Shown: piece by piece, positions 1 to 64,000 of the stretch
Position numbering within the stretch: the stretch's first letter is position 1
How the letters are laid out: every line of letters starts with the position of its first letter
NCBI RefSeq assembly: GCF_028583425.1
Contig: NC_072807.1
Location: forward strand, 30,633,001-30,697,000
Length of the DNA stretch: 64,000 bases
Direction: 5' to 3'
From: Eublepharis macularius
Lineage: Eukaryota > Chordata > Lepidosauria > Squamata > Eublepharidae
Translations under genes and position numbers: made by a program
The notes under the pieces: model-generated
Told to the model about the DNA's origin: nothing
The model's database searches: none
What the model saw: only the letters and a program-made list of their open reading frames with translations

Positions 1-701
1 CAAGCACTGACCAAACTTAGCTCAAGCACATATGCTGCGTTTGTATGTCTTCCTACCAGTCTGGTAGATGAGGAACATTATATTTCTGAATTCAGATTGG
101 AAGCATGCTTCCCTCTTGCAGCCCCAATGGTTTACTTTTTATGGTGTAAGCGGCCGCTTTTCATTGTTACATAAAATGTGTGGGGTGGTACTTGGATCTT
201 TCCAATCTTGCTTCCCTGAGCAAATGCTTTATAGTGCCCTTGCTATGGCATGCTGACCATCTTCCAAGGAGATCACCCACTGCATCTCTGAGTGAGTTGC
301 TGTTCTGTGTTCTGATTGGTGGCCAGGCAGAGGGAGAGCCAGCGACAGCTTATGAGGCTAGTTAACTGGCATGCATCAGGTAATTCGGGATCAGGTGGCG
401 TCTCCTGGTGGAGAGCCTGTAAAAGCATGCAGACAGCCTGGCCAAAGCTGTTCATTCTTTATCATGTATATTTTGCTTGTAACGCTAGTGGTTTCCTTGA
501 GTGACACTAGCACACCGCAGTCTGGGAATGTCTGGTTTACGGTCTCCCGTAGGGCATATGATCTGTCCATGGTGCTAGAGGACTACGCTCTCGTTATCAG
601 CCAGCTAATTTCTAACCTTTTCCTTCCTGTACTGCCTTAGTTCCCTGGTTGAGATTTAGAAACTGATTAACTCGTTCCTCTTTGGCTTCTCTGCTGTACA
701 G
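1..701 (+). other. AP3B2: AP3B2 intron, nothing recognised
   Basis: This is the 3' part of an AP3B2 intron, ending in the acceptor AG at 700-701. I see no exon, repeat with clear ends or RNA gene in it. Earlier AP3B2 exons lie to the left of the window. Confidence 0.5.
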
Positions 702-808
702 TCACCCCACCTCCCTCGCAACCGGTCCTTTCCAGCCCCGTCGTCTCCACCAGCCTGGTGACCGACCTAGAGGGACTCTCACTGACCGATACAACTTTGG
801 CTCCTACT
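702..808 (+). CDS. AP3B2: AP3B2 exon encoding hinge end
   Basis: The acceptor is tgtacAG and the donor is ACT|GTAAGT. The exon enters with two bases of a split codon and leaves in phase 0. Its 35 complete codons include [20 protein letters not shown], a Ser/Pro/Thr-rich linker before the appendage. Confidence 0.85.
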
Positions 809-3800
809 GTAAGTGATCTCTGTTCCTCTTATTGATACGGTTTCAAAGGAGTCTCTACGATTCAGAACCTCAGTATTTTTTTAATGATGAAAGACTTGTG
901 ATATTGGAGATTTCCCTTGAATGGAAAATAACCTCATTTGGGTGTGCTGTCCATGTTTCAAGGTGGCTCGTGGAAGATCCTGGTTTCTTTTTGGTTGCAC
1001 TAATGGCCTTTATATCTCCAGAAGGGAGAGAGTTATCCTAAAACCAACCGGCTATCATAGACTCTTTTTTTTCTTAGAGATTTAGGAAGGAGGAGTCATG
1101 GTTTTGAGTCTTTCAAGACTTCTTTTCCCACCGGTTATTTCTCCATGACCCTGGCAACCTCGGTGTAGCCTGCTCGCATGTCTCTGATCTCCTTTCTCTT
1201 CTTGCCGGTACAGATGATCAGCCCTGTATTTGGTGCAGTGAAGACCTACGAGCTGTTGCACCGTATGACAGGGGAGGGTCTCTCCGTCGAGTACCACTTC
1301 AGCCGGCAGCCTTTTACAACCGACTCCCGTATGGTGGCCGTCCAGATACAGATTTCCAACAACACGGCTGCCGAGGTGAAGAACATCCGCGTTAACGAGC
1401 CAAAGCTTCTCTCGGGCATGCGTGTCCAGGAGTTCAAGGAAATTGGTAAGGCTTGTGGAGTTTGTCTGACTCGGTATTTGGGGGTTTAGGAAGCCAGTCT
1501 ACACCTGCCACTCTCTTAGTTCCACCAGCTTGCGTGCCAGTAGTGCCTTTTCAGAGATTGACATTGGCTCCTTTCTAGTGTGAAACGTACTGCTCGGGAA
1601 TGCTACCCCACACCCAGCAAGGTAAGCCTAGCTGATATGGGGGAGAATAGAGTGAATCAAGTCCTAGGGCAGTATTTATTTATTTAATTTGATTTATATC
1701 GAATTTTAGTCATTAGAGCCATAACTTTTAGCTCTGTTGCACAAATCGGGACAGCTCAGAAACTGGATCAATGTACCATTACGGCACCCCCTGAACTAGT
1801 TGAAACTCTCTGTTGTTACATTTCCTTTTTGGGCCACCGTTCCTCCAGGTAGGTCTAGGTGGCATGTATGGGTCTCTGTCTTAGCTACACAATAATCCTG
1901 TGAGGTAGGTTAGGCTGAGAAGGGCCCAAAATCACCTACCAAGCTCTGGGGCTTCCCCAATCCTCATTCAGCACTATAACCACTGCACAGCACTGTCTTT
2001 GTGCATTGCTTAATGCCAGCCGGGGGAGTGGCATGCTTCACATCCTCCTGATATAGGCTGCTTTCCTCTGAAGATGTGCCCAAGACCTTTCTCTTGTGTT
2101 GGCAGAATCCCTGCCTCCTGGCGAGACTGTCAGTGTCGTGATGGGCATAGACTTCTGTGATTCGACCCAAGCAGCCAGCTTCCAGTTATGGTGAGTACTT
2201 GTCCTTGCTGATGTTGTGCAAAACAGGGAGCTGTAGCAGCATACCCTATAGTGGGAAGAGGAGGCAGAAGATGTGGGGAGCTGTACCCTGTCGTGCTCCT
2301 TTGGCAGATACCAGAATTGCGCACACAGTGGCGTTGTTAGCTACCCCCTCATCTGCCTTGTCCTTGCTCTGTGGATGATACACCATCACACCCTAAGTGG
2401 TGACTTTCCAAAGTCTCCAGGCTTTTCTCTGGTTTGCTCTCTGCTGTCCTTTTAACCAGAGATTCCAGAGTTTTGACCATGAGACCTTCTTTAAGCTTTG
2501 TGTGTTCACATACTTTTCCAGACTTATAAGGAGTCAGACCCTTGATCTGTCAAGGTTGGCGTTGTCCACCTTGGCTAGCAGCAGCTCTCCAGGGAAGGTC
2601 TATTACACAATCTTCTTAATTGGAGCTTCAACAAGGGACTTTCTGCATACAAAGTATGATTTTTACGACTGAGCCATGGTCTTCCCCAAGCTGCTTTTAC
2701 TGAGTTGTACCGTTAATTCATCACAGTCAGTCGGTACTCTGGCAGCAGCTCTCCACATCTTAGGCTGAGGTCTTTCACATCAGCTGGTACTTGCATGTCT
2801 TATCTGGAGATGCCTGGGATTGAACCTGGGACCTTCTGTGTGCTGAGCAGATGCTCTGCCACTGAGCCATGGCCCCGCCCCTAATGGAATGTGGTTGCAG
2901 GAGGGGTCTTAAATCCACATCGTCAGAGCTCCTTGTGTTGTGTACATAACAGGATTCCCTCCCGATTACGCCATGGCCGTCTGCCACTGGCCTGTGGCCC
3001 TTGAGGATCCATCTAAATCACTTCAGTTTGTGGTTCAGAAAGTGATCTCGCTTCTCTGGGTGAGATCTTTCTAAAGCCAAGCTGCCTGTCCTGGCTGCTT
3101 ATATTTCACTGTGGCTTGTCCGTTTTCTCTCTCCAGCACGCACACGCGCCAGTTTTACGTGTCCATCCAACCCCCGGTGGGGGAGCTCATGGCTCCTGTC
3201 TTCATGAGTGAGAACGAGTTCAAAAAAGAGCAAGGTAAGGGGGCAGGCAGCCCACCCCTCTTCTCCCACCCCACGGCCATCCAGGCAGACAAAGGGAAAC
3301 CTTGGCAGAGGAACACCAAAGCCAAGACTTGGGGAAAGATGCAGAGTTTTACCATTTTCCTTTGTGTTGCTGCACTGCCCTAATCAGGAATGCCCACCCC
3401 ACGACCCATCCTGGCTCCCCTCCACTTCCCGCCAACCCAGGTTTGTGTCCACTGTCCCTGGCCAGCAAAGAATTAGGAGAACGATTCCTGCCCAGGCTGG
3501 CTGTGGCTGTGGGGAGAGCGCTGGGCTGTGCCGGTAGCTGGCGCTAACCGCGTGTCTCGGTTTCCTCTGCTGCCTGGTGCATTCTTGCTTTTTTGTTTTG
3601 TTTTTCACTTTAGAGCAACTGTTAAAGATGGGTATGGGTAAGTGCCGGCACAGGTAGCTACTTTCACATGGATGCTGTCTGCTCCTCCTAGCCGTAGCGC
3701 GAGTGTTGCTCCCACTGGGTGGCATCTTCCCCACCTGCCCTCCCTTTTCTGATTGCTGTAATAGCAGCACTGCTTCTGCCCTGGGCGGCTCTCCCGTCGC

Positions 3801-6800
3801 CTAGCTCCTGAACCACTAGCTTTGCTTTCACTGCAGGCACACAACACCCTTCCTTTTCACCCCTACGGTCAGTGCTGCTTCCACCCTGGACGTGCCTGGT
3901 TCCTCTTCCTGCTGTCTTGATCTGTTCCCCGTGGGCTTATCCTACCAGTAGGCCAGGAAAGGGGTTCCTTTTCTGATGTTATAGGAAACTGCAAATCTCA
4001 AAGTCTCTAATGAGCTGGCTATTTACAGGGAGAAGAGGGAGTGCATGAGACCCGAGATTCCACCCCCTGCCACAGCTCATTCGTGTAGTGGCAAATCATC
4101 ACTAGCCATTAGTATACTGGCCGCAGAGACAAAGGTGGCCCAGAGCTAAGGTTCCAAGCTTTCATTGTAGCGTGGGATTTCCTGTGCCCTAGAAAGCCCC
4201 GAAGCGTCTGCTGGCTCCAGTACAGCAGAGCCGGAAGTTGCAGAGTCAGCTGGCTTCTGTGTTTCATTTATTTATGACATTTTTATCCCGCCGTTTTCCC
4301 CAGGAGTTTAGGATGTGTTTTTAAAGGGTGCTTCTTATCTCATTTAAAATGCTAATAGAACAGGGAGGCTGGTTTCATGATGTAAGCTTTTGAGAGTCAG
4401 AGCTCCCTTCTTCAGATATGATTCCCATCTAAAGAACGGTGCTCTGACTCTCAAAAGCTTACACTCTGAAAACGTTGTTGGTCTCAGAGGTGGTGCTAGA
4501 CTCAAATCCTGCTGTCCTGCTGCTGACCAGCACATCTACCCACCTAAAACTGGTTTCATGAGTGGAAGTTAAATGGTTAAGTGCCCTTTCCCTTCCCTGC
4601 CCCAAGGCAGATTGAGGCTGCACAAACAAAAAAGACACATGATCTTCTTCCTTCTTCTTGTCTGTTTCAGCCCTCAGATTATCCTTTAGGTCTCATTCCA
4701 TTCCTTTGCAGTCCTGGTTATGTGGGATGTACCTATGCCCATGAGCAGGGCCGGCCCGCCGTCCTGGCAGCTGCCTCAGGGTGCTAAGGTGCCGGAGGGG
4801 TGCTGGCCTGGGGGCAGGGGCGTGCACCATGGAGCTGCCGCCTCCGCCACCAGCCAGGAGCACGTGCTGGCGGCGGCTGAGTGGGCAGCCTCCTGTTCAG
4901 TCGCTCTGCGGGCCAGGTGCAGCCGGTGGCCAGGGTGGCTGGCTGCACCTGGCCCGCAGAGCAACTGAACAGGAGGGCTGGAAGACCCCCCCCCCATGCA
5001 CGCACCCAGCCCTGCGTCATGACGTTACACGCAGTGACATCATCACACCGTCCGGCGCATGCATGCGCGCGTGCACAGAGGCAGCCCTTAAGCTGCCTCA
5101 GGTGCCAGCAACGCTAGCGCCAGCCCTGCCTGTGGGCAACTGGGTAACCATATCACTTCCAAGAGGCTTAAAATAGAGGGGGCTGAAGAATCAAGCAGGG
5201 AGTCCTGTCCCAATGGGCTGGTGCTCTGCTCGAGCACTTGTGGTATTGCTTTCCAGGGGGAACTGCCTCCACTGGCCAAGCAGCCAGGAAATGAAAAGGG
5301 CTCCAGCACTTGCCTTTTGATAGTAACTGTCTTCCAGGTTATAGGGTACAGTGTAAGTGCACAGGACTAGGGGAAACTATCAGTACAGCGAGAATGCAAA
5401 ATTAGGGGTACTAAATGTTCTGATGAAGCAGAAGGGCAGAGGAGCCACGAAAAAGGGGCAGCCACTATTCTTGTTTCCTAAGTGGTAAAGAAAAGATGTT
5501 TCTAGCGCTTGACTGACAAGCCCTTGACTCAGGTCCTGTCTAGTTTGGAGCAAGCGGGGAAAGCTCCAGTAGTTTACGCCAGTTAAAAAGGACTCAGGGT
5601 GCAATATGATTTGGGATCACATTTGAGCGACAGGTGGGTGTCCGAGCTGCATCGGCACAAGGCTGGGGAAGGGACACAGGTGCTGACCACCTCTTCCTCT
5701 CTGCTCTGCCTCCAAATTTTCCTCCCCGGTCTACCTCCACAGTTGACTCACACGTACTTATTTGCATGGACCGTCCTGAGCAGTGAGAGCGGCCTCTGTT
5801 GGGTGGGGTGGGATCTTGTGTCTCGTTGAACTTTCCCCTCTGTCTCCCACCCACCCACCCACCTCTTTACCTTGGCAGAGCTCCTGGCATCCCCTGGGCT
5901 GCTTCTTGGAACACCAAACTTTTTGCATGGTCCAGCTAGGCAGCTTTCTGGCATGTTTAGCCTTGAGCTTCCAGGCGCCACCCTCCCTAACACACCAAGC
6001 GGCATCCTTCCTGCAAGAGAAGGCGGCTCCGTTGGATACTGTTTGAGATAAGAGCAAGAGCCCAGTAGCACCTATAAGACTAACAAAATTTGTGGTAGGG
6101 TATGAGCCTTTCGTGAGTCACAGCTCGCTTCTTCAGATGATCTGGTATCTCAAGAAGTGAGCTGTGACTCACAAAAGCTTATACCCTACCACAATTTTTG
6201 TTAGTCTTATAGGTGCTACTGGGCTCTTGCTCTTTTCTACTGCTACAGACACTGGGAGTCAAAACGGACAAGACACCTGACATGCATCAGTTTCCCGCAG
6301 GTTCCACGGGAATTCCTCTACTCCCTGGCAGAGGTTCTTTCTCTAGGTGTTTTGACTAGTCCACTCCGCTCCCTCTCACTGCTGCCAGCTCCCCTAAAAG
6401 CACTCCACAGCCAGAGGGAGTCGAGCGCGCTGGTGGCAGCGAGAGGGAGTCGATTGTGCCAGCAGCGGTCAGAGGGAGTTGGCAGCGGCGATCAGTTCCT
6501 TGTCCCTCTTGCCACTGCCAGCGCACTTGGTTCCCTCTGGCTGTGGAGTGCTTTTAGGGGCGCAAGGGGAGCTGGCAGCAGCGAGAGGGAGACGAGTGGA
6601 CTAGACGAGACGCCTAGAGAAAAGAACCTCTGCCAGGGAAAGAGGGATTCTCTCCCTCTTCTCCCTGTCAGAGCTTCTTTCTCACTACACTCCCCGTGGA
6701 ACCTTGTGGGAAACTGATGCGTGTCTCCCACACCTGTTTTGGCTCTAACTCAGCTGCCCATCTTGATCTTGTCTGAGATAGACATTCTAGTGGCCTGTAG

Positions 6801-9375
6801 AAATTGGATCGACTGGGGGGAAATCGTTCTAGGCTTGTTTGCAATATTCTTATTTGATGAGGGTCCTGCCGCTGAAGATTCTAAGACAGAGCACTTTCAA
6901 GCCGGCGGCTTTGCCCCACAGTTGCGTATGTCTCATTTCAATGCCCCTTTATTGCCTCTAGGTAGCTCAGCTCTTAAGCATTGCTGAGCAGTATTGCAAT
7001 GGGGACTTGCTTGAGTTCTGGGAAATCAGTCTAGAATCAACTTCTCTCCTCGGGCTGAAGAGATAGGGATGTATGGCCAGGGCGTCCCTTTGACGCCCTC
7101 TCTATAAATTGGAATCTATCGGGGCAAAGCAGGCTGCCTGTGCCATATGAGAGCAAGGAAAATAAAACTCGGCTGTCAGAATTCAAAACCATAAGTCTGA
7201 TTCTTGGGTTGTATCTCCGAAAGGGTCAGTGCTGGGAATCCAGGTCAAGATAGTGAATTCCTGGCTGCAGCCGAGATTGATGAGCAGTTAGTGTGGGTGG
7301 AAGAGGAGAGAGGTCGTGGGCTACTGGGTGACAACTGGTGAGCCATCTAGAGGCTGCTGGGATTTTTGTGAAGAGTGAGGGACTAGGTGAGCCCAGTCAC
7401 TTCATATACTCTTGAGCAAGAGGAGTGCATTCTCAGGACTACTCAAGACCCAAGAAATAACGCTTCTGCAAGGTCCAGAGTATGCAGTTGTTCTGATTGG
7501 GACACTTAAAACATGAGCAAAACTGAAGTCAGATCACCCAGATATAAATGACGATCCCGGTCCAATCAGAATGGGTTCCATCTTATCCCCCTATTCCCAG
7601 TGAGAGGGAATAGTGGCAAATTTGGGCAGAATTCAGCCATGGGGTGGCCTTCTTGTTAGGCACGTGTAAATAGCTTTCTATGGTGCAAAGTGGTGGAGGA
7701 GTGACTGTTGTTCCTAGTGGCTACCTACACTGCTTTCCTGGCTATGACTTTTAAAAATATATTTTGCGTATGTTCAAGATGGCAGTGGATATATAAGTAT
7801 GGTGGCCCAAATATGGGGAACAAGAGATCACAGCAACCACCAAGTGTGGAAATAAAAAAGCGGTGGCTAAAAAATGCCTTAGGGTCACCCCTTGGATTTA
7901 TTGCCGCTTCGTGGCACTGAGAGGGCATTGGCCATCATAAGCCCCCACCACCTCATTGAGGCTAAGCGAGAAATTTGTAGGCAAGAATTTCTCTGATAAA
8001 TTTACAGAGCTAAATAGGGTTTTTTAAGCCTCCAAATCTTAGGAATCGGGTGAAGAGACCGAGATGGGAAAAAAAATATTTCAGGTTTCTAAATTGACAA
8101 CACCATGTGTTCAGAGCCATGGGAGGTTCAGCCTGGCGAATAAAGTCAAAAGGTTGGCGTTGACAAAGTTGCTGCTCTTCTTTGCCAGTCCAGGTTGGCT
8201 TGAACCCAGGAAACAGTAGAAGAGCCCTTTCCTCTCCTACACGCTGTCCTGCCCAGCCACCCACCTTCCTGGAAATTGACTTGCCCTCGCTCAGAAGGCG
8301 AATATACATTTTCTCTTCTGCCCTACAGGAAAACTGACTGGTATGAGTGAGATCACAGAGAAGCTGACCCTGCCCGAAAAGTGCCAGAGTGACCATGTGA
8401 TTGTGCAGCAAGTGACTGCTGCAGCAAATGTTAGCCGTGTGCCGTGTGGGTCGGACAAGGAATACCGGTGAGTTGGTTTCTCTGATAGGCCAAAACACTT
8501 GTCTCTTTTCTCCTCATTCCAGCCTTGCATTCTTGGTCATTGCCAGTCTCCCCTGCAGGGACTAAGCCCCGATCTCCTTTGCTGTTGGCTGAGATCCAGA
8601 GAAATCTTTGTCTTAGATGAACAGAGATTTCCAGTTTACTTCTAGGCTATGCTGGGACAACAATGCACGTGTGCTCCATAGAGCCAGAACTCATCACTAT
8701 GTCGTTTGGAAATGTGCTGATTTAAATCACTAGGCTACCTAATTGGGCCTATTTTCTTTTTATTGTATAGTTTGGGTGTCCTGCAGAATCTAAATGCCAA
8801 CGATTTCAGACACTGCAAATTCAACATGTCCTTCATTTTGGAACCGGCAACTCTAGTGCTGACGGATCCTGGTGTTAAACCATGTTGGCCTTTTGCTTTT
8901 CCATGTTGGAAAGGAATCATGGAACCAGATTGGGTGGATGGGGATGTGACTACTTTACTTTCTTGGGTGTTAAGCCACGCTGGCATTTGCTTTTTTTCCT
9001 CATTGGAAATGAATTTGGGGGCAGGTAAGGGATGAGAATTCCTAACTTCCTTGGGTGCAAGCACCTGAGTGGCAGAATAAAGATGCCGGGGCAGGGAGAA
9101 GTCGGTCTACCTGGCGTATGCAGTCATGTCACAGCACTGGGCAATGGTGTGGGTAGACGATGGCGAAGGGTCCTCTTAAGTCATCCCATTCATAGGATCT
9201 GTGGGGCTGTTTCCCTCTGGACAGATTTGCTGCTAAGACGGTAAACAGCGGAAGCCTCGTTCTTATCACCCTGGAGAAGAAGGCAGGGAACGTGGCGCAC
9301 CTGACCATCAACAGCGAGAAGATGTTGATCGGCACCATGTTGGTGAAGGATATCATCCACTCCTTGACCCAGTGA
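702..9375 (+). CDS. AP3B2: AP-3 complex subunit beta-2 (C-terminal exons, 5' part outside window)
   Basis: This is the C-terminal end of the beta subunit of the AP-3 adaptor complex, which sorts cargo from endosomes to lysosome-related organelles and, in the neuronal form, to synaptic vesicles. The coding exons are 702-808, 1214-1445, 2106-2190, 3137-3234, 8329-8467 and 9225-9375. Every junction is GT-AG and the phases join without a break, giving 269 residues plus a TGA stop. The first exon encodes the end of the acidic/proline hinge (DLEGLSLTD). The next encode the AP-3 beta C-terminal/appendage region with [33 protein letters not shown] and [17 protein letters not shown]. The protein ends [14 protein letters not shown]. 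The choice of AP3B2 over AP3B1 rests on recalled paralogue sequence ([13 protein letters not shown], the short LTQ end) and on CPEB1 lying directly downstream, as in human. The N-terminal trunk exons are off the left edge. Confidence 0.9.
1214..1445 (+). CDS. AP3B2: AP3B2 exon, start of C-terminal beta-3 domain
   Basis: The acceptor is ggtacAG and the donor is ATTG|GTAAGG. It starts in phase 0 and ends with one base of a Glu codon. It reads [20 protein letters not shown] and continues through [10 protein letters not shown] and [13 protein letters not shown], the conserved beta-sandwich start of the AP-3 beta C-terminal region. Confidence 0.92.
1840..1985 (-). mobile_element. SINE fragment, Sauria/MIR-like, antisense
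   Basis: The stretch contains aatcctgtgaggtaggttag, the reverse complement of the central block shared by the tRNA-derived SINEs at 23608 and 24390. It lies in an AP3B2 intron. The ends are degraded and no target duplication was found. Confidence 0.5.
2106..2190 (+). CDS. AP3B2: AP3B2 exon ([10 protein letters not shown])
   Basis: The acceptor is ttggcAG and the donor is TATG|GTGAGT. It reads [20 protein letters not shown] and QAASFQL, then ends on two bases of a Cys codon. This is the most conserved block of the beta-3 C-terminal domain. Confidence 0.93.
2665..2880 (-). mobile_element. tRNA-derived SINE (GGCTCAGTGGCAGAGC head), antisense
   Basis: Read on the minus strand it begins with a tRNA-like head: ggctcagtggcagagcatct, then a B-box-like ggttcaatccc. 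The body runs leftward to about 2665. The same family occurs at 32215 (+) and 58968 (-). Confidence 0.7.
3137..3234 (+). CDS. AP3B2: AP3B2 exon ([17 protein letters not shown])
   Basis: The acceptor is ctccAG and the donor is CAAG|GTAAGG. It completes the split Cys codon and reads [20 protein letters not shown], then [12 protein letters not shown]. It leaves one base of a Gly codon. Confidence 0.94.
4381..4549. mobile_element. PLE tail inverted pair with 12-bp target duplication
   Basis: Two short inverted copies of the PLE tail (taagcttttgagagtcagag and its partner at about 4440-4462) meet head to head. The insertion is bounded by perfect direct repeats ctggtttcatga at 4369-4380 and 4550-4561. 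No coding sequence remains. It lies in the AP3B2 intron after the exon at 3137. Confidence 0.7.
4746..5128. mobile_element. GC-rich hAT-like MITE candidate with 36-bp palindrome
   Basis: The segment starts cagggccggc and ends gcgccagccctg, imperfect inverted ends of the CAGGG type common in hAT elements. Inside, 4889-4924 and 4941-4976 are inverted repeats matching at 35 of 36 positions with a 16-nt loop. Flanking 8-mers match only partly, so the family call is tentative. Confidence 0.4.
5129..6040 (+). other. AP3B2: AP3B2 intron, nothing recognised
   Basis: Ordinary intronic sequence. The CCCACC run near 5849-5862 is the only simple-sequence feature seen. Confidence 0.4.
6048..6250. mobile_element. 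PLE tail inverted pair
   Basis: Two inverted copies of the tail (gagcaagagcccagtagcac on the left, its complement near 6225-6232) meet around 6140. The left copy, read on the minus strand, keeps a hammerhead-like core at 6109-6136: CTGAAGA, a stem, then GAAA. The target duplication is not clear here. Confidence 0.7.
6284..6720. mobile_element. Long-TIR palindromic MITE
   Basis: The ends are inverted copies: gcatcagtttccc at 6284 and gggaaactgatgc ending at 6720. The arms also share ctccacagccagagggag against ctctggctgtggagtgcttt, so the arms are over 130 bp with a Ser/Arg-codon-like GAGAGGGAGT-rich centre. The superfamily is not assigned and the target duplication is unclear. Confidence 0.6.
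6721..8328 (+). other. AP3B2: AP3B2 intron, no assigned element
   Basis: The intron contains no exon that I can find. A TATAAA at 7103 and AATAAA at 7161 are noted but not called. The stretch ends in the acceptor ctacAG at 8328. Confidence 0.4.
8329..8467 (+). CDS. AP3B2: AP3B2 penultimate coding exon
   Basis: The acceptor is ccctacAG and the donor is TACCG|GTGAGT. It reads [20 protein letters not shown], then [20 protein letters not shown]. The phases match both neighbours (two bases in, two bases out). Confidence 0.94.
9225..9375 (+). CDS. AP3B2: AP3B2 terminal coding exon with stop
   Basis: The acceptor is tggacAG. It completes an Arg codon and reads [19 protein letters not shown], ends [14 protein letters not shown], then TGA at 9373-9375. 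The [15 protein letters not shown] block is diagnostic of the AP-3 beta C-terminus. Confidence 0.95.
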
Positions 9376-9750
9376 CTTGGATGGCTTCTCTGTCTCTCTG
9401 GCCGTGGCCGTGTCCCACATCCAGTCCTCTTTCCTTTTCTATCCCTAGCCAGCCTATGGTTCAGCCCCCCGTGTCTCCGCACTGAGCTTCCCTTGCTGTG
9501 TTACGTTCCTGTGTAAAGTGCAGGTAGAGTCTAAACAGAGAACAATTCACCACAGATAATGGGGAGTGCAGCCTTTGGGATGGGTAATGGGAATTAGCAC
9601 AGCAGCAAATCGAGAGTTTGGGGGACGGTGAAAATTCTTACGATTCCAGCATCTTTGCTGTTTAGAAGGGTTCCTTCCTCTTGACACCTGTTTTGTGACT
9701 GTATTTATCATGGACAGAGATGTTTCAATAAAATTCCTCCGGCAACTGAC
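9376..9750 (+). other. AP3B2: AP3B2 3' UTR
   Basis: This is the region from the stop codon to just past the AATAAA at 9727. The transcript end is inferred from the signal position, so the boundary is approximate. Confidence 0.7.
9727..9732 (+). terminator. AP3B2: AP3B2 polyadenylation signal AATAAA
   Basis: A canonical AATAAA lies 352 bases after the stop. A T-rich stretch follows within 60 bases. It is the first such hexamer in the 3' UTR. Confidence 0.75.
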
Positions 9751-10435
9751 TCTTGCTTGCTGGCTCTTCTGTGAGGAGGAATCAGGGCAAAAGCTGAGAG
9801 CGGAATTTGAATTAGCTCTGGTTTTTATTTTTCCTTTTCCCCCTGCACCGCAGCCTGCCTGGTGTCCATCACAGGCCACAAGAGCAAGGAGCCAAGCAAA
9901 CGGGAGAAAGGGAGCTATGAAATGTCAGTCGCAGCTGCTGGATCGCATCTTTGGCATATAATATTGATGCACACTTTGAGGGCCTGAATCTGCATACTGC
10001 AGTCATAGTCTCGCATGCTCAGAAATTAGATTTAAAAATCTGTGGTCCCATATTTGCAAAAATACACAAGGGCATGTATGTTAACCTTTCTTCCTGTTCC
10101 CCCCACTTTCTTCTATCCCATCGCATTCATTCTCCATGTAAGGTCTCTAAATAGCAACTACAGGAAATGTCGGAAATCTCTCATCTCAATATTTTCTGCC
10201 ATGCTTCAAGGGCTCGCAGTCAGTCAGCAACATTCTTCTGGTTTCCTCTTGTCTCTTCATTTGGGAGGAACTTGTCCTTTCCATTTCCCTTTGGAAAACT
10301 GACAGACCAATTCATACAGAGTAGAACCAAGTGCATGATGCTTTTTCCTGGATTTTACCCCTGCAGACACAGAGGTAAATGCAACAAAATCAAACAACCC
10401 TGTGTATAGAAAAATACAGTATCACTTAAAGTGCT
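9751..10435. other. Intergenic, nothing recognised
   Basis: The start of the 9.4-kb gap between AP3B2 and CPEB1. No repeat with clear ends and no exon were seen. Confidence 0.4.
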
Positions 10436-10439
10436 GGGG

Positions 10440-10575
10440 CTTTATTTATTTATTTATTTAGATTATTTATAGTCTGCTTTTCTCACTAAGACTCGAAGCA
10501 GAAAGATTTAAAGCGAACAAAAATACAGTACAGATATGAAGAAATCTATAACACAGGATAATCACTGGTATATTA
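10440..10575 (-). mobile_element. LINE 3' tail, L2-like, antisense
   Basis: TTTA repeats followed by tatagtctgcttttctcact match the 3' end of the L2-like LINE read at 57765. No coding part remains. Confidence 0.45.
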
Positions 10576-10833
10576 AACAATATAGAAACTGTCCAGTGCT
10601 CCGGCCCTTTGGCTCACACCAAGAGGCTCATGCTTCCAGCGCAAGGCCTCTGTTAAATGCCCTTCTGCACCAGTAAATACCTGTGAATGAGAAGGGAAGC
10701 CATCTCTCTGTGGGGTAGGGAGAAACCTGCATCCGACTGGCCATTAGCCCTGGATCAAAGGCAGATCATCCATGCATGCAGCAGTCAATGAGATCTATGA
10801 GTCATTTGCCTGCAGGGAGCAGTGTGTGTTTGA

Positions 10834-10869
10834 GAGTGTGTGTGTGTGTGTGTTTGAGAGAGAGAGAGC
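10834..10869. repeat. (TG)n/(GA)n microsatellite
   Basis: An uninterrupted TG run passes into GAGAGAGAGA just before the hAT MITE at 10882. Confidence 0.85.
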
Positions 10870-10881
10870 ATGCATTTTAAC

Positions 10882-11318
10882 GGGGGGGGGATCATTTTGT
10901 AGAAAAAGAGCTGGAGGAACTCATTAGCATAGCTCATTAGCATATGACACGCCCCTTGCCATCACTGGAAGTGTCATTGGCATAACTGATTTGCATATGC
11001 CACACCCCCTGACATCACCTATCCCAGCTGTTTTGGACCCAATCTTGGCCATTCAGGGCCAAAATTGGGCCCAAAATGGCAAAAAGGAGCTGAAAATGGC
11101 TGAAAAGGGGCCCGAAATGGTCAGGATCAAGCCGCTGCTGAGTGGAAGAGTGATCCACCACCCGTCAGAAGCCCGATCCGGGCTGTTTCATCCCCAATCC
11201 AGGCTGAAACAGGCCCAAAATGGCCGAGATTCAGGTGGCCGGGGCCACCTGACGTGTGACCTCTTTGGGGAACTACCAGAGCTGTGTTCCTGCGCCTTCC
11301 CGCTTGAAATGAGCCCTG
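10882..11318 (+). mobile_element. hAT MITE with perfect 8-bp TSD
   Basis: The flanks are identical 8-mers ATTTTAAC at 10874-10881 and 11319-11326, the length hAT transposases produce. The right end is gaaatgagccctg. The left end has degenerated into a G run, then atcattttgtagaaaaagag. The interior has the same caaaatggc-rich sequence as the antisense copy at 48974. It is non-autonomous with no transposase frame. Confidence 0.88.
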
Positions 11319-11326
11319 ATTTTAAC

Positions 11327-13485
11327 ATACAGGTAACCAAACATGAATTGAAGCATTATAGTTCGGAAAGTAGCACTTGATTGCATGGAAGCAAATGGGC
11401 ACTCTGTGTAAGCACATATGACGTCCTACCCCAAGCCTCTAAAATCAGATGCCCTGTAAAGTGGCAACACTAAATTCAGGAATCGCATTAGACTGTAAAT
11501 GGGTCAGAAGGGTTAAGTCTATGTGACTCAGCTTTGTCATGTAGTGCGGATAAGCCTGGAACAATTTTAGCTTGGTAGAACTTTGGGGGGCTGAATTAAC
11601 GCCATGCTTTAGACTCCTCAAAGGATTCCCTAGGCAGAGTGCCACCTGGCTGCCAGACCTTACTGAGGCAGGGTAGAAAAGGAGTACTTTGTCTCCTTTG
11701 CACAATTCCACATGTATACCTTGAAAATATAAGGAGCAGCAACCAGCTACTCCTAATCTAGCTGAACGCTGTTGGCTAAAACCTCACTTCCCAGCGGCAA
11801 ACAGATGAGGCAACCTGCCAAGCTCGAATGCTCTACCTTGGCCCAGTAGGGACCAGAGTGATGTTCTATCAGCATTACAGATTTTGAACAGCTAGACTGA
11901 AAGGACCTTAGCACAGCAACAGGGGCTAAAGAGATGCTGATAGTAGAGTTGCATTGAACAGGCCTTTCAAACATGACCTACTCTCTGCCAATTGCTCCGG
12001 CACAGTTTCTTGTTTAGGACCGTATCTCGACCACGATTTTTAAGCCAGAGATTTAGTACGTATTAACAAACACCAGTGGGGTGTATCCTACCACTCTGTT
12101 TGGCCAAGTTTTAAGCCTTCCTCCATCTTTAAAGGCCTTCCTCTGACGGAAGAGCCTCTTCCGTCGGAGGAAGGAATCAAACTTGGCTGGACGGAGTGGA
12201 AGAATAAAAGCAGACGGAAGGGCTGTTCATCTCCCATGGGCGAGTGTCATGTCATCAAGCAAAGGGGCTTGAGCAATTTCCCCTCCTTTCCGCTGGCATT
12301 GGCTTTCTAAGACCTCTCTTCACAGGAAGCTAGACACTTCAGCCTAGTAGCCAGTTGGGCATTAAGCCATCTCTTCCGCATTGAAGAAGTTAAGGTCACA
12401 AAGAGGTTACTTTTGGGTGTCCGTATTCCAAGAGACAGACGGCGCCGTCCTAGGCAGAGACAAGCTTCTCCAAGCCCCTTTAAGGCCAATGGGGCTAAGG
12501 TGTGACTTTAAAAGGAGATCATCTGCCAGCTCCAAAAAGCATAATGCAAAAGAAACGACAGGACAAGCAAGGAAAGCTGGTCTTAAAGGACTCTTAAAGT
12601 GAGTACTTGCTGACCCAAACAGGAGGCCAGCAGCAGCGAACAGTACGTACTCCTGTCCCAGGGGTTCTGGCCAAAGAGAAGGCCAACACAGCAGAACAGG
12701 TTCGGCGACGGAGCCAGCTTAGGAATTTGCCCAGTCATCTAACTCTATAACTGACTCTGAAGACGCTTGGTACTGAATATTTTAAAATAATTTAAAGTTA
12801 AAATATCCAATTGTATAACTAGAAAAATAATGTCCTCAAATGGGCTCAAATGGACATGAAACACTAACTTCGCTGAAGTTAAGCAGGTCTGTGTGTGTAA
12901 TAGAAAGGTGTTTTGTAGAAATAGCTACGGGATTCTGTGCCTCGCGTGGGTATCACATTGTGGAGGTACTGCCACACTAACCGCAACGTGCATTTTGGTA
13001 TGAGTGTCATTCAAGCCTCTCCAAATTCCAGCAAGTTTGAAAATGTAATGTTTGCAGAAGCAGGATGGAAAGGGGAGAATAAAGAAAATTCCACAACAGG
13101 GTGGAAATCTGGAAATGGAAACTTCATACATGTGTAATTCGATTCTCTCGACTTTTTTGAAAATCCCGGTAATATTTAAACCTCTCTTCTTCACACTGTG
13201 GGTGTGGGGAGGGGCTGCACCCCACTGTCCTTGAAAGGTGAAATTTAGCTCTATTCATGATAGTTAGTAAATGAGACATTTATTAATCTAAAGGGATATT
13301 GGGATATTTAACAGAGGCCATGTCCAGACCTAGAGTCTCTGCTACCATTCCCAAGTGCTGAACCAACTTGAAATTCCTAGCAACCTTATGGAGGCCTGGC
13401 TCTTAGTTTTGAAACTCCTCAGCCCCTGGGTTCACTTCTGAGAGCACAGGCACATGTTCAGTCAGTAACTCTTGACATCAGAAGT
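11327..13485. other. Intergenic, one short hairpin only
   Basis: No gene. A strong hairpin lies at 12136-12174. The rest shows no recognised element. Confidence 0.4.
12136..12174. repeat. Short perfect-looking hairpin
   Basis: ccttcctctgacggaagag is followed by its complement cctcttccgtcggaggaagg with almost no loop. It is intergenic and of unknown origin, possibly the core of a small MITE. Confidence 0.6.
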
Positions 13486-13489
13486 AAAA

Positions 13490-13600
13490 TATATTTTGTT
13501 TATTAATTAATTCAGATTAGGAAGCATGTATACCAGGGCAGGAACCACTCTATTAAAGCACAGAGCAAAAGGCAATAAAAACAACAACAGCTTATCTAAG
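13490..13600 (-). mobile_element. LINE tail fragment, antisense
   Basis: TTTATTAATTAATTCAGATT followed by a short conserved tail resembles the 3' ends of other LINE copies in the window. Weak evidence. Confidence 0.3.
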
Positions 13601-13848
13601 CTGGCTAATTCTATCTAACTAGACATGAAAAAGCTTTGCTAACTTGCATCTCTGAAGTAGTTTCCAAGCATTGCTCATACTCACAAACATAGGAAGTCCA
13701 AAACCATGCTAGGCAGTTCTGGTCATCTCGGTATCTGGTATGGAGCAAAGATCCTCTCTCACATGCTGGTTGAATGGGACTAGAGAGGACCTACAGGGCT
13801 GTGAGCAGCCATCTTTTCAAGTGCTGTCAGCCAGTCTGGGCACACTTA

Positions 13849-14075
13849 GGGCCAAACTACAAGTGACGAATGACACAGGTTGGACACTTGTCAGCTTCCC
13901 TCAGGTTTTGATAGGAAATGTAGGCAGCTTGGCAGAATGTTGGACAAGTGACAGTTGAAAAGTCCATTAGATAGCAGTTGAAGAGCTAAGCTGCGAGACC
14001 AGGATGCCTACATTTCCCATCAAAACTTGAGGCAACCTGACAAGTGTCCAACCTGTGTCACTTGTAGCTTGGCCC
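13849..14075. mobile_element. Harbinger-like snap-back MITE, TTA duplications
   Basis: The ends gggccaaactacaagtgac and the complement of gggccaagctacaagtgac are flanked by TTA on both sides (13846-13848, 14076-14078). The inverted arms extend about 75 bp each. Short end sequence plus 3-bp T(W)A duplications fit PIF/Harbinger. Related ends occur at 36912, 44962 and 61028. Confidence 0.75.
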
Positions 14076-14078
14076 TTA

Positions 14079-15140
14079 GATAATTGGCGGTGCTAGTATG
14101 AGAGACCGGGGAGGGTGGCTGGAGGTTGATACTCCCTGCTGCCCAAGGACACTTCCCTTGAGAACAACAGGCTCCTTGTGTGACTAATCAGGAGGCCTGC
14201 GTTCTTTCTCCAAGACCAGATTGAACCTGGGCGTGTAGAAACTTACACTCCTGAACCAAAGTCACACAAGCAGGTTAGCCATATAGGATTTTAAAGGCTG
14301 GTCTTGACAGGTCAGCATCCTTGCACAGTGCAAGCCAAGTATTCCTACATTTTGATCGGGTTTTGGGCAACGCTCACAACTTTGCATACAGAAAGTTCCA
14401 AGTTCAGTTCTTTGGAGGTTCAGTTAAAAAGGATGTCAGGGGTCTGAAACCCTGGAAAGAGACTGCCAATCAAGAAAAAAGGTTCTGAATTTAGATGTGT
14501 CAGTGGTCTGAACGCAGCTTTGTGTCTTCATATGAAGGGCATCCAGCAGTGCCCAAAGATATGTAGCTGTGCTCAGAGAATGTCCACTGCATATGTGACT
14601 GTAAACTCTCCAGTCCACTGATTATGCCAGAGGGGTAGCTGTGTACGTCTGTTGCAGGAAAATGGCCCTTGAAAGAGGTAACATGATTGTATTCCAGCAG
14701 ATACTTTTTGTGCAAAAAAAGTCCATGTCTTCAGATGTAGTCACTAGACTGACCCCTTTATGTTGGAAGTACTGGGAGGGGGGGCACAGCAGGGTCAACA
14801 GGCCATGAACTGCAGGAAGCACAATGCGAAATGTAATTAGGTAAAATTCAAAGTCTTACCCCCCCACCAAATACATAAACCATTAAGCTAAACGACTACT
14901 ATCATAGCCTCCCTACCTATCGTTTGTGTTAACCTGCTTAGCAAAATTTATGAACAGTCTCTGGGTATTCTGGAAAACCAACACCACACTTCTGATTTTT
15001 CTTCTTGCTCTGAACATTAAAAAGCTGGAATCTGCATAAAGAGGTCCCAGAAACTTGAACTGTGTTAGAATGCCCAAATTTAAACAACTCAGCTGTTTTT
15101 TGGTGACCTCCAAAACTGAATAATGGAATTATTAGCCATA
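14079..15140. other. Intergenic, nothing recognised
   Basis: No exon or bounded repeat seen. Confidence 0.4.
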
Positions 15141-15145
15141 AACCT

Positions 15146-15343
15146 TAGGGTGGCCAACCTCCAGGTGGTGGCTGGAGATCTCCCAGTATTACAGCTGATC
15201 TCCAGACAACATCTGTTCCCCTGGAGAAAATGACATCTTTGGAGGGTGGACTCTATAGTATTATTCCCCACTGAAGGCCCTCCCCTTGCCAAACTCCACT
15301 TTCCCCAGGCTTTGCCTTGAAATCTGGAATTTCCATCCCAGAA
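15146..15343 (+). mobile_element. GGTTGCC-type MITE, copy A
   Basis: Contains tggccaacctccaggtggtg, then ctggagatctcccagtatta and cccctggagaaaatgacatc, shared with copies at 16506, 17083 and 18613. The right end has lost the terminal inverted repeat. Confidence 0.7.
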
Positions 15344-15371
15344 TAAGCAATACTACAACAGATATAAGAAA

Positions 15372-15475
15372 ATATGATTGATTGATTAGATTTTTAGCCT
15401 GCCCTCCCCACTAGCAGGCTCATGGCGGGTTACAATCATAAATAAATTACAACAGATAAAAACAATGAGATCAAA
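15372..15475 (-). mobile_element. LINE tail fragment, antisense
   Basis: tgattgattagatttttagcc followed by ctccccactagcaggctcat resembles a LINE 3' UTR in antisense. It ends against the BovB remnant. Confidence 0.35.
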
Positions 15476-15529
15476 GTACAACATGAATTTCAGTATTCCA
15501 GATGGGACACCCTTCCCCCTTTCCTAGTA

Positions 15530-15712
15530 GTAATGCTAGGAAAAGAGGAAGACCCAAAATGAGACAGCTTGACTCAATAAAAGAAGCCACGTCCTCCAGT
15601 TTGCAGGATCTGAACAGGTCTGTTAATGATAGGACATTTTGGAGGTCTCTCATTCATAGGATCGCCATAGTTTCAGAGGCGACTTGATAGCACATAACAC
15701 AACACACAACGC
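15530..15712 (+). mobile_element. BovB (RTE) LINE 3' end
   Basis: The + frame reads KRGRPKMRQLDSIKEATSSS, then LQDLNRSVNDRTFWRSLIH, the C-terminal tail typical of RTE/BovB ORF2. It is followed by gcgacttgatagcacataac and a short CA-rich tail. It is 5' truncated. Confidence 0.75.
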
Positions 15713-16435
15713 ACAGTAAGGTACCGCTACCTTCCCCAACCACCAGCCACACAATAATCAAAGGGAGGAATGGGGAAGACAATCAAATCAGCCAGAGCGG
15801 TTCCACAGTGGAGGAGGCAGATGAAATCATAGAAAGAAGATCCACAAGGGGAAAGTGAATACTGCTCATTAATCCAGTCCGTCCTTTAGGGAGAGCCCAG
15901 ATCAGGCACATGTTAGCGGTTCCATTTTGCCAGTCACTCAAAGACTTGAGTAAGGCCTAGGCCCCAAAGCCTGAAGCATAAAACTTCCAGGCCGAACGCC
16001 TGCCTTGGCCTCAGAATTCACATGGCTTGGAAATTTAAGTGTTTTCTTAAAATAAATGTATACCCCTTGCCTTCTGTTTCAGAGTTCAGGCAACACCAGT
16101 GCTAAATTCAACACCATTCCTTTTAGTCATACTGGCCCAGTTGGGTGGGCTGCTGGAATGCTTAATTCTGCTTCTTAACTAAAATGAGAGCCCTAAAGGG
16201 GCCTGAATGCAAAGAGAATCGTTCTACCTCACTTTGGGGCATTCTGTACATGCTCATACGCCCTTTGTATTTTCAAGTATGGGCCTTAAGAGAGTCAATA
16301 GCCTCGTAGGCTCAGAAATACACACTTTACTTCCAACAACTCACTATTGTTTTAATCCATAGACTAAATATAGAAAATTAAAACTGAGTTCATTCCCTGT
16401 GATGTAGCAACTAAAGTCTCGGACTAGAACTGAGG
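15713..16435. other. Intergenic, nothing recognised
   Basis: No bounded element seen. Confidence 0.4.
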
Positions 16436-16439
16436 AGAA

Positions 16440-16830
16440 ATCGCTAACTAGAACTGACGTTGAAATCACTGCTTAGCCAGGAAAATTCACTGGGTGACTT
16501 TGGACTAGGGTTGCCAGCCTCCAGGTAGTGGCTGGAGATCCCCCGGAATTACAACTGGTCTCCAGGACACACAGATCAGTTCACCTGGAGAAAATGGCTA
16601 CTTTGGGGGGGGGGGGTGGATTCTATGGAATTATGCCATGCCAAGGTCCTTTGCCTCCCCAAACCCCACTTTCTCCAGGTTTTTCCCAACTTGGAGCTGG
16701 GAACCCTACTTTGGACCAATCGCTCTTTCAGCCTAACCTACCTCACAGGGTTGCCGTGAGCATAAACGGTATATAGAGGAGTCATGTCTGCTGCCCTTAG
16801 ATCTTTGGAGGAAAGATGAAAATGTAGTAA
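16440..16830 (+). mobile_element. tRNA-derived SINE, split by MITE
   Basis: The left part ends in cactgggtgactttggac. The right part, after the MITE at 16506-16708, resumes with caatcgctctttcagcctaa and cctcacagggttgccgtgag. Removing the MITE restores the usual SINE order. Confidence 0.7.
16506..16708 (+). mobile_element. GGTTGCC-type MITE, copy B, 8-bp TSD
   Basis: TAGGGTTGCCAG at the left and GGAGCTGGGAACCCTA at the right are inverted ends, flanked by perfect CTTTGGAC duplications at 16498-16505 and 16709-16716. The 8-bp duplication points to hAT. Inserted in a SINE, so younger than it. Confidence 0.85.
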
Positions 16831-17082
16831 GTAGTAATTTGACAGAGATGTCTCATATTTTGGGGAGACAGAAAACTAAAATCACAAAGGAGAGCTCTAT
16901 CCTGGGCAGCTATTTATTCTTCACTTCTACTCTGCCCCAAATTTCCCTCTTCCAAAGTGGCTTTGGTTTAGGTTTTTAAAGAAAAGTACTGAGGTACTGT
17001 TACATACATTAGTGTGTTATGTATTACTAATCCATGACAGCCTCTCTTCATTGGCAGTGTAATATAAAACGGATCTATATCT

Positions 17083-17296
17083 ACGGTTGCCAGCCTCCAG
17101 GTGGTAGCTGGAGATCTCCCGGAATTACAACTAGTCTCCAGGCCAAAGAGATCAGTTCCCCGGAAGAAAATGGCTGCTTTGAAGGGTGAACTCTATGGCA
17201 TTATATACCCCTGAGGGCCCGTCCCTCCCCAAACCCCGCCCTCTCTAGGCTCCACCTCCAAAATCTCCAGGAATTTCCCAACCTTGACCTGGCAAT
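17083..17296 (+). mobile_element. GGTTGCC-type MITE, copy C
   Basis: Full-length relative of copy B: ggttgccagcctccaggtgg at the left and tgacctggcaa at the right. The target duplication is worn. Confidence 0.75.
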
Positions 17297-17469
17297 CTGC
17301 ATATGCTGAAAATTAGCATCATATGTCATTTAGGACTGCAAAATCTGGGTTCCAGTAGCACCTTGAAGACCAGCTCGTTCTGTCCCACACTGCCACTAGT
17401 ACTGTTACTATGTAGGGAGGTGGTCTCAAAAAGACACTTCTTCACTAACAAGTTAGGGACCACAGAATT

Positions 17470-17755
17470 TACCACCATGTTGCCTTATGTCTTATCTGTT
17501 GCTTTAAGTATGCTCCTACTGGGTAGTTCTATGTTGTTTAATGTGTCAGTCTCAGAATTGCTTGTGCTGTTTCAGCATTTCTTCCACTCTGTACTGGATT
17601 TTTCCTAATGTTCTATCTTGTAAACTTGCATTTATATGCTCTATGGCATTATTTATTGAAATGTCTTTGGTGTTGAGTGACCTAATTCTCACACTATGTA
17701 ATCCGCCTTGAATCGCAGTGAGAAAGGTGGACTGTAAATGACATAAATGCAGAAA
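17470..17755 (+). mobile_element. L2-like LINE 3' UTR, sense
   Basis: Ends with atccgccttgaatcgcagtg agaaaggtggactgtaaatg, the sense version of the tail seen antisense at 45545, 49588 and 57765. The upstream part (gctgtttcagcatttcttcc) also matches those copies. Confidence 0.6.
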
Positions 17756-17988
17756 CAGTCCCAAAATATAAGGCAAAAAAAGCCGTGTGGATGGCCACAC
17801 AGTGACAAAATATATACCGCAAGCTTAAAAAAAAAAAAAAAGCATCTGATACCACGTAGACCTGTGGTGCGCAGCTCCAAAATTCTAAATTGTAGCAAAA
17901 CCTCCCTCTGTTTTATTTGCATTAAATATTGTAAGCTGCTGTTGAAAAAACAGAATAAAAACATGGCTTTAACATGCATTCCTTAACA

Positions 17989-18850
17989 TGTGGTGTAGTG
18001 GTTAGCGTGGCAGACTGAGACCTGGATGGATGTTCAGTTCCCCAGTCTGCCATGGAAGCTGGCTGAGTTTGAGACCGTGGGCTGCTCTCGTCCCCTAAGC
18101 TACCTTGCTACGGTTGCCAGCCTCCAGGTGGGGCTTGGAGAGGTGAAGACACAACCCCGCGCTCCCATGCCACGACAGCAGAATGGGCAGAAGGCCTGGA
18201 CCAAGACACCACAAAGAAGGCCAAAGCCGGACTGGCGGGGCGCGCTCCCTGCCTGGATCCAGGGCTCTGGGAGCAGTATTTCTTTGCAGGATTCCTGACG
18301 AAAGTGGAGCCTCCACACCTGCCAGCTTGGGGATTGGCAAGAACTGCAACTGAACTCCAGCCTACAAAGATCAATTCTCATGAAGGAAATGTCGGCTTTG
18401 TAGGGTTGCCAACTGTGGCTTGGGGAATTTCTGGAGATTTGGGGGGACGGGAAATATGTCAGTGGGGTATAAAATTAGTTTCCAACCTCCTCCAAGTGGC
18501 GGATGGAGGTAAGGTAAAGGTGCAAGCACCGAGTCATTACTGACCCATGGGGGAACGTCGCATCATGATGTTTTCTTGGCAGACTTTTGACGGGGTGGTT
18601 TGCCATTGCCTTCCTGGAAATACAACTGATCTCCGGACGACAGAGATCAAGTCCCTTGAAGAGAATGACAGCCCTGGAGGAGTGACTCCATGGCATTACA
18701 CCCAACTAAGGCCCCTCCTTTCCCCAACCCCCCCCCCAATCTCCAGGAATTTCCCAACCTGGAGCTGGCAACCCCGTGAGGATAAAATGGAGACAAGGAG
18801 TTGTGCTACCACTTTGGTTCCCCAGTGGGGAGAAGAAAGTCAGGGTGCGA
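17989..18850 (+). mobile_element. Nested SINE/MITE composite beside the CPEB1 promoter
   Basis: A SINE head (tggtgtagtggttagcgtgg, 17989 to about 18105) is broken at 18111 by ggttgccagcctccaggtgg of a GGTTGCC MITE. Further MITE-end fragments appear at 18403 and 18478. An antisense SINE fragment (tgcaagcaccgagtcattac, 18518-18612) interrupts the MITE. The MITE body resumes at 18613 and ends ggagctggcaacccc near 18775. The SINE then resumes with gtgaggataaaatggagaca. At least three insertion layers are visible. Confidence 0.65.
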
Positions 18851-19130
18851 AGGAGAAGCTAAATAGATTTGGAAAACGAGCTGGGCTGTGGCGCATTTCT
18901 TTTTCAGCCCAGCGCCTGCAGGCGCCCCCCCCCCCCCCGCCCCAGCATGTTTAAAGCGCCCTCCCTGCAGGGACCGTCGGCAAACTCCGACTGGCTGGGG
19001 GCCTGGCTCCTCCCCTGCCCCGCGCCGGCGTTTGCTTCGGGAGTAGGGCAGGTTGCCTTTGGCCGCGGATCCCTAGCCGTGCCGGCGCGCGCGCGCAAGA
19101 GCCGCGGAGAGGCGCGTGCGGACGCCCCGC

Positions 19131-19136
19131 TATAAA
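19131..19136 (+). promoter_or_regulatory. CPEB1: TATA box of CPEB1
   Basis: ccccgcTATAAATttcccgcg stands out in the GC-rich block, 54 bases before the ATG. Transcription would begin near 19160, giving a 5' UTR of only about 25 bases. The start site is inferred. Confidence 0.6.
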
Positions 19137-19184
19137 TTTCCCGCGTCCGCTGCCGCCCCGGGAGTGCCAGACCCGTTGCTCGCA

Positions 19185-19202
19185 ATGGCCTTTTCTTCCC
19201 AG
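19185..19202 (+). CDS. CPEB1: CPEB1 exon 1 (MAFSSQ)
   Basis: ATGG with G at -3 is a fair initiation context. The six codons MAFSSQ end at CAG|GTGAGT. The MAF start and a tiny first coding exon match vertebrate CPEB1. It is too short to be found by frame length alone. Confidence 0.85.
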
Positions 19203-22200
19203 GTGAGTGGCGGGGAGTGGAAGCCCCGGGCTGTGGCTGCGGCGTCCTGAAGTGACGCGCAAAGGGCGGGTGGCGGGCGAAGCCCCGGCGCCCCCCGTCC
19301 CGCCCCGCTTCCGAGGGGGCTCCTCGAAGGGCCGGCGCACGCGGCCCGGCTTCTCCCGCCTGAGCGAGGCTGCTGCGTGGGAGAGGCGCCTGCCCGGCCG
19401 CCTCGGCCCCCTTTTCCCTCTTTCCAACTTGGGCGGCTTTGTGGCTCCAACTTGCAAAAATTAGGAGCGCTTGCAACACGTAGAGATACGTATCGTAATA
19501 ATGAATACCTAATGGCGAATATATTGCAACAATTAATAAATGATAATTAACGAATACACGTATTGTAACAATAAATCGTCGTGTAATGTATGTGTTGCAA
19601 CCGTGCGCCCGAGAACCCCACAGCGAGGTGCCTCCTTGCCACCTTTGCCCCGGGAAGGGGTCCAGTCAGCCCCCGAAGAGGCCGTTGTTTGGGGGCTGGA
19701 CCGGACTGCAAGCGGTACGCACGTGCGCAAGGAACCCCCGGGTCGCTTTTCACTTTCCTGACTCTCGGCTACAGTCGCTGAAGTTTCGAGAAATTAAAGG
19801 AGCGGCCCTAAGAGGGGTCTTCTCAGAAGTAAGCCTCGTTTTATTAAGTGGGACTTACTCCTGGGAAAGCGTTCTTAGGGTTGCGCTGCAAATGCACCTG
19901 CTGCCTCACATCTTTTGTCTTTAATTTGGCATCCGCTCAGCCTCTACGGCTGCGCGTGTTGTGAATCAAACCTGCATTTCTGTTTTTTCTTCCCTCCGCC
20001 CACGTTTTCCGCGTGTTTCCCATTTGTCTGAAAAAGATACTGCAGGTGTACGTGCAGTCCCCTTACAATGGGTCCCTCTAACCCCACTAGTTGTGAGCCT
20101 CTTTGGGTGTGCAGCGTTGTGTCTTTTTAAGGCAATGGTGGGTGGTGGTGAAAGTTTATTTACTTCATGTATGGCCTGTCTTTTGGGCAGACTCCAGGAG
20201 GGTTGCAAAAAATTCTTTTAAAAATCCTTCCAGATGGCATAAGGCATCCAATATAAAATGCAACAGCAGTAGGATTACAGAATTAGAAAACAATGCTAAG
20301 AGAAAATTGTCTTACGGTGTTGTGTTTAAAAAAACCTAGCCTGCCATGAACCATATAGGTAGGATAGGGCTTTCCCTACTAAATTGCAAGATTAGCCCCT
20401 TATTGGGTAGTTTTTTAATTACTATTGGTGCTTTTGGGGTTCTACAAGTAGGAATTTATAGTCAGTAGACTATTCTTACAATTTGTTTTTTACCAGCTGT
20501 AATAATAACAATAACAATCGTAATAATAGTAGTAACAACAACAGTTGATGTATATACCACCCTTCAGGACAACTTAACACCAGCTCAGAGCAGTTTACAA
20601 AGTGTGTTGTCCCCACAACAATCACCCTGTGAGGTGGATGGGACCCAGAGAGCTCTAGAAGAACTGTGACTGACCCAAGGTCACCTGGCTGGCTTCAAGT
20701 GGAGGAGTGAGGAATTTATTATTTTTTATTAATTTATTAATCAAACTCCGCTCTCCAGATTAGAGTCCCGGCACTCTTAACCACTACACCAAACTGACTC
20801 TGGAATAGGGATCCAGTTGGCTAGTGGACTGTAGGTTAGAAGAACGCACACGTGATTATTTGAGTCAGTTTTTTTATCTGCGCTCTTACTGATTGCTTTC
20901 TTCATGCATTCCACCTGTCTACAAAAGACCTAGAATGCTTTGTGATTAGGATAAAAGCAAAAGACGTTGACACTTGGTGTCTTGCTGTTTGCATAATAGA
21001 TACTCAACAGCTGAAGGAACAAACATAGGCCATATTTACATTAAAACATACAGTAATTGGAATCGGGTTGTATATTTATGACAGGCTTTTTATGACCCAT
21101 GACCAATTGATTCCAGCTTCTTCTGTTTCATCCCCCGGAAACTGGGATTACACTGAAGGCTGTGTTCTCTGCACAGGGAGAAAAATCATAAAAAGTGTGC
21201 TTTCAGAATAGACAAGGTTTATTAATGGCAGGCAAGGAGTGAATAAGTGTTGAGACTGATGGGAAGGCATATTATCACATTATAATCCTGTCAGGCTAGA
21301 ATGCTGCCTTAGATCTAAAATCTCACTGCAATAAAAAAATTTTCTCTGATCCAAGTTGCATTGTACCTTTACACCCTGACTCCCTTTTTTGCGTTGCCCT
21401 ATCCACCTCCTGATTCAGATATAAAGGCTCCGTGATCTCCATTCCTTGTATCTGAAGAAGGGAGCTTTGACTCTTGAAAGTGTATACCCTGAAAATCTTA
21501 ATGGTCTCTAAGGTGCCACTGGACTCAAATCCTACTGCAATAAAAGCTGCTCCATTTTATGAACCGTAAGGCTCTGCATCTAAGTTTCTCTCTCTTTCCT
21601 TGATAATTCTTTTCAGGATCTCACACATTTCTGGTTCTGGTTTGTTTTGAACTTTGCCCAGATCACATAGCAAATTCTGCTTCCGAAACATTGTTTACTC
21701 CATTCTTTGGTGGCCTCCCTTCTTTTCTATTCCATCTTTCTGCACAAGCATTTAAAAAGGCTTTTCATAAAGTCTTGAGCTTCCAGGAGAGCAATCCTAA
21801 GGTCTACTCAGGTCTATTCATTGGGGCTTACTTACTCCCAGGAAAATGTATTAAGGATTGCACTGTAGCGGACCTAAAAACATGCTTGTTGCTGCTATGA
21901 AAACTGCTATGCCCTGTGGCGCAGAGTGGTAAGCTGCAGTACTGCAGCCCAAGCTCTGCTCACAACCTGAGTTCGATCCTGGCAGAAGCCAGGTTCAGGT
22001 AGCTGGCTCAAGGTTGCCTTCCATCCTTCCGAGGTCATAATGGGGAAGGCAATGGCAAACCACCCCGTAACAAAAGTCTGCCAAGAAAATGTCATGATGC
22101 GACATCCCCCCCATGGGTCAGTAATGACAGTTAAAGCTCTCCCGATGGTCACAGGAACATACAGATAACGTCAGGAATGTGCTGTGTTCAGGTTCTTCTG

Positions 22201-25200
22201 TTGTTGGTGGCAGAACCACCACTTGCTTATTGAAAAAGCAGGCAGAACCTTCTTTCTGTGTGTAAACCAAATCTGGACTCTGTATTCTGTACATCCGCAG
22301 TAGAATTTCACATTCTAGAATCTTCTGCTTTCACTAAACATTCTAGTTCTCATCATGGTAGAGCAGCATGGAGACTCAAAGGTAGGATGGGAAGGTTCAG
22401 AAACCGATGAGAGAGCCTGCGTTATGAGGAAAAGGTTTAGGTCAGGGATTCCCAACCTTTTTGAGCTTGTGGGCGCCTTTAGAATTCTGACACAGGTTGT
22501 GGTGGGTGCAACAACAAAATGGCTGCTTCAGTGGGCGGAGCCACACACACGAAGCCCAGGTGTAAGGGAGAAGAGGGGTAATCTAAAAAATAGACGGGGA
22601 AAGAGAAGTGAGAGAATAAAATCCATACTGTGGTGGTGGCTCCTAATTAAATGTTATTTTCATCTGTATAGCCAATTACATCTCCGGTGGCCTGTCAGAA
22701 GTTCTGTTGAACAAGAGCCCTTGTTGTCCCGCCCACTTTTGAAAAACACTTGGTTGGCACCAGGAAAGTGGTACCACATTGGGGACCTCTGGTCTAGATA
22801 TTTGCAACTTGAGGGGCTACTGTGGTTTTTAGCTTCTCTTACCCTAGTTCAGTCTTCAGCGCCTTTTCTCTCCTTGCTCACTGTTAATCTTTGTCAGTCT
22901 CGCTGGAAATGCAAATTAATCGGAGTATTTGGTGCAGAGAGTTACCACCTCGAATGTAAAGCTGGTTGGGTGGGAGGAAAGCTGGAATTGGTTGGTCCTG
23001 GTTATGAAAAGGCTATATTGATAATAAATGTATTCTTAGCTCTTGCTTCCTGTCTGCAAGTGATGGTACCTAGATTACCTTAAACTTGGGTGAAAATGTC
23101 CCTGGTTCTTGATCCGCCCCTGAGCCTGTGGAAGCGGGGAGGGCGGAATATAAATACAATAAATTAAATTAAATTAATTGATGAATTGGCATGAGTACAA
23201 GAGAGGAAAGTACACACACCTCGCCACACGCATTGTGGTTTCCCTACCCTACCTCGCTCTCAGTCGCCCCAGCTTCATAGGAATTGAGCTAAACTAAGTT
23301 CCAGCTTCCCCTTCCCTGGTTCTAATAGTGGCTGCCACATTTTCACGTACCACTTTGGGCTGCTGGGTGAAGTTGTATCCTAGCTTCTTAAAAGATTTTT
23401 AAATTATTATTTGCATACTTGGGAGCTCCCCTTGGTTTACCAAACACCCTGATACCATACTTGAGACTGATCTTGTTGTGGTGACTTTCCTATCCACAAG
23501 AGGGCCATGTTGGGCTATTAGGTATAGGGAATTTGAGTTGCAAGGAGGCCAACCTTTTTCTGTTAGAAATGAGGATAGTTTTCTAACCATTGTGATGTAT
23601 TTCTAGCCCAGTGTGGTGCAGTGGTTAGAGTGTTGGGCTAGGATTTGGGTGGCCCCAGTTCAAATTCCTGCTCTGCTCCAGGAGTTTCCTGGGTGATCTT
23701 GGGTCAGTCACACACTCGCAGCCTAACCTACCTTACAGGGTTGTTGTGAAAATGAAATGGAAGAGAGGTAAGCTGCTTTGAGGAGAAAGGCAGGGTATAA
23801 ATGAAGTAAACAAACTTGCAAGTGGCAATTCTGAGAACTTAAGTCATATTGGTGTCTTCTGTGCAAAAAAATTTAGGTTCCAGAACTCTGGCAAACTCTT
23901 GGATGTTTTCAAGGGGTAACGTTTACATAGTCGACAGTTGAATCCTAATGCTGTGGTCTTACATTGTCCTTTTTCTTTTAACTAGAAGGAAGGTATTGGA
24001 AGAGCCACAAAAGACTGCTGGGACAACGCTGATGTTCCGGCTTTGACTACGTGCAGCAATGCAAATATTTTCCGCCGAATAAACGCCATGATGGATAATT
24101 CTCTCAACTTCAGTGGAGTCTGCACAACACCAGTCACAAAAGAGAGAAGGGAACTACTACCAGGTAATTGGATCAGTTGGAACTAGAGAGGTACAATTTC
24201 TGAAAGTTTTGAAGCCATAAAGAATAGCATTTTTTCTCTCGTGGGAGGCCCCCCCCCCGGCAGAAATCTGGGGCAGGGAAGTAAATATACTGTATTGAGC
24301 CCAAACTTACTTGACTGCTTCAAAAAAATAAAATTGGGCTGTTTTGCCATATTTATGCCATTTAAAAGTGTGTGCGCAGCATGAGACCTGGTGTGGTGTG
24401 GTAGTTACGAGTGTCAGACCTAGAGTATGGAAGATGCGGGTTTAAATTGCCACTCTACCACAAAAGCTGGCTGGGTGAACTTGGACCAGTTGCACCTACT
24501 TAACAGGGTTGTTGTGAGGATAAAATGGAGGAAAGGAAAATACAAACAGCTTTGGATCCTCATCAGGAAGGAAGGTGGGATATAAATGAATTAAACACAT
24601 ACAAATGCCTTGGCTTTCCAGAAATAAAATTGCAGATGCAGCTGGCACTAAAGACAGGGCCACAAACAGTTTCCCTCTAGGCTACTTTAGTCCCCGCAGT
24701 GGGACAAACAAGGCCCCCCCACGGCCATTTTTGCTTGCAAAAACAGCTCAGGAAGCCCCTCCTGTACAGCACCATGCTCCAGAGCAGAAGGGCCCCACGT
24801 AATCACACGTATGACTGCAGGTTGGGTCAAGGGACCCCCAGTCTGCATCACACATCTTGTGTGATGAGGACCTAAATAGCTACCCTGAACAAGTTCTGAG
24901 TGTGAGAATTAGAACCAACAATTTATTTGGGTTTTGTGTGTGTTGCCTGGAAAGGCAAGAGTAAAAGGCTTTTTGTGAAAGATTGAGGCCGTTTAGCATT
25001 GCATTTGGATAGCAGTCACATTCTCTGCGTTAATTTTTGGGTGTACTAGCGAAGCAACCAGATCCTTTGTTCACAGGTCACTCAGCCTACAAATGACAGA
25101 TAAAGAAGACCCTGATCCAAGGGCCATGAGTGAACCTCTGAAAATAGAGAAGAAAGTAATATCTTGTTGTCTTTGAACCCAGGGCAAGATCTGGTGTTAA

Positions 25201-26175
25201 GAGGAAGGAATGAAACTTCAGAATAGTTCTGTAAAAATGCACATGTAAGCTCAGCCTCTGGAGAATTCCTGTAGCTTTCTGGAATGAACTTCTTGCTCAT
25301 CTTCTAGACGATGCATGATCTTTTGTAAAAAGTCCAAGAGGGGCGAGTGAGTGCTATGAAACAACCACAGCTAGCCCTTTAAGCTTTGCTTCTTCTTCTT
25401 CTTCTTTTCCTGGAGGGAAGTAAGATGTTCTTGGGTCAACAGAAGAATGGGTGGGATAGACGTGATCTCTGAAGTACACAGCATCCAGATGTGCCATGAC
25501 TAGGCCTAGAGCAAAAAGTGCTTTTGGAAAAAAAAAACATTACATAAAATAAAAAGCTAGTTCATGACTCAGTAGTTCCTTTGCAGGGGGCCTGGTGAAG
25601 CTATTGAAAAGTTTTGTCTGCTTAGGAGGCAGAGTAGCAAGGCAACAGATTTCAGGTGCTGTTTAAAAGGCAGCGCATTAGAACATAATTGATACCTTTT
25701 TATGGGGATGATTTTTATTCTACAGTGGCCAAAATCTCCTGGGGAGGCCCTGTTTGTAAGAACATTGAGTTTCTAAAGGTGGGTGATGTAGCGACAGTGA
25801 TATGAAAGGAACAAGGCCTGCTGCTCTGTAGGAAGAGCGGTGTGTGCCCAAAAGAGGTTAGATGGATGGGTCTGTCAGAGCTTTCAAATTGCCTTGAGGC
25901 AAGGATTTCTGGACATGATGCTCTCGCTGGGTCTCCCCCCCCCCTCCCCATGCAGTTGTCCCGTAACTGTAAGGCCTGATTCCAGCAGATCTGACTCCAC
26001 AACCTGTGTCTTGCGGTTGATTTTTGCCTTGCGGCCTAGGTGTTGACAAAGCCAATCTGGGAAGTATCAGATTTGCTTTTATAGTTCGCTCTGACCCAGA
26101 TTGGCTCCTTGTGAACAGGTAGGCATAAAGAGGGCTGAATTCCTAACACTTAACTAAAGTTGGAGGCTCACGATT

Positions 26176-26211
<36 letters not shown>

Positions 26212-29200
26212 CGAATTATTTCTAAAAAGAGACTAGTTGCTTTTATTGGCTGCTCTAAACTGTGCTGGTTAGCTATACTCCCATTTACTCTGCATTTCTT
26301 ATGTGTTTCTTACACTTAGAAGGTTGACAAGAACTGCTCTCAAACCATGTTCCTCTCACAGAGCAGTATTTCCATTTGTGGGAAAGGGCTAGCAGTTTCC
26401 ACTAGTTGCCTTCTCCTGTTACAGACCCCCGTTTTATTCCCGCCTGCCATGCTGTCCCCAGGAATCAGTTCTGCATGAAGAAGCAGCAGTGTCCCACTCC
26501 ACAAAATCTGTGAATGGTTGTATATGCCCCCAGTGTAAATTCATAAGAAGCAAAGATCAGAAATTTGGTCAGCTGAGGGTGAAACCTAAGTGTATGGAGA
26601 TAGTACTTGGGGATGCAGGAGCATAACATAAGCACTGCCCCTATGTCAGAGAAACCTGCTCAGGAGGTTAATTGAGTGAGTATTTAAGGATTACAAAAGG
26701 TAATATCTAATCTGTGTGAATAAAGCTAAAAAACCCTTTAACCAAAAACAAGCAATAATGGATTTGCCAGGGGCTGAGGCCATGCAATTGCTAAAAGGGA
26801 AAAAGTCCTTGGTGCCTGGCTGCAGTCTCTACTCAATACAGTACATAATCTGGATTTTATATCCTCCTAATCTATACCAGATCTTGCTTTTAGGACAGAG
26901 ATTTGCGACACATCCCATTTAGCTCCATTCTGGTGTGCGACTGCCTGCGCTCAACAGAAGAGCTAAGAAACAGCAGCTAGAGAGAATTAACACAAAATAT
27001 ACCAAGGGCATGTGGTTCCTATTTGGACATTTATGTGCATGGCATCAGTTGCACAATAAATCTCACGGGGGGTGATGCTTGCATTGGGTTGGATCCAGTG
27101 CACGGGTTGTGGATTTTCCCCACATTTACCTCCCCCTGCCATTTCTGAGCTTATTCCTTGGGTCATGGAATAATAGCCGCATGGGTCAGGGAAACTGCTA
27201 GGGAGGAGACAAATCGAATCCTTGACTTCTGTCCGTGGGCAGAAATGCCATCTGGCTCCCTGGATGTAATGCTTGCTTAGAACTCTTCATCTGCCGGTTG
27301 ACTACCGGTGGGGGAAAGGCTGCGGCGAGCTCCCATTAGTTGCCAGATGTTGCGTACTCTGAAATAGACTTGTGGAAGCAGGGAGGAATGCTTCCATAAG
27401 AATCCATGCCACTTCCCAGCAAACATTGCGCTAGGCAGATTCTTAACCCATCTTCTGGAGCTGTGGGGCAGGGCTAGACAGGCTTTTGGGTTGCTTAAAG
27501 TGGTAATTCCCAACCCGTAGGGCAGAAGAGGAGTCTTGGTGGGACAATAACAGTTACTGAGGATTTGCTCTCCCTCAGGCTTCATGCCCAGCTGCTGTTG
27601 TGACATGCTGCCTTCTGCCAGCCCCATGGATTGTCCACCCATGATCTTTTGGCATGCTAGTAGTAATAACTGTGAACGCGTAAATGTCCTCCTTGGGAAA
27701 TATTTTCGTTTTAAAGCAAACTTTTGGAGCTCAAGTTTGTCTGATTCAGACAGAACGGTAGTCCCCGGGGAACGAAAGTGAGGCGGGCCTGTGTGAACAC
27801 GCAACCTGTTCCACACCAAGCGATGGTTTGGTTGTGACTTCTGAACTGAAGGTAAGAGGCTGTTGCCGGAAAGGGGCTCGTTGCCGAAGACTGCTTCACA
27901 GGTTGTGTGAGTGGAACAACAGCAGTCAGGATTTTATGTCCTCTGCATTCAGATCAGAACTCTTGTGTCAAGAGAAACTTGGTTCAGTGCCCTGTTAAAA
28001 TGATTTAGATTGAGCAGATCTGCTTGGCTGCTTAGTTCCGAAGGTCTTGCTGCTTTTTACATAATTTCTCTTCCGTCGGGGAGGTAGAGATGGAGCCAGA
28101 CACTTTTAAATGCTGCCTCCTGATTGCTAGAAATCTTACTCTGCTGCCCTTCTCTCTGGCTTTGAGCCTTCCTCGGGTGTTGCCCACACATTCAGGCATA
28201 TCTTAGCAACAGTAAGGCTAGAAGAGTGTTTCTTTCTCTTGTTTTTAGCTGAAAGCTGAGATTTTGGAAGCTGCGTTCTGTGCCTGTACTGCATTCTGTG
28301 AATTGGGGTGGGGGTGATGGTGTAATGTAGTGGCTGAGGGACTGATCAGAGCCTACCAGATAGTTCCCGACACCCGTATATATACTGCATGCCTAGTTAA
28401 TACCTTGCTGCTAAACGTGTTTCTGGCTAAAACCGGAGAAGGCCGATTGTTTCTCTGCTGAGTGGTCTCTCTCGTGGGGCGCACCCCGTGGCAGCCCACA
28501 CACACCCTGTTGCTGGGTAAAGAGAGAGCAGTTGTGGTGGGGGGAAGGAGGAGGTGTGGGGTACAGGTTTGGTGACAGTGGGTACAGATGTCTTCGTGTG
28601 AGTATAATATCACATCTGGTTAGGCCCTTGGTGAGTTATGAATTGGGAAGTCCATTCATTTAATTTTGTCTGCCATGAGCTCACTAGGGCAGATAACTAA
28701 CCCCCGTTTGTCCCTCTCTTTCTGTAGTATGGGAGTAATGCTCACCTACCTTACAGGGTTGTAAGTATTTTTTTTAAAAAAATACATTTTTAGGGCTTTT
28801 GTTGTTATGCTTCTTGCGTGGAAGTGCTGTATTTTGTCCAAGCCTGGCTATAACCTAACGTAATCACTCCTGCTTGGAATCTTAAACTGAGCTAGATAAC
28901 TCTAGTTTATCCTATTGCATTCTTAAGAAAAGCTGCTTTATACCTGTTGTTAAGACCAACCAAAATAACACAAAATTGTATTCAGGCTCTCATCCATTCT
29001 GGAAAGCTTTGTCAGATGTTAAGATACAAAAAATATGAGGAAAAAGGGAACAGTGTTTTTGTAAGGCTGTGCCCTTAGGGCCTTTGATCACCACTCTGGT
29101 AGAATGCCGAGCAGGTCCTTACAGATACTAGAAGACTGGTGGGGTGTGTGTTGAGGAATCATATGGTTGAAAATCCAAGAACCGCCATTTGATCAAACGT

Positions 29201-32200
29201 CCCTTCGATCCCAGCACTTGGATTCGAGGTTGCTTGGAAGCGGTACAGAGAAGGAGGTGGCATAAAACTGTTGTTTCAGACCTAGTGACATACACAGTGC
29301 AGTCCTAAGGAGAGTTACTCCAGTCTAAGCTCATTGAAGTCAATGAGCCTGGTGTTCATCTTGTTAGACTGGTAGACAGTACAGTAGCACCTTTAAGACT
29401 AAACCAACTTTATTGTAGCATAAGCTTTCGAGAACCACAGTTCTCTTCGTCAGATGCATGCATGTTCTCCCTGACAAAGAGAACTGTGGTTCTCAAAAGC
29501 TTATACTACAATAAAGTTGGTTTAGTCTTAAAGGTGCTAGTGGACTCTCTACTATTTTGCGACTGCAGACTAACACGGCTAACTCTGGATCTATGGTCTT
29601 GTTAGACTAGTAACTCTGATTTGAAGCCCAGTGCTTTTAAATTTTATTTATTTTAGTTTATTTATAGCCCACCTTTCTCGCTGAAACAGCAGATTACAGA
29701 GTACAGAAAGGAGCAGAGGGATAGGATCATATAGTACGGGACATCCAATAAACGATGCAGTAGAACTGGGAGTACAAAATTGAATGACATGGTGAAAAAC
29801 AAACTTTTACGATGTGCTCAAAAGGAGGAGGCAAAGTTCCTGTTTGGATTTCTCTTTGCATTATCCTAGAATTTTGAGAGATGCTGATAACATTTCATTT
29901 CTTAAACAAATGTGCACTTGCTCAGTATCTGTAGGCCTCATATAATGACAGGTCATTTCTATGTATGTGATAATTATGATTGCCTTCCTAAATGTTTTTT
30001 TTTGCAAAAAAGAAATCCATAAGATTTGGGTGTGGACTTCAGCCTGAGTACTGTGCACTTTTATGACTGGACGCCTTGGCATTTATTCCCCCCCTCCCAT
30101 CTCTACATAGTTCAGGGTTCTTTATTATTTTTGAAGGTTATCCATATTGCTTAGCAGTAAACAATGCAGAATCTGTGAGGGGGGGGCACAGTAGCCAAGG
30201 TTTTTTTTCTTTCTTTCAGCAAATAGATTATGCTAGCAGAATTGCTTTGCATTGAGCCATTTCCAGGGCTTGCGCCAGCAGTTGGAACCCTTCCAGGGCT
30301 AACGGGAGTTTTTTGGGGGCTGTGGGTGGAGAGAGAGGGGGTGGGCGGGGCCAGGATAGCTGGGTAGCACTAATCCAACTATGTGATTTCTCTCTCGTGC
30401 GCTGGCTGGCTGTTGCTGCTGCAGCTATTGCTGAAGGGATGGCTGCATACAGCCACCTCCCTGTGCCACCGCTAGCGAAGCTATAGCTCCCTGTTTAACT
30501 GTCTCCCCCCCCCACCACCACACACACGCACACAAGCCTGTGGCCGCACCTCTTCCCTCTCGCATGCTGCCTTTACTCCCATGGGCAGGCTGGCTCTTCC
30601 TTTCTATCCTGTAAGTGAAGATGTGGCCGTATTGCATGGCTGCGTGACGTCTCTGGCAACACGGTAAGCATCAGCCGCCTGGTCACATGCCGGCCCAGGC
30701 AGTAGTGCGGGGCGGGATAGAGGGTGGAAGGTGGGTCTGCTTGTGAGCCATATGGCACTCTTCTTTCCCCTCTCCGGGGCGTGACAGCCGGCTGTAGAAA
30801 TCGTCGCTGGGGAGCGCTGCCTTCTCTCTGGGAAACTCCTAAACTCTTGAGCCTCTGCGTGTGTCCCCCTCCTCCCTTTCCCTGTCTTGATCAGACTTCC
30901 AGGACTCTGAGGGATCGGCGGCCAGCAGGATGCTATTCCCACCTTCTGCGCAAGAGTCTCCGCGCGCCCTCCCAGACGCTAACGACCTGTGCCTCGGACT
31001 GCAGTCTCTCAGCCTGCCAGGGTGGGACAGGCCTTGGAGCACCCAGGATTCGGATGCTGCAGCCCAGCAGAGCACGCCGTCTGGTGAGTGAGTCTGCTGA
31101 CGCACAGCAACAGTTGCTGGATTGCCTTTTGTGTGTGTGTGTGTGTGTGTGTAGCTTCGTAACTAGGAGCCCCTCCCAGCAAAATAGCAGGTGCCCGGCA
31201 TTCACGGACGGCTTGTTCTAAAATACCAAGGTGCTTTCCCCCCCACAAGAATACCAGAGCAGGTTGGAAGGTGAAGCAGAAACTGGGGGAGGGGAAGGGC
31301 CAGGAATTGGCCTTCCTCCTTGCCAAGAATAGAGAGACAAGTTTTTAATAACAATATTCAGTGAATGTATTGATTAATATTATTGGGAAAGGAGTGGAGG
31401 CAAGGAAGGAGTATTGCTGGCTTGTTTCACTGATGCGCTTATAGGGCCAGTTTCAGGTGGGTAGCCGTACTGGTCTGTATTAGAAGAGCAAGATTTGGGT
31501 TCAGGAGCACCAACTAAATTTCCAAGGCATGAGCTTTTGAGAGCCAACACTCCCTTCAGCTTAGAGGTCTAAAGCTATACTCAAGAATGGGCTTGTCTTG
31601 CAGACACGTGTTGTAGTGAGTGGTAGGAAGAATCAACTTATTACCATTGCAGAGACGAGCTTTAGAAAGATACATACAGTGGAAATTGGCTCATAAGCAG
31701 GGCAGCTGTAGAACCGTAGGCCTTGAGAGCCAAGCCTTCTGCCTAGGCAAGTTGGAGATGACTCTCGTCTCAGGGCTCCATCCATATTAGAGTGCCTGTT
31801 TTGTATCTGTCTGGCTGCTTTAGTCGTTCTGGATGTTGTATTTTTAAACTCTTGGTTTCCCTTGAAACCAAGCTTTGCCTGGACCTGGAACAGGGCAGTG
31901 TTAAACACTTGTCCCTTTGGTTATCTGCCCTGCCCTACCTTTTATGCATCACATATTAGAAAGCTACAGAGAAGCAGAACTTGAGAGGCCCAGGTAGGTT
32001 TGATATCGGTGCTCTTCAGAGGGGTGATTGGCTAGGTACCTCTCATGATTTTGTGAGCCTGTCTGGATAAGTGAATTCTTTGCTCTTCAGGGTTAAAGCT
32101 AAAATTCACAGGTGCTAGCTTGGGAGAGAAGCAGGCCATGGCTGTGTATATGGTGCTTGATGGAGTTCCTAGTAGTTGTGTGCGCTTAAAGATGGTGGCA

Positions 32201-35200
32201 TTAGTAACAGTGTAGCCCCTGAGGGGCTGCGGCTCAGTAGAAGACACTCCTCTGCTTTGCATGTAGAAGGTCCCAGGTTCAATCTTTAGCATCTCCAGGC
32301 AGTAGATTATTTGAAAGATCTCTGCCCTGGAGAGCCGCTGCTAGTCTGAGCAGACAAGACTGACTTTGATAGACCAGATTCAGTATACAGCAGCTCCATG
32401 TCTGTTCATACCCTTGGGACCTGTGTTTAGAGAAAGCTTGAGTTTCTCCTCCGAAAGAAATGCAAGAAGAAAATGGATGTCGCATGGCAGGAAGCCGTCT
32501 TAGGTGGGCAGAAATTAGTCGCAGCAGGCCCATTGACCTGCTGAGGTTTTCTGTGCGGGAAAGTTCAATTTCCTTCACCTTCTTGGCCTCTTGTCTGGTC
32601 AGGAGTGGTGGTAAACACTCCACCGTAACAGAGCGGCTCTCGTGCAGTTTCCACAGAGAAACTAGCATGAAGTTGCAAATACCGGCTGCTTAAAGGGCCG
32701 GCACTTCTAACAAGAACTCGGTCTGTCAGTGTATGGCAGTCTCACCACTGGGACCTTTGGGCTTTAGATGACATGGAATCCGAGGGTGGCAAGAATTGTG
32801 GCGTTCTGTTAGGTGATCTCAAGATATCTGGAAATGTACCGGGAGCAAAAACTGATTCATAAAAGAGGGCCTTGTGGATGCGGTAATGAATTGTGACTGG
32901 CTCTGAATTGTTTTAATAGCCTTGACCTCTAGCTGAGGCTTAGAACATCATTGCTTGTCTTGCAACAGACTGTACAGCTGCAGCAGTACGGGGCAGGAGT
33001 TGTGTTCAGACATCTTAAGGTGGGGCAGTATTGGCACTTGGCTCAGCTGCTAGCTTCACTTCTGCTTTGGCAGACCTTTGCATGGCAAAGACTGTAGCGG
33101 CTGGCTGACCAGGAGCATAAAGGCAGTTTGAAATGGTGTGATACAAACTAAGGAACCAGCCTCTTAGGGTTATCCCCTTCCCTGTTATTCCTCACTGGCA
33201 GAAATTTCCATCTAGTACGTGCGCAGTGTTGGAGGCCTCAAACGCTAAACTGTTGTCTTGGACATTCAGTAATATGGTACTTAGCCAGTTCCTCTCCTAA
33301 TCATCCTTTTGAGTTGAGAATGCTTTTCCCCCTCTCCCGCAGCTGCCTGAACAACAGCCTTTTGCCACTTCAGTAATACTGGCCTGCACTCGATTCCGTT
33401 GTGCTTACAAGAGATGCTTTAAAAGTAACGGCAAAATGTACACGCTAAGTACATTTTTGCTGTACTGCAAATGGCAACAAGCTGTAAAAACCTTTCTGCA
33501 CAATCGCTTTTCTACAGATAGGAGCAGAGTTCATCAGCTTCCAGTAAGTAAAGCTTGTTTGCTCAGGGATGTAAAATGTCAGTTAAGCCAAGCGGTGCTT
33601 CAAGAAGCTGCTCTGATACCAAAATACGCTTAGATGGGGAGGGGGGGTGGCGGCTGTGGTATGTTCTTGCTAAATGTTTTTTAAGTGTCATTAACTGGAT
33701 GGAGGTTACAGGTAAGCCACATTGGTCCAGAGCAAAATCCACAAACTGAAGACTTCTAATTCCTTTTTATGAAGACCAACCAAAATAAACACTGAACAGT
33801 GTGCAACTTTTCTGATTAATCAGGAACTGTCCATCCAACTGGATGTTTGGCAGGGGGAGAGAATTTCAGTCCACAGTTGATACCCCCCCCCCTTGCCTGT
33901 CTGCTATATGGAATTGCCAAGTAGGTTTGAGCAGATGGGTGGAGCTGGTATTGAATTGTACTGCTTGCCTTCTGGGACAATGTCTGCCTCCAGTTGCAAA
34001 CGTAAAGCGATTAATTGAATGTATTTTTTAGCCTAGCTAAAGCTGTTCAGGGGGCTGAAATCTGTATCTAGAGGCAAGATTAGGTTGCGGAATGTCCGGT
34101 TTTCTTTTTATGCTGCCTCTCTAGGAACCTGCCCAAAGCAGCATACAGAATAGTAAAAATAGAACATTAAAAGATATTAATTTAAAAATGCAGCCTTAAA
34201 AACCCCAGCCCGGCCTGAAAACATAGGCTGTCAGAACAGGCCTCTGCCAGCTTAAAATAACAGTTCCCAGACTTAAAATAGTGTTAGAAGATCAAAAGAT
34301 TTGTGCATGTAGCAAATGCCATCTGCAGGGATTCCTCAAAGAACCAGACTTAGGGTGTGAAAACCTGTGTGAAATAGTCGGGGTGGTGGCCACGCTAGAG
34401 AGTTAAAGCAACTGCCTAGTTAAGTCTATGTCAGTGGGTGGCAGGATCCTTGAAGGGGAGGGTAGTAGGTCCAAGATGTTCAAATGTGTGCTGCTTGTGG
34501 CTTTCTATCCTGGGTAAATAGGGTGAGATGTGAAAGGAGATAGCCACTAAATCTCCACAAAAATATTCTGGCCGAGAAGGAAAGCGCCTTTCCCAGTAGC
34601 AACCCCCTAAACAGTAGTGTGTTCGAACCCTGAATCCAGCCAGTGTCGGCTGTCGTCTTGTGGTATGAAAGGGCTTTGAATCACGTTGCACGAAGACTAC
34701 CCCCTCCTCCAACTTTTAATTTGGAAGTGCACAATTGCACTTGGACTGGATGGCTGACTTTTATTGTTGTTTTTGTCTTGAGCAAAGTATTATTAAAACA
34801 AGCTGGACAGCAAAGGGTGGAGTTGAGACTGGTATTAGGTGAGCGTTGGTTCACTGGTTTTTATCCCCCCCCCCCATCTCCCCTCCTTAAATGTTTCCTG
34901 CTCATTAAAGCCTTGCAATGACTTTGCAGAGGCGTGGAAGAGGGAGTGCCAGAGAGAAGCGCTAGTTGCTTTGGTATTATTAAGATTGTCTTTGCTGAAG
35001 ATATTCTTGGAGGAAGGGGATTCAACAAGCAAGATCAAGGGAGGGACACCTAAGTAGGCGTTTTATGCATCAAAGTCACCAGGGGAAATCGCCTTGACGA
35101 CACTGCTCTCCTAAGCGAAGACTGGATGCTGTAGGGAAGAGCCCGTTTTCCAACCGACAGCTTCCTTACTGTGTCTTGATGCAGTGGCTGGCATCTTGGC

Positions 35201-38200
35201 ATTGTGCTTGGCACCAGGGCTGCAGCATTACCCAGAGTTTGCCTGAAGACCCTAGCTTATGGGCTCGGAGGAATGGGCCTCGCCAGGGATGGATGCTGTG
35301 CTGTTGGTTCTCGGCAGTTTGGAAGCTGCTATAATGACTCAGCGGTACAAATCCTCAGGGAGCTGGCTGGAAGTGCAAAAAGTTAGCAATCATGCTAAAA
35401 ATACTATTGCTGATCTGCACTCTTGCAGTGCCAGTGTTTGGCTGCTGATGAGCTGGGCACCGGGCACGCAGTGGCTGCTGGGACTTATTCTAAAAGCTCC
35501 CGGCTGCTCCTGCATGGAACCATAAATGCTCATGTGTTGCAACTGTGGTGGATCCGTTTATTTTGCTTAATATACCGCTTACAGTGCAGTGAGGCATCTG
35601 CCTGGATTCTTTGCAGCCTTCCTATGGAAGTACCATTGTTACTGCTGATGCAGCGAAGCAGGACTTCCCAGGGGCAGGTTTCCCCACATTTTTCCTGCCC
35701 CAATCCTGCCAGGGGTCTTTTTCAAGGATTTCTGCTTCAAAAAGTCACGACCCTTCTGTCACTGTCTTCCCCCAGCGAGTGAAGACTTTTTTTGTTTTGT
35801 CTGGCATTCCCTCAGTGGTCCCTCATCCCTTCCCTGTGTTTTAATTACTGTTTTATGTGGGTTTAATACTTTTAGTTTTGGTTTTAATTGTTTGTGTATG
35901 TTTTTGTATTTTTTTAAAAAACTGCTAGCATCTTTGGTGGCTGTAGTCAGGAAGCAAAGCAGCATAAAAAAAATTGTGTCATTTTTTTAAAAAACTCAAA
36001 CCAATTCTAAACAGTAAAAAGTCCAGTAGCACCTTTAAGACTAACCAACTTTATTGAGGCATAAGCTTTCAAGAACCACAGCTCTCTTTGTCAGGTGCAT
36101 CTGACAAAGCGAGTTGTGGTTCTCGAAAGCTTATGCCTCAATAAAGTTGGTTAGTCTTAAAGGTGCTACTGGACTTTTTGCTGTTTTGCAACTACAGACA
36201 CATGGCTAACTCCTCTGGATCTATGACCAATTATAAAAAACAAACAAACTCAAAATCACTTCAGTCGGCAGGGAATGTTATCTCAGGGACCGAGGAAAGG
36301 AAAATGGCTGCTGTGTTGGATTTCATGCTTGTAAGCAAAAAGTATATATGGGATATGAGTAGAGTATTTTGCCCTAGAGGCAGGTGCTGGGTGACACATG
36401 TTTGTGTTGGCTTCCACTTGATGTGCACTGCTTTATACAGGAGTGTAAGCTTTTTGTGTACAAGGATAATAAAAAAATGAACATTTCAATAAATGAATAT
36501 CCTCCTGGGAAGGCTAATGCTATTCATATACATCAGTCCTGGGCAGCAAGAGCTTGTTCTGTGCATAAAGGAAACTTGCCCTAGATGTATATTCAGAATA
36601 CTTTAGTAAAAAACACACTTGTACCTTTTTTTTGAAGCTAACCAACACATCTTCAAACAGTATAATCTAGAACTCTATCAGGCCTAAATGTTCAAGGGAA
36701 GGAGCTTTCAGGGCATGGTTTTAAGCCTGCTTCATAACCCAACAAGTAGAAAGCTTTCGTGTTGTTTTGTGTTTGGTTAGTATTAATAAACATTGCATAG
36801 ATTTTGCCTCCTAGTGGCTTCCTGCAGCTTTTTTTAAAGGTATGAATTTACAAGGCAGTCCTATAAGTAGAGATGCACCCTTTTGAACGGCCATTGACTT
36901 CAGTAGACTTAGGGTCAAACTAGACGTGCAGGGTTCCCCAGACCCAGCTCATGTTCCCCGCAGCCACACAGCAGCTGTGGGGAATGGCTGTTAAAAAAAA
37001 TAAAAGAGAGCCCAAACGGCCTCAGAACACCCCTGCAGGGGAAAGAAGAGCCCCTGCTTGCCCCCCCCCTGGCCATTTCCTTGTGTCAGAATAGCACAGG
37101 AAGTATTTCCCTAATTTTCCTGCTCCGTATGCACAGAATACTCCATGTAGAGCGGTGAAAATAGAGACCCTCTCCTTGCTGTTTGGGAAAAATGGCTTAA
37201 GGGGAAGGCAGGAGCCCTTCCTCTCCCCTTAGTAGTGTTCTGAGGCCATTTGGGCTCCCCTTTATTTTTTAACAGCCATTCCCCACAGCTGCTGTGTGGC
37301 TGCGGGGAATCCAAACCCAACTCTTTAAAAACCCTTTGTGTCTAGTTTGACCCTGTGCTGTAAATTCTCTGGTCTCATGGTTCAAAGCAGTCATTAGCCC
37401 TGTCTTCCCCTTCTAAGATCGTAATGCTTTGGGTTATCTGGCTTTAGTTCGTGAAAAATTCAACCGTCCCCTATTTATTTTACATGCAAAGTTATTTTGC
37501 CTGTCATTGAGTGCATTTGGGCTCCTGTATGGGGTAGAAGGTCTATCTGCCACTCCTAATTAGAGAGATTACTTGTAAATTCATACAAGTCTTAATTTCC
37601 TGCCAGTGCTAGTTCATCCTCCCCCCTCTTTAACCATTTCTTGTTATAGGAAGATGTCTTGGCAGTGTGCGGTCAGTATCTGCAAAAAGCCTCTTGTTTT
37701 TTATATGAATCTGCAAAAATTTCTTCTTGGCCTGGCTTATGGCTGCGTGCCTCTTGTTTTGATTCCCCTCCCCCAGTCTAATTGGAGAAGTTTAGGTTTG
37801 TGCAAATGTCCTGTTTGAACCATAATAATGGGGTCTGTTGTACAATCAGAACGTCTGTGCTGCGTGTCCTTAAAGTTAAAAGACGCGGTGCTTTATGTGG
37901 GTTTCCTTGCAGTAGAATATGAAAATCCTGATGCTTGGTGCGAGTTCCTCTGTACTTTTCTGCTGCCGCTATAGCAATCATTCCTTGCTAGAAAGTCGGG
38001 CTGCTTTTTGTCGTAGGGTCCCTTCAGTCAAATCTCCCCCTTTATTTCCTCCCTACAGTTTTTTGGCCTTCTCATGGTCTGCACTGCATGAATCTCAACC
38101 CCTGAGTCATACCTGATTCTGCATAAAAGACAAAATGGAAAGCTCCCCCCCCCCCCCCTGCCAAAATACTGTGGTATCAAGAATGATTCTCTGCACTGAC

Positions 38201-41200
38201 CTTGCTCTGTCGATGCTCTCCGTTCAGGCCTGCGAAGGCCCTCCCTTGCCCCCTGTGTGCCATGGACCCGGCTAGGCTCAGCTCGGGAACACATGGCCTT
38301 TGAACATCAGATGTGTTCAGACAGCACATCGTGCTCTTTGTGAGAAGAAAGATGTTCTATATAGATGTTCCCAAACAGCCATCTTGCAGCCGACTCAGGC
38401 TGTAGGCTTTAATTAGTAGCGTGCCCTGTTTGAACTCGGTGCTGCTGAATAGACGTGCATGTGTTTGGGGCGGGGGGGGGGGGGGCTGTCAGTGTATAGC
38501 ATATTGTTGTCATTCTGTACCTGCTTTTGCTTGACTTCTTACCTGCCTGGGTTGCTGTTAAAGTGCTCCTGGGGAAGGCTCAGCTGGTCTTTTCATATAC
38601 ATCACCTGGTCTTATTAACCTTGCTTTTGGTGGAAAGCTGCTTCTCTTCTCTCTTGTTTGCATTTTGTTGCCTTGCTTGTTGCTATTTCTCCCTAAATGC
38701 ATTTGGGAGAGAGAGGTCTAGGAAGAGAGCATTTTGTTATAGCCGTGAGGATTTTCCTTTCTGGGGTGTTTCTCTCTTTTCTCTCCTCTTTTTTTGCTGG
38801 AAGAGGCCTCAAACCCACAAGCTGGTGCCTTCTGAATCACTGGAGTAATTTATCTTTTGATGGAATGAAGTGTGTTCTTCTCTGTGCTTTTTGATCTGAT
38901 AGGGGGGGGGGAAACAGGCTTTTCCCATAGTGGGTCTCTGCTGCATTTATTAAAACAGCTGAGTCACAAATGGTGGTGTCTGGCCCGCTGCCAGCTTTGG
39001 GGAGTGGCTGTTCTTGGGCAGAGCAGGATAGTGTCTGATTACAGAAAAGACCTGCTTCATTCTCCTTCTATGAGATGTCTCTCTGGATTAGGAAGTGTGT
39101 ACACGGGAGACACTGTGAGTTCAGGTAGCTGCATACCAAAAATCTGTAAAAATCTGACTGTTCCATCTTTCTTGAAGCTTATTCTGCAGATGTCACTGAG
39201 AAAACAACCATGTGTGTGTGTTCTCTGGAGCCTTTACAGTGTGGTTTGATACTAGTCCTGGAGCCCAAGAACTCCGAACTAAATTGCTATCTTGCCTCGT
39301 GAATGCAAATTTCCTAGACCGTTTGGAGAAAACCGTAGTACGTTACGTTTTATGCTGAAAGTGGTAAGCGTGTAAACCTCAAAAATCAGTCTCCGTACCC
39401 TGTAGAAAGGTGTATCTTCCATATCATCTCCTCTGAACCAGCCAGATTTGTTAGCAGTTCAGTTGGCTGTTAGCTCCGACAGTGTACTCTCGAGACTGCG
39501 GTCTGCTTTCATGTAGCTAATATTCTTAAGCTGGACTGTGGAATTAGAACAACGGTGCTGTAACAAGAGGGGGAAACTGCTTCATGGGGGTTGAGCTGTC
39601 TGGGCTCTGTAATTAAACGGTTAGCTTAAACTGTGCCACTGGTTTAAGCTAGTTTATTTACTTTCATGCCAATTTGTGTTGATCACCTTGGTTGGTGAGT
39701 GACGAATGGGTCAACCTGGGGTTCAGAAGGGGGCACTCGAGATGAGGCTGTCTTTCCAAAAGGTGTTGGGGCTTTTCAGATGGGGGATGGATTTCATTTC
39801 TGGTTAAAAGGGAGGTGGAAGGGGAAATCGAGTTCCTTCAGGAAGCTGGTTTATGAAAAGCAATGTAACAGAAACTTAGATGAAGTGTGTATATTTCAGA
39901 TTAGAACGTGACTTAAGTTGATTTAAAAAAGGGGGGGGTGATTTTTTTGCCAAACAGATTGTCTTAGCAAGTAAAAAATTTTAACATCAGAAGCTTGAAA
40001 CCAGCCATTAAGAAGAAAGGTGGCGAAATATGGCATAGAGAGCTAAATTATTTACTGTATTCCCTAAAGAAGTGGATGGGATGCTTCTTTAGGGAACAAT
40101 CACAGCCCCCTACACCTGAACCAATTTTTTTTAAAAGGAGGGCACCTGAAAAACTGTTTCAGCTCTATCATGTTGAAGTTTTAGAGCTACTTGACGAATT
40201 ATTTGACAAAGTTCTTGAACATGGATGTGTTGACATCTCTTCACTAATATGTTGCTGAAAATCCTCCCACGTCTGAGCTTTGAAAAATAATTAAGAGAAT
40301 GCCAGTCCTTTTAAAAAGCCACACACCCCTCCCCAGTCCATTAAGCTAGGTTCCATCCTAGTTAAATTGGTAGAAAGTTAAAAGTAAAACTTCCCAAAGT
40401 GTGGAAGATGCTGCCTGTGTCGTAAGCCTTTCAGTTCCTGCAAAAGACAAGCGTTGCTTTATCCGTCATTGGATTGCCAATATAGATATTGCATACTCAA
40501 ACTTGTAAAAAAGGTTTTGAACTTTTACTGTTTCAAAGGTTCTTAAGCTACTCTTGAGAAGGTGTGGAATGGTAACTGCACACGCGTGAAGCTGCCTTAT
40601 GTTAAGTCAGATGTCTATAAACATCAGTATTATCTACACTAAGAGTCCTCAGCATGGTGCCATGGCACCCACTGACAGCTTTCCTGGTGTGCTCCCTAGT
40701 TTTTTTAGAAGGTGGGTGGGAACCAGGTAGCTCCCTTGCCCAGCAGGGCTTCTGATTGGCTGCTTGAGATATGATTGGCTGTGCAGATGTTGTTTCGGCA
40801 GCAGCTTCCACCCCACTGTTTTATTCTCTTGCTCCTCTTTCCCAGTGTATTTTTTTAAAAAATTACCCCTCTTCTCCCCTGCACTTGGGTTTTGTGTGTA
40901 TGTGTGCATGCGCATGGCGCTCCACCTCTGTGGCAGCCATTTTGTGGTTGCGCCCACCCCGTCTCAGGCTTCCAAAAGTGTTAATCTTTTCTGGGATGGC
41001 TTTGATTTAACTGAGTCACTGTTATTGTACTGAAAAGTTTCTTTTAGGAAATATCCAGTGGGAGGAGGATAAGGGAATGCGAGCATCTTCTGTAAGGTTG
41101 AATTCCTGTATCCAAAGAAACTGCTTTGAACAAGGAAGAGTTGAAAACCGAGCTTTTAAACTCTAATAAAGATGCTGAGTTCTTGCTAATTTGATGTTGC

Positions 41201-44200
41201 GTGGTGACCTGTTCCCTCAGGACCCCCGGAACAAAAATCACTGGCCGCCTGTGTACTTGGTGACTGGAATAAGTTTCCCCAGAGCTTGCCATAATTGTCC
41301 TAAGGAACACCAGAGAGTCAATAACCAGGATTTTTTTTAAAAGAGTCTTGAGTTTCTCTACGTTTCTGTGCTAATTTGCCATCAAAACTTCTTATCCTCA
41401 ATCGTGATCAAATTAGGGGCTCACTGCATTAGCAGGTTGGTTGCGTTCTATATGACAAAGCTACCCGAGGAGCTGCCAAAGCAGCTCCAAGCCAAATGTA
41501 TTGTACCCTCACCAGATACAGAGTTTATGTTAGCCATTAACAAGGAAGACTTGACTTGGTGCACAAATACATCAAGATCTTTATGCAAACAAAAATGAAT
41601 AAAGAGGATCTTTATGCAAAAAATAATGGGTTTAGCAATACTACGGTAGCATAAATAAGGCCAAAAGGGACCAGAGAATCATTTTGGACTTGTGCCGGAT
41701 GCATTCTCTGTTTTTGAACTTGGATGTTTGGAGTTTTTGGGGAACTCGGTGTCAACACTATGTAGACCTTGCTCTGTGGGCAAAACGGAGTGTGTGGTTG
41801 CCAGAGAGGCCTTGGAGTATACAAAAGCGCCACTTCCTAACATTACAGAAGTTTAAGGACACTGCATGTTTCCAAGAATATCTCTGAGCTCATGAGGGCT
41901 AGAAACTGGTTTTTAATGAGAGGCGACATTCTTGAGACTTTGCCGGTCTTACCAACTGAGCTTTTGTTTGTTTGATACTCTTTGCAGGGCAAAACTCAGG
42001 GAGACAACCCGGTTAGTAGGAGCAAACAGAAACAAAGCCGGGAATATAACAATATGTATCTCTATTCTATTAAAGTGCATTTAAGTGCAAATAGCAAAAG
42101 TGTTATAAACAGTGTACATAAAGCAATAAATATATCAATCACAATCCGTCAATGTCCATATATACATTCCACAATGGGAGATCCCAGGAAGGGGAGGTGG
42201 AGTTCCAGTTGGAAACAAATTTCCAGGAGAGTTCATAAATAATTAAAAGTCATAATCCATGCATGATGAAACCATTAATGCCGACGGTCCAATGTGTGCA
42301 CTGATGTTTCCAATCCCGTTTCGTGGCAAAAAGGCACTTCTTCATGGGCATATATCTTCTGGAAAGTAGTAACTCCCGGTCCAACACACTCCCGGATCCA
42401 ATACACAATCAAAAATTACGACGGACATCCAATACACAATCAAAAATTACGATGGACATCCGTCGTAATTTTTGATTGTGTATTGGATCCGGGAGTGTGT
42501 TGGACCGGGAGTTACTACTTTCCAGAAGATATATGCCCATGAAGAAGTGCCTTTTTGCCACGAAACGGGATTGGAAACATCAGTGCACACATTGGACCGT
42601 CGGCATTAATGGTTTCATCATGCATGGATTATGACTTAATTATTTATGAACTCTCCTGGAAATTTGTTTCCAACTGGAACTCCACCTCCCCTTCCTGGGA
42701 TCTCCCATTGTGGAATGTATATATGGACATTGACGGATTGTGATTGATATATTTATTGCTTTATGTACACTGTTTATAACACTTTTGCTATTTGCACTTA
42801 AATGTACTTTAATAGAATAGAGATACATATTGTTATATTCCCGGCTTTGTTTCTGTTTGATACTCTTTAGCAGTAAAGCCCCCTTTTCATGAAAGCAAGC
42901 ATATTTTTCTCTGTGCTCATAAAGGATGAGTAAAGGGAATGCCGATGTCTTGGCAGTGCCGTCACGTTTCGAAACCAAGCTTTGCTGCAAGGGTGTAGCT
43001 GGAATAGACAGCCTTCAGTAGGTGTTTGGCCAGGCAGTGCTGTGTGACTGTTGGTAGTGATACACACGTAGGAGGGCAAGGGAATGGGTGAGATCTCCTG
43101 AGGGAAGAGAGCAACCTTTGAAAGAGCAACCATGTGCAGTTTGAGAAGACTTTTATCCATTGACCCGTCAGTTTTGTCTTTGAGCTCAAAACATTACGGG
43201 TGATAGCCAAGCCTCTGCTGGGTGCTTGCTTCAGAGCTGTCCACGGTGGCTGAAAGATGAGGAAGCAGAGGTATTGTAATGCTTTAAAGAGGGCTGTGTG
43301 GGAGATTCCCATATTATTTGACATATGTGTGGAGTTCCTAGATAATGGGACTTTATTTGCAGCATAATAGTCTTAACTTGGAGCAAAATGGGTGTGCCTG
43401 GGTATCTAGTTACCTAAGTGGCCACAACCTGTGGGTCAACTCTGCTATGACATTTTTGGCTTCCTTTTTTGGAAGGACTTGCTGTTAGTTAGCGTTTAGC
43501 ATACATATGTGAAGCGCAAAGGTACTGGTCCACCTGTCTTCTTAGAGATGCCGAGGAATGGCACAGTTATTCATTTTTAGAGAGGCTTCCTTTGGAGTGC
43601 AAGCAGGTTCTAAGAGACTTTCCCTATAGAAATTTTTCCTTCTCTGTCCGCCTGACCTGGCCTTTCCTGTCGGTCAGTTTTCCAATGTTTCATGTGCACT
43701 CATGACATAGAGTCTGCCCCCTGCTAATGAGGTCATGATGTTTGCTCCTCCTCCTTCCTGTCACGCAATGTGGTGTCACTTCCTGTTGTTAATTGCAACG
43801 GAATAGTTGTTACGCTGCCATCTGGTGGGTGAAAAGTAGATCCCAACTCTGGAATGGTTGAAGATGTTTGTTCTGCGCTGTCTGGGATGGGACTTGAGTG
43901 TGCATTGTGCCCAGTGCAGGAGTCTAGCTCCTGAGACACTGCAAAATATAGGTGGTAGGGTGCCATGTGCATTGATGCATAGGCTGGCATGGTGGAGGAC
44001 AACTAAAACTTCTTACGTAGTTCGCAGCATTGTTTACATCCGTGAGAACATGGTGGGTAGATGAGGTGCACCTACATTGGAGTAATCCAGCATAACCCTG
44101 TGGATGATGCCCTGCTATTTGCAGGTTTAGAGAATGGGATGGAATTTTGCATTCCAGGTGATTTGTCCCTGAGCTGATGTGCGTTGCCTGGTTAATGGGA

Positions 44201-47200
44201 GCAGTGGATGATCCATCAGGTGCATATGAATCACGAGTTCTTGCTTCGTTTTACAGTCCTTAACATGCTTGGCAATCCTCTGGGGAAGCCGCCTTTGGGT
44301 TTCTTGTCGCTGGATCCCATCGGCTCTGAGCTGATGGACAATCTTTCAACCCCAACTCTGAGGAACTCCCATTTGGACAGCGCTCGCTCGCTCCTGTTTT
44401 CACGCTCCAGTAGCCCTGCAGACTCCGACACCAGTGGATTCAGCTCAAGCTCCGACCACCTTTCAGACTTAATTGTAAGTGTGGCTCCTTTCATTGGGGA
44501 AAGGAGGGGGAAGTCAGGGCAAAGCAGAGCAATGCAAAGTTTTACAGAAATGCTGACTGATTCCGCATACGTTGGATAATGCACTTTCAATGCACTTTAT
44601 CAATCGTTTGAGGTGGATTTTTTGTTCCGCACACAAAAAAATCCATTCCAAATGATCTATAAAGAGGATTGGAAGTGCATTATCCAACGTGTGTGGAATC
44701 ACAGGCTGGCTAATGGGGTTTTGGAGAGAAGCACCCAAGGATATTGCTTCCTTTCCCTTCAGATCATTGAGAAATGGAGCGGGGGTGGGGGGGACATTCG
44801 AGCAAATGGTTTGTTCCCCAGTTTCTCTTTTATCTAGGCCTGACTGATCCCTCTTGAAAGTATTGGGTGCTATGAGAGAAGGCACAGAACCTGCAGTAGA
44901 AACTTGCTTCGGATGGTTTATAAAGGAGTGTAGAATCCTAAACTCTGTCACTTTGGACTCAGGGCCAAGCTACAAGTCATGAATGACACTTGAACGGCAA
45001 GTGAACAGACTCACGTGTATTCCTCCCTGTTCACTTGCACTCCACTTGCACTCCACTCGATTACGTAGCCAAGTGGAGTGCAAGTAAACAGGGAGGAATA
45101 CACGTGAGTCTGTTCACTTGCTGTTCAAGTGTCATTCATCACTTGTAGCTTGGCCCTCAGTCTTCCGGATCATTGATCTGCCAGACCTGGATGAGAAATG
45201 TTAGGAAATTCTAGGACTTTTTTGTTGTGTTTGTAAAAGGCAAGGAGTGCTATAACTTGTGGATCAAAGGAGCGTTTTTACTGCTCTAAAATTGGGAGGG
45301 ATTACAGATTAGTTTAGGAGATGCAAAGGGTTTGAAATCGGCAGTTTTGTGTTTTCTTTTTTCTTTTAAAGAGAGATGCTTTCTTCTTTATTTTAAAAAG
45401 AGAGGTGGTAACTAGAAACTAGATGTGTCATTACTGTGAGATATATACCTTACACACTGTAATACTCAATTTGGATGTGCTTCTAGCTGGAGTATTTAGA
45501 ATGTGGATTTGTTAAGACATAGAATAGGGAAAGGGACCATTAGGATATATTTTTATTTATGTCATTTATAGTCCACCTTTCTCACTGAGACTCAAGGCGG
45601 ATTACACAGTGTGAGATTAGTACAGTCGGTATCAAGGACATTTCCATAAACAATGCCATAGGGTAAATAAACACAAGTTCACAAAGACATGGCAGTAGCA
45701 AGAATCCAATACAGAGTTGACTGCTGTGGTTTTTCTTATTCTCCCCCCGCCACACAAAGACACACTAAATTTTTATTTACATCATGTATAGTCCACCTTT
45801 CTCACTGAGACTCAAGGTGGATTACGATGCAGTAAGAGCATTATAATACGTAACAGTTACTCCATAGTGACTATGAAAAAACACTGCACAAAAAAAATCA
45901 CTGCTCTCATTGATGTTTCTGGCCCTTACACCTCTAGAGAAGCTTCTTAAGTAGGATCATTAAAGATCAGACTCTACACGAATACAAGACCCCAGTTCTC
46001 TTTTTTTATCCCAAAGATCATGACAGTTGGTTATTTTCCAAGAGCCAAATGAAACTCCAAATTATTACTGTTGAGTCAGGCATCCTGCATTATTAGCTGT
46101 ATCATGACAGCAGCCAGGTTCACATAAATGAGTGGCACACTGTAGCTGAGTGGAGCCCAAATACACTCACGAGCAATCGCCCCTTTAGTTCAATGCACAT
46201 TTCGGATAAGACCCTTAATACAGAGTTAGCAATAATAGGTTGGCAACTCTTACCAAACGCTGTCATTGGAATTATTGCAAGGACACCTAAAATCCAAGAG
46301 TTGCCAGACTGTCATAGTTTTATGCTTCTGGATTTTAAGATCAGGTCAGAATTATCATCTGTGAGGGTTTCCCAACCCCAGTATGCTAGCTGAAAGACTG
46401 TTCACCATTGCTTTTAATAATAGGTTTAGACGATCTGCTAGGTAATCTAGTAATTTCCTCTTGCTCTGAAACCGGCTTTCCTAACATTGCTTTTATTAAG
46501 CTATGGAAATGCAGCAAGATTAAATCAGATCCCACTACTTTGGACGCGGTGGGACTCCTTCAGAGGAGTCCAAACTCCACGCTTGGATACTTAGCGTAAA
46601 TTCCCTTTATGCCTGTTGAGTAAATTTACAAACCAGGAACTGACGGTGTGCTCAGTCCAGAAAGCGGTATTTTTAACACCCGTCTCCCTTTCAGTCCAGC
46701 CTCCATATCTCCCCGCCTCTGCCATTCCTGCCTATCGGTGGCATTACCAGGGATTCCCTCAGTGGAGCAGGACCCCACCTCAACCAAGATCAAGCTGCTC
46801 TGGCGGCAGTTGCTTCCACCCCGGCCCCTTTGCCTAAGCAGCGGCCAGGAACATCAACATGGCCTCCTTGCAGCTTGTCGGAAGGTCCAGACGACCCGTT
46901 CAACATCGAAAGGGAAGCCAGGCTTCACAAACAGGCAGCAGGTGAGCAAAGGCTAGGCCTGCTGGGCGGGGAGGTGGAAGTCTTGGCATGAACAGGCTAG
47001 AAGCTGTCCCGGCTCCTGAATGAAGCTTGTCTTTTTTGTGGCATCTCTTCTTAGCTGTGAACGAGGCAACTTTCACATGGTGTGGACAGCTTCCAGTACG
47101 AAAGTACAAGAATCCCATCTATTCATGTAAGGTGTTTCTGGGAGGCGTTCCCTGGGATATCACAGAAGGTGAGTGACATTGAGGGTGTCTTTTAAGATAA

Positions 47201-50200
47201 GAGGGGTAAGGTGGTGGCTCCGCAAGCAGCCGAGCGAAAGCTAAATTCTAGCAACGGGGTACCCATAGCTGGCAGAATCGGCAAATATGTTTCTACAGCC
47301 ATTCTGTTTAGTCAGTGGCTTGGAATCAGATTGTGTTCTGGGTATAAACTTCAAGCAGTTCCTTGCAGGAACCCGTGTGGTGGTGCAGTGGTACTTCAGT
47401 ATTTCTACAGTGCGCATCACATCAATTATCTTGTCTTCCTTACAACAACCCTATTAGGTAGGCCAGTATTATCCCCATATTATAGATGGGGGCCTGTGGG
47501 TTGAAAGTGGGTTGCTTAAGGACCATCTTGTAGTAGAGAGGAGGCTTGACAAAGTCTCCATCAATGGTCCATAAAACAACAATGTGTTACAACACGTACA
47601 CAATAAATCCTTAAAAGAATACCCACAAAAATACAGTAACGTTTCCAGACTTGCATGTAAGCTATAGTTGTCCCATTAAATCAAATCAGTGTGGCCAAAA
47701 TATATTTCTGTTCCTCATTGTTTCTTATGGTAACTCAGTACCTCATTTGGAAAATTAAGTGATTTTTTTTTTAAAGTTATGCCATGGTTAGTAAAAAAGC
47801 TTTTGGTTTATCATCTTTTAATTTAATTTTTTTAAACTTATTTTATTTTTTAGATAATTGGAAGTGGATCTGTAAAAAGCAAATTGGATTCACTTGGTTT
47901 ATTTTATAAACCACTAATGCTGTGTCAAAAAAGTGTTTGGTTCTTGGTTTTATTCTAATGTAATCCGTATTTTTATTAACGTTCTTTTGGCTCTGTAATG
48001 TTGCTATTTAAGTTTAATTTCTTTTATGGTTAGATGTCCCTCCCTCTCCCCTTTTTTTTAAATTTTATTTAAAAGACAAGAAAACATAAGAAAATAAGTG
48101 TGTAATAAAAGATTATTCAGGTATTAGATTACAAATTAAGTTGACTCATACAATCGTACATAAACAATGCATATAGAATAATTTTGGGAGTTAAACAAGC
48201 AGTACGTTTAAACTTACATTGACCTAATAAACAAGAACATTGTAAATTTAACATCCCTAAGCCTAGATATATCATAATTCTCCTTCCCTCTCCATCCCTC
48301 CTTCCCTCTTCTTAGCAAGTTTTAGTTATGCAGACTTGTATATCAATTAATTTCTGCCTAAATAATCAAAGAAGTCCATCCATTTCCCCCCAGATTCAGC
48401 TTTCAGTCTATTATGGAAATAAGTAGTCAGTTTAGCCATTGATGCATATTCATAAATCTTATCTCTCCCTCTCCCTTTTTTTTAAATTTTAGTGGGTTGT
48501 AGGCAGGGGCAGAGTGGCCATTTAACTTCGAGGGAAACTACACAAGGTGCCTGGGCACGGGTCAGGTGGTCCCGCAAGGTTCCCTGGGTAGTGTAGTCTT
48601 ACAAGAGAGAGAGAATCCATGATGCGATTCTCCTCTGGGAAGAAGAACAGTGGTTGTTTTTCTGAGGATAAAAAGAAAGAGGAAAATAACGTGGCAAGAT
48701 GCTCTGGGTGTACCGTATTTGGAAGAAAAATAGGATATAAATATCAAAAGCATATAAATGAGGTCTAGCCATGGGGAGGCAACCACTGTGTCTGCCTGTG
48801 AACTTAGGAGTCTGTCTTGGGCAATGCCTTGTAAAGATAAATAGGAATAGGGGAAGCAGTCTACAGTGTTTCAGAAACATTGAAAATTAACATGTGTTAG
48901 ATGACTCTGTCCTTAAGGCTTAGATAGGAGCAAAACAAAAAATAATATAGAAAACTTAATCCATCATTACTTTCAGGGCTCATTTCGAGGGGGAATGCAC
49001 AGGAACACAGTTCCGGCAGTTCACCAAAGAGGTCACATCAGGTGGCCCCTCCCACCTGACTCGGCCATTTTGGGCCTGTTTCGGCCTGGATTGGGGCTGA
49101 AATGGCCCGGATTGGGCTTCTAATGGGTGGCCGCTCATCAGCGGCCTGATCCTGACCATTTTGGGCCCCTTTTCAGCCATTTTCAGCCCCTTTTTGCCAT
49201 TTTGGTCCCAATTTTGGGCCTGAATGGCCAGGATTGGGTCCAGAACAGCCAGAATAGGTGATGTCAGGGGGTGGGGCATATGCAAATCAGTTATACTTTT
49301 GACGCACTTCCGGTGATGGCAAGAGGCGTGGCATATGCTAATGAGCTATGCTAATGAGTTCCTCCAGCTCTTTTTCTACGAAATGACCCCTGATTACTTT
49401 TATAAAAGGCTGTGGGGAGGAGGGTGGCCCTTTCCTGAAATGTAGAAGTGACCTATGGTGCAGATCTTAGCCAAGAGTCTAGGCAGTACCTGTTGAAATA
49501 CCATTTATGTATTTAGATTCTTTAGAGACCTACAGACTAAAGCAATACAATAAAACCAAGAGAATGTGAATTGGCATGTATAATTTGTTTTGTTTTATTT
49601 TATGTCGCTTATAGTCCGCCTTTCTCACTAAGACTCAAGGCGGATTACACAGTGTGAGATTAGCACATTCAGTTTCAAGGACATTTCCCTTAAACAATGC
49701 CATAGGGTAAATAAACACAATTTTACGAAGACATTGCATTAGTAAGAATCCAATACAAATGGTTGTTGTGGGTTTTCTGGGCTGTATTGCTGTGGTCTTG
49801 GCATTGTAGTTCCTGACGTTTCGCCAGCAGCTATGGCTGGCATCTTCAGAGGTGTAGCACCAAAAGACAGAGATCTCTCACAGCCCGGAAAACCCACAAC
49901 AACCATTGTTCTCCGGCCGTGAAAGCCTTCGACAATACAAATCCAATACAAAGTTGAAGAAATGCTGAAACAGTACACAAGCGATCCTAGGGCTGACATT
50001 AGACCACCTGAAGCTTAAGTAGCTCATAGAAGCACATGTTTACGACTACAGGTAGTGTGTAAGGCACTTACTAGTTATTGTAAGCCTGGACTTTGCATTC
50101 TTCCAAGCCTGTCCTCAAGTCCAGAGACCAACGAGGCCTCTTAGACCACAGGCTGGGGGAGATGGTGATGGCTGTTTGGTGAACCCTGCACTAGAAAACG

Positions 50201-53200
50201 TACTCTTAGGGAAAAAAGCTTAGATCCCTTTTCCTCACTTTAGTAGCCTTTCACTGGCAAGAGCACAAGCATGAGATTTGGAACTCCGTGCATTCCCCTT
50301 GCTGGGAAGTGTTGTACTCCTAGGAGAACGGCATTGCATGGCCAATCAGGAATCCTAGTTTCTATAGATCCTGTCACTGCCTAGGCAAATGGCCAGGAGA
50401 TCAGGAAGGGGGGGCATACCTGGGAGAGGGTGGAGTTTGGAAAAGATGTGACGTCTCTTCTGGGGGGATGTGCTAGAAATTTCCCCTAACCTCCGTAGTA
50501 AAGACGGGGGGAAATTTTTAGAGCATCCCTGCGGCCAATTTCCCCCCAGCTTAATTTCTCAAGGTTGGGGCTGTGGGCAGGGAATTCCTCATCGGGCCAG
50601 GGCAATTGGGAAGCCTAGCTAGTGCTTCCTTGGCTTGCCGGCAGGCACCCAGTTAACCCTGTAGGTGAGGACTGACTCCTCCCAGTCTGTGTGTTGGAGT
50701 GGGTATTTTTTTTCTGTTGCCTCTGATGATGGTTTTTTCCTCCCTTGTGCAGCGGGTCTGATCAGCACTTTCCGTGTGTTCGGCTCGCTGAAAGTGGAGT
50801 GGCCTGGTAAGGACAGCAAGCACCCCCGCTGCCCTCCCAAAGGTAATGTGCCTAAAGGTAATACAGACAGGGTAGGAACCTTTTTTATCCATGCTACGTA
50901 GCGCACAGAGGGCTGCTGGGATAGCATGGCTGCACGCTGGTGACTGGCCGGTGGGAGCGCACCGTAGGTTGTCACATGCCGTTTCAGCTTGTCGGCTTGG
51001 GTGAATCCAGTACACTGGTGGTGGTACAAGATGGTGGGGAAAGGGCTGGGGTCCTGGGACATGGAAACCTCTGCTCCAGTCTCCACTCTTCCCAGTCCTC
51101 TGTATGAAGGGAATAACAATAATAGTTGGCTCTTAAAAGCACCCTGCATAAAACTGCTTTGCAGCAAAGGGGTTTGATCTGTGCCTTTTTGTGGACAAGC
51201 AGGCTTAAGTAACGGGGACTGAGCCTTTGCAGCCTTTCACACTAGCTCTTCTCCAGTTACTAACATTGTTCTCTCTGAAATGCCTCCCAAATGGTTCCAT
51301 TCACATCTCCTTCCTCCACCTTTTTAAGAGTGCTGATTTGTCGGACTTCCATTGCAGCTGTGGAACAACTCTGGTTTGGGTGCAAACTGGTAGTGCAACA
51401 GTCTCCACTGATCCAGAGGGGTGGTTGCTGGGTGTAATCCTGTATCTGCCCGCCCTTCCCACTTCTGTATTGCTGTCTTCTCTTACTCTGCTCTGAAGGT
51501 TCTTAGGAAAGTGGGTTTTAATTTGTCTCCCCAATGAAGGAGCTTCTTCAGGTCCTATCTTGAAGCTCAGACTAGACTCCCTATAGGGGAAATGGGGAGG
51601 GACACTTGTCAAATTGGACTCCGTGCCTTTGGGACCGGGAAGGACTGCTGTCCATTGAATGCACCGAGTCAGACCAGTAATCTATCAGGGCCACCACAGA
51701 CTGACTAACAGCAGAGTTCTCTAATGTCACCTACTCCCTAGAAGCACCCTTGGTGGCTGGTTTGATTATTGGTTATTCATGGAAATATCTGTGGTTGGCA
51801 GAACACCTTTATAAAGTATAGGGTATTTGTCACAGCTGTAACTAAAACAAGAATTGCTCAGTTGAGTCTAGTCTGCTGTCTTCACTGATGACAGTGTCTA
51901 AAGTGGTAAATTGGGGCTGTATTGGTGCAGCAGAAAGTACTCTATACACTGGAAGAAGAGTCTTAATCGGCGTAAAGAGAGTTGTTGGTGTTGCTTTCCC
52001 TGCATTGGAGCTATTCACCTGCCACATAGGAATTAGTTTTTGAGTGCCCCTGGGCAAGAAAGTAATCTGTTCTGATCTTGAGCTCGATGAACGTTATGGA
52101 GAGAGGATAGACATTGGTAGAGCAAGAACCAATTAGCAGACCCAGAAGGTATTGCTATTAAGTCTTGCTTATGAGTAGAGATGGGCATGAACGGAAATAC
52201 GAACCAAAATTTGGCGTGAACCGGTGATTCGTCAGAGCCCATTTCTGATGAACCACCATGAATTTTAGGCTGGTTCATCTGGTTCGTTTTTTGGTTCGTC
52301 ACTGCAGACAGCCTGGCACCAATCTATCAGTTTCCTAGGCAACAGGGGATGGACTTACTGCAGACCTTCTGCTGGCCTGGAAGTGACCGACTGACACAGA
52401 AGTTGGTTGTTGTGGGTTTTCCGGGCTGTATTGCCGTGGTCTTGGCATTGTAGTTCCTGACGTTTCGCCAGCAGCTGTGGCTGGCATCTTCAGAGGTGTA
52501 GCACCAAAAGACAGAGATCTCGCAGTGTCACAGTGTGGAACAGATGTAGGTCCTTTGTATCTACTCAGGAGGGGTGGGGTTGAGCTGAGTCATCCTGTAA
52601 GAGTTTCCCAGGGTGTGGAATGCTAATGGCGGGAGGCTTCACTGTATCCTGAGGAGGTTCTTTTGCATATGGATTGGTACTTGATGTGCTAATCTTCTCT
52701 GCAGGGCTATTGTCAGGGATAGAATGTTTTGTTAGCCTGGTGTTTTTCAGAACTGGCAACCATGCTCGATTCATTCTTAAGGTTTCTTCTTTCCTGTTGA
52801 AGTTTTGCGTATGCTTGTGAATTTCAATGGCTTCCCTGTGCAGTCTGACAAAGTAGTTGGAAGTGTTGTCCAGTATTTTGGTGTCCTGGAATAAGATACT
52901 GTGCCCTGTTTGAGTTAGGCTATGTTCAGCCACTGCTGATTTTTCAGGTTGTCCAAGTCTGCAGTGTCTTTCATGTTCTTTTATTCTTGTCTGGATGCTA
53001 CGCTTTGTGGTCCCGATGTAAACTTGTCCACAGCTGCAGGGTATACGGTATACTCCTGCAGAGATGAGGGGGTCTCTACTGTCTTTTGCTGATCGTAGCA
53101 TCTGTTGTATTTTTCGGGTGGGTCTGAATACTGCTTGAAGGTTATGCTTTTTCATAAGCTTTCCCATCTGATCAGTAATTCCTTTGATATATGGCAAAAA

Positions 53201-56200
53201 CACTTTTCCTGTGGGAGACTGTTTTTCTTTGGTTGTTTGATTCATCCTGGGTTTGATTGCTCTTCGGATTTCATTTCTGGAGTAGCCATTTGCCTGAAGT
53301 GCGTGGTTTAGATGATTAATTTCCTCATTGAGAAAGTGTGGCTCACATATCCGTCTTGCACGATCCACTAATGTTTTCATTATGCCTCTTTTTTGTCAGG
53401 GGTGGTGATTGGAGTTTTTGTGTAGGTACCGATCAGTGTGAGTTGGTTTCCTGTAGACCTTGTGACCTAACTGAAAGTTTGCTTTGCGGATGACCCAGGT
53501 ATCCAGGAATGGGAGTTTTCCCTCGATTTCTTTCTCCATGGTGAATTGTATGTTCAGGTGTATGTTGTTGAGATGATTCAAAAACCCCATGGCCACCCCA
53601 TCCATCTACGAATTCTATGAACAGATGGATGGGGTGGCCATGGGGAGCCCACTCAGCCCAGTTATAGCAAACTTCTACATGGAACATTTTGAAAAAACAG
53701 CTCTAGAATCAGCACCCCACAAACCTAGTGTATGGTTCCGGTTTGTGGATGATACATTTATCATTTGGAGCCATGGGGAGGAAGAATTGATGGGGTTTTT
53801 GAATCATCTCAACAACATACACCTGAACATACAATTCACCATGGAGAAAGAAATCGAGGGAAAACTCCCATTCCTGGATACCTGGGTCATCCGCAAAGCA
53901 AACTTTCAGTTAGGTCACAAGGTCTACAGGAAACCAACTCACACTGATCGGTACCTACACAAAAACTCCAATCACCACCCCTGACAAAAAAGAGGCATAA
54001 TGAAAACATTAGTGGATCGTGCAAGACGGATATGTGAGCCACACTTTCTCAATGAGGAAATTAATCATCTAAACCACGCACTTCAGGCAAATGGCTACTC
54101 CAGAAATGAAATCCGAAGAGCAATCAAACCCAGGATGAATCAAACAACCAAAGAAAAACAGTCTCCCACAGGAAAAGTGTTTTTGCCATATATCAAAGGA
54201 ATTACTGATCAGATGGGAAAGCTTATGAAAAAGCATAACCTTCAAGCAGTATTCAGACCCACCCGAAAAATACAACAGATGCTACGATCAGCAAAAGACA
54301 GTAGAGACCCCCTCACCTCTGCAGGAGTATACCGTATACCCTGCAGCTGTGGACAAGTTTACATCGGGACCACAAAGCGTAGCATCCAGACAAGAATAAA
54401 AGAACATGAAAGACACTGCAGACTTGGACAACCTGAAAAATCAGCAGTGGCTGAACATAGCCTAACTCAAACAGGGCACAGTATCTTATTCCAGGACACC
54501 AAAATACTGGACAACACTTCCAACTACTTTGTCAGACTGCACAGGGAAGCCATTGAAATTCACAAGCATACGCAAAACTTCAACAGGAAAGAAGAAACCT
54601 TAAGAATGAATCGAGCATGGTTGCCAGTTCTGAAAAACACCAGGCTAACAAAACATTCTATCCCTGACAATAGCCCTGCAGAGAAGATTAGCACATCAAG
54701 TACCAATCCATATGCAAAAGAACCTCCTCAGGATACAGTGAAGCCTCCCGCCATTAGCATTCCACACCCTGGGAAACTCTTACAGGATGACTCAGCTCAA
54801 CCCCACCCCTCCTGAGTAGATACAAAGGACCTACATCTGTTCCACACTGTGACACTGAGAGATCTCTGTCTTTTGGTGCTACACCTCTGAAGATGCCAGC
54901 CACAGCTGCTGGCGAAACGTCAGGTACTACAATGCCAAGACCACGGCAATACAGCCCGGAAAACCCACAACAACCATCGTTCTCCGGCCGTGAAAGCCTT
55001 CGACAATGACACAGAAGTGACGATTTGCTGACCTGTATGTGATGTTTTGACGAAACAAACATACCAGTTCGTGAACCGGGGCCGGTTCGTGAAATGCGAC
55101 GAACCACGAACCGCATGGTTTGTTTGTCCCCCCCCCCCCCCCCCGGTTGGTGCCCATCTCTAGTTATGAGTAATCCCATCAACTGACTGGCCACTTCTGA
55201 ACTTGGTAGACCTCTCCTCCTTTTTTTATGCAGCAAAGCAATTCCTAACTGCGACATAGGTAGGTGCCCTCCCAGAAGAGAGATCTGCATAGCCCATGCT
55301 GTCTTAAATAGACTCCTTGCCTCCTTCCTCCCAAGGGTATGCCTACCTAGTGTTTGAGTCGGAGAAATCTGTTCGGGCCCTGCTGCAGAACTGCTCCCAA
55401 GATGTGCTAAGCTCCAGCGGTCTGAGTGAGTACTATTTCAGGATGGCCAGCCGCAGGATGCGCTGCAAAGAGGTAAGCAGGCGTTCCAGTCCACGGTCCA
55501 ACCTTTAAAAATGAAAACAACAAAAAAAACCCCTTTCTGAGTTTGACCTTATTTTGGAGTCTGGGTCTTGTCCTGAAACTGTGTGTGGGGGAGTGGATCC
55601 TATCCCTCCAGTGAGCAAAGTTTTTTTTTTTAATTTATTAAAATGTTTATACTCCATCTTTGTATTTGGCTTGAGTTTGGAGCCTTCGTGCAATCTAAGG
55701 AGCCTTCCTTTCCTTTTATTCCCTTCGAAGCTCACTAATTTGTAAATCTTGAGCAGGGGAAAATACATATGCCTTACCTTTTTTGGATGCAAGGGCTAAA
55801 AAGACTGAGACATATTTTGCAATTGCTAAGGTAAATTTAGGATTCTTGTTGCTAAGCGAAAGAGCCAGGGTTTCTGGAGTATAGTGATCCCTTATATTTT
55901 CGAAGAACCTGTATTCGAGCAGGATATGAAAGGATGTATCTATCCTACTAAGGCCACATGGGCAAATTCTGTCAAGATGGGGCCAATCTAAGGAGCCTTC
56001 CTCCAAATGAAACGTTTGTTTTGTTAGAGAACGAGCCAGTTAAGTTGGAGGAAGACTACTTGGACTATAGTTATCCACTAGCTACATGGATAATGCTTCC
56101 GAGAGTGCTGCGTGCAGGTAACACACATAAAGGAGGAACTTGCCTCTGCTTTGGAGTAAAGGATGGTCGTCCTAGAGGCACAGGGTTTTTGTCCTGGGTG

Positions 56201-59200
56201 TGGGAACTGTGGCACTTAAGGAATGGTGTGGGCTTCTTGATTAAACGTTCAGCTGCAATAATAGCCAGGCCTTGTTGAGGGTGATAGATGTCAGCCGAAG
56301 CTGCTTGTAAGCCTGTCTTGTCAGGATTGGCAGCGAGGGGCCGCATTGATCTTTCTCAACAATGGCTCCTTGTGCAGGGTGGTAGTTAGTTGGCTGAGCA
56401 CTAAATCCATGTGCCTGGCTGCCGGTGGACTTCTGGCTCGCTGCCCTAGGGTTTCTGGTTGCAATTTGACTGTAGACAGCCCTGAGTATATTCTGCGTGC
56501 ATTGCATAGAAGTCAGATTAATAAATATCAGCTTTTTAAAAAAAGTTCTGTTGCCTCTTGGCTGTGGAGATGCCCGGATGCAGCCTCTGCCAAGGAGCAT
56601 TTCGTCAGAGCAGCTTCCAGGACTGCTTTATCAAGGAGGAGAGTAGTGGGGGGAAAGTTTAACCTTTTCCTCCCCTGCCATTTTCTCACTGGAAAAAGCT
56701 GCCCTTCGATGCTCTTATTTTCTGGGTAGGGAAAACTTAAAACTTTTTTTTTCTGGTGAGAACTTGGCAGGGGAGGAGCAGGCTGAAGTTCTTCTTCCTG
56801 TACCAATCTCCTTGATAAACCAGGTCTGGCAGCTAAATTTGCAAAAGGAAAAAAACTTAAATAGTAAGTGTAGTTGAGTTGAGTTGAGAAGGCACACTAT
56901 CTCTTGGGCCTCTCCACTGTTTTCTTTGGCCGTTTGGCCAGAAAGAAAAAGCCCAGGACCTTAAGCAGAGGTTCCAGAGGAGCGCCTTTCTTATTTACTT
57001 TGCTCAGACAAGAGTAGACACTGCTGGAGAGGCACAGTGCTTATGTTGGTGACACAAACTTAAAATCGGTTTAATCTTTTCCAGTGTAGCCCATGTAACC
57101 CTCGAACAATGATTTGGTTTGTGCACAGTCCTGATGGGAGAAGGAATACCTTTTGACCTTATGCTGTTTCTTGGCAAATATTTTGTACAGCCATTAGTGG
57201 GTGCAGAATTTGGGTTTCTGTGATAATGTTTTTTGGCCCAAAACATGTAGCATGTGTCTCAGATGTAGCCTTCAGGACAGGAAATCACTCACCGGTATTC
57301 ATGAATTGAATCACAAGGGGAAAAAAACACCCCTCGAGTGTTGGCACAAAGTGGGGAATGAACAGAATGCAGACGAGAGATTCTATTCTTGCTCAGCTGT
57401 TCCTAGATGGAGGAGTTGCCTTGGCTTCAGAATTACTGGCTGGTTGTTGAATTATTGGCAAGTAAGGGCCCTGACCTGGATAGCCCAAGCAAGCCCATCA
57501 GACATCAGAAGCTAAGCAAAGTTGACCCTGGTCGGTATTTGGATGGGAGATCACCAAGGGAGTCCAAGGTTGCGATCCAGAGACGGGCAATGGCAAGCCA
57601 CTTAAGAATATTTCTTGCTTTGAAAAAACCCTATGGGGTCACCATAAGTTGGCTGTGGCTTGATGGCACAAAAGAGAGGGGAGGGCATAGAAGCAGAACC
57701 CTGTTCTCCTAGTTCTTCCAGAATCTCATTCAATGGCTTACAGAGGCAATCTTAGGTGCAGTTCTGCTTTTATTTATTAATGTCATTTATAGTCCGCCTT
57801 TCTCACCGAGTCTCAAGGTGGATTCCATAGTGTGAGATTAGTACAATCAGTATCAAGGACATTTCCATAAACAATGTCATAGGATTTTACAAAGGTAATA
57901 GCATTAGCAAGGATCCAATACAAAGTTGAAGAATTGCTGAAACAGAACATAATCCATTCTAGAACTGACATTAGATAACATGAAGCACAAGTAGTATATA
58001 GGAATACATATTCAAAGCAACAGATAATATGTAAGGCAACATAGTGGTGAAGTCTATGGTCCCTAACTCATTCGCGAAGCATCTGAGACCCCCTCCCTAC
58101 AATACTTCCCCCCTATCTGAGTAAAAAGCCTTTTTGAATAATTCGGTTTTGAATAGTTTGCGGAAAGCCAGGAGAGTGGGCGCTCTCCTGACCTCCTCAG
58201 GCAAGCTTTTCTTACCTTCAGTGGGTGAAAAGGGGTGCCACTCTGCTTAGCTTTGCCCTATTCATGTTGCAGTCCGTAGTGCAAATGAGGAAGGTTGGAT
58301 TCTCTCCTTTCTGTCTGGTGTCTCTGTCGAGGCCGCCTCCTATCCAGAGGCTTGGTTTTAAAGTACACACAGGGTAATGGAAGCCTGCTGGATGTTGGCT
58401 GTTGAGGAAAGTTACGATCATTGAAATACAGTTTGCAGAAAGGAAAGCAACTAGGAAAACTGTAAAGTGTTTGGAGCCCTGCAGTGAAAAGAGGGAAAGC
58501 CTGTGGATAACTAAAATACGTATATATTTTTTTCCACCCTCCCTCCCTCTGGGGTGACTTCAGGTACAGGTAATCCCCTGGGTCCTGGCAGACAGCAGTT
58601 TCGTGCGCAGCCCAACACAGAGGCTTGACCCTAGCAAAACTGTCTTTGTGGGCGCTCTTCATGGCATGTTGAATGCAGAGGCCTTAGCGGGGATCCTCAA
58701 CGACCTGTTCGGCGGTGTGGTGTATGCAGGGATTGATACAGACAAGCACAAGTATCCGATTGGTGAGTGAGGACGGTCAGCGGTGGTCACTTCTCCCCTG
58801 TGGGTGGCCAGAGCGCTCTCTCGCTCTCGCCTGGTGTCTTCCTGTTCCCTAGGTCGAAAGAAGGCGTGACTGTCCCCTGGGAAGTCGGGAGAAAATGTTC
58901 CAACCTGTAGTGCTCTTTTAGCTGCCTCGGGGAACCCTGGCCTCCCTGTGTTGGGGGGTCACATGAGCACATATGAAGCTGCCCTTGTACTGAATCAATC
59001 TGTCCATCATGGTCTGTGTTGTCTTCTCCGACTGGCAGCGGCTTTCCAGTCTCAGGCAGAGATCTTTCACGTGACCTTCTAGCTGATCCTTTTAACTGGA
59101 AATGCTGGGGATTGAACCAGCGGCCTTCTTCATGCCAACCAGATGCTCTACCACTGAGCTACTGGACTCTCTTCCTCAACGTGCTGGGCTATGAGCCCAA

Positions 59201-61815
59201 CTTGAATTCTCAGCGCAGGGAGTGAGTGGGGGCAGCACAGCAAAATGGGACCTAGATCCAAACACAAAATGTTGTGAGTTTGCAAGCCAGACATCCTTTT
59301 AATTTTATTTTAATTATTTTACTTCATTTATATCCTACTCATCTCTCCAGGGGAGAGAAGCAGCTTGCATCATTCTCCAGTGCTTTATTTTTTATCCTTA
59401 CAACAACCCTGTGGGGTAGGTTAGGCTGAGAGGGTGTAACTGGCCCAAGGCTAGCCAGTGAGCTTCAGTGGCAGAGTGAGGATTCAAACCTGGGTCTCTC
59501 AGACTCTGGCACTCTCACCACTATCCTTTTGAAACCCTTTTGAAGTTTGAATGCAGCTCAGCTCCCATTCCTGCTGTAAAAACACACTGGGCTGGATTGG
59601 GATGGCAGATTAGGGATTCCAGCTAGAGTTTCCCAGACCCTAGCCAGACACTCTAAAACTGTATTATATTCCAGAATAGGTGGTCCCTGTTGAAATAAAG
59701 GGCTTTTCTGAAACTCCTCCTCCTCCAGTGAATAATAATAATAACATTCGATTTATATGCCGCCCTTCAGGACAACTTAATGCCACACTCAGTGTGGTTT
59801 ATAAAGCATGTTGTTGTTATCCTCACAACAATCACCCTGTGAGGTGGGTGGAACTGAGAGAGCTCTGAGAAGCTGGGACTGACCCAAGGTCACCCAGCTG
59901 GCTTCAAGCACAGGAATAGGGAATCAAACCTGGCTCTCCAGATTAGAATCCTGCCGCTCTTCACCACGACACCCAACTGGCTCTGTGTTAAGGGAAGAAA
60001 GCCTAGATTGGCGCTTTGCTTGAGGGAGGAAGAAAGAGGGCACTAGGGAACAAGTCAGTAGGCATCATGTCAGGATCACTACCCTAAATGCACTGCTAAA
60101 GATAACTGGCAGGGTGGGGCAGGGAATGAGTCAGTGAGTTGCAACCCCGTCATGGGCTGCTCCCCTCCTCAAGGGGTAGGCATGAATGACTTCTGCTCCT
60201 GTTGCAAGGTTCCAGGATGGGGCCACCTATAAATCCCCATCGCTTTATGTTAACGCATAGTTTTTGTTGAGTGTAAGTAAGCAGCAGCCAAAAGCTGTTA
60301 TGAACCCTGCGCATTTCCCAGTCTGGCAGACATTTCCATGCACTGTTCTTGGTGACTCATAAGCCTCCAGAGCTGCTGCTGCAGTTGGCAAACACTGCAG
60401 GTTCTGTGCATCATGATAATGGATGGGTTTGGTTTCAGGATCTGGACGGGTCACCTTCAACAATCAGCACAGCTACCTGAAGGCGGTGTGCGCTGCGTTT
60501 GTGGAGATCAAAACAGCCAAGTTTACCAAAAAGGTATGGACGAGCCTGTGGAATGGCTTTTAAAAGCTCCATTTTCGATCGCTAATTGGATATGTACCGG
60601 TATCTCCTCTGTTCCCCTTGGATCAGAGCAAAGCTCGGCAGGGCTGAAATTGGATATTCTAACCTAGTGTCATCTATTCTGGCAGAAATCTCTTCCCAGC
60701 CCCTGCTACACAGCTAGAGTGCCTAGGACTATTAACACAGGACCTTAGATAAATAAAACGTTGGCTATGGCCCAACCTGGAAGTGTGGCAGGGGGGGATT
60801 TTGTTCAAGTCTACTTTGTTCATGTATAGTGGTGAAGGGAGAGCAGAGACAAAAATACTAGTAAATGAAAATTAGCTGCTTGTACAGTTTTTGATAGAAG
60901 CCTGTCTTTCTCCATCCTGGTCTTGGTGCCTCAAAGGGTGGGTCTTGCCTTGGCGAAGATGCAAGTTTAGATGTTTACAAAGTTCTAGTTTCCTAGGTCA
61001 CACAGACAATCATTTCCTGGTAACTTAGAGCTAAATTACACGAGGATATTCAAGTGAAGGGAGATGCAATGTTAGCTGGGAAGCGTAGTTTGAATTTCAC
61101 CTCTTCCTACAGAGTCGGCAAAGATTGCTCCTCAGAAGGTTTGCTCATTTCCTCTTTGCCTACCTGAAGGCTCTGTCAGTTATTAACAAACCCTCTGAGA
61201 AGGATCTTTGCTGCTCTGTAGAGAGGAGAAATTAACAAGCCCTCTGAGGAGCGATCTTTGCCAGCTCTGTAGAGAGAGGTGAAATGCAAACTATGCTTCC
61301 CGGCTAACATTGCATCTCCCTTCACTTGAGCATCCTCGTGTAATTCGTCTCATATAGTTTAGCTCTTAGTTTGCCTGGTGTGTTTTGTGAACAGCTCTGG
61401 TTCTGATTGAACAACCTGTCTCTCTCTCCTTGGGAGAGGAAAAAGTGATCAGCCACCCTTGCTGATTATCCAGTATATAAAGCAGTAAAATTAAATTGTA
61501 TGAGGCAGCCAATAAGCAATGCAATAGGATTACAAAAATTAGGAAAACCGTGCCAAAAAAAGAAGTATCAGACATAAACAGTGCACAAAACGGAATTACA
61601 AAATAGAATATAGTAAGAGGAAGGTAATACATGCTGTCTCCTAGAATCCTTTATAAAAGTTTGCAGCTTTGACTATAACCATGCTGCTTGGAATTCCTTT
61701 TACCTTTACACTGGCTCTCCCCGCCCCCCAATAGGTTCAGATCGATCCGTACCTGGAAGATGCCATATGTCAAGTATGCAAGTTTCATCCAGGCCCCTTC
61801 TTCTGCAGAGACCAG
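19185..61815 (+). CDS. CPEB1: Cytoplasmic polyadenylation element-binding protein 1 (last exon outside window)
   Basis: CPEB1 binds the UUUUAU element in mRNA 3' UTRs and controls cytoplasmic polyadenylation and translation in oocytes and neurons. The exons are 19185-19202, 23986-24163, 30895-31083, 44257-44474, 46695-46941, 47055-47168, 50753-50857, 55336-55472, 58564-58762, 60439-60533 and 61735-61815. All are GT-AG and phase-consistent, giving 527 residues. Human CPEB1 is about 566, so one short exon is missing at the right. Residues 1-300 form the disordered regulatory region, with [11 protein letters not shown] (about 27-37) and TSGFSS (187-192). RRM1 spans about 308-385 (VFLGGVP; YAYLVFE). 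RRM2 spans about 428-505 (TVFVGAL; GRVTFNN). The zinc domain starts at Cys512/Cys515/Cys524. Introns are large and full of mobile elements except intron 5 (113 bases). Confidence 0.96.
19203..20488 (+). other. CPEB1: CPEB1 intron 1, 5' part
   Basis: GC-rich to about 19470, then an AT-rich patch (19485-19580). A short repeat with tcagaagtaagcctcg and ttactcctgggaaagcgttc at about 19828-19875 resembles the one at 21785. No exon seen. Confidence 0.4.
20490..20800 (-). mobile_element. tRNA-derived SINE, antisense
   Basis: A TAA-rich tail, then accacccttcaggacaactt and accctgtgaggtggatggga, ending in ccactacaccaaactgac. This is the reverse complement of a SINE with the body of the copy at 59733. 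Confidence 0.65.
20801..21445 (+). other. CPEB1: CPEB1 intron 1, nothing recognised
   Basis: No bounded element seen. Confidence 0.4.
21448..21545 (+). mobile_element. Degenerate single PLE tail
   Basis: tctgaagaagggagctttga ctcttgaaagtgtataccct, then gtctctaaggtgccactgga. The same tail as the inverted pairs elsewhere, but one copy only and more diverged. Confidence 0.6.
21785..21870. repeat. Short recurrent element (gcaatcctaag type)
   Basis: gcaatcctaaggtctactca at the left and ttaaggattgcactgt at the right are inverted. Related pieces occur near 19828, 29290 and 36853. The family is not assigned. Confidence 0.4.
21908..22150 (+). mobile_element. tRNA-derived SINE with box B
   Basis: The head ctgtggcgcagagtggtaag and gagttcgatcctgg (B-box-like) come from a tRNA. 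The body holds ggggaaggcaatggcaaacc and tgccaagaaaatgtcatgat. The antisense fragment at 18518-18612 is the same family. Confidence 0.75.
22443..22791 (+). mobile_element. hAT MITE (CAGGGATTCCCAACC type)
   Basis: The left end cagggattcccaaccttttt and the right end ttggggacctctg are inverted terminal repeats. The flanks gtttaggt and gtctagat agree at 6 of 8 positions, an aged 8-bp duplication. The oppositely oriented copy is at 40639. Confidence 0.75.
23608..23815 (+). mobile_element. Sauria-like SINE
   Basis: gtggtgcagtggttagagtg, then ttgggtcagtcacacactcg, cctaaccta ccttacagggttgttgtg and aggcagggtataaatgaag. tRNA head, conserved core and tail are in the usual order. Confidence 0.75.
23986..24163 (+). 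CDS. CPEB1: CPEB1 exon 2
   Basis: The acceptor is ttttaactAG and the donor is CCAG|GTAATT. It encodes residues 7-65, including [20 protein letters not shown] and [20 protein letters not shown], the most conserved part of the CPEB1 N-terminus. It ends with one base of an Asp codon completed by exon 3. Confidence 0.95.
24390..24600 (+). mobile_element. Sauria-like SINE
   Basis: tggtgtggtgtggtagttac, then aaagctggctgggtgaactt and cagggttgttgtgaggataa, ending aggtgggatataaatgaatt. It lies 230 bases after exon 2. Confidence 0.75.
24605..29285 (+). other. CPEB1: CPEB1 intron 2, largely unique sequence
   Basis: Apart from the CTT run near 25388-25407 and the CA microsatellite at 26177, I recognise no element. 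This is the longest repeat-poor block of the window. Confidence 0.4.
26177..26209. repeat. (CA)n microsatellite
   Basis: About 16 uninterrupted CA units in CPEB1 intron 2. Confidence 0.95.
29375..29596. mobile_element. PLE tail inverted pair, 16-bp TSD
   Basis: Flanks tcttgttagactggta (29359-29374) and tcttgttagactagta (29597-29612) agree at 15 of 16 positions. Two inverted tails meet near 29460. The left arm, read on the minus strand at 29418-29453, is an intact hammerhead-like core: CTGACGA, a GAGAAC/GTTCTC stem, GAAA, GCTTATGC. The right end carries the extra terminal piece gactgcagactaacacggct that the left arm lacks. Confidence 0.85.
29640..29800 (-). mobile_element. LINE 3' tail, antisense
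   Basis: tttatttatagcccaccttt ctcgctgaaa, then catccaataaacgatgcagt. A relative of the tails at 20150 and 61455. No coding part. Confidence 0.45.
29801..30894 (+). other. CPEB1: CPEB1 intron 2, 3' part
   Basis: GC content rises toward exon 3. Some vertebrate CPEB1 isoforms start at the Met in exon 3, so an alternative promoter here is conceivable, but no element proves it. Confidence 0.3.
30895..31083 (+). CDS. CPEB1: CPEB1 exon 3
   Basis: The acceptor is cttgatcAG and the donor is TCTG|GTGAGT. It encodes residues 66-128: [20 protein letters not shown], then [20 protein letters not shown] and RPWSTQDSD. Phase two bases in, one base out. The internal MLFP Met matches the start of a shorter mammalian isoform. 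Confidence 0.95.
31129..31153. repeat. CPEB1: (TG)n microsatellite beside exon 3 donor
   Basis: About 12 TG units begin roughly 47 bases after the exon 3 donor. Confidence 0.95.
31475..31570 (-). mobile_element. PLE tail fragment
   Basis: gatttgggttcaggagcacc, then aggcatgagcttttgagagc and cactcccttcag resemble the antisense PLE tail. Diverged. Confidence 0.45.
32215..32410 (+). mobile_element. tRNA-derived SINE (GGCTCAGTAG head)
   Basis: ggggctgcggctcagtagaa, then gaaggtcccaggttcaatct (B-box-like) and ctccaggcagtagatt, ending with ccagattcagtatacagcag. The sense copy of the family antisense at 2665 and 58968. Confidence 0.75.
32411..36000 (+). other. CPEB1: CPEB1 intron 3, few remnants
   Basis: A LINE-UTR-like stretch may lie at 34100-34310 (aacctgcccaaagcagcata) and another in sense at 35780-35960. 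Neither has firm ends. No exon seen. Confidence 0.35.
36012..36225. mobile_element. PLE tail inverted pair, 12-bp TSD
   Basis: Flanks accaattctaaa (36000-36011) and accaattataaa (36226-36237) agree at 11 of 12. Two tails meet at about 36098. The right end keeps the full terminal piece ending ctctggatctatg. The hammerhead-like core has one altered base in each arm. Confidence 0.85.
36912..37353. mobile_element. Harbinger-like snap-back MITE
   Basis: gggtcaaactagacgtgcag at the left faces tgtctagtttgaccc at the right. The arms of about 120 bp include ccccgcagccacacagcagc and its complement. TTA precedes the left end. The right flank reads TGT. Confidence 0.7.
37357..40635 (+). other. CPEB1: CPEB1 intron 3, nothing recognised
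   Basis: Only G or C homopolymer tracts (38146, 38470, 38901) stand out. Several frames of 80-130 codons are open but match nothing I know. Confidence 0.4.
40639..40995 (-). mobile_element. hAT MITE, antisense copy
   Basis: Reverse complement of the element at 22443: agagtcctcagcatggtgcc at its end, gcagccattttgtggttgcg near the other. Ends worn. Confidence 0.65.
41000..41965 (+). other. CPEB1: CPEB1 intron 3, nothing recognised
   Basis: A 76-codon frame at 41368 looks coding-like but I cannot match it to a family. Confidence 0.3.
41988..42855. mobile_element. PLE-like palindrome with 400-bp arms
   Basis: Left arm 42027-42426 and right arm about 42459-42855 are near-perfect inverted copies. 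The flanks tttgatactctttgcag (41971-41987) and tttgatactctttagcag (42856-42873) are a target duplication with one indel. A 31-bp unit (aatacacaatcaaaaattac and so on) is tandemly doubled at the centre. gaagaagtgcctttttgcca then cgaaac at 42541-42566 is a degenerate hammerhead-like core. The left end carries about 39 extra bases missing from the right. No frame of known family remains. Confidence 0.75.
42874..44256 (+). other. CPEB1: CPEB1 intron 3, 3' end, nothing recognised
   Basis: No bounded repeat. Ends in the acceptor cgttttacAG. Confidence 0.4.
44257..44474 (+). CDS. CPEB1: CPEB1 exon 4 (regulatory Ser-rich region)
   Basis: The acceptor is ttttacAG and the donor is AATT|GTAAGT. It encodes residues 129-201: [20 protein letters not shown], then [20 protein letters not shown] and LSDLI. 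The TSGFSS motif is the phosphodegron described for Xenopus CPEB. The activating kinase site is present as LDSAR (Ser170), where mammals have LDTR. Confidence 0.96.
44558..44701. mobile_element. Small hairpin MITE
   Basis: tgattccgcatacgttggat at the left and its complement ending ccaacgtgtgtggaatca at the right are inverted over about 29 bases. It lies 84 bases past the exon 4 donor. Family and duplication unresolved. Confidence 0.6.
44962..45156. mobile_element. Harbinger-like snap-back MITE, TCA duplications
   Basis: gggccaagctacaagtcatg faces its complement cttgtagcttggccc, flanked by TCA on both sides (44959-44961, 45157-45159). The arms of about 90 bp include gaatacacgtgagtctgttc and its complement, so the whole element can fold on itself. 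Confidence 0.8.
45545..45725 (-). mobile_element. L2-like LINE 3' UTR, antisense
   Basis: tttatttatgtcatttatag tccacctttctcactgagac, then cacagtgtgagattagtaca. Truncated to the UTR. Confidence 0.6.
45770..45900 (-). mobile_element. L2-like LINE 3' UTR, antisense, second copy
   Basis: tagtccacctttctcactga gactcaaggtggattac again, 200 bases after the first copy. Confidence 0.6.
45901..46694 (+). other. CPEB1: CPEB1 intron 4, 3' part
   Basis: Frames at 46193 and 46408 look coding-like and may be a LINE remnant, but no motif decides it. Ends in the acceptor ccctttcAG. Confidence 0.3.
46695..46941 (+). CDS. CPEB1: CPEB1 exon 5
   Basis: The acceptor is ctttcAG and the donor is GCAG|GTGAGC. It encodes residues 202-283: [20 protein letters not shown], a Pro/Ala-rich linker, then [17 protein letters not shown]. 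The last block leads into RRM1 and matches human [14 protein letters not shown]. Confidence 0.96.
47055..47168 (+). CDS. CPEB1: CPEB1 exon 6 (RRM1 RNP2)
   Basis: The acceptor is cttcttAG and the donor is GAAG|GTGAGT. It encodes [20 protein letters not shown], then [24 protein letters not shown] is RNP2 of RRM1. The preceding intron is only 113 bases. Confidence 0.97.
47395..47545 (-). mobile_element. Old MIR/L2-like SINE, antisense
   Basis: tacaacaaccctattaggta ggccagtattatccccatat and tatagatgggggcctg match the antisense core and tail of MIR-type SINEs. Confidence 0.5.
48068..48462 (-). mobile_element. L1-type LINE 3' end, antisense
   Basis: On the minus strand the right part reads [20 protein letters not shown], then FFDYLGRN and stop, like an L1 ORF2 C-terminus. 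It is followed by a 3' UTR. Long direct repeats (ccctctcccctttttttt and ccctctcccttttttttaaa) at about 48041-48067 and 48467-48491 flank it, as expected for target-primed insertion. Confidence 0.7.
48974..49392 (-). mobile_element. hAT MITE with perfect 8-bp TSD, antisense copy
   Basis: cagggctcatttcg at the left and cgaaatgacccctg at the right are inverted ends. Flanks ATTACTTT at 48966-48973 and 49393-49400 are identical. Same family as 10882-11318 in the opposite orientation. Confidence 0.92.
49588..50075 (-). mobile_element. L2-like LINE 3' UTR, antisense, split by PLE
   Basis: ttatagtccgcctttctcac at the left. After the insertion at 49760-49935 it resumes with tccaatacaaagttgaagaa and the same order as in 57765. 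Confidence 0.65.
49760..49935. mobile_element. PLE tail inverted pair inside a LINE
   Basis: tggttgttgtgggttttctg at the left and cccggaaaacccacaacaac at the right are inverted. The right end continues with ctccggccgtgaaagccttc. The flanks share TACAAA (49754-49759, 49936-49941). On the minus strand 49815-49849 holds CTGAAGA, a GCCAGC/GCTGGC stem, then GAAACGTC. Confidence 0.8.
50076..50752 (+). other. CPEB1: CPEB1 intron 6, 3' part
   Basis: No bounded element. Ends in the acceptor ccttgtgcAG. Confidence 0.4.
50753..50857 (+). CDS. CPEB1: CPEB1 exon 7 with tandem donors
   Basis: The acceptor is ttgtgcAG. It encodes [20 protein letters not shown], then [14 protein letters not shown], the middle of RRM1. 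Two donors lie 15 bases apart: AAAG|GTAATG after 50842 and AAAG|GTAATA after 50857. Both keep the frame. The shorter form drops GNVPK (352-356), equivalent to the five-residue variant known for mammalian CPEB1. Confidence 0.95.
50858..52167 (+). other. CPEB1: CPEB1 intron 7, 5' part
   Basis: No bounded element. A fragment near 51640-51720 faintly resembles an antisense SINE end. Confidence 0.35.
52565..53380 (-). pseudogene. PLE RT end/endonuclease frame, left arm
   Basis: A 271-codon open frame with [20 protein letters not shown], the GIY-YIG nuclease signature of Penelope-like elements. It differs from the right-arm frame at one residue (Ile for Thr before SAGVYR). Confidence 0.8.
53589..53984 (+). 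pseudogene. PLE reverse transcriptase fragment, right arm
   Basis: Reads [20 protein letters not shown] (motif B-like), then [10 protein letters not shown] (motif C, FVDD) and [12 protein letters not shown]. It covers only the palm/thumb side of RT. The ATG at 53589 is not a natural start, since it lies in the hairpin junction. Confidence 0.8.
54000..54815 (+). pseudogene. PLE RT end/GIY-YIG endonuclease frame, right arm
   Basis: A 271-codon frame collinear with the RT fragment. The N-terminal half ([20 protein letters not shown]) is the RT-endonuclease linker. About residues 148-240 are the GIY-YIG domain ([15 protein letters not shown], then RIKEHERH). The last 50 residues are Pro/Ser-rich. 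It should nick DNA during insertion; activity here is not implied. Confidence 0.82.
54887..54921 (+). other. Hammerhead-like core in PLE tail
   Basis: CTGAAGA, T, GCCAGC, loop, GCTGGC, GAAACGTC. It has the order of hammerhead core elements with one extra base after CTGAAGA. The left-arm equivalent is 52460-52493 on the minus strand. Confidence 0.5.
55336..55472 (+). CDS. CPEB1: CPEB1 exon 8 (RRM1 RNP1)
   Basis: The acceptor is cctcccaAG and the donor is GAG|GTAAGC. It completes Gly357 and encodes [20 protein letters not shown], then [18 protein letters not shown], the RNP1 strand and end of RRM1. Leaves phase 0. Confidence 0.97.
55620..56530 (-). mobile_element. LINE 3' part, antisense, clade unassigned
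   Basis: On the minus strand, 55716-56006 reads [20 protein letters not shown], then [18 protein letters not shown]. This is the Cys/His cluster at the C-terminus of several non-LTR retrotransposon polymerases. A T-rich start at 55620 would be its 3' tail. The upstream extent to 56530 is less certain. Confidence 0.55.
56531..57455 (+). other. CPEB1: CPEB1 intron 8, nothing recognised
   Basis: No bounded repeat seen. Confidence 0.4.
57461..57675 (+). mobile_element. 5S rRNA-derived SINE
   Basis: cagaagctaagcaaagttga and ggtatttggatgggagatca correspond to the internal control region of 5S rRNA. The body then reads gggcaatggcaagccactta and ends aagttggctgtggcttgatg gcac, a BovB-like tail. Confidence 0.8.
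57765..58255 (-). mobile_element. L2-like LINE 3' end, antisense
   Basis: On the minus strand the right part reads [20 protein letters not shown], then [16 protein letters not shown] and stop, the ending typical of L2/CR1-group polymerases. A 3' UTR of about 300 bp ends in TTTATTTATTAATGTC at the left. This copy identifies the non-coding tails at 17470, 45545, 45770 and 49588. Confidence 0.75.
58564..58762 (+). CDS. CPEB1: CPEB1 exon 9 (RRM2 first half)
   Basis: The acceptor is gacttcAG and the donor is ATTG|GTGAGT. It encodes [20 protein letters not shown], then [20 protein letters not shown] and [22 protein letters not shown] is RNP2 of RRM2. Confidence 0.97.
58968..59170 (-). mobile_element. 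tRNA-derived SINE, antisense
   Basis: catatgaagctgcccttgta at the left, then ctggggattgaaccagcggc and agatgctctaccactgagct at the right, the reverse complement of the tRNA-like head. Confidence 0.7.
59300..59525 (-). mobile_element. Sauria-like SINE, antisense
   Basis: cttacaacaaccctgtgggg taggttaggctgagagg and aaacctgggtctctcagact are the reverse complement of the SINE core and head. Confidence 0.65.
59733..59990 (-). mobile_element. tRNA-derived SINE with TAA tail, antisense
   Basis: A TAATAATAATAATAAC tail, then gccgcccttcaggacaactt and accctgtgaggtgggtggaa, ending near cacccaactggctct. Same family as 20490. Confidence 0.7.
59991..60438 (+). other. CPEB1: CPEB1 intron 9, 3' part
   Basis: No element seen. 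Ends in the acceptor ggtttcAG. Confidence 0.4.
60439..60533 (+). CDS. CPEB1: CPEB1 exon 10 (RRM2 second half)
   Basis: The acceptor is ggtttcAG and the donor is AAG|GTATGG. It encodes [20 protein letters not shown], then [12 protein letters not shown], containing RNP1 of RRM2. Leaves phase 0. Confidence 0.97.
61028..61365. mobile_element. Harbinger-like snap-back MITE, TTA duplications
   Basis: gagctaaattacacgaggat at the left and its diverged complement ending tttagctc at the right, flanked by TTA (61025-61027, 61366-61368). The inner arms gatgcaatgttagctgggaa and its complement continue the match. Confidence 0.7.
61455..61640 (-). mobile_element. LINE-tail-like fragment, antisense
   Basis: gcagccaataagcaatgcaa taggattacaaaaattagg resembles parts of the tails at 20220 and 29740. 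No coding part. Weak. Confidence 0.35.
61735..61815 (+). CDS. CPEB1: CPEB1 exon 11 (start of zinc domain)
   Basis: The acceptor is ccccaatAG and the donor is CAG|GTAACG. It encodes [20 protein letters not shown], then PFFCRDQ. Cys512, Cys515 and Cys524 are the first metal ligands of the C-terminal ZZ-type domain. The remaining Cys/His residues should be in the next exon, which I do not find before 64000. Confidence 0.97.
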
Positions 61816-62416
61816 GTAACGCACCCTTTCTCTTCTGTCCGTTTCCAAGCTGTGGTGGTATGGAGCGTTTTTTCCCTTTAGAGCACATGCGATGCCAGAA
61901 AACCTCCCAAAGGCTCCCTTTCCCTTTGCAAGCACCGTTTTAAGTCATTTCACAGCCTTGTGAGAAGCGGCGGCTGCTCCCAAAGATCAAGGAAAGATCC
62001 TTGTGTTTCCTTAGAAAAGGGCGAAGTTTTGGAAAATGGCAAAGCATTGGCGAAGTTTTGGAAATGTGTAACCTTTATTTTTTAAAAAAATATTTCCAAA
62101 ATAAAAGGGGTATAAAAAGAAGGGGAGATACGGGGTCAAAGGAAGGGTAGGATTGTGCACTACAAGAGTTACTAAAATACAGAGTACTCAAAACATACCT
62201 TATTCAGAGTTAATCAATCTTAAAATAAAGAATACATATACTATTCCAGCTACTGTAGAAAATGTGTAACCTTTACTTCACACCTAGGCCCCAGTAATGG
62301 CTGTTTGGTTGTGTTCAGGCCTGCCAGAAGGTCCCCTTGTGGACACAGAAACATTGCCTGCAGCCCTCGAATTTTTTTTTTAAGTGGAAGTCTGAGCTCC
62401 CTTTCCCAAATCTTCT
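61816..62416 (+). other. CPEB1: CPEB1 intron 11, nothing recognised
   Basis: No bounded element and no sign of the terminal exon. Confidence 0.4.
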
Positions 62417-62428
62417 GTTTCTCATTTG

Positions 62429-63332
62429 CAGAGGAGTTAGCCGTGTTAGTCTGTGGTAGCAAAATCAAAAAGAGTCCAGTAGCACCTTTAAGACTAACCA
62501 ATTTTATTGTAGCATAAGCTTTCGAGAATCAAGTTCTCTTCGTCAGATGCATGTTACAGAGACTGGTCAAATATAGAAGAGGAGGAAGGAGAAGGGGAGG
62601 AGAGAGAAGAGGCAATTAGGGGGGGAGAGGGGGGGTGCAACCAAAACATTCCTTTGCTAGTATATGTAAACATCTCCTTTTGGTGTGTGGATCAGTTGGC
62701 TTCAAAGGAGTTTGCCCTGTTAGTTTGTAGCAGCCAAACAGCTAGACCATCCAATTCCAATGCAGTATGAGCCTTCGATAACCACAGCTCTCCTTGCTAG
62801 ATGCATCTGACAGAGAGATCTGTGGTCCCCGAAAGCCCACGCCAGGTGCCACTGAGCTCCCCCAGACCCCGCCTCTGTAAAGGAAATCTGTTACCTGTGA
62901 TAATGTGATAACCATTCATAGCCCCTATTCAGTCCCAGTTTGAGAGTCAAATTTGCATATGAATTCCAGTTCAGCAGCCTCCCGTTGGATTTTGTTTTTG
63001 AAAGGTTTCTGTTGAACTACAGCGACCTTTAAGTCTTTGATGGAATGTCCTGGTAGATTGAAGTGTTCTCCCACTGGTTTCTGGACGTTTCCATTTCTAA
63101 TGTCAGATTTGTGTCCATTTATTCTTTTGCGTAGAGATTGGCTGGTTTGTCCAATGTACAGAGCAGAAGGACATTGTTGGCACATGAGGGCATATATCAG
63201 ATTGGAGGATGAGCAGCTGTAAGAGCCAGAGACAGTGTAGTTGATGCCATTGGGTCCTGTAATTGTAGCCCCTATATCTACCCAGGGAATAACTAAATTG
63301 GTTAGTCTTAAAGGTGCTACTGGACTCTTTTT
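62429..63332 (-). mobile_element. Penelope-like element, 5' truncated, 12-bp TSD
   Basis: Perfect duplications gtttctcatttg at 62417-62428 and 63333-63344. Minus-sense: a short inverted tail piece at the right end, an endonuclease frame, then a long 3' UTR and the full tail at the left. The tail holds a hammerhead-like core at 62513-62546. A second, older tail pair lies inside the UTR at about 62745-62850. Confidence 0.88.
62925..63300 (-). pseudogene. PLE GIY-YIG endonuclease fragment
   Basis: Reads SNLIYALMCQQCPSALYIGQ, then TSQSLRKRINGHKSDIRN and PVGEHFNLPGH. The ALYIGQT...R-R-H pattern is the GIY-YIG core, from a PLE lineage clearly different from that at 52404. The RT part is absent. 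Confidence 0.82.
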
Positions 63333-63344
63333 GTTTCTCATTTG

Positions 63345-64000
63345 TTTCCCTGGGAGGAAGCAGAATATAAATTGCAAGGGGATTCTTGTAGCCTTGTTGG
63401 CAGTGAAGTGTGTGCAGGCTCCATTCGTGGTCCAGAGAAGCCTGGACTATGTTGAGGCCCCAGCCATGATAAAAATACAACAACACAAAAGCAAAATAAA
63501 GGCACCCAAAAAGAGTGAAGAAATTTACTGGATACAAAAAAACCTTCCACCTCTTACCAAATTGCATCTCTTACTTGCTTAAATTTGTGTCTCGTTTTGA
63601 TCAGAAAGAGATGCGCATAAAAAACTTGTAAAATGTATCAAAGCCCCCCCCCCATTTGTCAGGGTCTAAATTCAGCTCCTGAAAAACAACAAAACTCTCC
63701 AAGGCGTAACACAATAAAGCAAGCAATCAATATGATAAAGCCAGTAAATATAATCAAAGTGCAACAGTGCTTAAAGCGCCTACCATATATAGTTCAATAA
63801 ATACAATTAATGGTATAAATATATAGACCAATTTCAAAATCACATCAATAAATATATACATGAATATAAATCTAATTTTGTTACATAAAATTCTTCCAGA
63901 CCAACTGGTAAGTATATGCTCTTGTTTGATATAATACTCCGTTTCACTGTTACTTTAATAGATGATGGATGCGGGGTCTAAATTCAAGCATCAGGACAAA
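63345..64000 (+). other. CPEB1: CPEB1 intron 11, AT-rich right edge
   Basis: From about 63700 the sequence is AT-rich with many aataaatata-like words, similar in texture to the outer arms of the palindrome at 41988. It may be the arm of another such element cut by the window edge. No exon seen. Confidence 0.3.

Follow-up and report, generated by a model that had tools for sequence, protein, structure and literature searches.

Introduction

The locus examined here raises the question of how a mobile element comes to lie in the genome as two arms placed head to head. It occupies positions 52404-55006 of the window, the whole 64,000-nucleotide stretch of Eublepharis macularius DNA that was analysed. 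The initial annotation described a Penelope-like palindrome and ascribed it to a single integration of an inverted dimer, made by template switching or self-priming. Below, the locus is compared with its relatives and the ways in which it may have been formed are weighed.

Results

Architecture of the locus

Self-comparison of the sequence found a perfect 12-bp target duplication, TGACACAGAAGT, around both arms (52392-52403 and 55007-55018), as had been annotated. The arms align head to head over 52404-53590 and 53790-54976, where 1184 of 1187 bases are identical (three mismatches), a 1.2-kb match far beyond chance. Their translated frames, of 276 codons each or 271 counted from the ATG, differ by a single I/T residue, again as annotated. 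The term palindrome holds for these stretches but not for the whole, which is not a full mirror: 144 nt of the right arm (53646-53789) have no left-arm counterpart in the alignment, and a 30-nt tail (54977-55006) terminates the right arm only, the left arm having none. The small loop reported earlier does exist, with 15 nt in the self-comparison against the 14 annotated, but it closes a 23-bp hairpin (53585-53607 with 53623-53645) and not the 1.2-kb palindrome. An Rfam match to mir-204 at 53569-53661 (28.7 bits, below the cut-off of 48.4) was rejected, being merely this junction hairpin. Since both arms are 5' truncated and have in common an in-frame stop between the reverse transcriptase (RT) part and the endonuclease part, neither is an intact gene. 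The features are listed below, F numbers being reference positions.

52168..52175, no strand: 8-bp target duplication of the MITE, left, CTTATGAG, read by eye
52176..52403, + strand: left half of the MITE (presumably hAT-like), end TAGAGATGGGCA, interrupted by the Penelope-like element (PLE); aligned to 6 copies
52392..52403, + strand: PLE target duplication TGACACAGAAGT, left copy, 12 bp
52404..53590, - strand: left PLE arm, antisense, no tail; reference F2639 to F1453
52565..53395, - strand: left-arm endonuclease-part frame, 276 codons; weak T5orf172 match, E 0.0068
53585..53607, - strand: junction, 23-nt inverted copy of F1286-1308, joining the left arm via a common 6-nt CCCCAT
53608..55006, + strand: right PLE arm with tail, sense; F1271 to F2669
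53608..53984, + strand: RT C-terminal part; frame open from 53577, in-frame TGA at 53982-53984
53646..53789, + strand: 144 nt found in the right arm only, from the arm alignment
53985..54815, + strand: right-arm endonuclease-part frame, 276 codons; T5orf172 E 0.0066, under the Pfam cut-off
54977..55006, + strand: 30-nt tail, right arm only, spanning the interval from one outer-end site to the other
55007..55018, + strand: PLE target duplication, right copy, 12 bp
55019..55162, + strand: MITE, right half, ending in TGCCCATCTCTA; the MITE target duplication comes next, at 55163-55170

Identity of the element

The element is a PLE, as first proposed, and its RT domain, its tail, its short duplication and the pLTR of its relatives all speak for this. 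A profile search detected RVT_1 (E 2e-7, 31.3 bits against a cut-off of 29.6), and the RT part of the window copy matches reverse transcriptases of the PDB (best E 0.00029). For the endonuclease part, the right-arm frame gave only T5orf172, at 17.4 bits and thus below the cut-off of 20; we take T5orf172 to be a GIY-YIG relative, and the GVY...YIG pattern in this frame is presumably typical of GIY-YIG. A PDB search returned no match for this part, and its single-sequence structure model (pLDDT 41) was too poor for use. At four loci (C3_155246500, C5_105270824, C2_125829800 and C8_57651473), 75-326 nt of the 3' region lie directly upstream of F1 in the same arm, forming a pLTR; at C17_32068820 there is a 68-nt upstream copy of the pLTR type, and the join there lacks about 40 nt. 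The window copy, 5' truncated, is without pLTR. Hammerhead ribozymes are common, although not universal, in the pLTR of PLEs. An Rfam search gave no hammerhead match (E up to 1) across 51900-55500; letters resembling the hammerhead core were seen by eye only.

A single insertion into a MITE

The PLE interrupts a MITE that we take to be hAT-like, whose own right duplication, GTTATGAG at 55163-55170, matches its left partner at 7 of 8 positions when read by eye. From 2498 first-look candidates, 40 MITE copies were scored, and six relatives were picked among the 39 others because their match extends to the insertion point. In the alignment, all six are continuous across the matching site and have no PLE insert. 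The 12-mer targeted by the PLE is present in each of them when one mismatch is allowed, and four of them (L057, L058, L059 and L062) have it at the corresponding position of the alignment.

The single duplication and the uninterrupted relatives confirm the proposal of one integration event, and they rule out two separate 5'-truncated insertions that landed side by side in opposite orientation. Nested insertion does occur in this family, as at C5_81106718, where the inner PLE has its own 12-bp duplication. Yet in the window one duplication surrounds both arms, and a second one at the arm junction, which the initial annotation had named as grounds for refutation, was looked for and is absent. 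The microhomology at the inner junctions and the rare variants common to both arms (43 were counted in 36 pairings, where re-pairing gives 1.7 on average) also argue against two insertions, whose probability we consider close to nil.

Head-to-head pairs in the family

The search for similar copies that had been suggested was carried out on 39 loci with 40 insertions, out of 2927 first-look candidates of the family. Head-to-head pairs account for 33 of the 40 insertions in this sample, which is biased toward long copies close to the window arm. The list of 40 tail arms shows no partners, and the first four new ones in list order gave three pairs. The fourth, L065, was dropped, as its first 984 bases, flank included, match the reverse complement of the C5_105270824 locus, about 40 kb away, at 99%; it is a segmental copy. 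Five insertions are unpaired: two, with a duplication of 12 or 9 bp, look like one-armed insertions of the ordinary kind, and the other three lack both a clear partner and a duplication of at least 7 bp. C3_126380500 was set apart as a fold-back, outside the pair count.

All 33 pairs have a single target duplication of 11-16 bp (30 exact, two with one mismatch, one read from extended flank), and all 33 have exactly one tailed arm, for which P is 1.2e-10 if the ends chose their sites independently at one half. The outer ends cluster at F2639-2642 (29 of 30 tabulated) and at F2670-2677 (28 of 30), with a similar target/element overlap on both sides (1.4 and 1.2 nt). Thus, most of the copies in our sample are inverted pairs, and the arrangement is not a rare dimer.

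This recurrence also bears on the possibility of an assembly artefact derived from a hairpin read. Palindromes are error-prone, and C3_126380500 may be such an artefact. In the window, however, the arms differ by the tail, the 144 nt and three bases, the flanks are not mirrored and the MITE relatives are continuous through the site; moreover, the same pattern is found in 32 other insertions. An artefact was therefore rejected as extremely improbable.

Likeness of the arms

Of the 367 sites that vary between insertions, 364 are the same in the two arms of a pair (31 pairs). In 11 stricter columns, 3 of 180 comparisons differ within pairs, against 32% after re-pairing, the lowest re-paired value in 1000 shuffles being 21.9%. 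The tables behind these comparisons and behind the rare-variant count given above cover C3_126380500 and 30 insertions (L063, L064 and L066 are left out). The agreement at informative sites shows, for the family sample, that the arms derive from RNA of one source, which is not necessarily one molecule. Such likeness could also arise if, once inserted, the arms underwent gene conversion with each other. One pair, C1_217247400, has 10 differences in 990 bases, and 3 of these sites are polymorphic elsewhere. In total, 57 of 26,181 aligned bases differ between arms over the 31 pairs, which supports the earlier view of recent insertion by a recently active lineage.

Which arm carries the tail

The near identity of the arms would also be expected if one cDNA, or an antisense RNA, folded at its inner end and copied itself, a self-priming that has also been proposed for rotifer PLEs (PMC3846280). 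The short hairpins at some junctions, including that of the window, and an excess of near-equal inner ends point the same way. The position of the tail speaks against it. In 15 of the 33 pairs it is the shorter arm, shorter by more than 50 nt in 12 of them, that carries the tail and so is not wholly contained in the longer one; a shorter arm holding a tail that the longer arm lacks is not a copy of it, and fold-back is refuted for these 15 pairs. In the other 18, window included, the longer arm has the tail and wholly contains the shorter one, so that these pairs, taken alone, could be self-copies stopped at the inner start site. As the tail of the window is on its longer arm, this test is undecisive for the window copy alone, for which fold-back is nevertheless unlikely.

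A self-copy would also be expected to continue into flanking DNA. The flanks of 34 insertions were compared across as much as 300 nt (on the left side some 60 nt in L063, L064 and L066), and they are mirrored from the element outward at C3_126380500 alone; those of C17_32068820 have a displaced 65-nt inverted match. C3_126380500 does look like a true fold-back, with both arms tailed, no target duplication and a palindrome that runs 1,936 nt into the flanks. As a general mechanism fold-back was rejected, and overall we hold it to be improbable. The view of the inverted dimer as an exceptional outcome of template switching or of self-priming is thus not borne out.

Inner junctions

At 21 direct junctions, the mean microhomology is 2.86 nt against 0.67 nt expected, an overlap not reached in any of 200,000 simulations; overlap lengths and arm ends were entered by hand from alignment output. 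Fillers contain nearby element sequence in 7 of 12 cases. Inner ends lie within 50 nt of each other more often than chance would give (5 observed, 1.3 expected, P 0.008), which hints at a common RNA 5' end or at some fold-back.

In LINE-1 twin priming, two primers yield an inverted segment within one duplication, with a microhomology joint; the two segments come from adjacent, non-overlapping parts of the RNA and only one has the 3' end. A 5' inversion of this kind within one PLE insertion would likewise give the single duplication and the junction microhomology. But both window arms cover F1453-2639, and in all 33 pairs both arms start at the tail region. This full overlap up to the tail refutes twin priming, which we regard as highly improbable here.

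Discussion

The window palindrome is most probably one PLE insertion made by two-ended target-primed reverse transcription. Judging from the duplication, the element endonuclease would cut both strands about 12 nt apart and leave two 3' overhangs, each of which would prime reverse transcription of element RNA from one source. The two syntheses would start at different internal sites about 33 nt apart, so that one arm receives the tail and the other does not, and each would halt early at its own point. The cDNA ends might then be joined by microhomology or short templated fillers, as in alternative end joining, and fill-in would leave the single outer duplication of 11-16 bp. In the window copy, the right-arm end may have folded back over 23 nt before joining the left arm via CCCCAT.

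The PLE protein of an anole was shown in vitro to cut the two strands and to extend both of them, from two internal RNA start sites that bound the tail (PMC11167929). In this assay no difference in start site was seen between strands; the use of one site by each end is thus not yet seen in vitro. The same 2024 biochemical paper describes the steps after the first strand as yet to be validated.

We further think it rather likely that PLE integration is inherently two-ended, with a dimeric RNA-protein complex that would hold one RNA, or two copies of the same source, and pair each of its active sites with a single start site and a single target overhang. Every complete insertion would then be a head-to-head pair with one tail. 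If true, PLE pairs would be closed by microhomology end joining, along a path that differs both from target priming at one end and from LTR integration, and this would account for the inverted pLTRs and the one-sided tails found across animals. Our results offer a genomic rule for PLE insertion, by which a single insertion has two arms but only one tail and draws on one RNA source, and the tail-on-shorter-arm test tells two-ended priming apart from self-copying. Rule and test alike can be examined in any PLE-rich assembled genome and with the in vitro assay that already exists. For the PLE family sampled, such palindromes are normal, and it would be wrong to discard them as assembly errors.

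Earlier work has already described PLEs that stand head to head with a tail on one side; neither the strict one-tail pairing nor the tail-on-shorter-arm test was found in the literature searched. Our element resembles animal Penelope/Poseidon PLEs such as PAc of Anolis carolinensis (PMC11167929) and Penelope of D. virilis in its RT followed by an endonuclease part, its partial upstream tandem copy (pLTR) and its tail, which is 30-40 nt long and bounded by two internal start sites of the RT. It departs from the PAc assay, in which both strands were cut and extended without a start-site difference between them, in that each of the 33 insertions uses each site once, with arms from one RNA source. 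In the Penelope families of Adineta vaga (PMC3846280), head-to-head inverted copies are likewise described as the most frequently observed, with an optional 31-bp tail on one inverted pLTR, microhomology and, in the cases seen, short duplications of 8-10 bp. Its authors favour self-priming on an antisense template, leaving a sense template possible; the tails found here on the shorter arm argue against such self-copying.

Structure and insertion site of the window copy

Sequence comparison of the arms confirms that the Penelope-like element (PLE) palindrome at 52404-55006 is real. The two arms differ at 3 positions over 1187 bases, one of which alters a residue in a 276-codon frame, in agreement with the single-residue difference reported in the initial annotation.

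Features of the window copy (window positions)
Left PLE arm, antisense, tail end pointing outward
Right PLE arm, sense, tail end pointing outward
52392-52403 and 55007-55018, 12-bp PLE target duplication, outside both arms
54977-55006, tail, 30 nt, on the right arm only, the left arm being without it
53646-53789, right-arm-only stretch, 144 nt without left-arm counterpart

While the annotated palindrome stands, the one-sided tail and the extra right-arm stretch had been missed, and the small loop placed between the arms closes only a 23-bp hairpin. This junction hairpin comes from an inverted copy of F1286-1308 (F numbering follows one full PLE copy, at locus L033, taken unmodified) and is joined to the left arm via CCCCAT. 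Such hairpins mimic microRNA precursors, and the one at 53569-53661 gives a mir-204 match in Rfam below threshold.

A hAT-like MITE (52168-55170) with TAGAGATGGGCA ends hosts the PLE and is bounded, as judged by eye, by an imperfect 8-bp duplication; this MITE is a very abundant repeat in the genome (2498 first-look candidates). The two PLE flanks were joined and aligned to six further genomic copies of the MITE, selected among 39 other scored copies because their match extends to the insertion point. The site was uninterrupted in all six, which are relatives (best matches 77-84% identity) and not the same locus; each of them holds the 12-mer with one mismatch, at the aligned place in four. 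Since these relatives are uninterrupted and a single duplication lies outside the arms, with no second one at their junction, the palindrome entered in one insertion event, as first proposed. Beyond the right end of the PLE, at a distance of ~340 bp, a host exon at about 55345-55460 matches CPEB1 (E 4.6e-15). The insertion lies near or within the CPEB1-matching gene and is probably intronic. The exon marks the host as an animal, and together with the 2.24-Gb genome it points to a probable vertebrate.

Coding content

The right arm encodes the final portion of a reverse transcriptase (RVT_1, E 2e-7). An in-frame stop common to both arms is followed by a part with a weak T5orf172 match (E 0.0066, under the Pfam cut-off); T5orf172 is a GIY-YIG relative. 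The window copy is no intact gene itself, because truncation and an identical stop affect both of its arms. The Penelope layout is seen in other genomic copies: at five loci a pLTR, made of part of the 3' region, precedes the frame. In one of them (L003 with L045, C17:32068820-32076000) about 40 nt are lacking where the upstream pLTR of the left arm meets the frame. The L041 locus (C8:57651473-57660473) pairs a full-length arm, its 326-nt upstream pLTR included, with a short tailed arm confined to roughly that region.

Head-to-head pairs in the genome

Searching the genome (72 contigs, 2.24 Gb) yielded 2927 first-look PLE candidates, of which 40 were scored; these collapse to 35 loci, the window included, and incomplete loci were completed by fetching the missing sequence. 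Four further loci were added by list order from a search using only the 3' end and tail. The final sample of 39 loci, or 40 insertions, one being nested within another, is biased to long copies that closely resemble the window's arm. Head-to-head pairs with a single duplication, a search for which the initial annotation suggested, make up 33 of the 40 insertions, window included; each has one target duplication of 11-16 bp (30 exact, two with one mismatch, one read separately). Five of the 40 hold no proper pair; two resemble one-armed insertions, flanked by a duplication of 12 or 9 bp, and the remaining three have none. At C5:81106718-81113500 (L007, L047) one PLE pair lies within another; both have a single tail and a duplication of their own, and the inner one represents a subfamily that is more divergent (about 3%). 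One added locus, L065 (C5:105312600-105316200), was dropped as an insertion, being an inverted segmental copy of the counted C5:105270824 locus about 40 kb apart; it carries PLE sequence and flank, and the similarity of its other arm reaches only 89% across the matched part.

The tail is on exactly one arm in 33/33 pairs. Tail-less outer ends cluster at F2639-2642 (29/30 tabulated) and tailed ones at F2670-2677 (28/30 tabulated), a spacing of ~33 nt.

Origin of the two arms

Self-copying, or fold-back, by which one arm is made as a copy of the other, would leave the later arm shorter and wholly within the longer one, and therefore unable to hold sequence absent from it. The longer arm bears the tail in 18 of the 33 pairs, the window among them, which by the tail test alone is compatible with self-copying. 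In the other 15, however, it is the shorter arm that bears the tail, and in 12 of these the arms differ in length by >50 nt. Moreover, among 34 insertions compared, flanks are mirrored from the element outward only in C3_126380500 (L034, C3:126380500-126389500). This locus, one of the 40 insertions and kept apart, has two tails, no target duplication and a palindrome that extends perfectly through 1,936 nt of either flank, and looks like a true fold-back, an inverted duplication or an assembly fold-back. The flanks of C17_32068820 contain a displaced 65-nt inverted match. Self-copying thus fails as a general account; the origin first put forward, an inverted dimer made by template switching or self-priming, does not hold family-wide, and the tail test leaves the window copy alone undecided. 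We favour two-ended target-primed reverse transcription as the origin of the pairs.

Within an insertion, the two arms tend to resemble each other more than they resemble other loci: in 32 of 36 pairings the arm-arm distance was smaller than the median to other loci, and in 10 it was smaller than that to every other locus. Across the 36 pairings, of which five were wrong or duplicate, 43 rare variants were common to both arms, vs a mean of 1.7 and a maximum of 7 in 30 re-pairings. Over 31 pairs, a set including C3_126380500 and leaving out L063, L064 and L066 from the 3'-end and tail search, arms agree at 364/367 informative sites, and at 11 stricter columns they differ at 3/180 vs 32% when re-paired. 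Given this agreement, the most likely origin of both arms is a single source RNA sequence, as one or two molecules, although later gene conversion could also have made the arms alike. Pairs with nearly equal inner ends are in excess (5 vs 1.3 expected, P 0.008), which for some pairs favours a single RNA molecule or a common 5' end. L044 (C1:217247400-217256400) is the sole pair with much-differing arms (10/990), reflecting either an older insertion or two different source RNAs. Over the 31 pairs arms differ at only 57/26,181 bases; the PLE family has therefore been recently active, in line with the recency initially suggested.

The middle junctions are direct in 21 of 33 pairs, where the joined ends overlap by 2.86 nt on average vs 0.67 expected for random joins. 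The other 12 contain fillers of 1-37 nt, seven of which include stretches of the element that lie close to the joined ends, in one case as a marginal 12-nt match. Junction closure thus resembles alternative end joining, which may be a candidate route.

Comparison with known Penelope-like elements

Head-to-head copies and the one-sided tail have been described in PMC3846280, so the palindrome belongs to a known kind. Literature searches outside the older subscription-journal Penelope papers, together with passages of PMC3846280, PMC11167929, PMC8969392 and PMC12910113, turned up neither a one-tail-per-pair rule explained by coupled use of two start sites nor a proposal that head-to-head pairs arise by two-ended priming. 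According to PMC11167929, the anole PLE protein cuts both strands of its target and extends them, and the tail matches the interval between two reverse-transcription start sites in vitro. The sampled outer ends, in two clusters ~33 nt apart with the tail between them, resemble this anole system as described there.
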